Made by a program: the position numbers and the translations under genes
In this document: piece after piece, positions 1 through 41,865 of the stretch
Numbering within the stretch: the stretch's first letter is position 1
How the letters are laid out: every line of letters begins with the position of its first letter
IMG/VR virus record: IMGVR_UViG_3300046474_000346
Span: 1 to 41,865 of that record
Origin: a virus
DNA length: 41,865 nucleotides
Reading direction: 5' to 3' (one strand)
The notes under the pieces: model-generated
What the model was told of the DNA's origin: nothing
The model's database searches: none
What the model saw: only the letters and a program-made list of their open reading frames with translations

Positions 1-105
1 CTGTTCGAACGCGACGTGCGCGACCTGTTCGAACGCGACGTGCGCGACCTGTTCGAACGCGACGTGCGCGACCTGTTCGAACGCGACGTGCGCGACCTGT
101 TCGAT
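1..105 (+). repeat. 24-bp tandem repeat, left part
   Basis: Four perfect 24-bp units (1-96) followed by a partial, diverging unit. Each unit encodes RDLFERDV in frame and contains the 8-bp palindrome GTTCGAAC. It is the same repeat, in the same phase, as 41692-41865, so the two window ends join seamlessly. Confidence 0.95.
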
Positions 106-243
106 GGTGACGCCAATTTCCAGCGCATCGATGGTGGCGAGTACATCGACCAGCAGATGCTGGATATGTGGATGGGCTGGAGCATGCGCGCCGCCATTGC
201 GAACCACAGAGCACCCGCTGCGGACGCAGGAGGTCAATCGTGA
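1..243 (+). CDS. C-terminal part of octapeptide-repeat protein (wraps the origin)
   Basis: This frame is open from base 1 and is the continuation of the gene that starts at 41470; the joined product would be about 212 residues with the copy number shown. The first 34 residues are perfect RDLFERDV octapeptide repeats. The array ends in a degenerate LFDGD unit, followed by a unique tail of about 45 residues containing WMGWSMRAAIANHRAPAAD. The stop overlaps the next gene as GTGA (240-243), so translation is probably coupled. I do not recognise the family. The repeat number depends on how the assembler treated the repeat, so the true length is uncertain. Confidence 0.75.
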   Translation: MFERDVRDLFERDVRDLFERDVRDLFERDVRDLFDGDANFQRIDGGEYIDQQMLDMWMGWSMRAAIANHRAPAADAGGQS

Positions 244-488
244 TCGGCATCTTCATTGCGGAGGAAATCAACGGCAGCTTTGATGAAGCCATTTCGGCGA
301 TGGACAAGGCAACCCGCGAATGGGAGGCGCGAGCAGCCCGAGGCGAATGCAGCTGGATATGTGCCGACTGCTGCATGACCTTCTCGGAAGGCATGCCGGA
401 CGCCTGCGCGCACGGCCACCAGAATTGCACCGACATCATCCAGCGGGACAAGAGAGCAGCCGCTGTGGGCGCAGGAGGTCAGTCGTGA
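240..488 (+). CDS. Small early-operon protein, 82 aa, cysteine-containing
   Basis: Unrecognised phage protein. The GTG start at 240 is chosen because AGGAGG lies 6 nt upstream and the start overlaps the previous stop as GTGA. The product has a central CSWICADCCMTFSEGMPDAC segment whose clustered Cys/His residues (also AHGHQNC after it) could hold a metal ion; that is inference. The C-terminus (AAVGAGGQS) echoes the C-terminus of the preceding protein because the gene junctions are duplicated (208-245 and 453-490). It is coupled to the next gene by another GTGA overlap. Confidence 0.75.
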   Translation: MIGIFIAEEINGSFDEAISAMDKATREWEARAARGECSWICADCCMTFSEGMPDACAHGHQNCTDIIQRDKRAAAVGAGGQS

Positions 489-757
489 TCTGGCCTATTA
501 CAAAACGAACCATCGACGGCGCCGTGGTTCACATCCGGCCGTCCGATCCGCCACCGATGCCGAAGGTCCGCGCCGCCGTCGTTTACCTTCCAGACGCCAT
601 TCGCGCGCTGGAGCGTGGACTCGAGGCATGGAACGCCACGCAGCTGCGTGACGCGATCCGATCCGCACAGCACTTCCTAGATGCCGCCAGCGTGGCTATG
701 GAAGTTGAAAGAGCAGCCGCCCAAGAGGCGGCAGAACAGAAAGACGGTACCGCATGA
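485..757 (+). CDS. Small early-operon protein, 90 aa
   Basis: Unrecognised. The GTG start at 485 has AGGAGG upstream at the same spacing as the previous gene and a GTGA overlap with it. The N-terminal half looks like a beta-rich fold (IWPITKRTIDGAVVHIRPSD). The C-terminal half is a helical, Ala/Glu-rich segment (RDAIRSAQHFLDAASVAMEV) likely to form a helical hairpin. It overlaps the next gene as ATGA. Confidence 0.75.
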   Translation: MIWPITKRTIDGAVVHIRPSDPPPMPKVRAAVVYLPDAIRALERGLEAWNATQLRDAIRSAQHFLDAASVAMEVERAAAQEAAEQKDGTA

Positions 758-1041
758 TCCCCATGATGATCGACCCGCTTGGGAAGCATTGGCGTCAGCC
801 CGCCGACATCCGGCAGGCGCCGATGGACGACACGCACGTCCTGCTGACGGCCCGGCAGATTGACGGCCTCTCGGACTACTCGCGCAGCTACCCGTCCGGG
901 ACGTACGACGGCAAGTGTTGGAAGCGCGAGGGCGAGACCGACGACGGCGCGACCTTCTGGTATTTGTGCTGGTATCAGCCGCATCCTGCGCCGGGAAAGA
1001 TCGGCATCGGCTTCCGCATCATTCTAGAGGTGACCCCGTGA
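754..1041 (+). CDS. Small early-operon protein, 95 aa
   Basis: Unrecognised soluble protein. The start at 754 overlaps the preceding stop (ATGA). The sequence is rich in aromatic residues (YPSGTYDGKCWKREGETDDG, FWYLCWYQPHP), suggesting a compact beta domain. It ends in a GTGA overlap with the next gene, so it belongs to a tightly coupled string of genes leading to the integrase. Confidence 0.75.
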   Translation: MIPMMIDPLGKHWRQPADIRQAPMDDTHVLLTARQIDGLSDYSRSYPSGTYDGKCWKREGETDDGATFWYLCWYQPHPAPGKIGIGFRIILEVTP

Positions 1042-1223
1042 AGCCAGTAGCAGCCTGCGCCGCTCTGCTGCTGTGCGTTGCCGTGTCGATCATCTACATG
1101 GACCGCATCGCAGGCGAGGCAGTCGGCTTTGCCCGTGACTGCGCGGCACGCGGCGGCCAAGTGCGGATGGAACTCAACATGCGGCAGTGCGTTGGCGCGC
1201 GAGCTCTGTCAACCCAAGAATAG
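1038..1223 (+). CDS. Small membrane or exported protein, 61 aa
   Basis: The GTG start at 1038 overlaps the previous stop as GTGA. Residues 3-20 (VAACAALLLCVAVSIIYM, preceded by a Lys) form a hydrophobic N-terminal segment, either a signal anchor or an uncleaved signal. The rest is a short polar domain with two Cys (FARDCAARGG, MRQCVGA). The role is unknown; small membrane peptides in early operons sometimes act in exclusion or inhibition, but nothing in the sequence shows that here. Confidence 0.7.
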   Translation: MKPVAACAALLLCVAVSIIYMDRIAGEAVGFARDCAARGGQVRMELNMRQCVGARALSTQE

Positions 1224-1235
1224 ACGCGGGGCATA

Positions 1236-1457
1236 ATGGACACGTTTTTGACAACCGAAGCTATGATCAGGCTCACTGGTCGTCGCCGCAAAACCAAGCA
1301 GATCGAGGCGCTCCGAACGATGGGTCTACCCTTCTGGGTGAACGCCATCGGTGAGCCTGTGGTAACGATCGCCGCTGTCGAGGGCCGCAAGGACGAGCCA
1401 CGTGAAAAAGTATGGGTAATGCCGAGACGGAACGATGGGCAGAAAAAACACGCGTAA
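1236..1457 (+). CDS. DUF4224-family protein, likely excision-related
   Basis: 73 residues matching the DUF4224 pattern: an FLTTEAMIRLTGRRRKTKQI helix-turn-helix-like N-terminus followed by ALRTMGLPFWVNAIGEPVVT. DUF4224 genes commonly lie directly upstream of a phage tyrosine integrase, as here, where the two overlap by 23 bp. Family position suggests a recombination directionality factor or integrase accessory protein; that is inference. The ATG at 1236 follows a GGGG-containing ribosome site. Confidence 0.8.
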   Translation: MDTFLTTEAMIRLTGRRRKTKQIEALRTMGLPFWVNAIGEPVVTIAAVEGRKDEPREKVWVMPRRNDGQKKHA

Positions 1458-2472
1458 CCTGAACATGCCGCCGCACATGCATCCTCGGACGCAGCGTAGT
1501 GGCAGGGTGTACTACTACATGTACCAGAAGGGCCCCGATGGGAAGCGCAAGGAAATCGCGCTGGGAGACGACTTCATTCTCGCCCTCAAGAAGTACGCCG
1601 AGCTGAACGTGGTCGTTACTCCCACGTCGGGCGCGACGTTCGCCGACGTGGAAAAGCGTTACCTGGTCGACGCGGTGCCGAAGCTGGCCAGCAGCTCCGC
1701 CAGGATGTACCGGTCGGACATTAAGCATCTGCTCGAATCGTTCGCGGAAGCGCCGCTGAGCCAGATCAAGCCAATGCATATCCGGCAGTTCCTGGACGAT
1801 CACGCCGACAAGCCGACCACTGCGAATCGCTGCAAGCGCGTGTTCTCGACCATGTGGAACCATGCCCGCGGCTGGGGCTACACCGACCTACCGAATCCGT
1901 GCGAAGGCATCCAGGGGTATTCGCTTGAGAAGCGGACCGTCTATATCAGCGATGCTGTGTACAAGGCTGTGTGGACCAGCGGGAGCGCCCCTCTACGCGA
2001 TGCGATGGATCTGGCATACCTCACCGGCCAGCGCCCAGCAGACGCGCTAAAGATGACCGAGCACGACATCATCGAGGGCCACCTCATCGTCACGCAGGAG
2101 AAGACCAAGCAGCCGCTGCGCATCAAGATCGTTGGGGAGTTGGAGGCCCTGTTGACGCGCATCGAAACGCGTAAGGCGGGGCACAAAGTGAAGACAGCAG
2201 CGCTGCTCGTCAATCAGCACGGGAAGCGCCTTACCGCGCCGGCGTTGCGCTCGCAGTTCGACAAGGCCAAGGATGCGGCGGCCAAAGCCGAGCCGAAGCT
2301 GGCCAAGGACATTAAAAAGTTCCGGTTCTACGACCTGCGCGCCAAAGCGGCGGATGACACGGCTGATGGGCGTGGGGAGGAGGCTGCACGCGACTTGCTA
2401 GGCCATGAGAGCGTTAAGACGACTCAACGTCACTATCTGCGACGCGGGAAAATCGTTACCCCAACAAAGTAA
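1435..2472 (+). CDS. int: Tyrosine-recombinase integrase
   Basis: 345-residue site-specific recombinase for integration and excision at attP (3.76-3.98 kb). The N-terminal arm-binding part is short; the SAM-like core-binding region spans about residues 70-160, and the catalytic domain about 165-345. Visible catalytic residues are Arg200 (TGQRPADAL), the box-II Arg302 in FYDLRAK, His324 (LLGHESVKTTQRHY) and the nucleophile Tyr334. The usual box-II His is Tyr299 here, a tolerated variant. It ends the rightward early operon and faces the convergent STAS/ATPase pair across a hairpin. Confidence 0.95.
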   Translation: MGRKNTRNLNMPPHMHPRTQRSGRVYYYMYQKGPDGKRKEIALGDDFILALKKYAELNVVVTPTSGATFADVEKRYLVDAVPKLASSSARMYRSDIKHLLESFAEAPLSQIKPMHIRQFLDDHADKPTTANRCKRVFSTMWNHARGWGYTDLPNPCEGIQGYSLEKRTVYISDAVYKAVWTSGSAPLRDAMDLAYLTGQRPADALKMTEHDIIEGHLIVTQEKTKQPLRIKIVGELEALLTRIETRKAGHKVKTAALLVNQHGKRLTAPALRSQFDKAKDAAAKAEPKLAKDIKKFRFYDLRAKAADDTADGRGEEAARDLLGHESVKTTQRHYLRRGKIVTPTK

Positions 2473-2481
2473 CGATTTTCC
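2447..2481. terminator. Perfect 13-bp inverted repeat at the end of int
   Basis: GGAAAATCGTTAC (2447-2459) and GTAACGATTTTCC (2469-2481) form a perfect stem with a 9-nt loop. The stop codon of int (2470-2472) lies inside the right arm, and the convergent gene ends at 2501. No long T-run follows, so it is at best an atypical bidirectional terminator or an mRNA-stabilising hairpin. Confidence 0.6.
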
Positions 2482-2500
2482 TCGTGTGTACGCAGAGACG

Positions 2501-2803
2501 CTACCGAGCCGGCTGAGGATGCCGGCGGTTCACCTCAAAGTCGAAGCGCGACTTGATCATGTCGTTGATCTGCCGTGTCGTGTCCACAAAACGCAGGCTT
2601 GCCTTGATTGTTTCAAATGGCAAGACATCGAGGAGATGAATCAACGCCGTATTGATGAACGAAGATGGGACGGTGTCTACACCGTCGAATGACAGTTCAA
2701 TGCGCTCACCCCGCTTAAGCCTTGGAAGCAGCACATCAAAAACCTTCTGACCGTCATCTTGTGAGTAACACTGACGAACAAGGTCGAGGGCACGGATTAC
2801 CAT
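2501..2803 (-). CDS. STAS-like DUF4325 protein
   Basis: 100-residue protein of the STAS-like DUF4325 type: a strand (ERIELSFDGVDTVPSSFINT) with the conserved FDG...SSF core, then helices (ALIHLLDVLPFETIKASL). STAS-type domains act as phosphorylatable or nucleotide-sensing switch proteins that pair with GHKL ATPases. Its start overlaps the stop of the upstream ATPase gene, so the two are co-translated. Composition is visibly more AT-rich than the late genes, suggesting recent acquisition. The target is unknown. Confidence 0.8.
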   Translation of the reverse strand: MVIRALDLVRQCYSQDDGQKVFDVLLPRLKRGERIELSFDGVDTVPSSFINTALIHLLDVLPFETIKASLRFVDTTRQINDMIKSRFDFEVNRRHPQPAR

Positions 2804-3708
2804 TCGAACTCCTCCTTCTCGCCTACTGGCTCCAGGGAACCAGTTTTAAAAGTAATCTGAATCAAGGTCCCAGGGTAGGTGACTCTCTCGTTACGCGAAG
2901 ACATCCTGACCCCGGATGCTGCGTGTATGCAATTAAAGCTACCTTTCAAGGACTGCACAAAGACTCTACCACGATTGTTCGCGACCACGTACCGCGTGAG
3001 GATATTAAGCCCTGCACCTTGGTTTCTTTTCGTGCTTTTTGTTGTGAAACCCTCAACGACCGCCTTCTCAAGGGCCTCTGCGTCACTCACCGCTGCCAGA
3101 ACCTTCCGGACGTTATACGGTATGCCGACGCCGAAGTCGGAAATCGTCAACATCACCTCACCCTTCTGAGGGTAGTGCTGAGTAAAAACACATCCAATCT
3201 TCTCGCCCGAGTGGTCGCTGATGTTGTTAAAAATTTCCTGCAGGCAAACATTGATGGATGCAAAGGATGCGGGCGAAAGCCCTACTCGTCCAGAGATCCA
3301 CTCCGCAAAAGTATTGTGTATCCATGGGTAACTGCGGTCGTACGACACCATTTCCAAGGGAAGCGTCGTCGATCGTAGCCTCGATCCCGAAAACGCGGGC
3401 TTTCCCACATACCTGAGGAAAAAACCAGAGTCGTCCAGGAACTTATTCCCCTCTGTTGGGTATGTGTAGTTTCTGAAGTAGACCTTGGTGTCATGCTTTT
3501 GCTTCAAGTACTCCACCAGGTTCGACAGGACCGTGATAGCCGTAGGGTCGGCAAAATTTAGCTTCGAGAAGTCGAAGACGACCTTATTCGCGCGTGGGTT
3601 CAGAGCATCGTCCAAGGCGCCTTCCAACAGAACATGTATGTTCTTAGCATTGAAGCTAAAAGGCAGTGGCACAGTGACAGTCGTGGGGTTCAAGATTTGG
3701 AAAATCAT
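2797..3708 (-). CDS. STAS-GHKL ATPase fusion protein
   Basis: 303 residues. Residues 10-105 form a STAS-like domain (VVFDFSKLNFADPTAITVLS). Residues 155-290 form a GHKL/HATPase domain: N box LQEIFNNISDHS, G1 box ISDFGVGIP, G2 box NQGAGLNIL. There is no dimerisation/phosphoacceptor domain, so it is not a sensor kinase; the fold is closer to RsbW/SpoIIAB-type anti-sigma kinases. A GAGG ribosome site precedes the ATG at 3708. With the downstream DUF4325 gene it could form a partner switch. Position next to attP marks it as a moron cargo gene; defence or host-control functions are inference. Confidence 0.8.
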   Translation of the reverse strand: MIFQILNPTTVTVPLPFSFNAKNIHVLLEGALDDALNPRANKVVFDFSKLNFADPTAITVLSNLVEYLKQKHDTKVYFRNYTYPTEGNKFLDDSGFFLRYVGKPAFSGSRLRSTTLPLEMVSYDRSYPWIHNTFAEWISGRVGLSPASFASINVCLQEIFNNISDHSGEKIGCVFTQHYPQKGEVMLTISDFGVGIPYNVRKVLAAVSDAEALEKAVVEGFTTKSTKRNQGAGLNILTRYVVANNRGRVFVQSLKGSFNCIHAASGVRMSSRNERVTYPGTLIQITFKTGSLEPVGEKEEFEW

Positions 3709-3761
3709 GCGTGCCTCAACTTGCGACCTAGGCCTTCAAGCAGCCCGCTGTCATCAAGCGG

Positions 3762-3981
3762 TTTGTGGAGCGAAGCTAGTTTTGTGGAGCGGCGAAAACT
3801 CATTTTTCGCCATATTTCATTGGAGCGGGTGAAGGGAATCGAACCCTCGTCGTAAGCTTGGGAAGCCGTCTAAAGAATGGCTCAACCATGCGGGCTAGAG
3901 TCCTATTTCTGCTCCACAAAATAAACGAAATCGACGCTTTAAACCTCAGTATTTATGCGGTCCGGAATCGCTTTGTGGAGC
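3762..3981. other. attP: attP: core plus integrase arm-type sites
   Basis: The tRNA-derived core (3821-3867) is flanked by four identical copies of TTTGTGGAGC: direct at 3762-3771 and 3781-3790 (19-bp spacing), inverted at 3911-3920, and direct at 3972-3981. This P-core-P-prime layout is what a heterobivalent tyrosine integrase needs, and int is nearby. The whole site is present once, so the sequence is in the excised state. It also accounts for the 289-bp gene-free stretch between 3709 and 3997. Confidence 0.85.
3821..3867 (-). other. 3' fragment of tRNA-Gly(CCC), att core
   Basis: Read on the minus strand, this gives the anticodon loop CTTCCCAA (anticodon CCC), a T-arm with GGTTCGATTC, a CACCCGC acceptor strand and encoded CCA, typical of a betaproteobacterial tRNA-Gly(CCC). 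The sequence to the right (beyond about 3867) does not supply a pairing 5' acceptor strand, so it is only the identity segment that rebuilds the host tRNA on integration. Confidence 0.85.
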
Positions 3982-3997
3982 AGAATTACGCTGAAAA

Positions 3998-4738
3998 CTA
4001 CGCCGGTAGAATCACCTTGCTGTTCGCTAAAGCGGGACGCGCGACCCAGTGTTCCTGGGATACTTCTCGTTGCGGTTGCACCTGACGCACTGTACCGACC
4101 TGCATGGGCAGGAATAGCGGCTCATCGCGCACAGGGCCCTGTCGCTTCACGAAACCGATGTTAATTCCGCCCTTGGCTGGCTCCAGGCTCAGGCGCAGCG
4201 GCGCGGGCGACGGGTCCGTCGCGGAAGCCAGCGGGCGCATCATGAAGAACAGCGTCTCGCCGGCCTGCGCAGCCAGGTGCAGGCGCCGCAGGTTATCGGA
4301 CCGCACGGACCGGTACCGCGCGCTTCCCGATCCGACTTGGTCCGGCCAGAACAGCAGCGCGCCGCAACTCCCGCTCCGCAGCACCTGCTCGGCCGCCCAC
4401 ATCATGTCGCCCGTGCGCTCGGCGCGAAGCCAGATCACGGATGCCGGCGGCAGGCCCAACGCGGCCAGGGCCAGCGCCTGCGGTGCGTGCGGCGGCTGCA
4501 GCAGCACAACACGGCGCGCGGCCACTGCCGCCAGAGCGGGTGCGAGCAGCCGCATCTCCCCGATGCCGTTCTGCTTCAGCAGCAGGTCGACCATTGTGCT
4601 CACCGGCCAGCCGCCGCCCGGCAGCTGATTCGACAGGCTGGGGAACCCGGTCTCGACGCAGCGCGTCTGGCTGCGCGCCAGTTGCGACGCGCGCCATAGC
4701 GACGGATGAAGGGCTTCAGGGTCGGGAAGTGTTGTCAT
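3998..4738 (-). CDS. imuA: ImuA-like translesion-synthesis accessory protein
   Basis: 246 residues matching Burkholderiales ImuA: HPSLWRASQLAR near the N-terminus, the RecA/SulA-like segment LPGGGWPVSTMVDLLL, RLLAPALAAVAARRVVLLQP, AAEQVLRSGSCGALLFWPD and ETLFFMMRPLA. In bacteria ImuA works with ImuB and DnaE2 in SOS mutagenesis; neither partner is in this genome, so it would have to act with host proteins. The ATG at 4738 is preferred over a GTG at 4744 because GAGG lies 5 nt upstream. A LexA box sits 17-32 bp upstream. It is a moron between attP and the lysis genes. Confidence 0.88.
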   Translation of the reverse strand: MTTLPDPEALHPSLWRASQLARSQTRCVETGFPSLSNQLPGGGWPVSTMVDLLLKQNGIGEMRLLAPALAAVAARRVVLLQPPHAPQALALAALGLPPASVIWLRAERTGDMMWAAEQVLRSGSCGALLFWPDQVGSGSARYRSVRSDNLRRLHLAAQAGETLFFMMRPLASATDPSPAPLRLSLEPAKGGINIGFVKRQGPVRDEPLFLPMQVGTVRQVQPQREVSQEHWVARPALANSKVILPA

Positions 4739-4754
4739 TGACACCTCAAAAATA

Positions 4755-4770
4755 CTGTATGCACGTACAG
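4755..4770. promoter_or_regulatory. LexA (SOS) box upstream of imuA
   Basis: CTGTATGCACGTACAG is a perfect CTGT-N8-ACAG dyad. It lies 17 bp upstream of the imuA ATG and 16 bp upstream of the divergent 4786 start, so host LexA could repress both directions until DNA damage. Confidence 0.85.
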
Positions 4771-4785
4771 CATATCAAGTGACCG

Positions 4786-5109
4786 ATGAACCACGAAGAG
4801 AATAAAGTTCGGCGCGGAAATATTGCGCTGTATCAAAATTGCGATATCCAAACAGCGCAAAATCGGCAAATGGACCGCCGAACCGACCGCCGAACGCAGC
4901 TCTACATTGAGGCCGTGCTCAACGGCCTCGCCAACATTGGGCAGCGCGAAGCTGCTCTAGTGCTACGCGAACTAGGCGTACCGATCGAGACGGCAATGCG
5001 CGTGCTCACGCGGCCGCGGGATAGGCGGCGGGCGCCGCACCACCCGGCAACGATGACGGCGGCGCCGGCCACACCTGATGCACATGCCCAGTGTCCGTCG
5101 TCTGCATGA
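4786..5109 (+). CDS. Small phage protein, up to 107 aa
   Basis: The conserved-looking core is RRTQLYIEAVLNGLANIGQR followed by EAALVLRELGVPIETAMRVL, a helical segment seen in small proteins of Burkholderiales phages; function unknown. The start is uncertain. The ATG at 4786 lacks a clear ribosome site, and the first 28 codons run through the 4823-4860 inverted repeat. The ATG at 4870 (MDRRTDRRTQ) would give a 79-aa protein. The Pro/Ala-rich C-terminus overlaps a convergent 47-aa gene on the other strand. It is the only + strand gene in the lysis region and starts beside the LexA box. Confidence 0.6.
   Translation: MNHEENKVRRGNIALYQNCDIQTAQNRQMDRRTDRRTQLYIEAVLNGLANIGQREAALVLRELGVPIETAMRVLTRPRDRRRAPHHPATMTAAPATPDAHAQCPSSA
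4823..4860. repeat. 9-bp inverted repeat, possible operator
   Basis: TTGCGCTGT (4823-4831) and ACAGCGCAA (4852-4860) are perfect inverted arms separated by 20 bp. They lie between the LexA box and the likely start of the + strand small gene. This could be an operator or a leader hairpin. Confidence 0.5.
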
Positions 5110-5149
5110 TCAGTTGCTGCTCGGTCGGGGTGATGACGTGAGAGTCCAT
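5006..5149 (-). CDS. 47-aa protein coupled to Rz
   Basis: Small acidic/polar peptide starting MDSHVITPTEQQLIMQTTDT and ending in a Pro/Ala-rich tail. The ATG at 5149 overlaps the Rz stop as TGATG, and AGGA lies 5 nt upstream, which strongly supports translation. No signal or membrane segment is visible. It is the last gene of the leftward lysis/late operon. Function unknown. Confidence 0.6.
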   Translation of the reverse strand: MDSHVITPTEQQLIMQTTDTGHVHQVWPAPPSSLPGGAAPAAYPAAA

Positions 5150-5658
5150 CACGGTCCTGCATTTACTGCCCGGCAGCTTTCATACCGGAAGACGACCTCG
5201 TCGTATCGCCGCACGAGGCCTGCAATTGCTGCTCCGTAGCCAAGAACGTCAGCAGCAGCCTCCGGCACAAGGTTCGGTCCGCCTCCGTCAGCTGCAGTGT
5301 CGGCGGTAACGGGTCGATCTGGGGTCTCGGCGGGGGGCTGTACGGAACCGGCTGCGGGACAGCGCAACCGGTCATCGCCAGCGCGCACGAGGCGCTGAGC
5401 ATCAGAGAGATTCGAAGCATATTCCTGTTCCTTTCGAAATACTGCTGTGTCGCGGCCGAGAAGTTCCGCGCGCAGGCCGGATTCGATGGCAACGTTAGCG
5501 ACTGCCGCGCTGTCGCGAGCTTCCCTGCCGGCGGCGATGGCCGCGCCATATCCTGCGTCGTACCGCGTAGCACCGTAATAAGCGATGCCGCGCCACGCTC
5601 CCACGGCGAGCAGCACGACTAACACAATGCCCACGAGCGGGCCAGCGAAGCGACTCAT
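5149..5658 (-). CDS. Rz: Rz-like inner-membrane spanin
   Basis: 169 residues with an N-terminal membrane anchor (LVGIVLVVLLAVGAWRGIAY, residues 8-27) followed by a helical periplasmic domain, the layout of an i-spanin. The o-spanin gene is embedded in another frame (5163-5420), the classical Rz/Rz1 arrangement. It acts with Rz1 to fuse inner and outer membranes at the end of lysis. It overlaps the endolysin stop by 4 bp. Confidence 0.85.
   Translation of the reverse strand: MSRFAGPLVGIVLVVLLAVGAWRGIAYYGATRYDAGYGAAIAAGREARDSAAVANVAIESGLRAELLGRDTAVFRKEQEYASNLSDAQRLVRAGDDRLRCPAAGSVQPPAETPDRPVTADTAADGGGPNLVPEAAADVLGYGAAIAGLVRRYDEVVFRYESCRAVNAGP
5163..5420 (-). CDS. Rz1: Rz1-like outer-membrane lipoprotein spanin
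   Basis: 85 residues, entirely nested in Rz. The signal peptide MLRISLMLSASCALAMTGC carries a lipobox ending in Cys19. It is followed by a Pro-rich mature segment (AVPQPVPYSPPPRPQIDPLP), the hallmark of o-spanins. The internal ATG at 5420 has AAGGA 8 nt upstream. A longer in-frame extension exists but would hide the signal peptide, so it was not used. Confidence 0.88.
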   Translation of the reverse strand: MLRISLMLSASCALAMTGCAVPQPVPYSPPPRPQIDPLPPTLQLTEADRTLCRRLLLTFLATEQQLQASCGDTTRSSSGMKAAGQ

Positions 5659-6182
5659 GCGATCACCTTCCGCGCTTCTGCGTAGAAGTTGAGGCGCTCC
5701 TGCAGGCCATTCTTGCCGCCGTTGATGCGCTTACAGATCTCCACCTGCTCACCCGCATCAGCGAGTGCATTCAGGCCGCGCTTGCGCCAGAACCAGGCCG
5801 CCGAGCGCGCAGCCAGCGTCGGCCCTTCGAGCAGCTCGGGGAAGTTCAATAGGTCGAATCCCAGCATCGCGCCACACGTCCGGTAATTCGCACGCCCTGT
5901 GATCTGAATCAGGCCGCGGCCGCGATAACGGAATCCATCGCCCGGATACGTGTTGCCCAGGTCGACACGGCCCTCATACCCGCGCTGCGCGGGGGTCGGC
6001 CCCCACATTTCACGCGTGAAGCGGAGCTGTCCGCTTTCGTGCGCGATCTGGGCGATGAAGCTGGCTTGCCGCTGCGGTGTGTCAATGCCGAATTCGTCCA
6101 TGGCAGACGTCAGCGGCACCGCAAACATATCGGCCAGTTTGTCCGCCAGCGGCATAATCCTACGCAGATCGGCGGGGCTCAC
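5655..6182 (-). CDS. GH19 (chitinase-type) endolysin
   Basis: 175-residue peptidoglycan hydrolase with the glycoside-hydrolase-19 signature: AQIAHESGQLRFTREMWGP, RGYEGRVDLGN and YRGRGLIQITGRANY. The Glu in HES and the Glu in GYEGR are the expected catalytic acids. There is no signal peptide, so it should need the holin to reach the wall. The GTG start at 6182 overlaps the holin-like stop as GTGA and has AGGAG 7 nt upstream. Confidence 0.9.
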   Translation of the reverse strand: MSPADLRRIMPLADKLADMFAVPLTSAMDEFGIDTPQRQASFIAQIAHESGQLRFTREMWGPTPAQRGYEGRVDLGNTYPGDGFRYRGRGLIQITGRANYRTCGAMLGFDLLNFPELLEGPTLAARSAAWFWRKRGLNALADAGEQVEICKRINGGKNGLQERLNFYAEARKVIA

Positions 6183-6604
6183 AGCGTGCTCCTCACGTCG
6201 CGCACCATTTCTGCAGCGTCGTGCGCGAGCTCGCCCAGATCCTTGCCGCGTCGGCGGTCGAACCACAAGACGATGCCGCCGAGGATCCACCATGCCGGCA
6301 GCCCAGCCAGGACGAGGAGCGGCGCGGAAACAAACAGCATCCCGAGCTCGTACGGCATTTTGTACATTCCTGCCACCTCCCCTGCCGAGGCAAACAAGCT
6401 CGGCCACCACGAGTGGACGGCGATGACAAGGAACGGCCCAGCGATGGCTGACGCGACGATCGTGCACGCAAGACGAATGGCCGCTTCCTTGATCGTCTTC
6501 GGCCACATGAACAGGAACGCCAGCCCTGTTGCTGCTGCGCCGGCCAGGACCGGTACGCCGAACACTTTGATGACGGAACCAGCTGCGGTGGCTTCGAGTG
6601 ACAT
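6179..6604 (-). CDS. Holin-like membrane protein
   Basis: 141 residues with about three hydrophobic segments: VFGVPVLAGAAATGLAFLFM, TIVASAIAGPFLVIAVHSWW and a long C-terminal one around GMLFVSAPLLVLAGLPAWWI. A charged C-terminus (RRRGKDLGELAHDAAEM) follows. Position directly upstream of and overlapping the endolysin makes it the holin candidate; the family is not recognised. The ATG at 6604 is preferred (AAAGAGA upstream) over one at 6616, which has no ribosome site. Confidence 0.7.
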   Translation of the reverse strand: MSLEATAAGSVIKVFGVPVLAGAAATGLAFLFMWPKTIKEAAIRLACTIVASAIAGPFLVIAVHSWWPSLFASAGEVAGMYKMPYELGMLFVSAPLLVLAGLPAWWILGGIVLWFDRRRGKDLGELAHDAAEMVRDVRSTL

Positions 6605-6659
6605 GTTCTCTTTCATTTAAGTTTAGGACGAAGTAGTTAGAATTTTTAAGCGCAAGGCG

Positions 6660-6890
6660 CTATCGGTATTCGACCGGAAGCTGCGAGCGGAGCCGCTCGG
6701 ATTCATACGCGCTTTTGCAGTGGTTCGGCTGCCAGAAGAACAGCTTGTCGATCACCGGCCGCAGCCAGCAATACGGACGGAAACCACGGAGACGCCAACA
6801 GCGTGCGGACATCGTCTCATCTGCCCATCCACCAAGGACGGCGTTCGCCAGCTGGTCAACTGCGACAAGCACTTCGAACACGCGGCTCAT
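6660..6890 (-). CDS. Conserved small phage protein, 76 aa
   Basis: Begins MSRVFEVLVAVDQLANAVLG and ends near SAYESERLRSQLPVEYR, a pattern common in small proteins next to lysis genes of Burkholderia and Pseudomonas phages. These are often given unreliable names (helicase, pseudouridine synthase), but no catalytic motif is visible. It starts in an ATGA overlap with the preceding gene. Confidence 0.75.
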   Translation of the reverse strand: MSRVFEVLVAVDQLANAVLGGWADETMSARCWRLRGFRPYCWLRPVIDKLFFWQPNHCKSAYESERLRSQLPVEYR

Positions 6891-7249
6891 TCCGGCCATT
6901 CCATCGTCGGGAGCATGGCGAGCAGCTCTTCGACGGTAGGTTGGGCAAGCACACCGGCGTCGACGTCGGCCATCAGCTGATAGCACTTGCTCCAGACAGC
7001 ATCGCGCCACGCGACGCAGGCCTGTCCCTCTGCCTGAAATTTCGGCTGTGTCGACGTCGCGTACGTGCAGGCCGATAGAATGCTGTCGTACCGTCGGCCT
7101 TGAGCCTTTGCGTCAAGCATGGCCTGGACGGCCGCAACGTAGTCAGGCACATCGAGCTTCAGGGCATCCTGCTGTCGTGCCTCGATGTCGACGATTTCCC
7201 CGGGCGTAGCGTCACGCACTACGCCATCAACCATCACTTGGTAAGTCAT
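6887..7249 (-). CDS. Tail-fibre-assembly-like protein, 120 aa
   Basis: Starts MTYQVMVDGVVRDATPGEIV. Its C-terminal half (KFQAEGQACVAWRDAVWSKC) resembles tail fibre assembly chaperones that follow fibre genes, with the typical A.AWRD.vW..c.q pattern. It sits directly downstream of the fibre gene 7259-8278, as expected for a chaperone. The family assignment rests on pattern and context. Confidence 0.65.
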   Translation of the reverse strand: MTYQVMVDGVVRDATPGEIVDIEARQQDALKLDVPDYVAAVQAMLDAKAQGRRYDSILSACTYATSTQPKFQAEGQACVAWRDAVWSKCYQLMADVDAGVLAQPTVEELLAMLPTMEWPE

Positions 7250-7258
7250 GCCAGGTCC

Positions 7259-8278
7259 TTATGAGTTCTTAACGCCATAAACGCGTACCGTGCCGGCCGT
7301 AAAATTGCCGCCCGAGCAGGCGAGACGGAAGCCGGTAGGCGCAGCAGTAGCGAGGTTCCAAATCCCTTCCTTGATGAACAGAGAGAGATTGCTCGAGCCC
7401 CGCGCCGCGAAGCCCTTCGGCTTGCCACTGGAGTTCGCGTTACGCACCTCCAGGGTTGCCGACATTGAACTCACGGCGGCCGACGATATGACGCCGAACG
7501 AAAATCCCGTCGTAGCTGCTGGGGATGCGCCATCCACGCCAAGGTAGTAGTTGCTTGATGCATCGACCGCACTACCGCCCGTGACGAAATTGAAATTGAG
7601 GTTGCCGGCGCCGGCAGCATTCACGCCAGTCAGGTCGATGACATAGCGGTCGTATCCTGATGAGAAAACGCTCAGGAAGTCGATGTTCGCCACAGCAGTA
7701 CTGACGGTCGCCGAGCTCAACAACACCAGGCTATTTGTGCCTGGATCACCCTTGTCGCCGTTGCGCGTGTACTGGACGGTCACCGGATCGGTCACACTGA
7801 ATGGCGCGGGTGTCGATTGAGTGATGCACGTGACGTTGAAGGCTCGATAGCCAGACACAGTCGTCCGGCCATTGACGGCGAACACGGCCCACTTCGTCGG
7901 GTCCGAGGCTTTACGCAGCAGCATATAGCCCTTGACCGTGCTCGATGACGCGTCAAACTGATCCAATACGCCCGTGTAGTCCAAGCCATCGGAGCCGATG
8001 ACGTCCATGTAGATGGCGGTCGTCGCTGCGGCAGTAGATGCCGACATGCGAAGCTTGCCGGAACCGGGATCCCCGTTCGTGGTCGACGTGTCGAACGTGT
8101 ACGGGACACCCATGGCACCGCCCGCTGCGACGATGTTCATGCCTGCGAGTGTCGAATTAACTTGCGCTCCCCATACGGGCAAATTCGTCATCAGATACGC
8201 CACCGCGGCGTTAAACGCAGATTCGTCCATCGTTCGCGCTGGCAGCAGCGACGGGTCGAGCAGTGTTGTGATGGGCAT
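7259..8278 (-). CDS. Tail fibre / receptor-binding protein candidate
   Basis: 339 residues. The N-terminal region (MPITTLLDPSLLPARTMDES) may attach to the tail. A short collagen-like GDKGDPG stretch sits near residue 190, a frequent trimerisation hinge in fibres. The C-terminal domain is beta-rich and Ser/Ala/Gly-rich, ending VRVYGVKNS. The ATG at 8278 overlaps the preceding stop (TAATG). Last structural protein before the chaperone and lysis genes, so probably the host-range determinant. Confidence 0.75.
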   Translation of the reverse strand: MPITTLLDPSLLPARTMDESAFNAAVAYLMTNLPVWGAQVNSTLAGMNIVAAGGAMGVPYTFDTSTTNGDPGSGKLRMSASTAAATTAIYMDVIGSDGLDYTGVLDQFDASSSTVKGYMLLRKASDPTKWAVFAVNGRTTVSGYRAFNVTCITQSTPAPFSVTDPVTVQYTRNGDKGDPGTNSLVLLSSATVSTAVANIDFLSVFSSGYDRYVIDLTGVNAAGAGNLNFNFVTGGSAVDASSNYYLGVDGASPAATTGFSFGVISSAAVSSMSATLEVRNANSSGKPKGFAARGSSNLSLFIKEGIWNLATAAPTGFRLACSGGNFTAGTVRVYGVKNS

Positions 8279-9867
8279 TAAACGGTTCCTTGGATTTGCA
8301 GATTCATTGCCGACTGTGTCGGGTATGGGATGACGTTCTTGAAATTCGTGTAGGTCCCGAACAGACAAGCCGAGCCATAGGCCGCCGCACCGATCCAGGC
8401 CACCGGCTTTTGCCGGTACCCTTCCAGCGACTCGATGACGCTATCGATCATGTCGTTGTCGAGGACGAGGTCGACGTCCATAACCTTCGCGAAGTTGCGC
8501 TTTACGACGTTGCTTGTGCCATCGAAATTGAAGTTGACGGTCGAGTAGTCCCGGATCTCACGTGACAGGCCGTATTGCGACAGTCCGACGTCGACCAGCG
8601 GGCCTACTACGCACATGCCGCACTTCGCTGTGCCTCCCGGCTTCTTCAACGAGATGGTCACGAGCCCCGAGTAGTACGGAGGCAATTGCACAGAGACCGC
8701 GTATGACTTCCTTCGTATACGCTTGAAACACCAGTTGTAGAAAGAACTCCCCGTGTCCGAGATGATCAGGTCCTGGGTTTCCTGGTACACCACTCCGTCA
8801 ATCGGGTCATAGCACGAGATGCGCACCTCGCTTGCGTCCGCGTTGCCGATATAGACGCCCTGCGCAAGCGCCTGCGGCGACAGAACAATGAGAATCTCTT
8901 CGGGATTACTCGTCTGTGTGTTGTTGTAGTTGTCGAGCATCATCCAGCGGTTGACGACCGCCTGGAGCGGTACCCACTTGCTGGTGTCGGTCAGTGCATT
9001 GCCGACATTGCCGGCAACCAGAGACTGGTACATCGCGTACGTCGCCGGGTCATAGACCTGAGCGTCTTTGGCATATGTCGCCGAGCCGCTGTATGCCGTC
9101 TCGGTGATCGGTACGTTCGAATAAACGAGACCAGAACCGGAGCCGAGTACATCGGCTGCCCGAGTGACCGGGGCGGTCGTAGTCGGGATATAGGTTGTCG
9201 CCCGATCGAGTTCGATCTGCACGCGAGTGGCCTGGATCGAGTCACCAATCGTCGTCGACGTCGTGCCGCCCGGGTAGATCAGCAACGCCCCAGTTCCATT
9301 ACTCGAATAGGTCCGCTTTATTTCCAGAATGGTGTCGCCAACAGGCGAAAGCTGCGCGACGTTGAATGCGCCACCCGTCAATTGCGTGATGGTTCCCGGC
9401 CCAGAAACAATTCGAGCCTGAGCGTCACCCGAATTGCCAAAGGAAGCGCCTGTTGTGTCATACAGGCCCACCGTAGTATTAGCGGATGAATCGCCGCGCA
9501 GCGCGATCGTCAACACTACCGTTTGACCACCTGTAACGGCGCCAAAGTTAGAAGTCAGTTGCTCGAACTGCGTGCTAAGGGTCTTCGTGATGCGCTGGTA
9601 GGGCCGACCGAAATACGTCTTGCCCGACGCCGCAACGGTCGCTGTGCCAACCCATCCGGTCGTCAGCGTATCCGAAGCGGTGACAAGATTCGTCGCCGCC
9701 GGCTCGACGACGGCATACGGTGCCTTTGTCAAATCTGCCGGGTCGTATGAAATCGCGAAAGTGCCGGCCGGGACCTGCACCAGCGCGCCAGTCTTATCGA
9801 ACACCCATTTGGGCGAAGGTCGCGAGATCGTTACGTCGCCCAAAGCGACAGGATCGATAATCATCAT
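8278..9867 (-). CDS. Distal tail protein, 529 aa
   Basis: Begins MMIIDPVALGDVTISRPSPK and has a jelly-roll-like N-terminal half (ATNLVTASDTLTTGW, LTIALRGDSSANTTVGLYD) resembling carbohydrate-binding or limb domains of phage tails. The middle carries a carbohydrate-module-like stretch (YAKDAQVYDPATYAMYQSLV). The C-terminal half resembles a baseplate domain. It lies between the tape measure and the fibre and is therefore the only candidate for the tail-tip hub. No J/Tal-like or NlpC/P60 protein is present. Confidence 0.65.
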   Translation of the reverse strand: MMIIDPVALGDVTISRPSPKWVFDKTGALVQVPAGTFAISYDPADLTKAPYAVVEPAATNLVTASDTLTTGWVGTATVAASGKTYFGRPYQRITKTLSTQFEQLTSNFGAVTGGQTVVLTIALRGDSSANTTVGLYDTTGASFGNSGDAQARIVSGPGTITQLTGGAFNVAQLSPVGDTILEIKRTYSSNGTGALLIYPGGTTSTTIGDSIQATRVQIELDRATTYIPTTTAPVTRAADVLGSGSGLVYSNVPITETAYSGSATYAKDAQVYDPATYAMYQSLVAGNVGNALTDTSKWVPLQAVVNRWMMLDNYNNTQTSNPEEILIVLSPQALAQGVYIGNADASEVRISCYDPIDGVVYQETQDLIISDTGSSFYNWCFKRIRRKSYAVSVQLPPYYSGLVTISLKKPGGTAKCGMCVVGPLVDVGLSQYGLSREIRDYSTVNFNFDGTSNVVKRNFAKVMDVDLVLDNDMIDSVIESLEGYRQKPVAWIGAAAYGSACLFGTYTNFKNVIPYPTQSAMNLQIQGTV

Positions 9868-9873
9868 CTTGAT

Positions 9874-12800
9874 TTAGCTCGCCACTTTGGTTTGAATCGA
9901 CTCGCCGCCGTAAATCACTCTCGTGAGAAGATCGACGGTGGCCTGCAGCTGCTTCACTTGAGCGACGTTCTCGGCGCTGTTTCTCTGCTCCAAGCGCTCA
10001 ATAGCAACTCGCAGCGTCTTCACCTCGGCCAACAGCGCATCGTTGTTGCTTGATGGACTAGCGAGCCGCGCGAACAGGTCCGACGTCTGGCCGGCGTTGA
10101 AGATACGAGCCGGGCCCGTTGCTTCGAGCTCTGGCCCGTTCTCTCCGACAACGCGCCAGCCACCGCCAAAATCGCCTCCTGTTGCAAACCCAGGAACGCC
10201 TTTCAGGTTCTTGTATTCGGCGCTGTCCTCAATGAGCGCGCGGATCTGCGAAAGCGACATCCCGCTAGCAGCCGCCTGCTGCCAATACGCCAGACCTGCG
10301 GCATCAGGCGCGCGCCCCAGCAACTGCATGTAAGCCTGGCTGATGCCCGATGTCGCGGTGACGTATGGGGTCGCCTGCGCAGAACTCAGCGAGGTCTGCA
10401 GGCCGGCCATTGCCTGCGCGAGCGTCAGCGTTGCGACCGACTGGCCGTTGATCGCGTCAATCTGTGCCTGACCGTTTGCCACGATGGCATCCAGGCGATT
10501 TAGCTGGCTCTGCGCGGCCTGTAGCGCTTTCTGCTCTACCGACAGCTGGTCATCCGTGATGTCACCCAGTTGTGCAATGTCGTTTTGCGTCTGGTATAGA
10601 TCACGCAGGTAGTCCGGATAGGCAGCGAACTGATCCGTCGAATTCTTCGCGAGCACGCTCAGGGCATCCTTGAGCGCGTCGGCTTCGGGCAGCGTGCCAC
10701 CGGCCTTCACGTTGGCCAGTACCGTGCGAATTTGCGCCTGCGCCGCCGCGCGGGCCAGCACCTGCTGGTCTGGCGACTTCATGCTGTCCAGGGTGCTGCG
10801 CAACGACTGCGAAAGGCTCTGCAGCTTGCTCACCGATGCCGTATGGGCATCCACACTGGCTTGCACCGCCTCTTTCTCGCGCGCGACCACTTTTTGCAAG
10901 ACCGAAAACGCGCTGTCAACATCGCTGAGCGCATTACTCGCTGCATCCTTCTCGGCTTGGAGCGCTGTGATCCGGTCATACAACGCCAGATTGCTCGCGT
11001 CGATCACTGCACGTTCCTTCTCGTGCAACTGCGTCGACGTCATCGTCAACTCGTCCAGTTTGTCCTGCAGGCTCTTCCGCTCGTCGAGCGCACTTTTTTC
11101 TGCGTCGACGACGGACTTGAGCGCCGGTGCGATCGTCATCAGTGTGGCGTACGCCTGAGCACCTGCGGCCGTCGTCGTGTCGAGACTGACAACAAAATCA
11201 CGGAACGCCTTTGCGGCATTTTCACCTTCCGACGACAGGCCGTACTGCGCGAGCATAGGATCGATTCGTTTCCTAAGGGCCGCAGCTTGCTCTTGGTCGC
11301 TGAAGAAGTTCGTTAGGAAATATTCGCCCTGACTCGTGAACTTGTCCAAGCCGCCGGCCAGTTGAACCAGTTGGTCGCGAGCCTCGATCGACGCCATGCC
11401 GATAGCGCCAAACGTCTTCCCGAACGACTGAAACACTACGTCAACGGTCTGGTATTCGGCTGCCAAACGAGTCAGCGTCTCTAGGTAGCCTTCGCCCACC
11501 TGCTGAAACTTGCTCAAGCCACCGACGGCGAACTGAGCCATGTCGTCGCCCAATTTCGCGAAGACCGACTCCACCGCCTTTTGCAGATCGTCACCCTTCA
11601 AACCCTTGAGGCTTACCTCGCCGATGTCTACGATGAAACTATTCAACTTCTTGGTGAAGTCGTCGCCCGAAAGGCCGAGCAGATCGCCCGCTGTCTTCAC
11701 GCTGTCCGCCAACGACTTAATGATCGCGGTGAACTGCTGATTGGCGGCTTCACTGAGCGGAGTCGTCTGCTCGCTGAGTTTGTCCCTGCCGAGCCAGCCG
11801 CCAGACGTTTTGATATCCGCATACTGAAATGCCTTTGCGCCGCTGCCCAGGATGGTCGCAAGGCTAGTCGCATCCATGCTGAAGCCAGAGTCTTCGACGC
11901 TTTGCTTACCGCCGAAGATCGAGGTTCCCACCTTTCCGAAGATATTGCCCAGAGCAGGAATCTTAGCCAGAAGGGAACCGAAAACAACGCCCCCAGCGCC
12001 CCAAGACGCGATCGTTTTTCCCAATCCGTTGTTAGAGTTCAGCGTACCAACGTCCGGGTTCGTAATGTCCGTGCTACGCACCAGCTGACCGGCGAATCTG
12101 CTGATATTGGTGTCGATGCTGCGCAACGTAGCCAGCATGCTGCTGCTAATCGCTAGATCCTGGTAGGTATTCTTCTCGACCAAGTCGATCGACTTTTTAA
12201 TCGACTCTGACTTCGCATCGCTGTCGCCCAAGACCGAGCCGGCGCCCTGCGCGGCCTGACGCTGCTGCGAAAGACTGACACTGCTCCCGCCCCCCGATAC
12301 CGCAAACCCCAAGCCAACCATGACCGCAGCCATTGCTGCCATGCGGGGCCATGCGGTGTAGGGATCGCCCCCAGCTTGATTGGCAACCCCGGCCGCGGCA
12401 TTTGCCGTCCCTTTAGCTTGAGCCGCGGCCACTTCCGGACCGACGCTGGCGATGGCGGCCTGAGTTTCGGCCTGTTTGCCAGCAACGACGGCCGCAGTGT
12501 AAGTGCCCACCAGTCCCAACTTCTGGGCCATGTTGGAGAGGGCCATTGCCATCTCAAAGGCGCGAAAAGTCTTTTCGACACCTTCCATCGCCCGGTATCC
12601 GGCGGTGTTCTCTTTGAAGAAGCCCTTGGCCGCCGCGCCCATGTCACCAAACGACTTGATCTGCGCTTGGGCGGATGCCTCGGCGGCCATCATGTTGGCG
12701 CGCTGGATTTTTGTTTGGTCGCCGTGGGCATCCTTCGTTGCCGATGCCAGTTGCGCCGCGATGGCGGCTTGCGTGCGCTCGTAACCGCTGAGCGCAGTGG

Positions 12801-15462
12801 TCATCCCGCCGATGGCCGAGCCAACGCTACCGAATGCGTTTGCCATGCCCTGCGCTGCCGACTGAGCCGCACTGTCCAGAGCCGACATGATGTCAACCAT
12901 CGCGTTCAAATCCTGGAGATTTTTGTCGTATATCTCCTGCTTTGTTGCGCCGTCAACGACAGCAGTCGCGCGCTCGCGAATCGCTCGGGCCTCGTCACGG
13001 ATGCGTTCGGCACGCTCTCCGGTCAGGTCCAGGCCTTCCGCAACGATCGCATCGCCATCTTTGCGCGCGGCCGCTTCCTCCAAGCGCATAGCGGTAAGCG
13101 CCGCAATCTGCTTTGTGGTCAGGCCGATCTGGTCGTTCTGGTCGATCTGAGCTTGAGTCTGCTGCTTCAGACTGACTAGTTCAGCTTGCTCCTTCTCGAT
13201 CAGATCGGCCGTGTTGTTCACCGCCGTCCTGTAACGCTGCTGCTCGAGCGCAAAGAGGTCTTCCTCGCGTTTAGCCTTCACATTGCCGATTTGGATGCGC
13301 AGGCTCGCAACTTTCCCATCGGAATCTGCCTGTTTTTGCGCCAACTGTTCTGCGCTAACTTGGCGCCGACTCTCAACGGCCATCAGATTTTGCTGACTCG
13401 ATATTTGATCGTTGAGCGCTTTGATCTGGGCCGCGGCCGCAGCGCGTATCGTTGCCTCATCATCAGCTTGGCCGGTGCTTTTCAAGAACTGGATATGAGC
13501 CTGGTCGCGCTCGTTGCGTAGACCCTGCGCTTCCGCGACTCGCTGGATGGCCGCGGCCTGTGCATCCAGGCTCTGGGCGTACAGCTTGCCCATGGCGGAA
13601 TTCGCAAATGTTTCTTTCGCCAGCGTCAGCAGGTTGGCGGTGTACTCTTGCTGGCTAATCTCACCCTTCTCGCGCGCAGCCTGCAGCTTTTCCAGATCGT
13701 CCAGATACTGCTGGTTGACACCGGTCAGTCGCTGACGGAGGGCAATCATCGCTTCGGTGCTTCCTGTTGCAGCTGCAGCAGCAGACTCGTCGGACTTCTT
13801 CATCTTCTCGTTCAGAACAACGATGTCCTTCAGCACCTGGGTGCGATCGAGGATGAAGTCCGCACTATCCTTACCTTTGCCTGGGGCGTAATCGCCGGTC
13901 TGGTTGTTGATGTCGTTCAGACGCTTCGATGCAGCCGCCAGTTGTTCGAGCACAGGCTGGTTACGGTCGATTTGCGGTTTCGTCAGCCCGAGGTTTTGCA
14001 GCTGGACCAACTTCTGGTTCTTGGCGATTTGCTCGTCCAGACCTTTGACGATGCGCTTGTGTGCGTCCTCGTATGACTCGGTCGCCTGCTTGCTTCCCTC
14101 CTTAGCAGCATTGCCCCATACGCTCCACGCGGTTGCAGCAAGGCCAAGGACAGTAATGATTGCGCCGATTGGCCCGCCGAGCAGGCCGAGCGCTCGACTC
14201 GCTACCCCGGTAGCCAGTGTTCCGGTTGCCGTACTTGCGTTGAGTGCGTCCTGTGCCGCCTTCTCAGCCAGACGCGCAGCAGTAACCTTGGCCGACACGC
14301 TCGCCTGCTGGGTACCAAGTACGGATAGCTCGGCTAGCGCGGCGGCACGAGCGGTCTCGGCGACCGTCAGCTCGGCGGTAGCCAAGCGGAGCGTGCGCAG
14401 AGCGAAACTCTGCGCGCCGGCCGCCTCGGCGGCAGCGATGGCCGTTTCGGCAGCGACGATATTTGCGTTAGAGGACGCCAATTTAGCCATAGCTTCCTCA
14501 CGCGCGACTACGATCGTGGCTTGGGTCGCCTGGAGCTGGGCGACCTTGGCGGCGCTACCCGCTACCGCAGATTCCATTTCCGCGACGGTGGCGACCCGAA
14601 GAGCCACGCTAGCTGCGACCTGCTTATACGTATCCGTCGCCCACGCCGCAAAGGTCGAGCCGAGCTTGGCGGCGGCAACGGTGCCGATCACGCCGGCCAG
14701 CAACTGCAGATTGTCGGCAAGCATGACAACGCCGTTTTTAGCGGCATCGCCAACGCCGGACTGGGACATCTTGAGCATGAATGCATCCCAGGCGTCACCA
14801 AGGTTGCTGATCGCGCCGTCCAGCGTATCCGCGCGCAAGGCCATCGCGCCGGCGAAGTCAGTGTCGCCGAGCTTCTTGAGATAAGCCTGGATCTCGTCGG
14901 CATTTTTGCCGATGGTCGTGGTGATGCCCTTGAAAGTCAGCGCAACCTTGTCGCCGCTCTGTTTTGACGTGATACCAAATTCTTTCAGGCGCTCGAACTC
15001 TCCGGTCGCAGCATCGGCAACAGCTTCGATCATTTGATCGAGTCCCTTGCCCATCGCCGCGGCTGTGTTGCCGTAGGAGCGCAGCGCCTTTTCCGACGGA
15101 TCGAGGCCAAGATTCTTCATCTTGATGAAGGCTTCGGTGGCATCCGCCACACTGTACGGCGTGCTGGCCGCAAACGCCTGGAGCGACTTGAACGCCGCTG
15201 CCGCATCTGCAGTAGAGCCGGTAGCGGTCACAAGGGCCGCATTGAGCTTATCGAACTCTCGCTGCGCACTAAGCATCTGCTCGGCCACGGCACCCACGCT
15301 GAGGCCAAAGCCTGCGAACGCGGCGAGCTCCTTGAGGGAAGCTTTCGCGTTCGTAGCCAGATTCTGCATCGTGTCGCCGATCGATTGGATCTGACGTTGC
15401 GCGGACTGCGCGCCTTCGACGCTGAAGCTGATGACTGCGCCCGTACCTGGAGTAAAAGCCAT
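9874..15462 (-). CDS. Tape measure protein
   Basis: 1862 residues, the largest gene. The N-terminal third has a TMP_3-like region (FSVEGAQSAQRQIQSIGDTM, ADATEAFIKMKNLGLDPSEK). A hydrophobic segment lies around residues 420-450 (LLGGPIGAIITVLGLAATAW). Long coiled-coil helices fill the middle. Near the C-terminus a DUF4214 domain (about 1708-1752, YMQLLGRAPDAAGLAYWQQA) precedes the motif VVGENGPELEATGPARIFNA. At roughly 0.15 nm per residue it predicts a tail near 280 nm. It follows the tail chaperones, as in lambda. Confidence 0.93.
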   Translation of the reverse strand: MAFTPGTGAVISFSVEGAQSAQRQIQSIGDTMQNLATNAKASLKELAAFAGFGLSVGAVAEQMLSAQREFDKLNAALVTATGSTADAAAAFKSLQAFAASTPYSVADATEAFIKMKNLGLDPSEKALRSYGNTAAAMGKGLDQMIEAVADAATGEFERLKEFGITSKQSGDKVALTFKGITTTIGKNADEIQAYLKKLGDTDFAGAMALRADTLDGAISNLGDAWDAFMLKMSQSGVGDAAKNGVVMLADNLQLLAGVIGTVAAAKLGSTFAAWATDTYKQVAASVALRVATVAEMESAVAGSAAKVAQLQATQATIVVAREEAMAKLASSNANIVAAETAIAAAEAAGAQSFALRTLRLATAELTVAETARAAALAELSVLGTQQASVSAKVTAARLAEKAAQDALNASTATGTLATGVASRALGLLGGPIGAIITVLGLAATAWSVWGNAAKEGSKQATESYEDAHKRIVKGLDEQIAKNQKLVQLQNLGLTKPQIDRNQPVLEQLAAASKRLNDINNQTGDYAPGKGKDSADFILDRTQVLKDIVVLNEKMKKSDESAAAAATGSTEAMIALRQRLTGVNQQYLDDLEKLQAAREKGEISQQEYTANLLTLAKETFANSAMGKLYAQSLDAQAAAIQRVAEAQGLRNERDQAHIQFLKSTGQADDEATIRAAAAAQIKALNDQISSQQNLMAVESRRQVSAEQLAQKQADSDGKVASLRIQIGNVKAKREEDLFALEQQRYRTAVNNTADLIEKEQAELVSLKQQTQAQIDQNDQIGLTTKQIAALTAMRLEEAAARKDGDAIVAEGLDLTGERAERIRDEARAIRERATAVVDGATKQEIYDKNLQDLNAMVDIMSALDSAAQSAAQGMANAFGSVGSAIGGMTTALSGYERTQAAIAAQLASATKDAHGDQTKIQRANMMAAEASAQAQIKSFGDMGAAAKGFFKENTAGYRAMEGVEKTFRAFEMAMALSNMAQKLGLVGTYTAAVVAGKQAETQAAIASVGPEVAAAQAKGTANAAAGVANQAGGDPYTAWPRMAAMAAVMVGLGFAVSGGGSSVSLSQQRQAAQGAGSVLGDSDAKSESIKKSIDLVEKNTYQDLAISSSMLATLRSIDTNISRFAGQLVRSTDITNPDVGTLNSNNGLGKTIASWGAGGVVFGSLLAKIPALGNIFGKVGTSIFGGKQSVEDSGFSMDATSLATILGSGAKAFQYADIKTSGGWLGRDKLSEQTTPLSEAANQQFTAIIKSLADSVKTAGDLLGLSGDDFTKKLNSFIVDIGEVSLKGLKGDDLQKAVESVFAKLGDDMAQFAVGGLSKFQQVGEGYLETLTRLAAEYQTVDVVFQSFGKTFGAIGMASIEARDQLVQLAGGLDKFTSQGEYFLTNFFSDQEQAAALRKRIDPMLAQYGLSSEGENAAKAFRDFVVSLDTTTAAGAQAYATLMTIAPALKSVVDAEKSALDERKSLQDKLDELTMTSTQLHEKERAVIDASNLALYDRITALQAEKDAASNALSDVDSAFSVLQKVVAREKEAVQASVDAHTASVSKLQSLSQSLRSTLDSMKSPDQQVLARAAAQAQIRTVLANVKAGGTLPEADALKDALSVLAKNSTDQFAAYPDYLRDLYQTQNDIAQLGDITDDQLSVEQKALQAAQSQLNRLDAIVANGQAQIDAINGQSVATLTLAQAMAGLQTSLSSAQATPYVTATSGISQAYMQLLGRAPDAAGLAYWQQAAASGMSLSQIRALIEDSAEYKNLKGVPGFATGGDFGGGWRVVGENGPELEATGPARIFNAGQTSDLFARLASPSSNNDALLAEVKTLRVAIERLEQRNSAENVAQVKQLQATVDLLTRVIYGGESIQTKVAS

Positions 15463-15468
15463 TTTTGC

Positions 15469-15810
15469 CTATCGTTTTGACGCCCACTCTTCCAGGGCCG
15501 ACTGTTCCATCACCTGAACCATTGCGAACAACTGGCGTCTTCGCCCCTTGCCAAGGCCACGCATCCGAAGGCAAGATTCGACGCCGGCATAGTTGAGACC
15601 AACTGCTCCGGCCATGCCTGTGACCCACTGCGTCTGGACAGCGCACCACGTCCAGAACGCCTCTTCGTTTTCCGGCCAGAGCCAGAACTCGTCCTCATCA
15701 ATGACAAGTTCTTCTTCGCAGTAAAGACCAAGTGCCGCCATCGCCTCGGCGACCTCGCTGCTGGCCTCAGATTCGTCTTGCGCTCGAAGTCGTAATTGGC
15801 CGCGCGCCAT
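15469..15810 (-). CDS. DUF1799-type protein, frameshift partner of tail chaperone
   Basis: 113 residues with the DUF1799 pattern WPENEEAFWTWCAVQTQWVT followed by GMAGAVGLNYAGVES. This is the GT-like second half of the tail assembly chaperone. Its frame continues upstream without a stop to a slippery A AAA AAC at the end of the preceding gene, so it is likely made mainly as a -1 frameshift fusion. An AAGGAGG 11 nt upstream of the ATG could also allow separate translation. Confidence 0.85.
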   Translation of the reverse strand: MARGQLRLRAQDESEASSEVAEAMAALGLYCEEELVIDEDEFWLWPENEEAFWTWCAVQTQWVTGMAGAVGLNYAGVESCLRMRGLGKGRRRQLFAMVQVMEQSALEEWASKR

Positions 15811-15827
15811 AAGGCGCGCAGCCTCCT

Positions 15828-16160
15828 TCAGTTTTTTACGGTAGCGCCGACTTCCTTGAGGTAGGACTGATAGCAGACCATCGGCATGCCAGCTTGGTCG
15901 AGCACCGCGGTCAGGCTGTCGGCGTCGAATGGAATCGAGTTGCCGCCCTCATCGAGCACGTCTTCCCAGCCGGTGGTAACGCGCTGGACAAAGTCCTTCA
16001 CGGATTCGTCCTTGTTCTTGATCGCTTCATCGATCTCGGTCTGGGTCAGCCGATCGCACAGGAGCACGAAGCTGAAGCTGACGGGCTTGCCGTCTTCACC
16101 ATTGAGCGTGCCCTTGACCGGGACGCGCAGCTTCTTGCGGATGACGAGTTTGAATGCCAT
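15828..16160 (-). CDS. Tail assembly chaperone (gpG-like)
   Basis: 110 residues: MAFKLVIRKKLRVPVKGTLN, then VLLCDRLTQTEIDEAI and a helical C-terminal part, typical of the small chaperone that coats the tape measure before tube polymerisation. The final sense codons AAA AAC lie in the slippery heptamer, immediately before TGA. Located between the tube gene and the tape measure. Confidence 0.85.
   Translation of the reverse strand: MAFKLVIRKKLRVPVKGTLNGEDGKPVSFSFVLLCDRLTQTEIDEAIKNKDESVKDFVQRVTTGWEDVLDEGGNSIPFDADSLTAVLDQAGMPMVCYQSYLKEVGATVKN
15831..15837 (-). promoter_or_regulatory. -1 programmed frameshift site
   Basis: On the minus strand the sequence reads GTA AAA AAC TGA. The heptamer A AAA AAC is a canonical X XXY YYZ slip site. 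A -1 shift removes the stop and continues through seven codons into the DUF1799 frame without interruption. This reproduces the lambda G-GT arrangement. Confidence 0.88.
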
Positions 16161-16192
16161 TGCTGAAATCGCTTTCTATGTAAGAGTGTTGG

Positions 16193-17152
16193 TTATTGGG
16201 TAACGATGCGCCATTCGTCGTTGCCATTGACCGGCATGAAGCGCAGGTCGTAGCCGATCAGGCGGCGGCCGTTCTTGTCGACCTTCTTCGGGGACAGCAG
16301 CTGAACTGCCGGCGCGAACAGAATGATCTTGTTGCCAGCTGCAGTCCCGATCGTCATGCCCAAGCCTTGGGTCGTATTTGCTTTGACGGAGGCTGTCATC
16401 GCGACTTCTTGTGCCGCCGTCAGGTCGAGCTCGGTCGAGCCTGTCGATTCACGATCAGTGATATCGACGGTCTCAGCGCTCAACATCGGGGTGAAGCTGA
16501 CGGAGTTACCAAAATCGATATCGATGCCCGTGCTCGAATACGAGGTGCCGCCAGTCAGGGCGCCAGTGGCATAGGACGCGCCGAGCGTGATATCGACTAC
16601 GTTTGCCTTGGTCATCGCCACCGGCTTCTTCCACGCCGTGAAGGTTCCCGTATCGCTCGCTGCGCTGACGCCGGCATCCAGGCCGGTGAAGTCGAACTGC
16701 AGCGTCGGACGGTCGCCCACCCGGGCGGAAAGCTTGCAGCTGCCCATGGTGCCGACGAGCTTGTGCAGCACGCCGTCATCGTAGTAATAGATGGTGAGCG
16801 TCTTGAGGTTCGTGGAGGCCGGCGTGTATTCCACTCGGGCCGGCGTCGACAGAAGACCCTCGGCTGCTGCACAGGCTTGCAGCAGCACGCCCCAAGCCGG
16901 CGCAGTGGCGGCGGTCCCCGAGCCAGCCAGCTCGGCGGTGAAGCTGACCTTGACGCTGGCCGGGCCGACCAGCTGCTCACTGGCGCCGAAATAGCCGCGG
17001 ACGACATTCCGATCGATGTTCTGGGCGTCGAGCGGCGTGATGCTCATATCGGAGACCAGAATCGCGTTTGCCGCGCCAGTCGGGGCAGCGTCGGTACCAG
17101 CCGTGGTTTCGAGCTTGGCGACGATCAGCGTGTTCTTGATATAACGTGCCAT
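16193..17152 (-). CDS. Major tail tube protein
   Basis: 319 residues, starting MARYIKNTLIVAKLETTAGT, with a beta-rich fold typical of tube subunits (VKVSFTAELAGSGTAATAPA, LQFDFTGLDAG). The C-terminal part (KKVDKNGRRLIGYDLRFMPV) may be a second domain. Placed between the terminator-like protein and the tail chaperones, as expected for the tube subunit. Confidence 0.88.
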   Translation of the reverse strand: MARYIKNTLIVAKLETTAGTDAAPTGAANAILVSDMSITPLDAQNIDRNVVRGYFGASEQLVGPASVKVSFTAELAGSGTAATAPAWGVLLQACAAAEGLLSTPARVEYTPASTNLKTLTIYYYDDGVLHKLVGTMGSCKLSARVGDRPTLQFDFTGLDAGVSAASDTGTFTAWKKPVAMTKANVVDITLGASYATGALTGGTSYSSTGIDIDFGNSVSFTPMLSAETVDITDRESTGSTELDLTAAQEVAMTASVKANTTQGLGMTIGTAAGNKIILFAPAVQLLSPKKVDKNGRRLIGYDLRFMPVNGNDEWRIVTQ

Positions 17153-17157
17153 GGTTG

Positions 17158-17346
17158 TTACTCCTGTTCGATGTTCTTGTTCACGACGTCATCGCCAGCA
17201 TCTGCCGGCTGCTCGGGGGCTGGATCGTTCGAGACCCACTTCCACGATTCTTCGTCGAAGGTCCAGGAACCGCCGCCGGGCGGCGTCGGGATTGCGCGCG
17301 CCGAGGTGCCGGCATTCGAGGTATTGGTTTGCTGAATCGTTGCCAT
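17158..17346 (-). CDS. Small protein, 62 aa, between tail genes
   Basis: Starts MATIQQTNTSNAGTSARAIP and contains GGGSWTFDEESWKWVSND, ending in an acidic tail. Unrecognised. It may be a tail decoration or an assembly protein; only the context supports a virion role. The ATG at 17346 follows the stop of the preceding gene directly. Confidence 0.65.
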   Translation of the reverse strand: MATIQQTNTSNAGTSARAIPTPPGGGSWTFDEESWKWVSNDPAPEQPADAGDDVVNKNIEQE

Positions 17347-17347
17347 T

Positions 17348-17779
17348 TCAGTTAAGGGTTCCGTTGTCGGTTCGGTGTTGGGCGATGTACGTGAGACGGA
17401 CCCACCCGGTTTTCTTCGCGTCGGTGGCGTTCTCCGCCTGGATGCCCGCGACATTCAAATCTGCGATGAGGCCGCCCAACGTCGTGTCCTCGGCGAGCCG
17501 CGCGAACACGGCAGCCAAGAGAGGATCCACAGCGACATCGCCCGTATCGGTCCGGCTGCGTGCGTAGCAGTCGACGGAGATCTTCGTGGTCCAGTCAATC
17601 GGAGCACCGCGGATCGCGCCGAAGCCGGCGAGCCCCTGCTCCCACTGAACATTGACAGCCTGGTCGAGGTCTTCCGGGATGCTGTCCGGCCGCGCGCGGT
17701 ACACCTTTTGGCAAACCGCAGGGCTGGCCTGCAGCACCGCGACGATGGCGCCAACGATCTGGGAAAACTGCGTACTCAT
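17348..17779 (-). CDS. Tail terminator-like protein
   Basis: 143 residues. The layout (an N-terminal helix MSTQFSQIVGAIVAVLQASP, then IDWTTKISVDCYARS and a C-terminal strand GWVRLTYIAQHRTDNGTL) resembles gpU/terminator proteins that cap the tube at the head-tail junction. It overlaps the upstream connector gene by 4 bp. Confidence 0.7.
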   Translation of the reverse strand: MSTQFSQIVGAIVAVLQASPAVCQKVYRARPDSIPEDLDQAVNVQWEQGLAGFGAIRGAPIDWTTKISVDCYARSRTDTGDVAVDPLLAAVFARLAEDTTLGGLIADLNVAGIQAENATDAKKTGWVRLTYIAQHRTDNGTLN

Positions 17780-18075
17780 GCGAGCTCCAAGGTGATTGTC
17801 GTGAGACCGGTACCGTCCGGGCGGGCGCGGCTAATTCGGTATGCAACGCCATCGATCTGGACCGGCTGATCCTCAGGATCTGCCGGCACTGCATTGGTTG
17901 CTACCGTGACGGTCGGGCTCGTATCATCGGCACCAGCACCAAGACTGGCGACGGTGGACGGATCGTTGAACAGGCCGGGCACGTCGACATTGCTGCCGTC
18001 GAATCGCACCTGCGCATCGGCCAGCGTGTTGAGCACGCTGGCGTTCGTCATGGCCTTGAGGAGCGCGAACGTCAT
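17776..18075 (-). CDS. Head-tail joining protein
   Basis: 99 residues. The helical N-terminus (MTFALLKAMTNASVLNTLAD) is followed by VRFDGSNVDVPGLFNDPSTV and a beta C-terminal part ending TGLTTITLELA, resembling gpFII-like head-tail joining proteins. Gene order (after the capsid and DUF2190, before the terminator) agrees. Confidence 0.7.
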   Translation of the reverse strand: MTFALLKAMTNASVLNTLADAQVRFDGSNVDVPGLFNDPSTVASLGAGADDTSPTVTVATNAVPADPEDQPVQIDGVAYRISRARPDGTGLTTITLELA

Positions 18076-18083
18076 GGCGAAGA

Positions 18084-18416
18084 TCAGCGGATGCAGCCGT
18101 CGAGGTACACCCGGGCGGTGGTATCGCTGCCGCCTTTGGCTTGGGTGAGCACGCCGACGAGAGTGTTGCTCGTCGTCGTCGTGGTAAGGCGCTTGTTGGT
18201 GTTGTCCCAGTACATCTTGGCGCCGGCCGTGCCGGTGTCGGAGGTCAGGGCCGTGATGTCGAAGACACCTTCCGTCATGATGTCGACGCTGGCACCGTTG
18301 GCGGCATCGCAGGTCGCTACGCCGAACAGCGAGCCGACCAGTACGCCTTGACCGCTGGAGACAGCGTACGGCGCGATAACGGTGATCAGGTCACCGGACT
18401 GCACATAATTCTTCAT
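18084..18416 (-). CDS. DUF2190-family capsid accessory protein
   Basis: 110 residues starting MKNYVQSGDLITVIAPYAVS, with GVLVGSLFGVATCDAANG and AKMYWDNTNKRLTTTTTSN, the DUF2190 pattern. Members are usually encoded next to the capsid gene and are thought to be head decoration or stabilisation proteins. Confidence 0.88.
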   Translation of the reverse strand: MKNYVQSGDLITVIAPYAVSSGQGVLVGSLFGVATCDAANGASVDIMTEGVFDITALTSDTGTAGAKMYWDNTNKRLTTTTTSNTLVGVLTQAKGGSDTTARVYLDGCIR

Positions 18417-18456
18417 CAGTATTCCTTGGTGGAGGGTTGTCGATCAGACGACGCGA

Positions 18457-20523
18457 TTACGCGCCGGGCGCCTTGTACAGGCCGCGGTAGTCGATCGCTT
18501 TGGTAGCGAAATCGAGGCGGCACTTGTACGACAGACCGTCGACTTCGAAACCGACGTCGGTTTCGATGACCGGGCCCTCGGCACCATCCAGATAGCAGTA
18601 CTCGACGGTATCGACTTGGCCGTTGTTGCTTGCGAGGTACCAGGTAGTTGCGCTGTTGGCGTCGAGGACCGGTTCGACGATCGGTTCCAGCGACGTACGG
18701 CCGCCGGTGCGGAATTCGTTCACGTCGGCCTGCTTTGCGGGCACATAGTTCGAACTGGTCAGCTGGTACGCGGTCTGCTCCAGTGCCGCCGGCACGATCA
18801 GGTACGACGGCGCCAGATTCAGCTCTTCGCCTTGCATGCCCTTCTGAACGCGCATTGCTGCGCGTGCGGTGGTCAGCGCCGAGAACTGCAGCGCCGAGCC
18901 CGCGCCCGAGCCGAGGTTCTTGTGAGTGTTCGCTTCGAACAGTGCGACGCCATCTGCGAGGGCCGCGTTGGCGGTCAGCTGGCTGTACACCATGCGGTTT
19001 TCGAGGCGGGCTGCGCTGCCGCCGAAAGCACCGACGAGGCGGTCGAAGCCGCGCAGGTCATCGTTGATGATGGACTGGCGCGACAGCGAGACGATGCGGC
19101 CGAACGTCAGAACCTTATAGCTCTCGGCACCATCGGACATGGAGCCATATTTGAACTCGCCGTGCTCGTTGGTCTGCAGCAGATCCGGTGCGCCCGACAG
19201 CTGCACGACGTTGATGCTCTTGAAGTCCGGTGCGTTCGGAGCGCGGCGGGCCCACATCTGGTACGTGCCCGGGTTTTCTTCGTACGCATTGCGCAGGCGC
19301 TTGTTCGCGACGTTGGCGAACAGGCTGGCGAAGTCGCTGGTCGTCATCATGCCGCCCGAGCGGAACGTCAGCATGCTGGTTGCCAGCGTCATGCGGTCCA
19401 TGCCGCGCGTTCTGACACCGCACGATTCCAGCAGATCGCGGCCGACCTCGATCAGCGACATGCCGCGGTACTGGCGGCCGTTGTCGGTCAGTTCCGCACG
19501 CGAGTTCACGCGGTGCATGATGGCTTCGGCAATGCCATCCAGGCGGGTCTGGTGTTCGTCGCTGACGGTCTCGATACGCACGTTGCGATTGCCGCCGCTG
19601 TTGGCATCCAAGCGAGCGCGCTCTTCGAGGATTGCGGTGCGCGCCTGGTCCATCGTGCTGTTGGCGCGGATCAGGTTGGCGGCCAGGTTGCTGACGTTGT
19701 GGCGAGCGCAAAGCTCGGTAATGTCGGCAGCGCGCGTAGCAGCTTCCTGGGCAGCTTGAGCGGCAGCTTCGTTGGCCGCCGGGGCCGGTGCTACCGGAGC
19801 CGGATTGGTACGAGTAACGTCATTGGGCGCGGCGTTCGGTGCGCCCGTCGTGGTTGCAGTGGTCATAGGTTCTTCCGATGAAGGTTGAGACGATTGGGCG
19901 GGCGCCCGGGTGATGAATTCGCACGGATGGCCGTTTTGCGGTGCGCTGCGCGTGCTCGCGTCAGCGTCGGCCGGGACGGTCACGAAGCTGATTTCGTATG
20001 GCTGCCACGCTACGGCGCGGTACAGCGGGATCTTGCCGCCATCCGTACGTGCGTTCGGCGGGATGATCTCGTAGCGAATAACGCGATAGCCGAAGCTGAT
20101 CGAGCGGATGACGCCAGCCTTGATATCGGCCACGATACCGGCCATTTCGTCGCGCACCGACAAGCGAACGGTCGCCTTGCCCTCACCATTCTCGATGCTG
20201 CCGCGTAGGGCAACGCCGAGGATCGACGCGACGCCGCCATAAACGCGATGGTTGTCGATCACCTGCACGACCCCTGCGTCAAAGCGGCTCATGTCTACAG
20301 CGTCAGGCGTGACGACCAGCTCCTCGTCGTACTGCGTGTCGTTGTACCAGTCGTAGCGCAACACACTTGAGCCAGTGGTCCACACCAGGTCGACAGTGTT
20401 ATCGGCTTCGTTGAAAGTCGTCGGCACCAACGTAGCAGCGCGGTTCATCACCGGCATGCTCGGGGTACCGCGATTGACGATGGGCGCGCTCGGCGCAGAA
20501 GATGGCGTTGTCATGCTCATCAT
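18457..20523 (-). CDS. Prohead protease / major capsid protein fusion
   Basis: 688 residues. Residues about 30-205 form an HK97-type (U35) prohead protease with His92 (VIDNHRVYG) and the Ser motif RSISFGYRV near 143. Residues about 205-285 are an Ala/Pro-rich, scaffold-like linker and coiled coil. The rest is the major capsid protein (TFRSGGMMTTSDFASLFANV to LDFATKAIDYRGLYKAP). Fusion means protease, scaffold and shell are made one to one and must be separated by self-cleavage. No good ribosome site precedes the start; the 20537-20570 motif lies just upstream. Confidence 0.9.
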   Translation of the reverse strand: MMSMTTPSSAPSAPIVNRGTPSMPVMNRAATLVPTTFNEADNTVDLVWTTGSSVLRYDWYNDTQYDEELVVTPDAVDMSRFDAGVVQVIDNHRVYGGVASILGVALRGSIENGEGKATVRLSVRDEMAGIVADIKAGVIRSISFGYRVIRYEIIPPNARTDGGKIPLYRAVAWQPYEISFVTVPADADASTRSAPQNGHPCEFITRAPAQSSQPSSEEPMTTATTTGAPNAAPNDVTRTNPAPVAPAPAANEAAAQAAQEAATRAADITELCARHNVSNLAANLIRANSTMDQARTAILEERARLDANSGGNRNVRIETVSDEHQTRLDGIAEAIMHRVNSRAELTDNGRQYRGMSLIEVGRDLLESCGVRTRGMDRMTLATSMLTFRSGGMMTTSDFASLFANVANKRLRNAYEENPGTYQMWARRAPNAPDFKSINVVQLSGAPDLLQTNEHGEFKYGSMSDGAESYKVLTFGRIVSLSRQSIINDDLRGFDRLVGAFGGSAARLENRMVYSQLTANAALADGVALFEANTHKNLGSGAGSALQFSALTTARAAMRVQKGMQGEELNLAPSYLIVPAALEQTAYQLTSSNYVPAKQADVNEFRTGGRTSLEPIVEPVLDANSATTWYLASNNGQVDTVEYCYLDGAEGPVIETDVGFEVDGLSYKCRLDFATKAIDYRGLYKAPGA

Positions 20524-20536
20524 TCTGCTGATTGCT

Positions 20537-20570
20537 TTGTCTCAATTCTCGGAAAACTGAGACAATTTTC
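20537..20570 (-). promoter_or_regulatory. Conserved dyad motif, copy A, upstream of capsid gene
   Basis: TTGTCTCA (20537-20544) and TGAGACAA (20558-20565) are perfect inverted 8-bp arms around a 13-nt centre containing TCTCGGAAAAC. The 31-nt block matches copy B (25942 onward) at all but two positions, including the non-palindromic centre. It ends 13 bp before the capsid start codon. Candidate operator or mRNA leader hairpin. Confidence 0.7.
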
Positions 20571-20577
20571 AATGCGG

Positions 20578-20766
20578 CTATCGTTTGCTGTCGACGACGT
20601 AGTACCGACCGTTGTCGAGTGCTAGATGTGGCTTCGAATGAATCTGCGCCCGGGCCTCATGTAAGGCTGCATTGGGTGGACTCTCAGCGGCATTCGCGGC
20701 TACTTCGACAGACTTTGTTTTTGCTGCCTGCTCGCGCACCGCAGGAAGGTCGGCGACGTTATACAT
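20578..20766 (-). CDS. Small protein, 62 aa
   Basis: MYNVADLPAVREQAAKTKSV at the N-terminus and a basic end (HLALDNGRYYVVDSKR). Unrecognised. It starts in the stop of the previous gene (TGATG-type overlap) and is the last gene of the accessory cluster between portal and capsid. Virion role inferred from position only. Confidence 0.6.
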   Translation of the reverse strand: MYNVADLPAVREQAAKTKSVEVAANAAESPPNAALHEARAQIHSKPHLALDNGRYYVVDSKR

Positions 20767-21095
20767 CAGGGGTCCACCTCATTGAACCAAGTCGTTTTGT
20801 CGAAGCGCTCGCCGTTGTCGCAGGTAACGCGCGCTACCCACTTCCACCCTTCAGGCGGTTCCGAATCGGTACCGCCGAGGAACGCAATCACGTACGTTCG
20901 CTCCACGCCGTCAACGGTTACTACCTGCAGCTCCGGCAGATCCAGTTGAACCACGCCTACCAACACGAGCTCAACCGAAGCAGCAGTCGTGGCTCGGTCC
21001 GCCAGTTCCTCGGTAACGTCGGCCGCATAGTGGCTTTTCTCGTCTGGATCGCGGTTGACCATCCACTTATCTCCAACCTTAATCGGTGCGTTCAT
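20766..21095 (-). CDS. Accessory cluster protein, 109 aa
   Basis: MNAPIKVGDKWMVNRDPDEK, then a beta-rich body with VQLDLPELQVVTVDGVERTY and a C-terminal EPPEGWKWVARVTCDNGERF. It looks like a small single-domain beta protein. Unrecognised; translated with the LamG-like protein upstream and the 62-aa protein downstream. Confidence 0.65.
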   Translation of the reverse strand: MNAPIKVGDKWMVNRDPDEKSHYAADVTEELADRATTAASVELVLVGVVQLDLPELQVVTVDGVERTYVIAFLGGTDSEPPEGWKWVARVTCDNGERFDKTTWFNEVDP

Positions 21096-21097
21096 AC

Positions 21098-22636
21098 TTA
21101 TTCAAACCTCACTTTCCTGCTTCCACTGCCCTCGAAGACGACAACTCGACTACCGCTGCCCTCGAATGGAACGACACGACTGCCGCTGCCTTCGAACGGT
21201 ACGATCCGGCTGCCGCTGCCCTCAAAGACAACGATTCGCGCCGGCGAAATTTTTGATAGATCGAAGTCTCCCTGCTGTGCCACCGTCAGCACGGCATTGC
21301 CGCTCGCTTTTGACGTCACAGCCAGCGCGAGCTTGACTCCCGCGCTCATCGCCGCATGGGCCGATGTCCCTGCCTTGGCGACCGCGCCCAGCGCCACCTG
21401 AGTTGTCACAGCGGCCGCGGCGCTTGCCTTTATAATTGCCGCCGCCGCGAATTGACTCGTTGTCGTCAGGGCGGCACCAGCGCTGGTACTGCATGCCGAT
21501 TGCACCGCCCACGTACCTGCCGCCGACAGCGAAGCCGCTCCCGACACCGAGGCCGCGGCCGTTAGGGACATCGATACGGATGCCGTCAACCCGGCACTTC
21601 CAGAGCATCTGGCGACACCCGATGCGCTCAAGACCGCAGGCGTCGTCGACAGAGATGCCGATCCCACGGAAGCCATCGGGCCTGCCGCAGTGAGCGAAAC
21701 CACCGTCTGGATGCTCGCCGCGCCGCTCGCCGCCTGGACGCCTTGGGTCGACAGTGTCGTCCCGGTGCTCAAGGAACCACCGCCGCTGGTTCTGGCCACG
21801 CCTGACGGAACAAGCAGTGCGCCTGGCGTGGATCCCGAGGACGTGCTCGCCAGCAGCGCAGCCATTAGCGGCAAATTCGACGGTGCCTCAAATAGAATCC
21901 ATGGGTTCGCCGCGAAAGCCTGCAGTTCCGCGGCAGTAGGGTCCGACGACAGGATGGACAGCCCGGCCAGCACCGTATTGCACGACACCGTCCAACCAGT
22001 CTGTCCATTGATGAACGAGCCGACGATTAGTTTGAACGCCGCTACGTTGTTTGTGGATTGCGGCGCGCTATTGACCAGGACGCCGTTGCGATAGAACTCC
22101 AACAGGCCACTGACGTGCCGGACTATCATCAAGAAGACGGGCGCACCTGTAGTGCCTATGGTCAGGGTGTCGCCAGAGGACCAGATGCCCGATGACCATG
22201 TGTTATTGCCGCCGCCCCACATATTCGGGCCGTTCGGCGAATTCAGGATGCTTCTATTGCTGCCAAGATTGGTACAGATTCCCAACGAGTTGTTGGAAGA
22301 CCCCACTACAAAAGCAGCCTCGGAACTTGAAGCCTGTGAGCCCACTGCTTGCGGCCAGCCCAACCAGAACATCACGTAAGGGCTGGTGCCAACGGCAGGC
22401 AGCGTTTCCGTTTCGAGATAGAAATTCTTGCGGAAATTGAGGGTTTGGCATCCTCCGAGGGCCGCGAGACCGTAGCCTGTCCCTGAACGCGTGAGCTGCT
22501 TTCCTGTCGCCCAGTTGACATCCAGCGTTGGCGTAACAACCGCGACTGCGCCCGCGCCGATCCGCGTCGACCGGTCCAGCGGCACACCCTGCTGCGGCTG
22601 CTGACGCATTACCGACAACGGAAGCGGAGCACCCAT
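21098..22636 (-). CDS. LamG-like putative head-fibre protein with FEGSGSR repeats
   Basis: 512 residues. Residues about 50-235 look like a concanavalin/LamG jelly roll (FYLETETLPAVGTSPYVMFW, VFLMIVRHVSGLLEFYRNGV), usually a carbohydrate-binding fold. Residues about 265-455 are a low-complexity Ala/Ser/Thr-rich stalk. The C-terminus is five tandem 10-residue units of the type IVPFEGSGSR, ending KVRFE. Position between portal and capsid suggests a decoration exposed on the head; this is inference. Confidence 0.7.
   Translation of the reverse strand: MGAPLPLSVMRQQPQQGVPLDRSTRIGAGAVAVVTPTLDVNWATGKQLTRSGTGYGLAALGGCQTLNFRKNFYLETETLPAVGTSPYVMFWLGWPQAVGSQASSSEAAFVVGSSNNSLGICTNLGSNRSILNSPNGPNMWGGGNNTWSSGIWSSGDTLTIGTTGAPVFLMIVRHVSGLLEFYRNGVLVNSAPQSTNNVAAFKLIVGSFINGQTGWTVSCNTVLAGLSILSSDPTAAELQAFAANPWILFEAPSNLPLMAALLASTSSGSTPGALLVPSGVARTSGGGSLSTGTTLSTQGVQAASGAASIQTVVSLTAAGPMASVGSASLSTTPAVLSASGVARCSGSAGLTASVSMSLTAAASVSGAASLSAAGTWAVQSACSTSAGAALTTTSQFAAAAIIKASAAAAVTTQVALGAVAKAGTSAHAAMSAGVKLALAVTSKASGNAVLTVAQQGDFDLSKISPARIVVFEGSGSRIVPFEGSGSRVVPFEGSGSRVVVFEGSGSRKVRFE
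21113..21240 (-). repeat. 30-bp tandem repeat coding FEGSGSR units
   Basis: Four to five imperfect 30-bp direct repeats at the 3' end of the LamG-like gene encode FEGSGSR-RVVP/VV units. Synonymous differences between units show that the protein repeat is maintained, unlike the perfect 24-bp array at the window ends. Confidence 0.8.
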
Positions 22637-23098
22637 TTATACCGCCAGCAAATTAATTTCCGTGGTGCGGGCAGAGCATGACGTGATGGCCACGCCGCAA
22701 TCGTTTTTGATGAAAACGCGCCACTTTTGCGGCAGCCAGCCGCCAAACGCGGCTGCGATGCTCAACGGCTTCGGCGGCCGTACGGTTTCGGCATTCGCCC
22801 CGCCGTTCGTAGGGATCGACCCGAGTATGAGCATTGAGGTATCGTGCGTCGTGTCCGTCGATCCGGTCGGGCCTGGCGGGAACGAGTTGTCCATCGACCC
22901 TTGCACATACAGTATGATCTGTTTGTTGCCGGTGCTGTTGGCTGGTACGCTGGCCGAGTAGTCGAACAGTACGTCTGTCGGCTTATTGGCCGTGCTGTCA
23001 TAGACGGTGGCAGTAAGATCGTAGCTGCCGTTTGTGAGCGAGGACGCAACGGTATACGCTTGCGGGGTTCCTTGCCATCCGGTGTTTGTCGTCGTCAC
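22637..23098 (-). CDS. Accessory virion protein candidate, 153 aa
   Basis: Beta-rich protein starting MTTTNTGWQGTPQAYTVASS, with IILYVQGSMDNSFPPGPTGS and a C-terminal WRVFIKNDCGVAITSCSART. It resembles small tail or head decoration proteins in composition; no family is recognised. It abuts the LamG-like gene and overlaps the preceding one by 4 bp, so the three are co-translated. Confidence 0.65.
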   Translation of the reverse strand: MTTTNTGWQGTPQAYTVASSLTNGSYDLTATVYDSTANKPTDVLFDYSASVPANSTGNKQIILYVQGSMDNSFPPGPTGSTDTTHDTSMLILGSIPTNGGANAETVRPPKPLSIAAAFGGWLPQKWRVFIKNDCGVAITSCSARTTEINLLAV

Positions 23099-23556
23099 TG
23101 CGTTATCCCTGCTTCGATTAAGTCATAAATTAAAACGCGAGGAAGGCCCAAAATCTGTACGCGGCTGCCGGGTTGGATTGCCATTGCCAACAGCTGCGCC
23201 GCCTCGTCATTGCTCATTGCTCCCATCGTGACCATGTCGCCGATGCTCTTGACTGTCTCCGGGTCGTTCACGTTCAAACCCGTTGGACCGAGCAGTCGAT
23301 GCCAAGCGACCTCGACGACAGCGTCTTGAAGCGAGGCGGCTTTCAGTTTTCGGATGATCGATGGGCCGAGATCGCCGCACTCGGACAGAATCGTCAAGCC
23401 GTTGACCCAACGCTCCTGCGCGAAACGCTCGGTCGGTGCATTGAGCAGATCGACGACGACGCCGGACGCCGACGGCAGATACTTGGCGTACCCCTTCCCG
23501 GCAGGGTCGAGGTCGACTTCGTCGCGGAGCGCCTGCAACTGTGCCGGGCTCAGCAT
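23095..23556 (-). CDS. Conserved phage protein, 153 aa, helical
   Basis: MLSPAQLQALRDEVDLDPAG, then KGYAKYLPSASGVVVDLLNA, and helices through EAAQLLAMAIQPGSRVQILG. The N-terminal motif (AL..EV..DP.G.GYA..l) occurs in small phage structural-module proteins of unknown role. Predicted soluble. Confidence 0.65.
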   Translation of the reverse strand: MLSPAQLQALRDEVDLDPAGKGYAKYLPSASGVVVDLLNAPTERFAQERWVNGLTILSECGDLGPSIIRKLKAASLQDAVVEVAWHRLLGPTGLNVNDPETVKSIGDMVTMGAMSNDEAAQLLAMAIQPGSRVQILGLPRVLIYDLIEAGITQ

Positions 23557-23558
23557 GA

Positions 23559-24206
23559 TTAGCTGCCAAGCTGAGACGTCAGCGCACCGACTGCGATGCT
23601 TGGCGCCGAGTCACCGCTGTTGACGTTCTTTCCCGCGGCGAGCATGCCCCACCACCATGGGTTACCGCCAGTCGCAGCGTCGAATGCGACAACACCAACA
23701 ATCAGACCACCGGTCGGGTGCCACTGACCCGCCGGTGAGCCGAACGTAATCGCACCGTTGTTCGACGTCGTGCCGTTCGTGCCCGTCGACGCGACAGTCG
23801 TACCAGCGCCCTGCGTGCCCGCGAAGTTCGCAAGCGAGGACGCGACGCCAATACGAGCGTAGCCGGTCCCCGATGTGGAAACTTCAGTGTACGTGCCTGA
23901 GTCCAGGGCCGCGCTCTGCTCGGTGAACACGGCGGTGCCATCGGTGATCGCTTCCGCGACCGCGCCGGCGTAGCCGCCAGGCTGCGCCGCTGCGGTTGAA
24001 CCTGCCGTGGTGCACTTGTACAGCTGGTACTTGCCGCCGATCTGCACCGTGATCGTGTCATTCAGCGCGTACGCGGTCGAATTGGCGCGCACGCCTTTGC
24101 TTGCGCATATCAGGCCGAAGTAGTACGTCGCCGGAGCGCCGAGCGCCTGGCCGCGCCACAGGGCATCGGTGATCTTGTTCTGTGCATAGTCGGTAAGTCC
24201 GGACAT
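23559..24206 (-). CDS. Fibre-like virion protein, 215 aa
   Basis: MSGLTDYAQNKITDALWRGQ followed by ALGAPATYYFGLICASKG; the central part carries YTEVSTSGTGYARIGVASSL, then TSNNGAITFGSPAGQWHPTG and the end SIAVGALTSQLGS. This head-to-tail pattern is common in proteins annotated as phage tail fibre or capsid decoration. Residues about 45-100 look like an inserted beta domain (AYALNDTITVQIGGKYQLYK). Virion-associated by pattern and position just after the portal. Confidence 0.7.
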   Translation of the reverse strand: MSGLTDYAQNKITDALWRGQALGAPATYYFGLICASKGVRANSTAYALNDTITVQIGGKYQLYKCTTAGSTAAAQPGGYAGAVAEAITDGTAVFTEQSAALDSGTYTEVSTSGTGYARIGVASSLANFAGTQGAGTTVASTGTNGTTSNNGAITFGSPAGQWHPTGGLIVGVVAFDAATGGNPWWWGMLAAGKNVNSGDSAPSIAVGALTSQLGS

Positions 24207-24230
24207 AATGAGAGCCTCGCTGTTGTTTCG

Positions 24231-25706
24231 TTAGGTGGTTGTATCCGTGCCCGCGGTCGCAGGTGGAGTTGGCATATTCCCGCGCTGCATGAAGAGCAAA
24301 ATATCCAGGATGCCGAGTTCCTTGAATTTATTGAGGTCGCGCGCCAGCTCGGCGTAGACCGTGTCGGGGTCGTAACCACGCTGACGAAGCTTTTCGCTTG
24401 GCGTCGACAGCCCCGCCGCGATCTCGGCGGTGTCAGCCTTTACCTCTTGTTCGGGATTCACGTAGTCCCACTTTGGCATACTGAAGTCCACCGCCTTGTC
24501 GGCCCCACGGATCTTCCCGGCCAGACTGGCCGCATCAATGAACGCTTCGTGGATTCGGCGCAGCAACATTGGCACCAGGACAAGCCATTGAACCTGCTGC
24601 ACGGCGCGCCGGTAGGCCAAAAGGCGGACGCGTGCGCTGGAGAAGTTGACCTCGGACATGTCACCGGTGATCGCCTCATACGGCACGCCAATCGCGGCAG
24701 AGATGATGTGCAGCTGCAGCTTGATGTAATCCACGTATCCAGGAGCGGCCTTCGGCTCAACAACCGTAAAATTCAGGCCGGCCGGCATGCCAAAAATATT
24801 GCCGCCACCGAGCTCGCCCAAGTCCTGGACGCCGGCGCTCGGCCCGCCTGGCATGCCAGACGCAGCTGGATGCTCCAACTGAGTTGTATCTCCGCTGGCC
24901 AGTACGGACAGTCGAGCCTCGAGATTCTTGCGCCCGATTTCCGCATCCTCGTAGGTCTGCGTATCACGGGTGCGTGCGATGACCGGCGCGAACCGCGTGA
25001 ATCCGCGCCCCTGCCCCGGTCGCTTAGGATTGAACAGGTGGATGATATTCTGCGCCTGCACGCGCGAGCTCTGTATTTTGCGACCGCGAACCAGTGCCAT
25101 GTCACCAGGATGCTGATCCCATAGCCAGTAGGCTGCGACCTTGCCCAACTGGTCGTATTCGATGCCTTGGATGATCGTATTGCCGTTGTAGGTCCCCATC
25201 CTCGTGTCATCGAGCCAGTCGATTTCAAGCACTTGTAGCTGCAGCGGTACTGGCAACTCATCGCTCGGCCGTCGCGGGCGCAAGCGCACGAGCACCTCAC
25301 CATCCTGCTCCATCGCGGAATAGGCGACTTTGATCAAGCCGTAGTAATCCAGACGGTTGTCGGCATCGGCGACCTTTGCCCATTCGACGAACAGGGCATC
25401 GATCTTGACGGCCTCCGCCCCGGTAGCTCGTACCACAATGCCGGTGCCAATCGTGTCGGTTGCCAGGGTATCGAGGGCAGCAGCAATGTATGGAACGTTC
25501 TGCACGAGTGCGCGTGCTTTTGCGCGCAGCATTTTGGCGTCAGCTTGATGGTCGGCGTTCGCGCTGGCACCGGCGCGGCGCGGCCGCCAGCCGTCGCGTG
25601 GGCTGGCAGCCTCGTAAGCGCGTTGGAGGTTTTGCCGTGCACGATGGCGGGCCAACCCAGCTTGCGGGTTGAACCATCCGATCACGCGATCAATCGGATT
25701 TGCCAT
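24231..25706 (-). CDS. Portal protein (lambda gpB-like)
   Basis: 491 residues. It has the lambda-type portal pattern: MANPIDRVIGWFNPQAGLAR, ARALVQNVPYIAAALDTLAT, DTIGTGIVV, the wing segment YLRPRRPSDELP-like region (LRPRRPSDELPVPLQLQVLE) and AAPGYVDYIKLQLHIISAAI, then GVPYEAITGDMSEVNFSSAR. It forms the dodecameric gate for DNA entry and exit. The ATG at 25706 overlaps the gpW stop. Confidence 0.93.
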   Translation of the reverse strand: MANPIDRVIGWFNPQAGLARHRARQNLQRAYEAASPRDGWRPRRAGASANADHQADAKMLRAKARALVQNVPYIAAALDTLATDTIGTGIVVRATGAEAVKIDALFVEWAKVADADNRLDYYGLIKVAYSAMEQDGEVLVRLRPRRPSDELPVPLQLQVLEIDWLDDTRMGTYNGNTIIQGIEYDQLGKVAAYWLWDQHPGDMALVRGRKIQSSRVQAQNIIHLFNPKRPGQGRGFTRFAPVIARTRDTQTYEDAEIGRKNLEARLSVLASGDTTQLEHPAASGMPGGPSAGVQDLGELGGGNIFGMPAGLNFTVVEPKAAPGYVDYIKLQLHIISAAIGVPYEAITGDMSEVNFSSARVRLLAYRRAVQQVQWLVLVPMLLRRIHEAFIDAASLAGKIRGADKAVDFSMPKWDYVNPEQEVKADTAEIAAGLSTPSEKLRQRGYDPDTVYAELARDLNKFKELGILDILLFMQRGNMPTPPATAGTDTTT

Positions 25707-25918
25707 CAGAAGCCCCGCGTCGTCGTGAAGCGAAAGCCAAACACTTGCGGCCCCCGATTGGTCGTGCCCTGGTTGAGTACACGTGCCACATGATTACGCG
25801 CGTCGATGAGCGATGCGGTAGTCTGGAAGCGCTGACGACGCCCATCGAATTCGACTTCGAGAGTGCCGGAAGCGATCGCCTTATCGAGGGCGTCGAGATC
25901 TGCTTGAGTGAGGGCCAT
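25706..25918 (-). CDS. gpW-like head-tail joining protein
   Basis: 70 residues, MALTQADLDALDKAIASGTL followed by EVEFDGRRQRFQTTASLI, the gpW family pattern and length. It completes DNA packaging by attaching below the portal. AAGG lies close before the ATG. Copy B of the dyad motif lies 23 bp upstream. Confidence 0.9.
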   Translation of the reverse strand: MALTQADLDALDKAIASGTLEVEFDGRRQRFQTTASLIDARNHVARVLNQGTTNRGPQVFGFRFTTTRGF

Positions 25919-25941
25919 GCCCTTAAGGGTATGAGCCTCGC

Positions 25942-25972
25942 TGTCTCAAGTCTCGGAAAACTGAGACTATTT
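25942..25972 (-). promoter_or_regulatory. Conserved dyad motif, copy B, upstream of gpW
   Basis: TGTCTCA (25942-25948) and TGAGAC (25962-25967) flank the same centre TCTCGGAAAAC found in copy A. Two positions differ over 31 nt. It overlaps the stop of the Mor-like activator gene and precedes gpW/portal, as copy A precedes the capsid gene. Confidence 0.7.
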
Positions 25973-26263
25973 TTTGCTGCCGTCTTGCTTGATGATTCGG
26001 TACACGGTCGCGCGGCCGATGCCGAGGCGGCGCGCAATTTCGCTAGCGTTCCGACCGTTGAAAAGCCGTAGCACGTCGCGCGTCAGCTGGTCACGCGCGG
26101 CGTGCGAGCGACGCGGGATATAGATCTCGACCCCACTGAATTCACGGCGGACATCCTCTTTGAGCTGGGCCGTCCGCGGCGCGAGCTGGGGGAACTCGTC
26201 TTCGATGAAGGCAAAAATGGCATCGACCAGATCGGCGTTATCAAGGATGTCTTGACTCACCAT
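25967..26263 (-). CDS. Mor-family transcription activator
   Basis: 98 residues from the ATG at 26263 (MVSQDILDNADLVDAI). The C-terminal part is the Mor signature: GVEIYIPRRSHAARDQLTRD followed by the helix-turn-helix RNASEIARRLGIGRATVYRI. Mor/C proteins of Mu activate middle and late promoters through sigma-70. The start overlaps the terminase stop and has GGGAGG close upstream; an in-frame ATG at 26323 has no ribosome site. Finding a Mor protein inside a lambda-like head operon is unusual. Confidence 0.85.
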   Translation of the reverse strand: MVSQDILDNADLVDAIFAFIEDEFPQLAPRTAQLKEDVRREFSGVEIYIPRRSHAARDQLTRDVLRLFNGRNASEIARRLGIGRATVYRIIKQDGSKK

Positions 26264-28239
26264 ACCCTCCCGGCCGGACGACGTGGTGGAGTTGACTGGG
26301 GCTGCGGTTTCGATGTCGTCCATTTTTCGGTTCGGGCTATGGCTTCAGTGGTCTGCTGCTCGGACGCCGCAGCGGGGGAGGGTTCGCCGGCAGCGGCTGC
26401 TGGCGGATCAAGGAACAGATCGCGCGTATCCGGATCGACATACTCGCGGACCTGTTGCCACTGCGCGGCGGTTTTCTTGTGCAGGCCGAGGTAGTAGGCA
26501 CACGCCACCGAATACACCATCAGGTCCCCTGCCTCGTTGCGGTCGTTCTTCTTTTTCTCCCACACGCGCACCTTGTGACCACGACGCCAAACCGTGATGC
26601 AGTACTCGGCCGTCAGCTGCTCGTAATACTCTTTCGGCAGATCCCGCGAGAAGTGGATTGCGCCGGGGCCGGAAGCAAACTTCCATCGTGCGGACAGGTA
26701 GTCCTTCGCGGTGTCGGTACCGATCATCCACAACTGCACGCCCTGTTGGATCACCTGGCCGTTCCAGTTGACGTCCTGGAGCGACGGCTTGGCGCCGATG
26801 ATCGGCTTGTTGGCAACCGAGTGCCCCTTGATCGCGTAGATATGGCGATGCTGCCGGGTGCGGCAGAAGTTGTAGACATCCTGAGTGTTCGCACCGCCCG
26901 AGTCGATGAATGCGGCAGCGATCGGCAGCATCCGGCCGCCGTCGTGGCGGTAGGTTCCTTTTAACAGCTGGTCGAGCTTGTCCTGCGTGGCCTGCTCGGA
27001 CGGCGAGCCGGACACGATCTGGTAGTCCACGAGCCAGCCTTCCATGCCCTCGCCCCATGCCACGACTTTCATCTCGAAGCGGTCCGGCTGCGTATCGACC
27101 GTCGCCACCAGGATCAGGCCCCCCTTGGGCACCGTGCCCAGCTTGTACGGCTCAGCGCGATCCTCGAGTTCCTTCGCCTTGGTCTGCTCTTTCTTTCGCT
27201 CCCAGCTGCGCGCCAGGCGGGTGTTGTAGAACGTGATCATCAGCTCGTCGCTGCCCTCGTCCAGCTTGATCTTTGCAGCGCGGTATTCCTTGAGCAGGCC
27301 TATCCAAGAGAACCAGCCATAGGGCAGGAACATGCCGCTGATTGTGAAGCTCTCCGTCTCGCCGTCGCCGGCGACGCCTTCTGTCCAGGCGCCACGCTCG
27401 AACATGCGCGTCTTGTCAGTCTCATACATGAAGGCACCACATTCGATGCACGGATACATGGCGCGCCCGTCGTCACCCTGCTGCAACCGTTCGAACACCA
27501 GTGTTTGAGCGTGGCCGCAGTGCACGCAGTCCGCCAGTGCTTCGCGCTGCGTCCCCTTCAGGTACAGCGCTTCGATCGTCGAGGCTTCCTTGATCGTCGG
27601 CGAGCTCGGATAGTAGGACTTTTTGTTTCGTTCGTACGTCGTCTGGCGCGCCTCGGCCAGCGCAGTGGTATCGCCCTCGCCATCGACGTTGGAGTCAGCC
27701 CGGTCGACCTCGTCGTACACCAGGTAGCGGCACGACAGCTCGGACAGGTTGGCGGCCGCACCCGAAGTGACGATGGTCAGCGAGCCGCCGACGTATTCCT
27801 TGGTATCCATCGTGTTGACGGCATCGCGGGACCGCGGCAGGGCGACACGCTCGCGCAGCACCGGCACCGCGTCGATCGTCTTGTCGATACGCTTGCTGGC
27901 ACGCTTGGCCAGCTTGCCGGTCGGGAGGATCCACAAGAAATTCGACGGGGCCTGGTGCACACATGCGCCAAAGAAGTTCAGCGCGACCTGCGTCTTGAGC
28001 ATTTGGGACGCGCCCATCACCACCACACGCTTACATGCGTGGGACGGCGACAGCGCGCGCATCACGGCCCGGGCATGCGGCGTACGGCTGGAGCGGTACT
28101 TGCCGTACTCGCTCGCGCCGCCGCTCTTCGGAATGACCATGTACTCGTCGGCCCATTGATCGACCGGCAGATTCGGATCTGGCTCCAGGCCGCGGCCGAT
28201 TGCGGCGCGCACGACTGGCGCGGCGGGTACCATCATCAT
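26257..28239 (-). CDS. terL: Terminase large subunit (gpA-like)
   Basis: 660 residues, lambda GpA family. The ATPase centre has the Walker A-like GASQMLKT (76-83) and Walker B YLVYDEVD (172-179). A Cys4 zinc knuckle is formed by CVHCGHAQTL and YPCIECGAF. The nuclease domain shows VATVDTQPDRFEMKVVAWGE and AAFIDSGGANTQDVYNF. GpA-type enzymes cut at cos, so cohesive-end packaging is expected. It overlaps the small subunit stop by 4 bp. Confidence 0.95.
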   Translation of the reverse strand: MMMVPAAPVVRAAIGRGLEPDPNLPVDQWADEYMVIPKSGGASEYGKYRSSRTPHARAVMRALSPSHACKRVVVMGASQMLKTQVALNFFGACVHQAPSNFLWILPTGKLAKRASKRIDKTIDAVPVLRERVALPRSRDAVNTMDTKEYVGGSLTIVTSGAAANLSELSCRYLVYDEVDRADSNVDGEGDTTALAEARQTTYERNKKSYYPSSPTIKEASTIEALYLKGTQREALADCVHCGHAQTLVFERLQQGDDGRAMYPCIECGAFMYETDKTRMFERGAWTEGVAGDGETESFTISGMFLPYGWFSWIGLLKEYRAAKIKLDEGSDELMITFYNTRLARSWERKKEQTKAKELEDRAEPYKLGTVPKGGLILVATVDTQPDRFEMKVVAWGEGMEGWLVDYQIVSGSPSEQATQDKLDQLLKGTYRHDGGRMLPIAAAFIDSGGANTQDVYNFCRTRQHRHIYAIKGHSVANKPIIGAKPSLQDVNWNGQVIQQGVQLWMIGTDTAKDYLSARWKFASGPGAIHFSRDLPKEYYEQLTAEYCITVWRRGHKVRVWEKKKNDRNEAGDLMVYSVACAYYLGLHKKTAAQWQQVREYVDPDTRDLFLDPPAAAAGEPSPAAASEQQTTEAIARTEKWTTSKPQPQSTPPRRPAGRVW

Positions 28240-28802
28240 TGCGCGGCCTCGTCGACGCTGATGTCCAGGTCCGCACGCAGCGCTTGGGCCATGCTGCCAA
28301 GGAGCGCCAGGATCTCGCGGTCTATCACCTCCTCACACGCCTCGGTCGTGGTCAGCGAGGCCACCTCGGCGGCGATCCGGCGCGCGCTGTTGTTCAGGCC
28401 ATCGCGCAGAGACCGTGCGATCTCGAATGCAGCCGCTTCGACGTCGTCTTTCAACAGGAACTTGCCAGCCTGCTCGGCCAGCTTCAGCTCAGCCATCGCC
28501 GCCTCTGCCGCCTCCCTTCGCGCGCGGCTGCTGTCGTATCCTGGAACCTTGGACGATGGTTCCATACCTCCCGCCCCTCCCGCACCCGCCAGCCCCGCAG
28601 ACGGCAACCCCGAAGCCGAGGAGGCAGGTCGGCTGCCATTCACGCGCTTGCGGGTATTCTTCTCGTACAGGTGCGTCGCATATTCTGCGTCGACCTTCCC
28701 GTCCGTTACCGGAATCTCGCAGCGGCTGACCGCGTCGTACGCGGACTGGCGGGAAATTCCCACCAGCTTGGCCCACTCGGCAATGGTTGTCAGGTTCGGC
28801 AT
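28236..28802 (-). CDS. Terminase small subunit (Nu1-like)
   Basis: 188 residues from the ATG at 28802. The N-terminal winged-helix/HTH LTTIAEWAKLVGISRQSAYD should recognise DNA at cos. A Gly/Pro/Ser-rich linker (ASGLPSAGLAGAGGAGG) leads to a helical oligomerisation region. An upstream GTG at 28850 would add PDNLPDNVP repeats encoded by two GTTGTCAGG copies; neither start has a clear ribosome site. Confidence 0.85.
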   Translation of the reverse strand: MPNLTTIAEWAKLVGISRQSAYDAVSRCEIPVTDGKVDAEYATHLYEKNTRKRVNGSRPASSASGLPSAGLAGAGGAGGMEPSSKVPGYDSSRARREAAEAAMAELKLAEQAGKFLLKDDVEAAAFEIARSLRDGLNNSARRIAAEVASLTTTEACEEVIDREILALLGSMAQALRADLDISVDEAAQ

Positions 28803-28938
28803 GTGTTTTGGTACGTTGTCAGGTAAGTTGTCAGGAAATGGTTTGGGCACCGGCTAGTGCGATGACGGGGCCTGAATTACCCTTGCCAACCACCTCCTCG
28901 GAAGAACCTAACCCCGGGGAGGGGGTGGCCAAGGCCGG
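28803..28938. other. Candidate cos region before terminase
   Basis: This 136-bp gap holds two direct copies of GTTGTCAGG (28815-28823 and 28827-28835, 12-bp period) and a GC-rich palindromic block with CCCCGGGG at 28912-28919 followed by AGGGGGTGG. cos sites of gpA-type phages usually lie next to the small terminase gene and combine binding repeats with a GC-rich nick region. The assignment is positional only. Confidence 0.35.
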
Positions 28939-29379
28939 TCAGGCAGGCGCGCGCACCGTCACAGGCCCGCCCAGCGCGTGTTCGAACATCGCCTTGGCCT
29001 GGCCCGCGTGGAACAGGTTGGTACCAGTCGGCCAACCGAACGGGCTCTGCGGGGTCTTGAACGAAATCCCGGCGTCCGGGTAGAAGTCCTCGGGCAGCTT
29101 CCAGCCGAGGAAGCGATTGACCATGGCATCGACGTCGACATCGATGGCGACTCGGATGCGTTGCGATTCTTCGATCAGGACGTTCGGCGCGCGGTCCAGT
29201 GCCGAGCGCACGAAGCAATCTTTTGCTTCCAGCAGTTTGCGCATGCCAGCCAATTTCTCCGAGCCTTCCGGCAGCAGCTGCTCGAACAGGTTAGCCAGTT
29301 CGCCAATCGGCTTGCTGACCACCTGCAGGTGCGCAGGCAGATGGGCGAAGGCGAAGTACTTGATGGTGGTGGACTGCAT
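28939..29379 (-). CDS. Conserved phage protein, 146 aa
   Basis: MQSTTIKYFAFAHLPAHLQV then VSKPIGELANLFEQLLPEGS and KLLEAKDCFVRSAL is the common small phage protein pattern (KYFAFAHLP..LQ.VSKP...LA). The second half (MVNRFLGWKLPEDFYPDAGI, GTNLFHAGQAKAMFEHAL) matches another frequently separate small phage protein, so this may be a natural fusion of the two. AAGGA lies 6 nt upstream. Function unknown. Confidence 0.75.
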   Translation of the reverse strand: MQSTTIKYFAFAHLPAHLQVVSKPIGELANLFEQLLPEGSEKLAGMRKLLEAKDCFVRSALDRAPNVLIEESQRIRVAIDVDVDAMVNRFLGWKLPEDFYPDAGISFKTPQSPFGWPTGTNLFHAGQAKAMFEHALGGPVTVRAPA

Positions 29380-29433
29380 TTGTCTTCCTTTGGTAGTTGC
29401 CGGCAACCGGCCGGTTCGGTTTGAAATCGGGGA

Positions 29434-30189
29434 TCAGCGCATGCGTGCGCCCTGCACCGCCTTCGTCCACTCGGCGTCGAAGTGGATCGGGAATCGCGCA
29501 TTGACTGTCGCTTGGCCAACCTCCTCCCAGCGCACGCGCGGCCGATAGCTCACGGCCGGAACGAAGATAAATACCGGCCGGACTGCTGTGCCGTGCGCGA
29601 ACTTTCGCTTGAGGTAGATGCCCGGCTTAAGGCCGCGGCGCACGCGCGACAGCGCAAAGTACGTCACGCCCTGGCGGGCGATTGTGCGGTTCGAACGTGC
29701 GCTGCCGGTGGCGCGCGACTCGTAGCCTGCGCCGCTCTGCACGCGCAGCTGGGACAGGATCTGCGTGATCTGGCTGCGCTTGACGTTGCCATTCCCATCA
29801 AGCTGTGCGCCCGCAGCCGGCACTGCGAACCAACCGGACGGCATCATCCCGTTGCGCTGCAGGATGCGCTCCATGCCCTTCAAACCGCGCGAGCCGCCGT
29901 AGATCTGTGGCAGCAGGAAGCGGTCTGCCGGAGTGCCCTTGCCGAACGGGTTGTCCTTGACCCAGATGCGAGCCTCCAAGTTCTGCCTCGTGGCAGGTTT
30001 GATGAACGTGCTGTTCAGGGCGTATGCCGTCGGCCTATCGAACTTCTCCTGCATCTCAGCTCTCTCCGCCGGCTGGACGTCTTTGATCGTGCGTGTCAAT
30101 GTCACTGCCGCGACGAATGGGACTTGACGACCGAGCTGGATCAACCGTTGAGCCACGTCTGGGAAGTTGGTCTGCATATTGATTCGCAT
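29434..30189 (-). CDS. Putative virion morphogenesis protein, 251 aa
   Basis: NFPDVAQRLIQLGRQVPFVA, then AAVTLTRTIKDVQPAERAEM and RPTAYALNSTFIKPATRQNL. The pattern resembles gpZ-like minor tail or head-tail completion proteins. It lies upstream of the terminase rather than among the tail genes, an unusual place. Highly basic C-terminal half. AAGGGG 7 nt upstream supports the ATG at 30189. Confidence 0.6.
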   Translation of the reverse strand: MRINMQTNFPDVAQRLIQLGRQVPFVAAVTLTRTIKDVQPAERAEMQEKFDRPTAYALNSTFIKPATRQNLEARIWVKDNPFGKGTPADRFLLPQIYGGSRGLKGMERILQRNGMMPSGWFAVPAAGAQLDGNGNVKRSQITQILSQLRVQSGAGYESRATGSARSNRTIARQGVTYFALSRVRRGLKPGIYLKRKFAHGTAVRPVFIFVPAVSYRPRVRWEEVGQATVNARFPIHFDAEWTKAVQGARMR

Positions 30190-30485
30190 GCTCAGGCCCC
30201 TTTACGCGGCATAACGGCGTTGACACGAAGCCCTGTTACGCTGAAACCCGCATGGACACTGGCTTTGAACAGGGTTAACAGGGTTAACGTTGTTTCCATC
30301 GTGCGCACGAGAATATTTTTAGAGATTCGACCGCATTGATTCGGATCGGTGATTTTGTTCACGTGCGCGCCCGGATACCCTGCTAACCCTGTTAACCCCG
30401 TAGAACCCGCATGAATGCTGGCTTTCCGGCTATCGCACTTCTCTGCAACCATGTTCAGCCCCGTTAAACGATGGACGTGCATGGG
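30190..30485. repeat. Gene-poor region with inverted and direct repeats (origin candidate)
   Basis: A 296-bp gap. GGGTTAACAGGGTTA occurs near 30278-30292 and again in inverted orientation near 30385-30400. AACCCGCATGnnnnCTGGCTTT occurs twice as a direct repeat (about 30246-30266 and 30406-30426). An AT-richer stretch (30310-30360) lies between them. An open frame of 96 codons crosses it but consists largely of translated repeats (TGLTGLAG, KASIHAG/KASVHAG). Location just downstream of the primase gene suits an origin or a regulatory RNA. Confidence 0.5.
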
Positions 30486-33227
30486 TTACTCCTTGATCTC
30501 GGCAAGGTTTCGGAAGCGCTCGCACTGCTTGCTGAGCGTCTGCTCGGGTTCGCTTTCGTCCGTCCAGGGCACGTGGAACACGGTCAACAGCTTCTTGGTC
30601 GACGACGCGCCCAAGGTGACCCACTGGCGATCCTTGCGGACGCGCTGGGCGATCAGCTCGGCGAACTTCGTCAACGTCATCTGCCGGTAGCCATACTTGT
30701 TGCAGTAGCGGGCGTACACCGTGTACAGGTCCGTCGACAAGCAAGAGCAGTACGGTGCGGCCAGCTCGCCAGCCTTCCAGGCCAGGTAGAACAGATCCCA
30801 GTCCGGGCGACCGAAGTTGATCATGCGCTCCTTCGATACCGTCATGATGGGCTTCGTGTGCGGGGTGAAGCCGTCAAGCGGATATTCGAGCAGGAACGCA
30901 TAGAACGCCTCGCTCAGGCCATTGCCCAAAGCGGCCTGGATGTCCTGCAAGAGCTGGGGGTCGAGGGGATTCCTCGCTTCGACGACCTCGAAACGTCGAT
31001 CATCGGGCTCCAGGGGGACCGCCTGGAACTCGTTCGACAGCATGACCACGTTCATGTGGTTGGCCTCGGTGCGGTCATCCTTGAACTTCTGGGTAACCAT
31101 CTGGTCCCGGCCGGTGATCATGTGCTTGACCAGGCCGAAGTGGCTGTACTTGTCCTGCCGCGACAAAATCTCTTCGAACAGCACGAACAGCTTCTGTGAC
31201 CGCCAGTGCGTGTACTGCGCGTCCAGCTGGTGTTGGCCACCGGTGGCACCGTGCGCGCCATAGATCGGCTTGACAATGCCTTCAAAGAAAAGACTTTTGC
31301 CAGTGCCCTGCTTCTCGCCGAAGAACAGCAGCGCCGTTTGCATCTTGGCGCCCGGGTTTTGGAGCGGGTACGCCAGCCAACGCAGCGCCCAATGGAAAAT
31401 CTCGTCGCAGTTCGGTTCGCTGCTGCACAGGCTGTACAGCAGCGAGAGGGCAAGATCTGCCTTCGCCTGATCCTTCTTGGGCGTAAGCGGGAACCCTTCA
31501 AACATGTTGATGTGCGTTTCCAGGTCGACCTTCTGCGTGGGGTCGAACACCAGCTTGTCCAGGTCGACCTCGCGCCGCATTGGATGCTCCAGCCAACGCG
31601 TCGCGAGATCGCTGCCACGCGCGAGAGACATCGCGTCGTACGCGATGACCGTGCGCTTCTCGGCGTCCCACACCGTCTTTGTCCCGTATAGCAGCGTGTA
31701 CCGGCTCAGCATGTTGACGATGTTGTCGAGCCCCGCTTCCCCTGCTTCGACTGCGACGCCGCGGCGAGTAGCCGGCAGGTTGCGCGGGCTGATCTGGCGC
31801 CGGTCAGCATGATCCAGCCAGGCCTTTGCGACGTCCTTGCCAACGGTATCCTGGAACCCGGCGCGCTTCATCCGAAGCTTATTCAGCGAATCCCAGACGT
31901 CGGTCGTGCCCTGGATCAGGGCGCAGTGTGAGAGTGCCCATTCCAGCGTAAAGCCGCTGCGCGTTACCGGCGCTGCTTCGCTCTCCGAGGGGGCCGGGGA
32001 GCTGGACTCGTCGACAGGAGGAACCTCGTCGAAGTGATCCGGAATCCGGTCGTCACAGGGCGGCGCTGCGTCTTTCGCGAGGGCTCGGGAGATCGCTGCC
32101 TGTACTTGGTCGCGAACCACGTCGAGCGATTCGGCCAGGTACAGGTCATTGAAGTCGGAATCCTTGCTGTCCGGCGCGCGGTCGGCGAACTGCGGCAACA
32201 CAACAGACGCATTCCCGACCGTCTTGGCCGCGGCCTTGGCACGCGAGACGCCGGCATTCTTGAAGAAGAAGGTCTGCACCCTACGTCCAGCCCGAACGTC
32301 GGCCTCGATATAGGCGGTAGCCGTGTCATCGTGCCGCCACCGCGCGCACACGCACACGATGTCTCCGGACGTCGCTGTGACCTGGCGCTCTTGACCGTCG
32401 ATCTGCGGCTCGCCCTCGACGTGGAAGTCCTTCAACAAGGTTTCCTTGAGACGCGCAACAAGGCGCGCATCATCGTCCGCCAGGAACAGCAGATGCGCAT
32501 TCGGAAAATCGTTGCGTAGCTGCTTCGCCACCGCGAGCAGGTTGCCCGCGTTGAAAGCGATCGCGACCGGGAAGCTGAACTCGCAGGCCATGCGTCCGGT
32601 CTCGCCAGTCGCATAACCCTCCGCTATGCCGATCAGGGCAGTATCGCTGCTGATGGCGCCAAGGATGCACGCGCCGCCGATCATGTCCATGTGCGAGCTG
32701 AAGCGCTTGTCGCCGTCGGCTGCGATCTTTTGTAGGCCTGCCATCACAGCGCCGTCCAGACCGTACTTGCGTACCGGGACCAGCAACTCGCCTTTCGCAT
32801 TGACGCGGGTGTACTCGCCGCCGATGCGCTTGCGCTCCAGGTAGCCATGCTGGGCCGTGTCAGTCGCGGTCTTCCACTCTTCCCGCGCGCGATTCGACGC
32901 CATCTCCGCGAGACGACGCTTCTTCTCTTCCTCAGCACGCTTGGCGTCGGCCTCTTCGCGCTCCATACGTGCGCGCTCTGCCGGCGACACCCCGGCCCAG
33001 TCGACCGAGACGGGGATCGCGTTGTTGTCGTCCCCGCGCCAGATGCCGAAGCTGCCGCTGATGATCAGCTGTCCGTCGTCCCGCGCTTTCTCGCGCAGGA
33101 CGTACCAGGCCTTTTTCCTGGGACCGAACTTATGGATTTCGCCATCGCGGACCGGAAGGCCGTTGCCAGGCAGCGGCGGAAGACCCGCTGCACGCATCTG
33201 GTCGATGACTTGATCAAGCGTTGCCAT
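30486..33227 (-). CDS. Toprim primase - SF3-like helicase fusion
   Basis: 913 residues. Residues about 20-70 resemble the N-terminal zinc-less primase segment. Toprim spans about 190-260 (IGIAEGYATGETGRMACEFS, LLFLADDD). A charged linker (about 390-420) leads to a DUF5906-type helicase with Walker A FFGEKQGTGKS near 634-645 and VMLSNEFQAVPLEPDDRRFE. It should prime and unwind phage DNA. The ATG at 33227 has GGAGAG 8 nt upstream; an in-frame ATG at 33242 is an alternative. Confidence 0.92.
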   Translation of the reverse strand: MATLDQVIDQMRAAGLPPLPGNGLPVRDGEIHKFGPRKKAWYVLREKARDDGQLIISGSFGIWRGDDNNAIPVSVDWAGVSPAERARMEREEADAKRAEEEKKRRLAEMASNRAREEWKTATDTAQHGYLERKRIGGEYTRVNAKGELLVPVRKYGLDGAVMAGLQKIAADGDKRFSSHMDMIGGACILGAISSDTALIGIAEGYATGETGRMACEFSFPVAIAFNAGNLLAVAKQLRNDFPNAHLLFLADDDARLVARLKETLLKDFHVEGEPQIDGQERQVTATSGDIVCVCARWRHDDTATAYIEADVRAGRRVQTFFFKNAGVSRAKAAAKTVGNASVVLPQFADRAPDSKDSDFNDLYLAESLDVVRDQVQAAISRALAKDAAPPCDDRIPDHFDEVPPVDESSSPAPSESEAAPVTRSGFTLEWALSHCALIQGTTDVWDSLNKLRMKRAGFQDTVGKDVAKAWLDHADRRQISPRNLPATRRGVAVEAGEAGLDNIVNMLSRYTLLYGTKTVWDAEKRTVIAYDAMSLARGSDLATRWLEHPMRREVDLDKLVFDPTQKVDLETHINMFEGFPLTPKKDQAKADLALSLLYSLCSSEPNCDEIFHWALRWLAYPLQNPGAKMQTALLFFGEKQGTGKSLFFEGIVKPIYGAHGATGGQHQLDAQYTHWRSQKLFVLFEEILSRQDKYSHFGLVKHMITGRDQMVTQKFKDDRTEANHMNVVMLSNEFQAVPLEPDDRRFEVVEARNPLDPQLLQDIQAALGNGLSEAFYAFLLEYPLDGFTPHTKPIMTVSKERMINFGRPDWDLFYLAWKAGELAAPYCSCLSTDLYTVYARYCNKYGYRQMTLTKFAELIAQRVRKDRQWVTLGASSTKKLLTVFHVPWTDESEPEQTLSKQCERFRNLAEIKE

Positions 33228-33384
33228 CGTTGCGCTCTCCATGATTGCCCAGGGCGGCCAGCTGTATGGTCAGGCGCGCGAGGATGTGCGCCTTCTCTTC
33301 GGCTGTACGACGAATCATCGGCACCTCAGCCGGCGCGGCATCGAGCGTAGCGACCGGCTCGTATTCCATCGGTTCAGCGGTCAT
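33214..33384 (-). CDS. Small protein between regulator and primase, 56 aa
   Basis: MTAEPMEYEPVATLDAAPAE then a basic helical end (RRTAEEKAHILARLTIQLAA). It overlaps the YmfL-like stop upstream and the primase start downstream. Unrecognised; supported by tight overlap on both sides. Confidence 0.6.
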   Translation of the reverse strand: MTAEPMEYEPVATLDAAPAEVPMIRRTAEEKAHILARLTIQLAALGNHGERNDGNA

Positions 33385-33847
33385 CGTTGGTGGACATACG
33401 GGTTGCCACTGCCGGACGGCAGTAGACGTGGAACGTCAAGGCCATCAGCTCCTGAAGAATCTTGTGCATCTGCTGTGCGATGTCTTCCAATTCGGCACGC
33501 TCGCGAGCATCGATCTCGCCGTCTTTTCGGGCGTCATACGATGCTTTGGACAAGTTACCGAGGGTGATCACGAGCTCGTGAAACTTAGCTTCGAGGTCCT
33601 CGCCGTGGATGTCGTCCGCCGTAGGCAGATCAACGTAGACGCCGCCACTGGCATGTGCCACGGCTTGGGCGAAGTGCTTAGTGCCGGCGTACGTCTGGAT
33701 CAACAGCGCGGTATCAACGCGCATGCCGGAACCCTTCACTTCGTACACACGTGCTTCGAGAGCCGACTTAGTCATGCCCAGCGTGGCGGCCGTGCCATTC
33801 CAGCCGTGAACACGGATCATTTCTTGGTAGGCGGACAGCAGGTCCAT
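33374..33847 (-). CDS. YmfL/CII-like regulatory protein
   Basis: 157 residues. The N-terminal HTH (MDLLSAYQEMIRVHGWNGTA then ATLGMTKSALEARVYEVKG) and the C-terminal helices (AELEDIAQQMHKILQELMAL) match the YmfL family of putative phage regulators found in the CII position. It is the second gene of the leftward early operon, after cro, as cII is in lambda. GAAGGA lies before the ATG. Confidence 0.82.
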   Translation of the reverse strand: MDLLSAYQEMIRVHGWNGTAATLGMTKSALEARVYEVKGSGMRVDTALLIQTYAGTKHFAQAVAHASGGVYVDLPTADDIHGEDLEAKFHELVITLGNLSKASYDARKDGEIDARERAELEDIAQQMHKILQELMALTFHVYCRPAVATRMSTNDDR

Positions 33848-34010
33848 AGTTTTTCCTTCAAGATCTTGGGTTTTACTGGAATGGCAACATAGCTACGATT
33901 GCAACAAACCAAATTCCTTACCGCATTAATTTCCTATGAACAACAATATCCTCGTGAGTAATGAAACTCGCCCTGTTAGACGAGGCAAAAAACTCAAGAG
34001 GAATAGCCGC

Positions 34011-34316
34011 TCACGGGCTTTCGCTTTCTCCGTGATTCGTCTCGGACTGGGGAGGAACTTGGTTCTTGCCACAGATGGCGTCGTCGCATATGTCCGGCGA
34101 GGGAACATTCACCTCTCGAGACGGATCCGTGGGCACTCCATGCTTTTCCGCAAGCGCATGCAGGCCACTGATCACCTTGTGCGAAGGGCGAGTCACCCCT
34201 GCTTTGCCAGCGATCATTGCGCTAACCGTGGGCTGCTTCAAGCCAAGCTCTTCGGCGATCTTGGTCTGCGTTAGCCCTACCCGTTGAAGCTCAGAGAGAG
34301 TGAAAATAATGTCCAT
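34011..34316 (-). CDS. Cro-like HTH regulator
   Basis: 101 residues from MDIIFTLSELQ. The HTH is RVGLTQTKIAEELGLKQPTV followed by SAMIAGK; the C-terminal tail is Pro/Ser-rich and disordered. It is transcribed divergently from the repressor, the Cro position. The ATG at 34316 is chosen because it lies 7 nt after the -10 box of the leftward promoter and no Shine-Dalgarno is present, so the mRNA is probably leaderless. An ATG at 34325 would lie inside the -10. Confidence 0.8.
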   Translation of the reverse strand: MDIIFTLSELQRVGLTQTKIAEELGLKQPTVSAMIAGKAGVTRPSHKVISGLHALAEKHGVPTDPSREVNVPSPDICDDAICGKNQVPPQSETNHGESESP

Positions 34317-34323
34317 GGAGAAC

Positions 34324-34352
34324 ATTATAGGAGTTCCGATTTTACACGTCAA
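34324..34352 (-). promoter_or_regulatory. Leftward early promoter
   Basis: On the minus strand: TTGACG (34347-34352), a 17-bp spacer, and TATAAT (34324-34329). It reads into cro, ymfL and the primase gene. Operator dyads touch both boxes (34352-34365 and 34327-34340), so a repressor dimer on either would block it. Confidence 0.85.
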
Positions 34353-34365
34353 TCGGAATTCCGAT
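34327..34365. promoter_or_regulatory. Repressor operator pair, left cluster
   Basis: ATCGGAATTCCGAT (34352-34365) is a perfect dyad. ATAGGAGTTCCGAT (34327-34340) is the same site with one mismatch. They are 25 bp apart, and the same consensus occurs at 36086 and 36111. A weaker ATAGGAATGTCTAT (34384-34397) overlaps the repressor start. Confidence 0.88.
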
Positions 34366-34377
34366 TTAGTGCCGACC

Positions 34378-34383
34378 GATAAT
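34378..34383 (+). promoter_or_regulatory. Possible -10 of the repressor promoter
   Basis: GATAAT lies 6 nt before the repressor ATG at 34390, with no good -35 upstream and no spaced Shine-Dalgarno. This suggests a weak, PRM-like promoter giving a leaderless repressor mRNA, overlapped by the left operators. Confidence 0.5.
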
Positions 34384-34389
34384 ATAGGA

Positions 34390-35106
34390 ATGTCTATAGG
34401 CACACGAATTAGAGAAGCCCGCCGAGCGGCGAAGCTGACGCAGAAGGCGCTCGCCCAAAAGGTGGGCATGGCTCAAGCATCCCTTTCAGAGTTAGAAACT
34501 GGTGAATCCGCAGGCACCACTTTGGTTGCATCACTTGCCGCTGCATTGGGCGTAAACCCGCTGTGGCTTGAGACTGGAAAGGGAAGTATGGTTCCTGTCC
34601 AAGCCCCGTCGCCCGACCCTGATGTAGACGAGGACAACCCATTTTTGTCCGCGACTGTCCCGATCCGCATTGGGGAAGAGCCTGACACCATCCCTATTCG
34701 GAGAGTAAAACTGAAATTGCGAGCTGGGGTCGCAGGCTATGAAACCGAGCCTGAAATGGAAGATGGCGGCGTGCTGCACATGCCCCGCCGAGTGATCGAA
34801 AGAAACAATTTTGCTCCTCACTTGTTGTTAGCCGTCACCGTCCGGGGATGCAGCATGGAGCCGCTGCTTTTCGAAGATGACGTTGTTGTTGTCAATACTG
34901 CAGACAAAAAGCCGGTCGACCGCGAGCTTTTTGCCGTCAACTTTAATGGCGAGGGCTGCATCAAACAACTTTGGAAGGATGGCGGGCAGTGGTTCTTGCG
35001 GTCTCTTCATCCCAAACACGGTCCTGTCAACGTGCGCAGCGGTCAATGCGACATCGTCGGGCGCGTCGTCTACCAACCAGGCCGTGAGCTAACTGGTCGC
35101 CTGTGA
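34390..35106 (+). CDS. CI-type repressor with S24 self-cleavage domain
   Basis: 238 residues. The N-terminal XRE HTH is MSIGTRIREARRAAKLTQKA then LAQKVGMAQASLSELETGES. The C-terminal LexA-like domain has the Ala-Gly cleavage site in RAGVAGYETE (about 115), catalytic Ser in VRGCSMEPLL (about 155) and Lys in GCIKQLW (about 192). It maintains lysogeny and should be inactivated by RecA-stimulated self-cleavage in SOS. An upstream ATG at 34300 is rejected because it would run through the operators and the divergent promoter. Confidence 0.93.
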   Translation: MSIGTRIREARRAAKLTQKALAQKVGMAQASLSELETGESAGTTLVASLAAALGVNPLWLETGKGSMVPVQAPSPDPDVDEDNPFLSATVPIRIGEEPDTIPIRRVKLKLRAGVAGYETEPEMEDGGVLHMPRRVIERNNFAPHLLLAVTVRGCSMEPLLFEDDVVVVNTADKKPVDRELFAVNFNGEGCIKQLWKDGGQWFLRSLHPKHGPVNVRSGQCDIVGRVVYQPGRELTGRL

Positions 35107-35393
35107 AAATTGAAATTGGATTGTATGAACTGATGGGCGCAAGGCTCTCAGTAGCGTTCGTCGATGCCTCGCACATTGAAAAGCGAGATGACGCATTGAT
35201 GGTAGATATTTGGAGCCGACTTCAGCACCTGACGAGCTGGCCTCTAATGCTGTACTCCAATGACGGCCGAGCCTATGCGCCGTTCCAGACGCATCAATTT
35301 GCGCAGCGGCTTCGCCGTGAGCATGCAGTCCAGTTTTTAGAAATTGATCTTGCGAAGCCGGTGTACGAATACCAGGATGACCCGCCGTTTTAG
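35103..35393 (+). CDS. Repressor-coupled protein, 96 aa
   Basis: The GTG start at 35103 overlaps the repressor stop as GTGA, so it should be made in lysogens with the repressor. MKIEIGLYELMGARLSVAFV opens a compact alpha/beta protein (DALMVDIWSRLQHLTSWPLM). Unrecognised. Lysogen expression makes it a candidate for immunity, exclusion or host-benefit functions, but nothing in the sequence shows which. Confidence 0.7.
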   Translation: MKIEIGLYELMGARLSVAFVDASHIEKRDDALMVDIWSRLQHLTSWPLMLYSNDGRAYAPFQTHQFAQRLRREHAVQFLEIDLAKPVYEYQDDPPF

Positions 35394-35503
35394 GATCCCT
35401 CCCTCGCCTATTGCAACGATTGGTGAGATTCTACACATTGCCGGAGAGCTATAATCGTGCGTGCGCGATGTAGTATGCGCTAACACCGACGGGGAGTAAC
35501 GGC

Positions 35504-35989
35504 GTGGCAACTCAGTGTCAGAGCTGTAAAGCATACTTAGCGATCAAAAATCCAATCGAATGTCCTCGATGTGGGGCTTCAGTTTCGCCGCCGCCTCCGC
35601 CGGTCGGGGAGCCCGCAACGCCAAGCCGACCGACCGGGTTTCCCTTACTCACAATTGTCGGCCTGGTCGCCATCCTAGCCTGCCTAGGTATGATCGGTTC
35701 GCGCATCATATCCCCGTCACCCGAACAGATTCAGGATCGCAAGGTCGCGGCGGCGTTACTGGCGTGCCAAAAGCAGATCATTGCTCACTCTAAGTTTGGC
35801 GACGCTGAGCAACCTCCCTTCAGCCAAAACCATGGTAGCGGCAACGAGTTTTACTTCGCGTGGCCAACCGGATCATTTCACTTTAAGAATGGTTTCGGAG
35901 CGTCAGTAAAGATGTCTGCCAGCTGCATTGGCGATCTCTCAACAGGCGAAATCAAAGCCCTAACTCTCAACGGCAAAGACGTTCTTTAA
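35504..35989 (+). CDS. Zinc-ribbon membrane protein, 161 aa
   Basis: The GTG start at 35504 has GGGGAG 8 nt upstream. Residues 5-24 form a zinc ribbon (CQSC...CPRC). A Pro-rich linker (SPPPPPVGEPATPSRP) leads to one transmembrane helix (LLTIVGLVAILACLGMIG, about 48-65) and a soluble domain, probably periplasmic (EFYFAWPTGSFHFKNGFGAS, ASCIGDLSTGEIKALTL). A TATAAT at 35450-35455 could be its own -10. It looks like a lysogenic moron. Function unknown. Confidence 0.75.
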   Translation: MATQCQSCKAYLAIKNPIECPRCGASVSPPPPPVGEPATPSRPTGFPLLTIVGLVAILACLGMIGSRIISPSPEQIQDRKVAAALLACQKQIIAHSKFGDAEQPPFSQNHGSGNEFYFAWPTGSFHFKNGFGASVKMSASCIGDLSTGEIKALTLNGKDVL

Positions 35990-35997
35990 CTGCACGC

Positions 35998-36011
35998 GGC
36001 TCATCTGAGCC
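35998..36011 (+). terminator. Small hairpin after the lysogenic genes
   Basis: GGCTC ATCT GAGCC forms a 5-bp stem nine bases after the zinc-ribbon gene's stop. No T-run follows, so termination is uncertain. Confidence 0.3.
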
Positions 36012-36059
36012 AACCTCCGTCTACGCTCTCGCTGAGGATTCTATAGCGACGTCAACAAC

Positions 36060-36127
36060 ACCGGAAAACAAACACGCATCGAAATATCGGAAAACCGATT
36101 GACTTGGAAGATCGGAATACCGATAAT
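36060..36127 (+). promoter_or_regulatory. Rightward early promoter with repressor operators
   Basis: TTGACT (36099-36104), a 17-bp spacer and GATAAT (36122-36127) form a near-consensus promoter. ATCGGAAAACCGAT (36086-36099) touches the -35 and ATCGGAATACCGAT (36111-36124) touches the -10, 25 bp apart. Spacing and offsets are identical to the leftward promoter. A weaker site (ACCGGAAAACAAAC, 36060) may be a third operator. It drives the early/int operon. Confidence 0.9.
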
Positions 36128-36158
36128 TGCTCTACCGCTACAGCCTAGGAGCAAGCAA

Positions 36159-36437
36159 ATGCGCGATATCACTAAGAATGGCAAGGTCACCTGCGTTGTC
36201 GCCGAAACAGCAGACCGTCTCAAGCAGTCCCTGGCCGCCGGCCAGCCGGTAACGATGAAACTCATCGTCAGCAGTCTTGCTGACCGCCTGCGCGACGAAC
36301 ACGTGCTGGCCGAGCTCGTCCAGCGCTCGATGAACGGCGAAAACGCCTTCGCCATGCTCACTCGCGAGATCGTCCGCGAAGAGGCCGAGCAGATCGCCCA
36401 GGCCGCGCTGGCCGCCGCCGAGCCGGAGGCAGCGTGA
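36159..36437 (+). CDS. First gene of the rightward early operon, 92 aa
   Basis: MRDITKNGKVTCVVAETADR then helical, Ala/Glu-rich C-terminus (REIVREEAEQIAQAALAAAE). AGGAG lies 7 nt before the ATG. Unrecognised. The N-position suggests an early regulator, but no arginine-rich RNA-binding motif or nut site is visible, so antitermination is not supported. Confidence 0.7.
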   Translation: MRDITKNGKVTCVVAETADRLKQSLAAGQPVTMKLIVSSLADRLRDEHVLAELVQRSMNGENAFAMLTREIVREEAEQIAQAALAAAEPEAA

Positions 36438-36580
36438 ACGAATTCATCGTCACGGCGCGCACCGCCACCAACGTCACCAAATTCATTTGGGTCGCACCGT
36501 CGAGCGGCGACGCGGCTGAGCTTGTCGCCAGCCTCTTCGACGAACCGTGCGGCATCACTGTCGTGGCGGAGGTGCGCTGA
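36434..36580 (+). CDS. Small early protein, 48 aa
   Basis: GTG start in a GTGA overlap with the previous stop, and its own stop overlaps the next ATG (TGATG). Sequence begins MNEFIVTARTATNVTKFIWV and ends CGITVVAEVR, a small beta-alpha-beta-like peptide. Unrecognised. Confidence 0.6.
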   Translation: MNEFIVTARTATNVTKFIWVAPSSGDAAELVASLFDEPCGITVVAEVR

Positions 36581-37110
36581 TGGCTTCGAACAATCCGAAG
36601 ACTCCGCTGGCGGCGGCCGTCGAGGCCGCCCAGGAATTCAAACTTCTGCTCGATATTCAGCCCGTTGACAAACTTTTTTGGCCGAGACACCTTGGTGGCA
36701 ATCTGTTCCGCAGCGCGACTTACCATCGCGCTACAGCCCTACTTGCCCAGGCTAGCGCGCAATGCCTGCAAAGCCCCAATAGCGGCGGCTTTCAGCATCT
36801 GTACGTCTTGCCCGTTGTCGACATCGTATCCAACGATCGCACAGATGTTCCAGCGAACCAGCTCGAGCTTTTCGCCCGCGTAACCGCCGGCGTCGCCCAG
36901 CTCGTCATCCAGGTCCTTGAAGAGCGCGGTCGCGGCGGCGAACACAGCGGCTTTCTCGAAATCGGTGTTCGCTTTCACGGCAAGGCCGAGCAGTCGGTCG
37001 AGCAGGTCAAGGGCGAGCGGGATGCTGTTCATGCGTCGGTTCCTGAGAGAGTTGTTGGAACGACATTCTGCCATGACGGCGCGGCCTGCAGCACCGAAGG
37101 AGGCGCGTGA
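36580..37110 (+). pseudogene. Hybrid + strand frame interrupted by an opposite-strand gene
   Basis: The frame starts in a TGATG overlap and ends in another TGATG overlap, so it bridges the operon neatly. MASNNPKTPLAAAVEAAQEF then KLLLDIQPVDKLF looks coding for about 35 residues. After that the composition is that of the strand opposite a real minus-strand gene (36739-37032). I read it as an early gene whose 3' part was replaced or interrupted; a functional 176-aa product is possible but less likely. Confidence 0.45.
36739..37032 (-). CDS. Reversed gene inside the early operon, 97 aa
   Basis: MNSIPLALDLLDRLLGLAVK then ANTDFEKAAVFAAATALFKD and LVRWNICAIVGYDVDNGQDV. Third codon positions are strongly GC-rich on this strand, the sign of true coding. 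AGGA lies 9 nt upstream. Helical and soluble, unrecognised. Being opposite to the operon, it needs its own promoter, which I do not see clearly. Confidence 0.7.
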   Translation of the reverse strand: MNSIPLALDLLDRLLGLAVKANTDFEKAAVFAAATALFKDLDDELGDAGGYAGEKLELVRWNICAIVGYDVDNGQDVQMLKAAAIGALQALRASLGK

Positions 37111-37301
37111 TGGATTTTTCTATCCGCCTGCGCACGGCCGAGGATGATCTCGCCGAGAAGCGCGCCGAGCTGAAGACGCTCATCACCCAAGCGCAGACGC
37201 CTCCCCGCCAACGGCGAGGAGCCACGACGGCCGTGCGCCGCGGTGACAAGCTGGTGCGCATCCCGGCTTCGCAAGTCAGCCAGCCCTGCGACGGAGCCTG
37301 A
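37110..37301 (+). CDS. Small early protein, 63 aa
   Basis: MDFSIRLRTAEDDLAEKRAE then a helical, basic C-terminal region (PPRQRRGATTAVRRGDKLVR). GGAGG lies just upstream; a GTG at 37107 is an alternative start. The N-terminal helix is a probable coiled coil. Unrecognised. Confidence 0.65.
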   Translation: MDFSIRLRTAEDDLAEKRAELKTLITQAQTPPRQRRGATTAVRRGDKLVRIPASQVSQPCDGA

Positions 37302-37302
37302 C

Positions 37303-37395
37303 ATGCGATTCCTCGCCATCTATCGCTATTACCGCTCGGCCGGCAACACGCGTGCTGCCGCGCTGCGCCGTGCCTATCGCCTCCTGGTGAGCTGA
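37303..37395 (+). CDS. Very small early protein, 30 aa
   Basis: MRFLAIYRYYRSAGNTRAAA then LRRAYRLLVS: very basic and aromatic, and it fits exactly between the neighbouring genes (1-nt gaps). Supported by spacing only; it could be a DNA- or membrane-associated peptide. Confidence 0.45.
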   Translation: MRFLAIYRYYRSAGNTRAAALRRAYRLLVS

Positions 37396-37396
37396 C

Positions 37397-37585
37397 ATGG
37401 ACCGCGTCCTGCCAGACCGCGCAGCGCTGGAGATCGCGCACCGCTGGCTTCGGACGCCCTCCCCGCTCGACGAAATGCTGAAGAACCCGGCTCTCAAAAT
37501 CATTTTGGAAGCCATCGCCCGCCGGCACATGCAGCGCCGCAGCGGGTTCGATCCGAAGAAGCTGCAGGCCAACGACAAAGAGTGA
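37397..37585 (+). CDS. Small early protein, 62 aa
   Basis: MDRVLPDRAALEIAHRWLRT then LDEMLKNPALKIILEAIARR, a helical basic protein ending DPKKLQANDKE. It overlaps the ParB-like gene start as GTGA. Unrecognised. Confidence 0.65.
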   Translation: MDRVLPDRAALEIAHRWLRTPSPLDEMLKNPALKIILEAIARRHMQRRSGFDPKKLQANDKE

Positions 37586-38520
37586 ATGCGCTCGCGTCGT
37601 ACAACAACAAACAGACCATGTCCGAAAGTTTTGTCTCGCTGAAGGTCGCCGCCGAGAGGAAGATCCACGGCGACAGCGTCTCGAAAGTGACCTCGTTCGC
37701 GGTAGATCCGCGCCTGCTGGAGGTCGAGGAAGGCTTCAACGCGCGGCCGCTCAATATGGAGCACGTGGCCGAGATGTCCCTCGCGCTGCAGAACGGCGCG
37801 ATCTTCCCGCCGCTGGAGGTGCGCGTCGAGGAGGGGCACATCATCCTCGTCGACGGCCACCACCGTCACGCCGCGGCGCTCGACGCCATCTCGAAAGGCT
37901 TCGAGATCAAGTCGCTCGACTGCCGCCAGTTCCGTGGCGGCGATGCGGACCGCGTCGCCCACATGATCACCAGCGCAGGCGGCCTGCCGTTGACGCCGCT
38001 CCAGCTCGGCATCCAGCTGCGCAAGCTGCACGGCTTCGGCTGGACGGAAAAGCAGATCGCGACGCGCATCGGCAAATCCATCGAGCACGTGAAGAACACG
38101 ATCCTCCTGGCCGAGGCGAACAGCGACGTGCACAAGGCCGTGAACGCAGGCGAGGTATCGAGCACGACGGCCGCCGCACTGGTGAAGAAGCACGGCAGCA
38201 AGGCCGGCAAGGTCATCCAGGACGGCGTGGCGAAGGCCAAGGCCAGCGGCAAGACGAAGGCGACGCCGAAGATGTTCGCCGAGGCAGCGGCGGAACCGAA
38301 CGGCCTCATGGTGACGCTCGAATGGATCCCAGCGGCAGCGCGCATGCCGGACGATGACATCACGGTCCTCATCGCACTGGAAGGCGGAGAGGTCGCCCCG
38401 GCCTACAGGCAAGACGGGGTCTGGGTGGACACGTCAGGCATGCCTCTGTTTAAGCACGTCGTCACCCACTGGATGCACGTTCCCGCAGCCCCAACCGTAC
38501 AGGTGGCCGCTGCTCAGTAA
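37582..38520 (+). CDS. ParB-like nuclease domain / DUF551 fusion
   Basis: 312 residues from the GTG at 37582 (an ATG at 37618 is an alternative). Residues about 45-110 hold the ParB/Srx box: RPLNMEHVAEMSLALQNGAI then VDGHHRHAAAL. Residues 130-180 form an HTH-like region (FGWTEKQIATRIGKSIEHVK). A Lys/Ala-rich linker leads to a C-terminal DUF551-like domain (WIPAAARMPDDDITVLIALE to VVTHWMHVP). Phage ParB-like proteins act in DNA partition, nicking or gene control; the exact role here is unknown. Confidence 0.85.
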   Translation: MNALASYNNKQTMSESFVSLKVAAERKIHGDSVSKVTSFAVDPRLLEVEEGFNARPLNMEHVAEMSLALQNGAIFPPLEVRVEEGHIILVDGHHRHAAALDAISKGFEIKSLDCRQFRGGDADRVAHMITSAGGLPLTPLQLGIQLRKLHGFGWTEKQIATRIGKSIEHVKNTILLAEANSDVHKAVNAGEVSSTTAAALVKKHGSKAGKVIQDGVAKAKASGKTKATPKMFAEAAAEPNGLMVTLEWIPAAARMPDDDITVLIALEGGEVAPAYRQDGVWVDTSGMPLFKHVVTHWMHVPAAPTVQVAAAQ

Positions 38521-38556
38521 GCCGCTCTACGAACTAACCATCGAAGCGAGATCGAC

Positions 38557-38808
38557 ATGAACAAAATCGAATCCACCAATAGTGCAAGCGTCGTCATCTA
38601 TGGCCCGGCGGGCTGCGGCAAATCCCGCAACGCAGCCGCGCTCGCGCGCCATTACGGCAAGTCCGAGATCGTCGATGACTGGCAACCGCACGCAGGCCGT
38701 CCCGTTCCGGCAAACGCATTGGTGCTGACGAACGCATCGCCTGCGCCGCGCGGCGCGATCGAGTTCGCATCCGCTATGCGAGCGGCGGGACTGGCTACTC
38801 GCCTTTGA
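38557..38808 (+). CDS. Small P-loop protein, 83 aa
   Basis: Contains a clear Walker A motif, VVIYGPAGCGKSRNAAALAR (residues 12-31). No Walker B or sensor motif of a full ATPase follows, and the protein is only 83 residues, so it is a minimal nucleotide-binding protein. Similar short P-loop proteins occur in Burkholderiales phages. Its 3' end overlaps the end of the convergent gene 38795-39112. Confidence 0.75.
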   Translation: MNKIESTNSASVVIYGPAGCGKSRNAAALARHYGKSEIVDDWQPHAGRPVPANALVLTNASPAPRGAIEFASAMRAAGLATRL

Positions 38809-39112
38809 ATTGCAGGTCCGCGAGCACCTGAAGCCGTTTCGAATACGCGGCCCAATTCTCAGCGCTTCCCGTCGGAATGCAGCCGTCAGCGTAAAGAAAA
38901 ATCTTGTCGAGGTCTTCCAGTTTTCGATGCGACATCGCCTTTGCTTTCGACGCCGTCAAGCCCTTCAGATGCTGGGCGCTTGGATGTGCGTCGTAATCGA
39001 TCCAGTCCGTGTTCGGAAGGCCCAGCGGTTTGTAGTAGCGGTTCAGAACAATGTAACGCCCGTCATTTAAGCGTTGCAGGCAGTACGGCAAGTAGAGATG
39101 TCGAGCGGCCAT
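38795..39112 (-). CDS. Second reversed gene in the early operon, 105 aa
   Basis: MAARHLYLPYCLQRLNDGRY, IVLNRYYKPLG, KIFLYADGCIPTGSAENWAA: a pattern common in small Burkholderia and Pseudomonas phage proteins of unknown function. GAGGAG lies 5 nt before the ATG. It is transcribed against the operon from the 39113-39180 gap, where TAAATA preceded by TAGTTG is a weak possible promoter. Confidence 0.75.
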   Translation of the reverse strand: MAARHLYLPYCLQRLNDGRYIVLNRYYKPLGLPNTDWIDYDAHPSAQHLKGLTASKAKAMSHRKLEDLDKIFLYADGCIPTGSAENWAAYSKRLQVLADLQFKGE

Positions 39113-39180
39113 TGGAGCTCCTCAAAAGTTTCTATTTAAACACAAATTTTTACCACAACTAGAAAGGAGAAAACTCCAGC

Positions 39181-39525
39181 ATGAGTACCCAAGCATTCGC
39201 ACTGTTTCTGCAGGACCTGCGCGACGGCCGCGCCCACGCCGAACTCTCGGCCGGCCTGGCCGACCTGCTCGCGGCCGTGAAAGACACCGGCAAGGGCGGC
39301 AGTCTGACCCTGCAAGTGAAGGTCAAGCCGGGCGCCCGCGGCAAGGACGTCGACAAGGTCGTCATCGTCGACAACGTCAAGGTCGACCTGCCCAAGCCCG
39401 AACGCGGCGAGGACTTCTTTTGGGTCACCGACGACAACGAGCTCTCCCGCAAGCATCCCCGTCAGCAATCGCTCGAACTGCGTGAAGCGACGGTCCCTCA
39501 ACCACGTCAACTTAAGGAAGCGTAA
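39181..39525 (+). CDS. Conserved phage protein, 114 aa, upstream of DUF2303
   Basis: MSTQAFALFLQDLRDGRAHA then LSAGLADLLAAVKDTGKGGS and LTLQVKVKPGARGKDVDKVV. It is the usual upstream partner of DUF2303/YfdQ genes. AAAGGAG lies 11 nt upstream, and GGAG/CTCC could pair and mask it. It overlaps the next gene as TAATG. Confidence 0.78.
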   Translation: MSTQAFALFLQDLRDGRAHAELSAGLADLLAAVKDTGKGGSLTLQVKVKPGARGKDVDKVVIVDNVKVDLPKPERGEDFFWVTDDNELSRKHPRQQSLELREATVPQPRQLKEA

Positions 39526-40418
39526 TGTCCGAAACCCAGAACACGCCGGTATCCGGCCTCGTCGCCGGCCAGCTGGCCGCAGCCGTCCAAACCCAGGAGC
39601 ACCTGGAGATCAGCAAGTCCGCCATCGAGCAGCTCGGTGCCCTCACCGTCGCGGCAGCTGGCGTGCGCTCCCTCGGCGATGCGCACTATCTCGTGCTGCC
39701 CCCGGAATACCGGCACCACGACATCACGAAGGCAATCGAAAGCGCCCTGCCCGAACCGCACCGCAAAAGCGGCACCGTCGTCCTGTCCGACCTGCCGAGC
39801 TTCCTGAAATACGTGGCTGATCAGGCCGCGCCGGACAGCTGCTACATCTACGCCCACTCCGATACGCGCGCGCTGGTGGCCGTCCTGAACGACCACGGGC
39901 AGGGCGTCGACGGCATGCCGGCCTGGCGCGACTTCCGCGTCTCGTACACGGCCGAGCTGAGCCGTGAATTCGCGGCGTGGCACAAGAACGACCGCAAGCC
40001 GATGGACCAGGAAGAGTTCGCGGTCTTCCTCGAAGACAACGTGGCCGACATCAGCGAGCCGAGCGGCGAAACCATGCTGCAGGTCGCGCTGACGCTGCAG
40101 GCAAAGACGGAAGTCGCTTTCAGCTCGCATCGCCGCCTCGACAACGGCCAGGTGCAACTGACCTATACCGAGAACATCGACGCACGGGCCGGCGCAGGCG
40201 ACATCATGATCCCGCGCGAATTCGCCCTCGGCCTGCGCCTCTTCAAGAACGGCGATGGCTACAAGGTGCGCGCGCGCTTGAAGTACCGCCTCGGCGGCGG
40301 CAAGGTGAAGTTCTGGTACGAACTGGACCGGGTCGAGAACGCGATCGAAGACGCGTTCAACGCCTACGTCGAGCAGGCGCGTGCGAGCGGCTTCCAGGTC
40401 CTGATCGGCCGGCCGTAA
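39525..40418 (+). CDS. DUF2303 (YfdQ-like) protein
   Basis: 297 residues matching DUF2303: VLPPEYRHHDITKAIESALP, SGTVVLSDLPSFLKYVADQA, CYIYAHSDTRALVAVLNDH and IMIPREFALGLRLFKNGDGY. Widespread in temperate phage early regions; function unknown. Soluble, with no catalytic motif that I can name. Confidence 0.9.
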   Translation: MSETQNTPVSGLVAGQLAAAVQTQEHLEISKSAIEQLGALTVAAAGVRSLGDAHYLVLPPEYRHHDITKAIESALPEPHRKSGTVVLSDLPSFLKYVADQAAPDSCYIYAHSDTRALVAVLNDHGQGVDGMPAWRDFRVSYTAELSREFAAWHKNDRKPMDQEEFAVFLEDNVADISEPSGETMLQVALTLQAKTEVAFSSHRRLDNGQVQLTYTENIDARAGAGDIMIPREFALGLRLFKNGDGYKVRARLKYRLGGGKVKFWYELDRVENAIEDAFNAYVEQARASGFQVLIGRP

Positions 40419-40434
40419 GCGAGGAGTGCCCGTC

Positions 40435-40848
40435 ATGCCTCGTTTTCACCAACGATTCCAATTTCAGCCGAAAGCCAACGTCCCGATGACCATCGAGACG
40501 CGCGACCGATGCGCGCTGCAAATTCGCATGGCGGGCGAAACCCTGATCGAGAGTCCCAATACGGAAAACTACAACGTGTTGGCGAAGATGTTCGCGTCGC
40601 TGAATCGCGCAGGCCTGGCCGAAGTCGTGGATCCCGGCGCGCGTGTCATGCGCAGCATCTGCGATCGCTACGAGCAGACGGGAGCCATCAACGTGGAGCC
40701 CGAGGAAGCTGCATGCCTGCGGCAGACCATCGCCAACGCCGACACGGCAATCCACCGAATCCCGCTGCAGCGCTTCGCCAGGGCCGTCGCCGAGGTCGAG
40801 GTGTTCTGCGTCGTTACCGATCCCGCCGACAAAAAGGTGAAGTCATGA
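40435..40848 (+). CDS. Early-operon protein, 137 aa
   Basis: MPRFHQRFQFQPKANVPMTI, then MAGETLIESPNTENYNVLAK and a mainly helical body (EACLRQT-like region EEAACLRQTIANADTAIHRI). GAGGAG lies 8 nt before the ATG at 40435. Unrecognised. It overlaps the next gene as ATGA. Confidence 0.7.
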   Translation: MPRFHQRFQFQPKANVPMTIETRDRCALQIRMAGETLIESPNTENYNVLAKMFASLNRAGLAEVVDPGARVMRSICDRYEQTGAINVEPEEAACLRQTIANADTAIHRIPLQRFARAVAEVEVFCVVTDPADKKVKS

Positions 40849-41039
40849 AATTCGGAACAGCCAACCCGGCCAGTACCGAGCTGTACCGCGCGGACACGCA
40901 TGCGCATCCGCCAATCGTACTGCGCCGGAAGCGCTGCGCGTGCGGGAAAGTCGTCACCGCCAAGCAGCTCGCCCAACAGGGCAGCTGTGACACATGCGCC
41001 CGCGGCAAAGCTGGCGTCGATATGCCGAGGGCAGCGTGA
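40845..41039 (+). CDS. Zinc-ribbon protein, 64 aa
   Basis: Four cysteines in RCACGKVVTAKQLAQQGSCD and the following TC form a CxC...CxxC zinc ribbon. The ATG at 40845 overlaps the previous stop (ATGA). Probably nucleic-acid or protein binding; function unknown. Confidence 0.7.
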   Translation: MKFGTANPASTELYRADTHAHPPIVLRRKRCACGKVVTAKQLAQQGSCDTCARGKAGVDMPRAA

Positions 41040-41302
41040 TCGATCTGTCTGGCCAAGACGTCCCGCTCGACCAGGACGCCTACCGTCATCACCTTCTGCT
41101 CTTGAAGTCGGCGCACTGCGCGCGGCCTGTACTGCACGAAGGCCTGCACCAATTCATCAACAGCCTGACGCTGTACCAGGCGGGAGGCCGGGTAGCGATG
41201 ATCGTCTACTTGGCCGGCAAGAAAGAAGGAATCGACAGTTCGGAGATCCGCATCAAGCCGAGCGTGAGCAACACGACAAACGAAGGGAACAGCGATGGCT
41301 GA
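41036..41302 (+). CDS. Early-operon protein, 88 aa
   Basis: GTG start in a GTGA overlap with the zinc-ribbon gene. MIDLSGQDVPLDQDAYRHHL, a predicted helix (FINSLTLYQAGGRVAMIVYL), and a polar C-terminus (SVSNTTNEGNSDG). Unrecognised. Confidence 0.68.
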   Translation: MIDLSGQDVPLDQDAYRHHLLLLKSAHCARPVLHEGLHQFINSLTLYQAGGRVAMIVYLAGKKEGIDSSEIRIKPSVSNTTNEGNSDG

Positions 41303-41477
41303 AACCGTGAAAAATTCGAACCTGGACGGCACGCTGATCCGTCGCCCCCTGGCGCATCGAATCGCGCAGGAGCTGCACCATCTGCATCCAGACTGGACGG
41401 AAGACGAGATCGTCGCCGAGGCCAAGGCGCAGGCGATTGCGCAGCTGCGCGGCAGGGAACAGGTGAGCTATGCGTAA
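41295..41477 (+). CDS. Early-operon protein, 60 aa
   Basis: MAETVKNSNLDGTLIRRPLA then AQELHHLHPDWTEDEIVAEA: a small helical protein. It overlaps both neighbours by 8 bp. Unrecognised. Confidence 0.68.
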   Translation: MAETVKNSNLDGTLIRRPLAHRIAQELHHLHPDWTEDEIVAEAKAQAIAQLRGREQVSYA

Positions 41478-41865
41478 CGCACCAAACCATGAAACGACGC
41501 GAGTGTTCGAGATCGATAGCGATCAGCAGGACAGCGCACAGGTAGCGGCACTTGCCGCGAGCCAAGTGCATCCGGAATCGGCGCTGCCGTCGCGTCCTAG
41601 CCATAAGCAAAGTGCACTCGTTAGTGCACCCGCTCCGGCCCGCGAGCAGGGCGATAAAGCATCCGCTGCCAACGCGGTTGGGCAGGCTGAGCGCGACCTG
41701 TTCGAACGCGACGTGCGCGACCTGTTCGAACGCGACGTGCGCGACCTGTTCGAACGCGACGTGCGCGACCTGTTCGAACGCGACGTGCGCGACCTGTTCG
41801 AACGCGACGTGCGCGACCTGTTCGAACGCGACGTGCGCGACCTGTTCGAACGCGACGTGCGCGAC
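41470..41865 (+). CDS. Octapeptide-repeat protein, N-terminal part (continues at base 1)
   Basis: The ATG at 41470 overlaps the preceding stop. Residues 1-74 are unique and look disordered (DSDQQDSAQVAALAASQVHP, SALVSAPAPAREQGDKASAA). From residue 75 perfect RDLFERDV octapeptides run to the window end and continue in frame from base 1. The repeat has hydrophobic L, F and V and five charged residues per unit, so it could form a repetitive amphipathic or solenoid rod. No known family. Confidence 0.8.
   Translation, partial: MRNAPNHETTRVFEIDSDQQDSAQVAALAASQVHPESALPSRPSHKQSALVSAPAPAREQGDKASAANAVGQAERDLFERDVRDLFERDVRDLFERDVRDLFERDVRDLFERDVRDLFERDVRDLFERDVRD
41692..41865 (+). repeat. 24-bp tandem repeat, right part
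   Basis: Seven perfect 24-bp units (41698-41865) preceded by six bases of an eighth. With the left part this makes up to eleven full units, or as few as seven if the 96-bp terminal identity is an untrimmed assembly overlap. Confidence 0.95.

Follow-up and report, generated by a model that had tools for sequence, protein, structure and literature searches.

Two near-identical sequences in a 41,865-nt stretch of viral DNA (hereafter the window) stand ahead of the capsid gene and of the gpW and portal genes, the second at the end of a gene for a small Mor-like protein. What do these sequences do, and does the neighboring protein act on them? We put a probability of roughly 0.86 on the reading that they are Mor-type activator-dependent late promoters, with the Mor-like protein as the late-gene activator of an integrase-type temperate phage. 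The evidence for this reading comes from comparative sequence analysis.

Two copies of a dyad in the window

Self-comparison of the window showed stretches 20538-20568 and 25942-25972 to be identical but for 2 of 31 positions, in agreement with a preliminary description of this DNA that had reported a 31-nt motif in two copies with two mismatches. No further close copy was found in the window, where the remaining matches have at least 10 differences and the nearest is a self-overlap. The core TCTCGGAAAAC occurs exactly twice in the window, and allowing up to one mismatch gives 4 hits against 0.8 expected. The structural genes are on the minus strand, and in their sense the motif reads GTCTCAGTTTTCCGAGA[C/A]TTGAGAC. 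It consists of 6-bp arms, GTCTCA and TGAGAC, around a 13-bp asymmetric center (GTCTCA-N13-TGAGAC; Table 1). Copy B begins at the last base of the stop codon of the Mor-like gene (25967), at the end of that gene as originally described, and ends 24 bp 5' of the gpW ATG (25918). Copy A ends 24 bp 5' of an ATG at 20514. Distances of 13 to 25 bp to the first start codon had been given; the 13 bp for copy A were counted from what appears to be the wrong start.

Table 1. Predicted promoter elements and associated genes in the window.
Feature	Positions	Strand	Remarks
Head protease/major capsid fusion gene, predicted target operon A	18457..20514	-	phrog_4523, major head and protease protein; PF25209 Phage_capsid_4
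Capsid/protease-fusion start codon ATG	20512..20514	-	Conserved; predicted mRNA 5' end
Predicted -10 hexamer CAGAAT, site A	20522..20527	-	In 29/29 nonredundant capsid sites, nt 13 is A and nt 17 is T
Site A dyad GTCTCA-GTTTTCCGAGAAT-TGAGAC	20539..20563	-	Predicted Mor-like binding site before capsid gene
A-tract GAAAATT	20564..20570	-	Upstream of site A
gpW-like adaptor and lambda-family portal genes, predicted target operon B	24231..25918	-	phrog_2545, PF05136
gpW/head-tail adaptor start codon ATG	25916..25918	-	nt 25 after dyad; phrog_2545; predicted transcription start at or at most 1 nt away
Predicted -10 hexamer TACCCT, site B	25926..25931	-	nt 12-17 after dyad; register kept in the set of 37 nonredundant B sites
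Site B dyad GTCTCA-GTTTTCCGAGACT-TGAGAC	25943..25967	-	Predicted site for the Mor-like protein, ahead of gpW/portal; arms and Mor-like helix vary together
Mor-like activator gene, 118 aa	25967..26323	-	HTH, recognition segment G103-R104-A105-T-V-Y-R
A-tract AAAAAATA	25968..25975	-	Adjoins site B on its upstream side; may be contacted by alphaCTD; overlaps mor-like 3' end

Distribution among related phages

A viral contig search with the pattern GTCTCANTTTTCCNNGANTTGAGAC (21 specified bases) returned 85 IMG/VR stretches. Nearly all of the matches lie in one of two contexts, either between a Mor-like gene and gpW or ahead of the capsid gene, and a chance origin of the motif is excluded. The preliminary description had named occurrence at unrelated positions in relatives as evidence against its proposal; the same two contexts were instead found nearly throughout. 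The Mor-like gene was present in 19 of 20 motif-bearing records checked, the exception being a 22-kb fragment. Mor-like protein searches and family alignments yielded, after merging, 152 nonredundant loci (numbered with the prefix L). Nearly all of these have a 25-28 bp dyad downstream of mor, and a second before the capsid gene where the contig reaches that far. Dyad lengths of 25, 26, 27 and 28 bp were recorded in 101, 21, 11 and 2 loci, respectively; no dyad was found in L200. Scanning genome contigs with a 16-base core gave mostly scattered single matches, near the chance level, and only the Massilia matches had full dyad context. A contig of M. yuzhufengensis carries L120 and L132.

Among 50,697 cultured-phage records, the Mor-like protein matched only Mu-type Mor/C, and weakly, a clade-typical composite Mor-like sequence had zero matches, and no near relative of the head region was found. 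At the sensitivity used, this Mor-like subfamily is absent from these genomes.

Six loci (L012, L018, L025, L057, L224 and L402) carry about 0.45-1.2 kb of extra genes between mor and site B, and in four of them (L012, L025, L224 and L402) the dyad stays by the gpW ATG and not by the mor stop codon. That the dyad keeps to the gpW start despite inserted genes argues for a promoter of the genes that follow rather than a signal at the end of mor. In L008, L024, L051, L058, L074, L078, L404 and L405, holin-like genes are preceded by a third dyad that keeps the -10 register; these genes differ in sequence, and the holin assignment in L404 and L405 is by inspection only. A search of the window for a third site was negative.

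The Mor-like protein

The Mor-like gene lies between the large terminase gene (terL) and the gpW and portal genes. Its product matches the PF08765 Mor profile with 36.8 bits (cut-off 24.9) over residues 53-113 only, the N-terminal half matching poorly, and is assigned to phrog_532/836, late transcriptional activator. By sequence and fold together, its best solved relatives are Mu Mor (1rr7, 9l0y), followed by Mu C (9l0x, 9vw8). The family fold pairs an N-terminal dimerization domain with a C-terminal HTH. In a fold search with the predicted model (pLDDT 73), 1rr7 was the top PDB match (probability 0.98, E 0.02), with a TM-score of about 0.3 that denotes low overall similarity.

Anatomy of the proposed promoters

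The automatic site finder required GT...AC ends, an A as nt 13 and a T as nt 17 after the dyad; it missed ATCTCA sites and mis-called L023. Because it imposed these two bases, all -10 figures were taken from nonredundant sites picked by the dyad alone, with no -10 condition (29 capsid and 37 gpW, or B, sites). In this set, 29/29 capsid and 36/37 gpW sites have A at nt 13, and the same proportions have T at nt 17 (65/66 overall for each). Position 12 is T in 31 of 37 B sites and C in 21 of 29 A sites. By their sequence, nt 12-17 are a sigma70-type -10 box, in which nt 13 A and nt 17 T correspond to the key positions -11A and -7T. The spacing from downstream arm to box is unchanged in dyads of 26-28 bp. 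An inverted repeat centered on the -10 hexamer (e.g., CGCGCACGATGCGCG) is seen in some capsid sites (L007, L164, L186, L188 and others); as a universal element it had modest support at capsid sites (z 3.0) and was not significant at B sites (z 1.1) against a halves-shuffled control, and it plays no part in the mechanism proposed below.

No common -35 hexamer was found, most sites having only 2-3 of the 6 bases of TTGACA at a 16-18 bp spacer. The dyad itself covers the -35 region, with its center at about -36/-37, and 11 bp separate it from the -10 box. The sites have the arrangement expected of Mor/C-dependent promoters, namely a -10 hexamer, no -35 and a dyad in its place. Directly upstream, positions -6 to -3 are A-rich across sites. 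A is present at -5 in 66/66 capsid sites and in 92% of 99 B sites, and 89% of capsid sites have T at -2. The sites behind these counts, and behind the helix/arm code and some of the ATG counts below, had been chosen under the -10 condition; neither the position of the ATG nor the agreement of helix and arms should be influenced by this.

A protein bound over the -35 region, 11 bp from the -10 box, is also in a place where it can block polymerase, so the Mor-like protein might bind the dyads but mainly repress the underlying promoters, or repress them first and activate them later. We consider this improbable: with -10 boxes and no common -35, the bare promoters should be weak and need help, and the studied members of the family, Mor and C, are activators (PMC4287176). 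Activation rather than repression, and late timing, are what we infer for the Mor-like protein.

Co-variation of dyad arms and recognition helix

The arms vary among relatives, and the two sites of one genome vary in step. Among the columns of the Mor-like alignment, the one most tied to arm sequence is that of window residue A105 (z 11.6-16), followed by G103 (z 6.5-10.5 for classes including arm position 4), and all others are far weaker. Both residues are in the recognition helix and flank R104. The correspondence can be written as a code: [GS]R[AS] occurs with GTCTCA, HR[AST] with GTCGCA, GRT with GTyCCA, SRR with GTGxCA, SRV..W with GTTTCA and GRST with GTCCCA. Helix class gave the correct arm class of the capsid site in 101 of 102 genomes, a test in which capsid sites were chosen blind to site B as a guard against circularity. 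Two loci fit the code poorly, L370 (GRAT, with arms GTCCCA/TGAGAC) and L190 (ARPS).

Independence of the changes was assessed on a tree of the large terminase, since the short Mor protein gives a poorly resolved tree (2 pairs on supported branches). The terminase tree provided 16 independent pairs on supported branches, of which 14 had joint change and 0 the opposite (sign test, p = 0.00012). Part of the co-variation can be put down to mor being exchanged together with the site next to it as a cassette; the capsid site, about 1.8-6 kb from mor, obeys the same helix/arm code. The centers of 25-bp dyads have 1.9 differences within a genome versus 4.1 between genomes, so the two sites may evolve in concert, or the center may also be read.

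Arm/helix co-variation, gene co-occurrence and promoter anatomy all support the proposal, made in the preliminary description, that the motif is an operator for the Mor-like protein, and they suggest that the HTH of this protein reads the DNA dyad. The case for this particular protein is built from co-variation and co-occurrence, and some other phage or host protein might bind the dyad with the Mor-like gene a mere neighbor. That is very unlikely, as the arm changes track recognition-helix residues specifically and repeatedly, and sites kilobases from mor track the helix equally well.

Start codons and predicted leaderless mRNA

The capsid ATG begins at nt 24-26 after the dyad in 51 of 52 nonredundant sites, or 7-9 nt past the -10 box; in the window, the ATGs at 20514 (capsid) and 25918 (gpW) are both at nt 25. 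Because of this short distance to the -10 box, the capsid mRNA is predicted to be leaderless, and its 5' end should fall on the ATG or no more than 1-2 nt from it. Such an mRNA would explain the earlier remark that the capsid gene has no good ribosome site. At gpW sites, the ATG is at nt 24-27 in 49 of 83; the leaders at the others are longer, and some of them contain a Shine-Dalgarno-like stretch. Two in-frame upstream capsid ATGs, at 20523 and 20520, lie within or at the edge of the predicted -10 box, and relatives do not share them. The true capsid start should be 20514, not 20523. Automatic gene calling would place the start at 20523 or 20520.

The preliminary description had offered a second option, an RNA hairpin in the leader that tunes head-gene translation, and an inverted repeat near start codons that have no Shine-Dalgarno sequence is what such a hairpin would look like. 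We regard it as more doubtful still than a different binding protein. The predicted transcription start falls past the dyad, at a set distance from it; both sites of a genome have the same arms and similar centers; and the arms track HTH residues, which pairing alone does not predict. Footprints of recombination, packaging or a mobile element, suggested by a likeness of the Mor-like HTH to that of serine resolvases and invertases (PF02796), are scarcely credible, given an ORF of only 118 aa with no match to the resolvase catalytic domain, and dyads with fixed spacing to the -10 box and ATG and not to gene ends.

Proposed mechanism and significance

Under the preferred reading of activator-dependent late promoters, the Mor-like protein, as a dimer or higher oligomer, would bind the 25-bp dyad, its HTH probably reading the 6-bp arms. 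From the -35 region it would recruit host sigma70 RNA polymerase to the -10 box 11 bp further on. One promoter would serve gpW and portal, one the protease-capsid operon and, in some relatives, a third the lysis cassette. Transcription from the capsid promoter would start at or at most 1-2 nt from the ATG and yield a leaderless mRNA.

No earlier description of such promoters was found in the literature, of which subscription journals were covered in part. We think it likely that these phages represent an undescribed class of late control, in which integrase-type temperate phages use Mor-type activators with their own promoter geometry, an often-switched two-residue DNA code and leaderless capsid-operon mRNAs throughout the group. 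A large group of uncultivated phages would thereby gain a concrete late-gene switch, and the Mor/C mechanism would extend beyond Mu-like phages. The group also provides numerous activator/promoter pairs matched by nature, with a specificity that apparently depends on two residues, a test bed for DNA recognition and orthogonal regulators. The prediction that the major capsid protein, which is highly expressed, is made from leaderless mRNA across the clade makes the efficiency with which such mRNAs are used directly testable.

Comparison with known systems

The window encodes a tyrosine integrase (1435-2472) and an S24/CI-type repressor (34300-35106). By its gene content, the phage is not Mu-like in lifestyle (integrase and repressor were found; the transposase check covered some of the ORFs). 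Two other ORFs were noted: one of 303 aa (2797-3708, minus strand) contains an ATPase domain of the histidine-kinase/gyrase type (PF02518), which temperate phages do not usually carry, and one (37582-38520, plus strand) joins a ParB/KorB-type HTH to a DUF551 domain.

Among phage activators, P2 Ogr/Delta follow a shared plan, being small proteins that activate several late operons via a dyad, but they are unrelated zinc-finger proteins with a binding site further upstream (about -55).

At the Mu promoter Pm, Mor binds as a dimer to the two 5-bp repeats of a 16-bp element that is centered at -43.5 and takes the place of a -35 element, and alphaCTD contacts an A/T-rich patch upstream (PMC4390567, PMC4287176). 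The present sites share with Mor and Pm a small HTH activator of the same family, a dyad that replaces the -35, a -10 box and an upstream A/T-rich patch. They differ in dyad size and position: 25-28 bp with 6-bp arms, a 13-16-bp spacer and a center at about -36/-37, compared to 16 bp with 5-bp arms, a 6-bp spacer and a center at -43.5 in Pm. For this reason, we call them a Mor-type variant and not copies of Pm. Mu C is a single family member that activates several late operons, including lysis, via repeated dyads (PMC4287176). With its promoters Plys, PI, PP and Pmom (9l0x, 9vw8), it likewise exemplifies one activator for several late operons, although its sequence similarity to the Mor-like protein is weaker than that of Mor. 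The Mor-then-C cascade of Mu is not seen here, where one activator would serve two or three sites. Also unlike Mu, the activator gene is between terL and gpW/portal, in a tyrosine-integrase phage with a predicted leaderless capsid mRNA.
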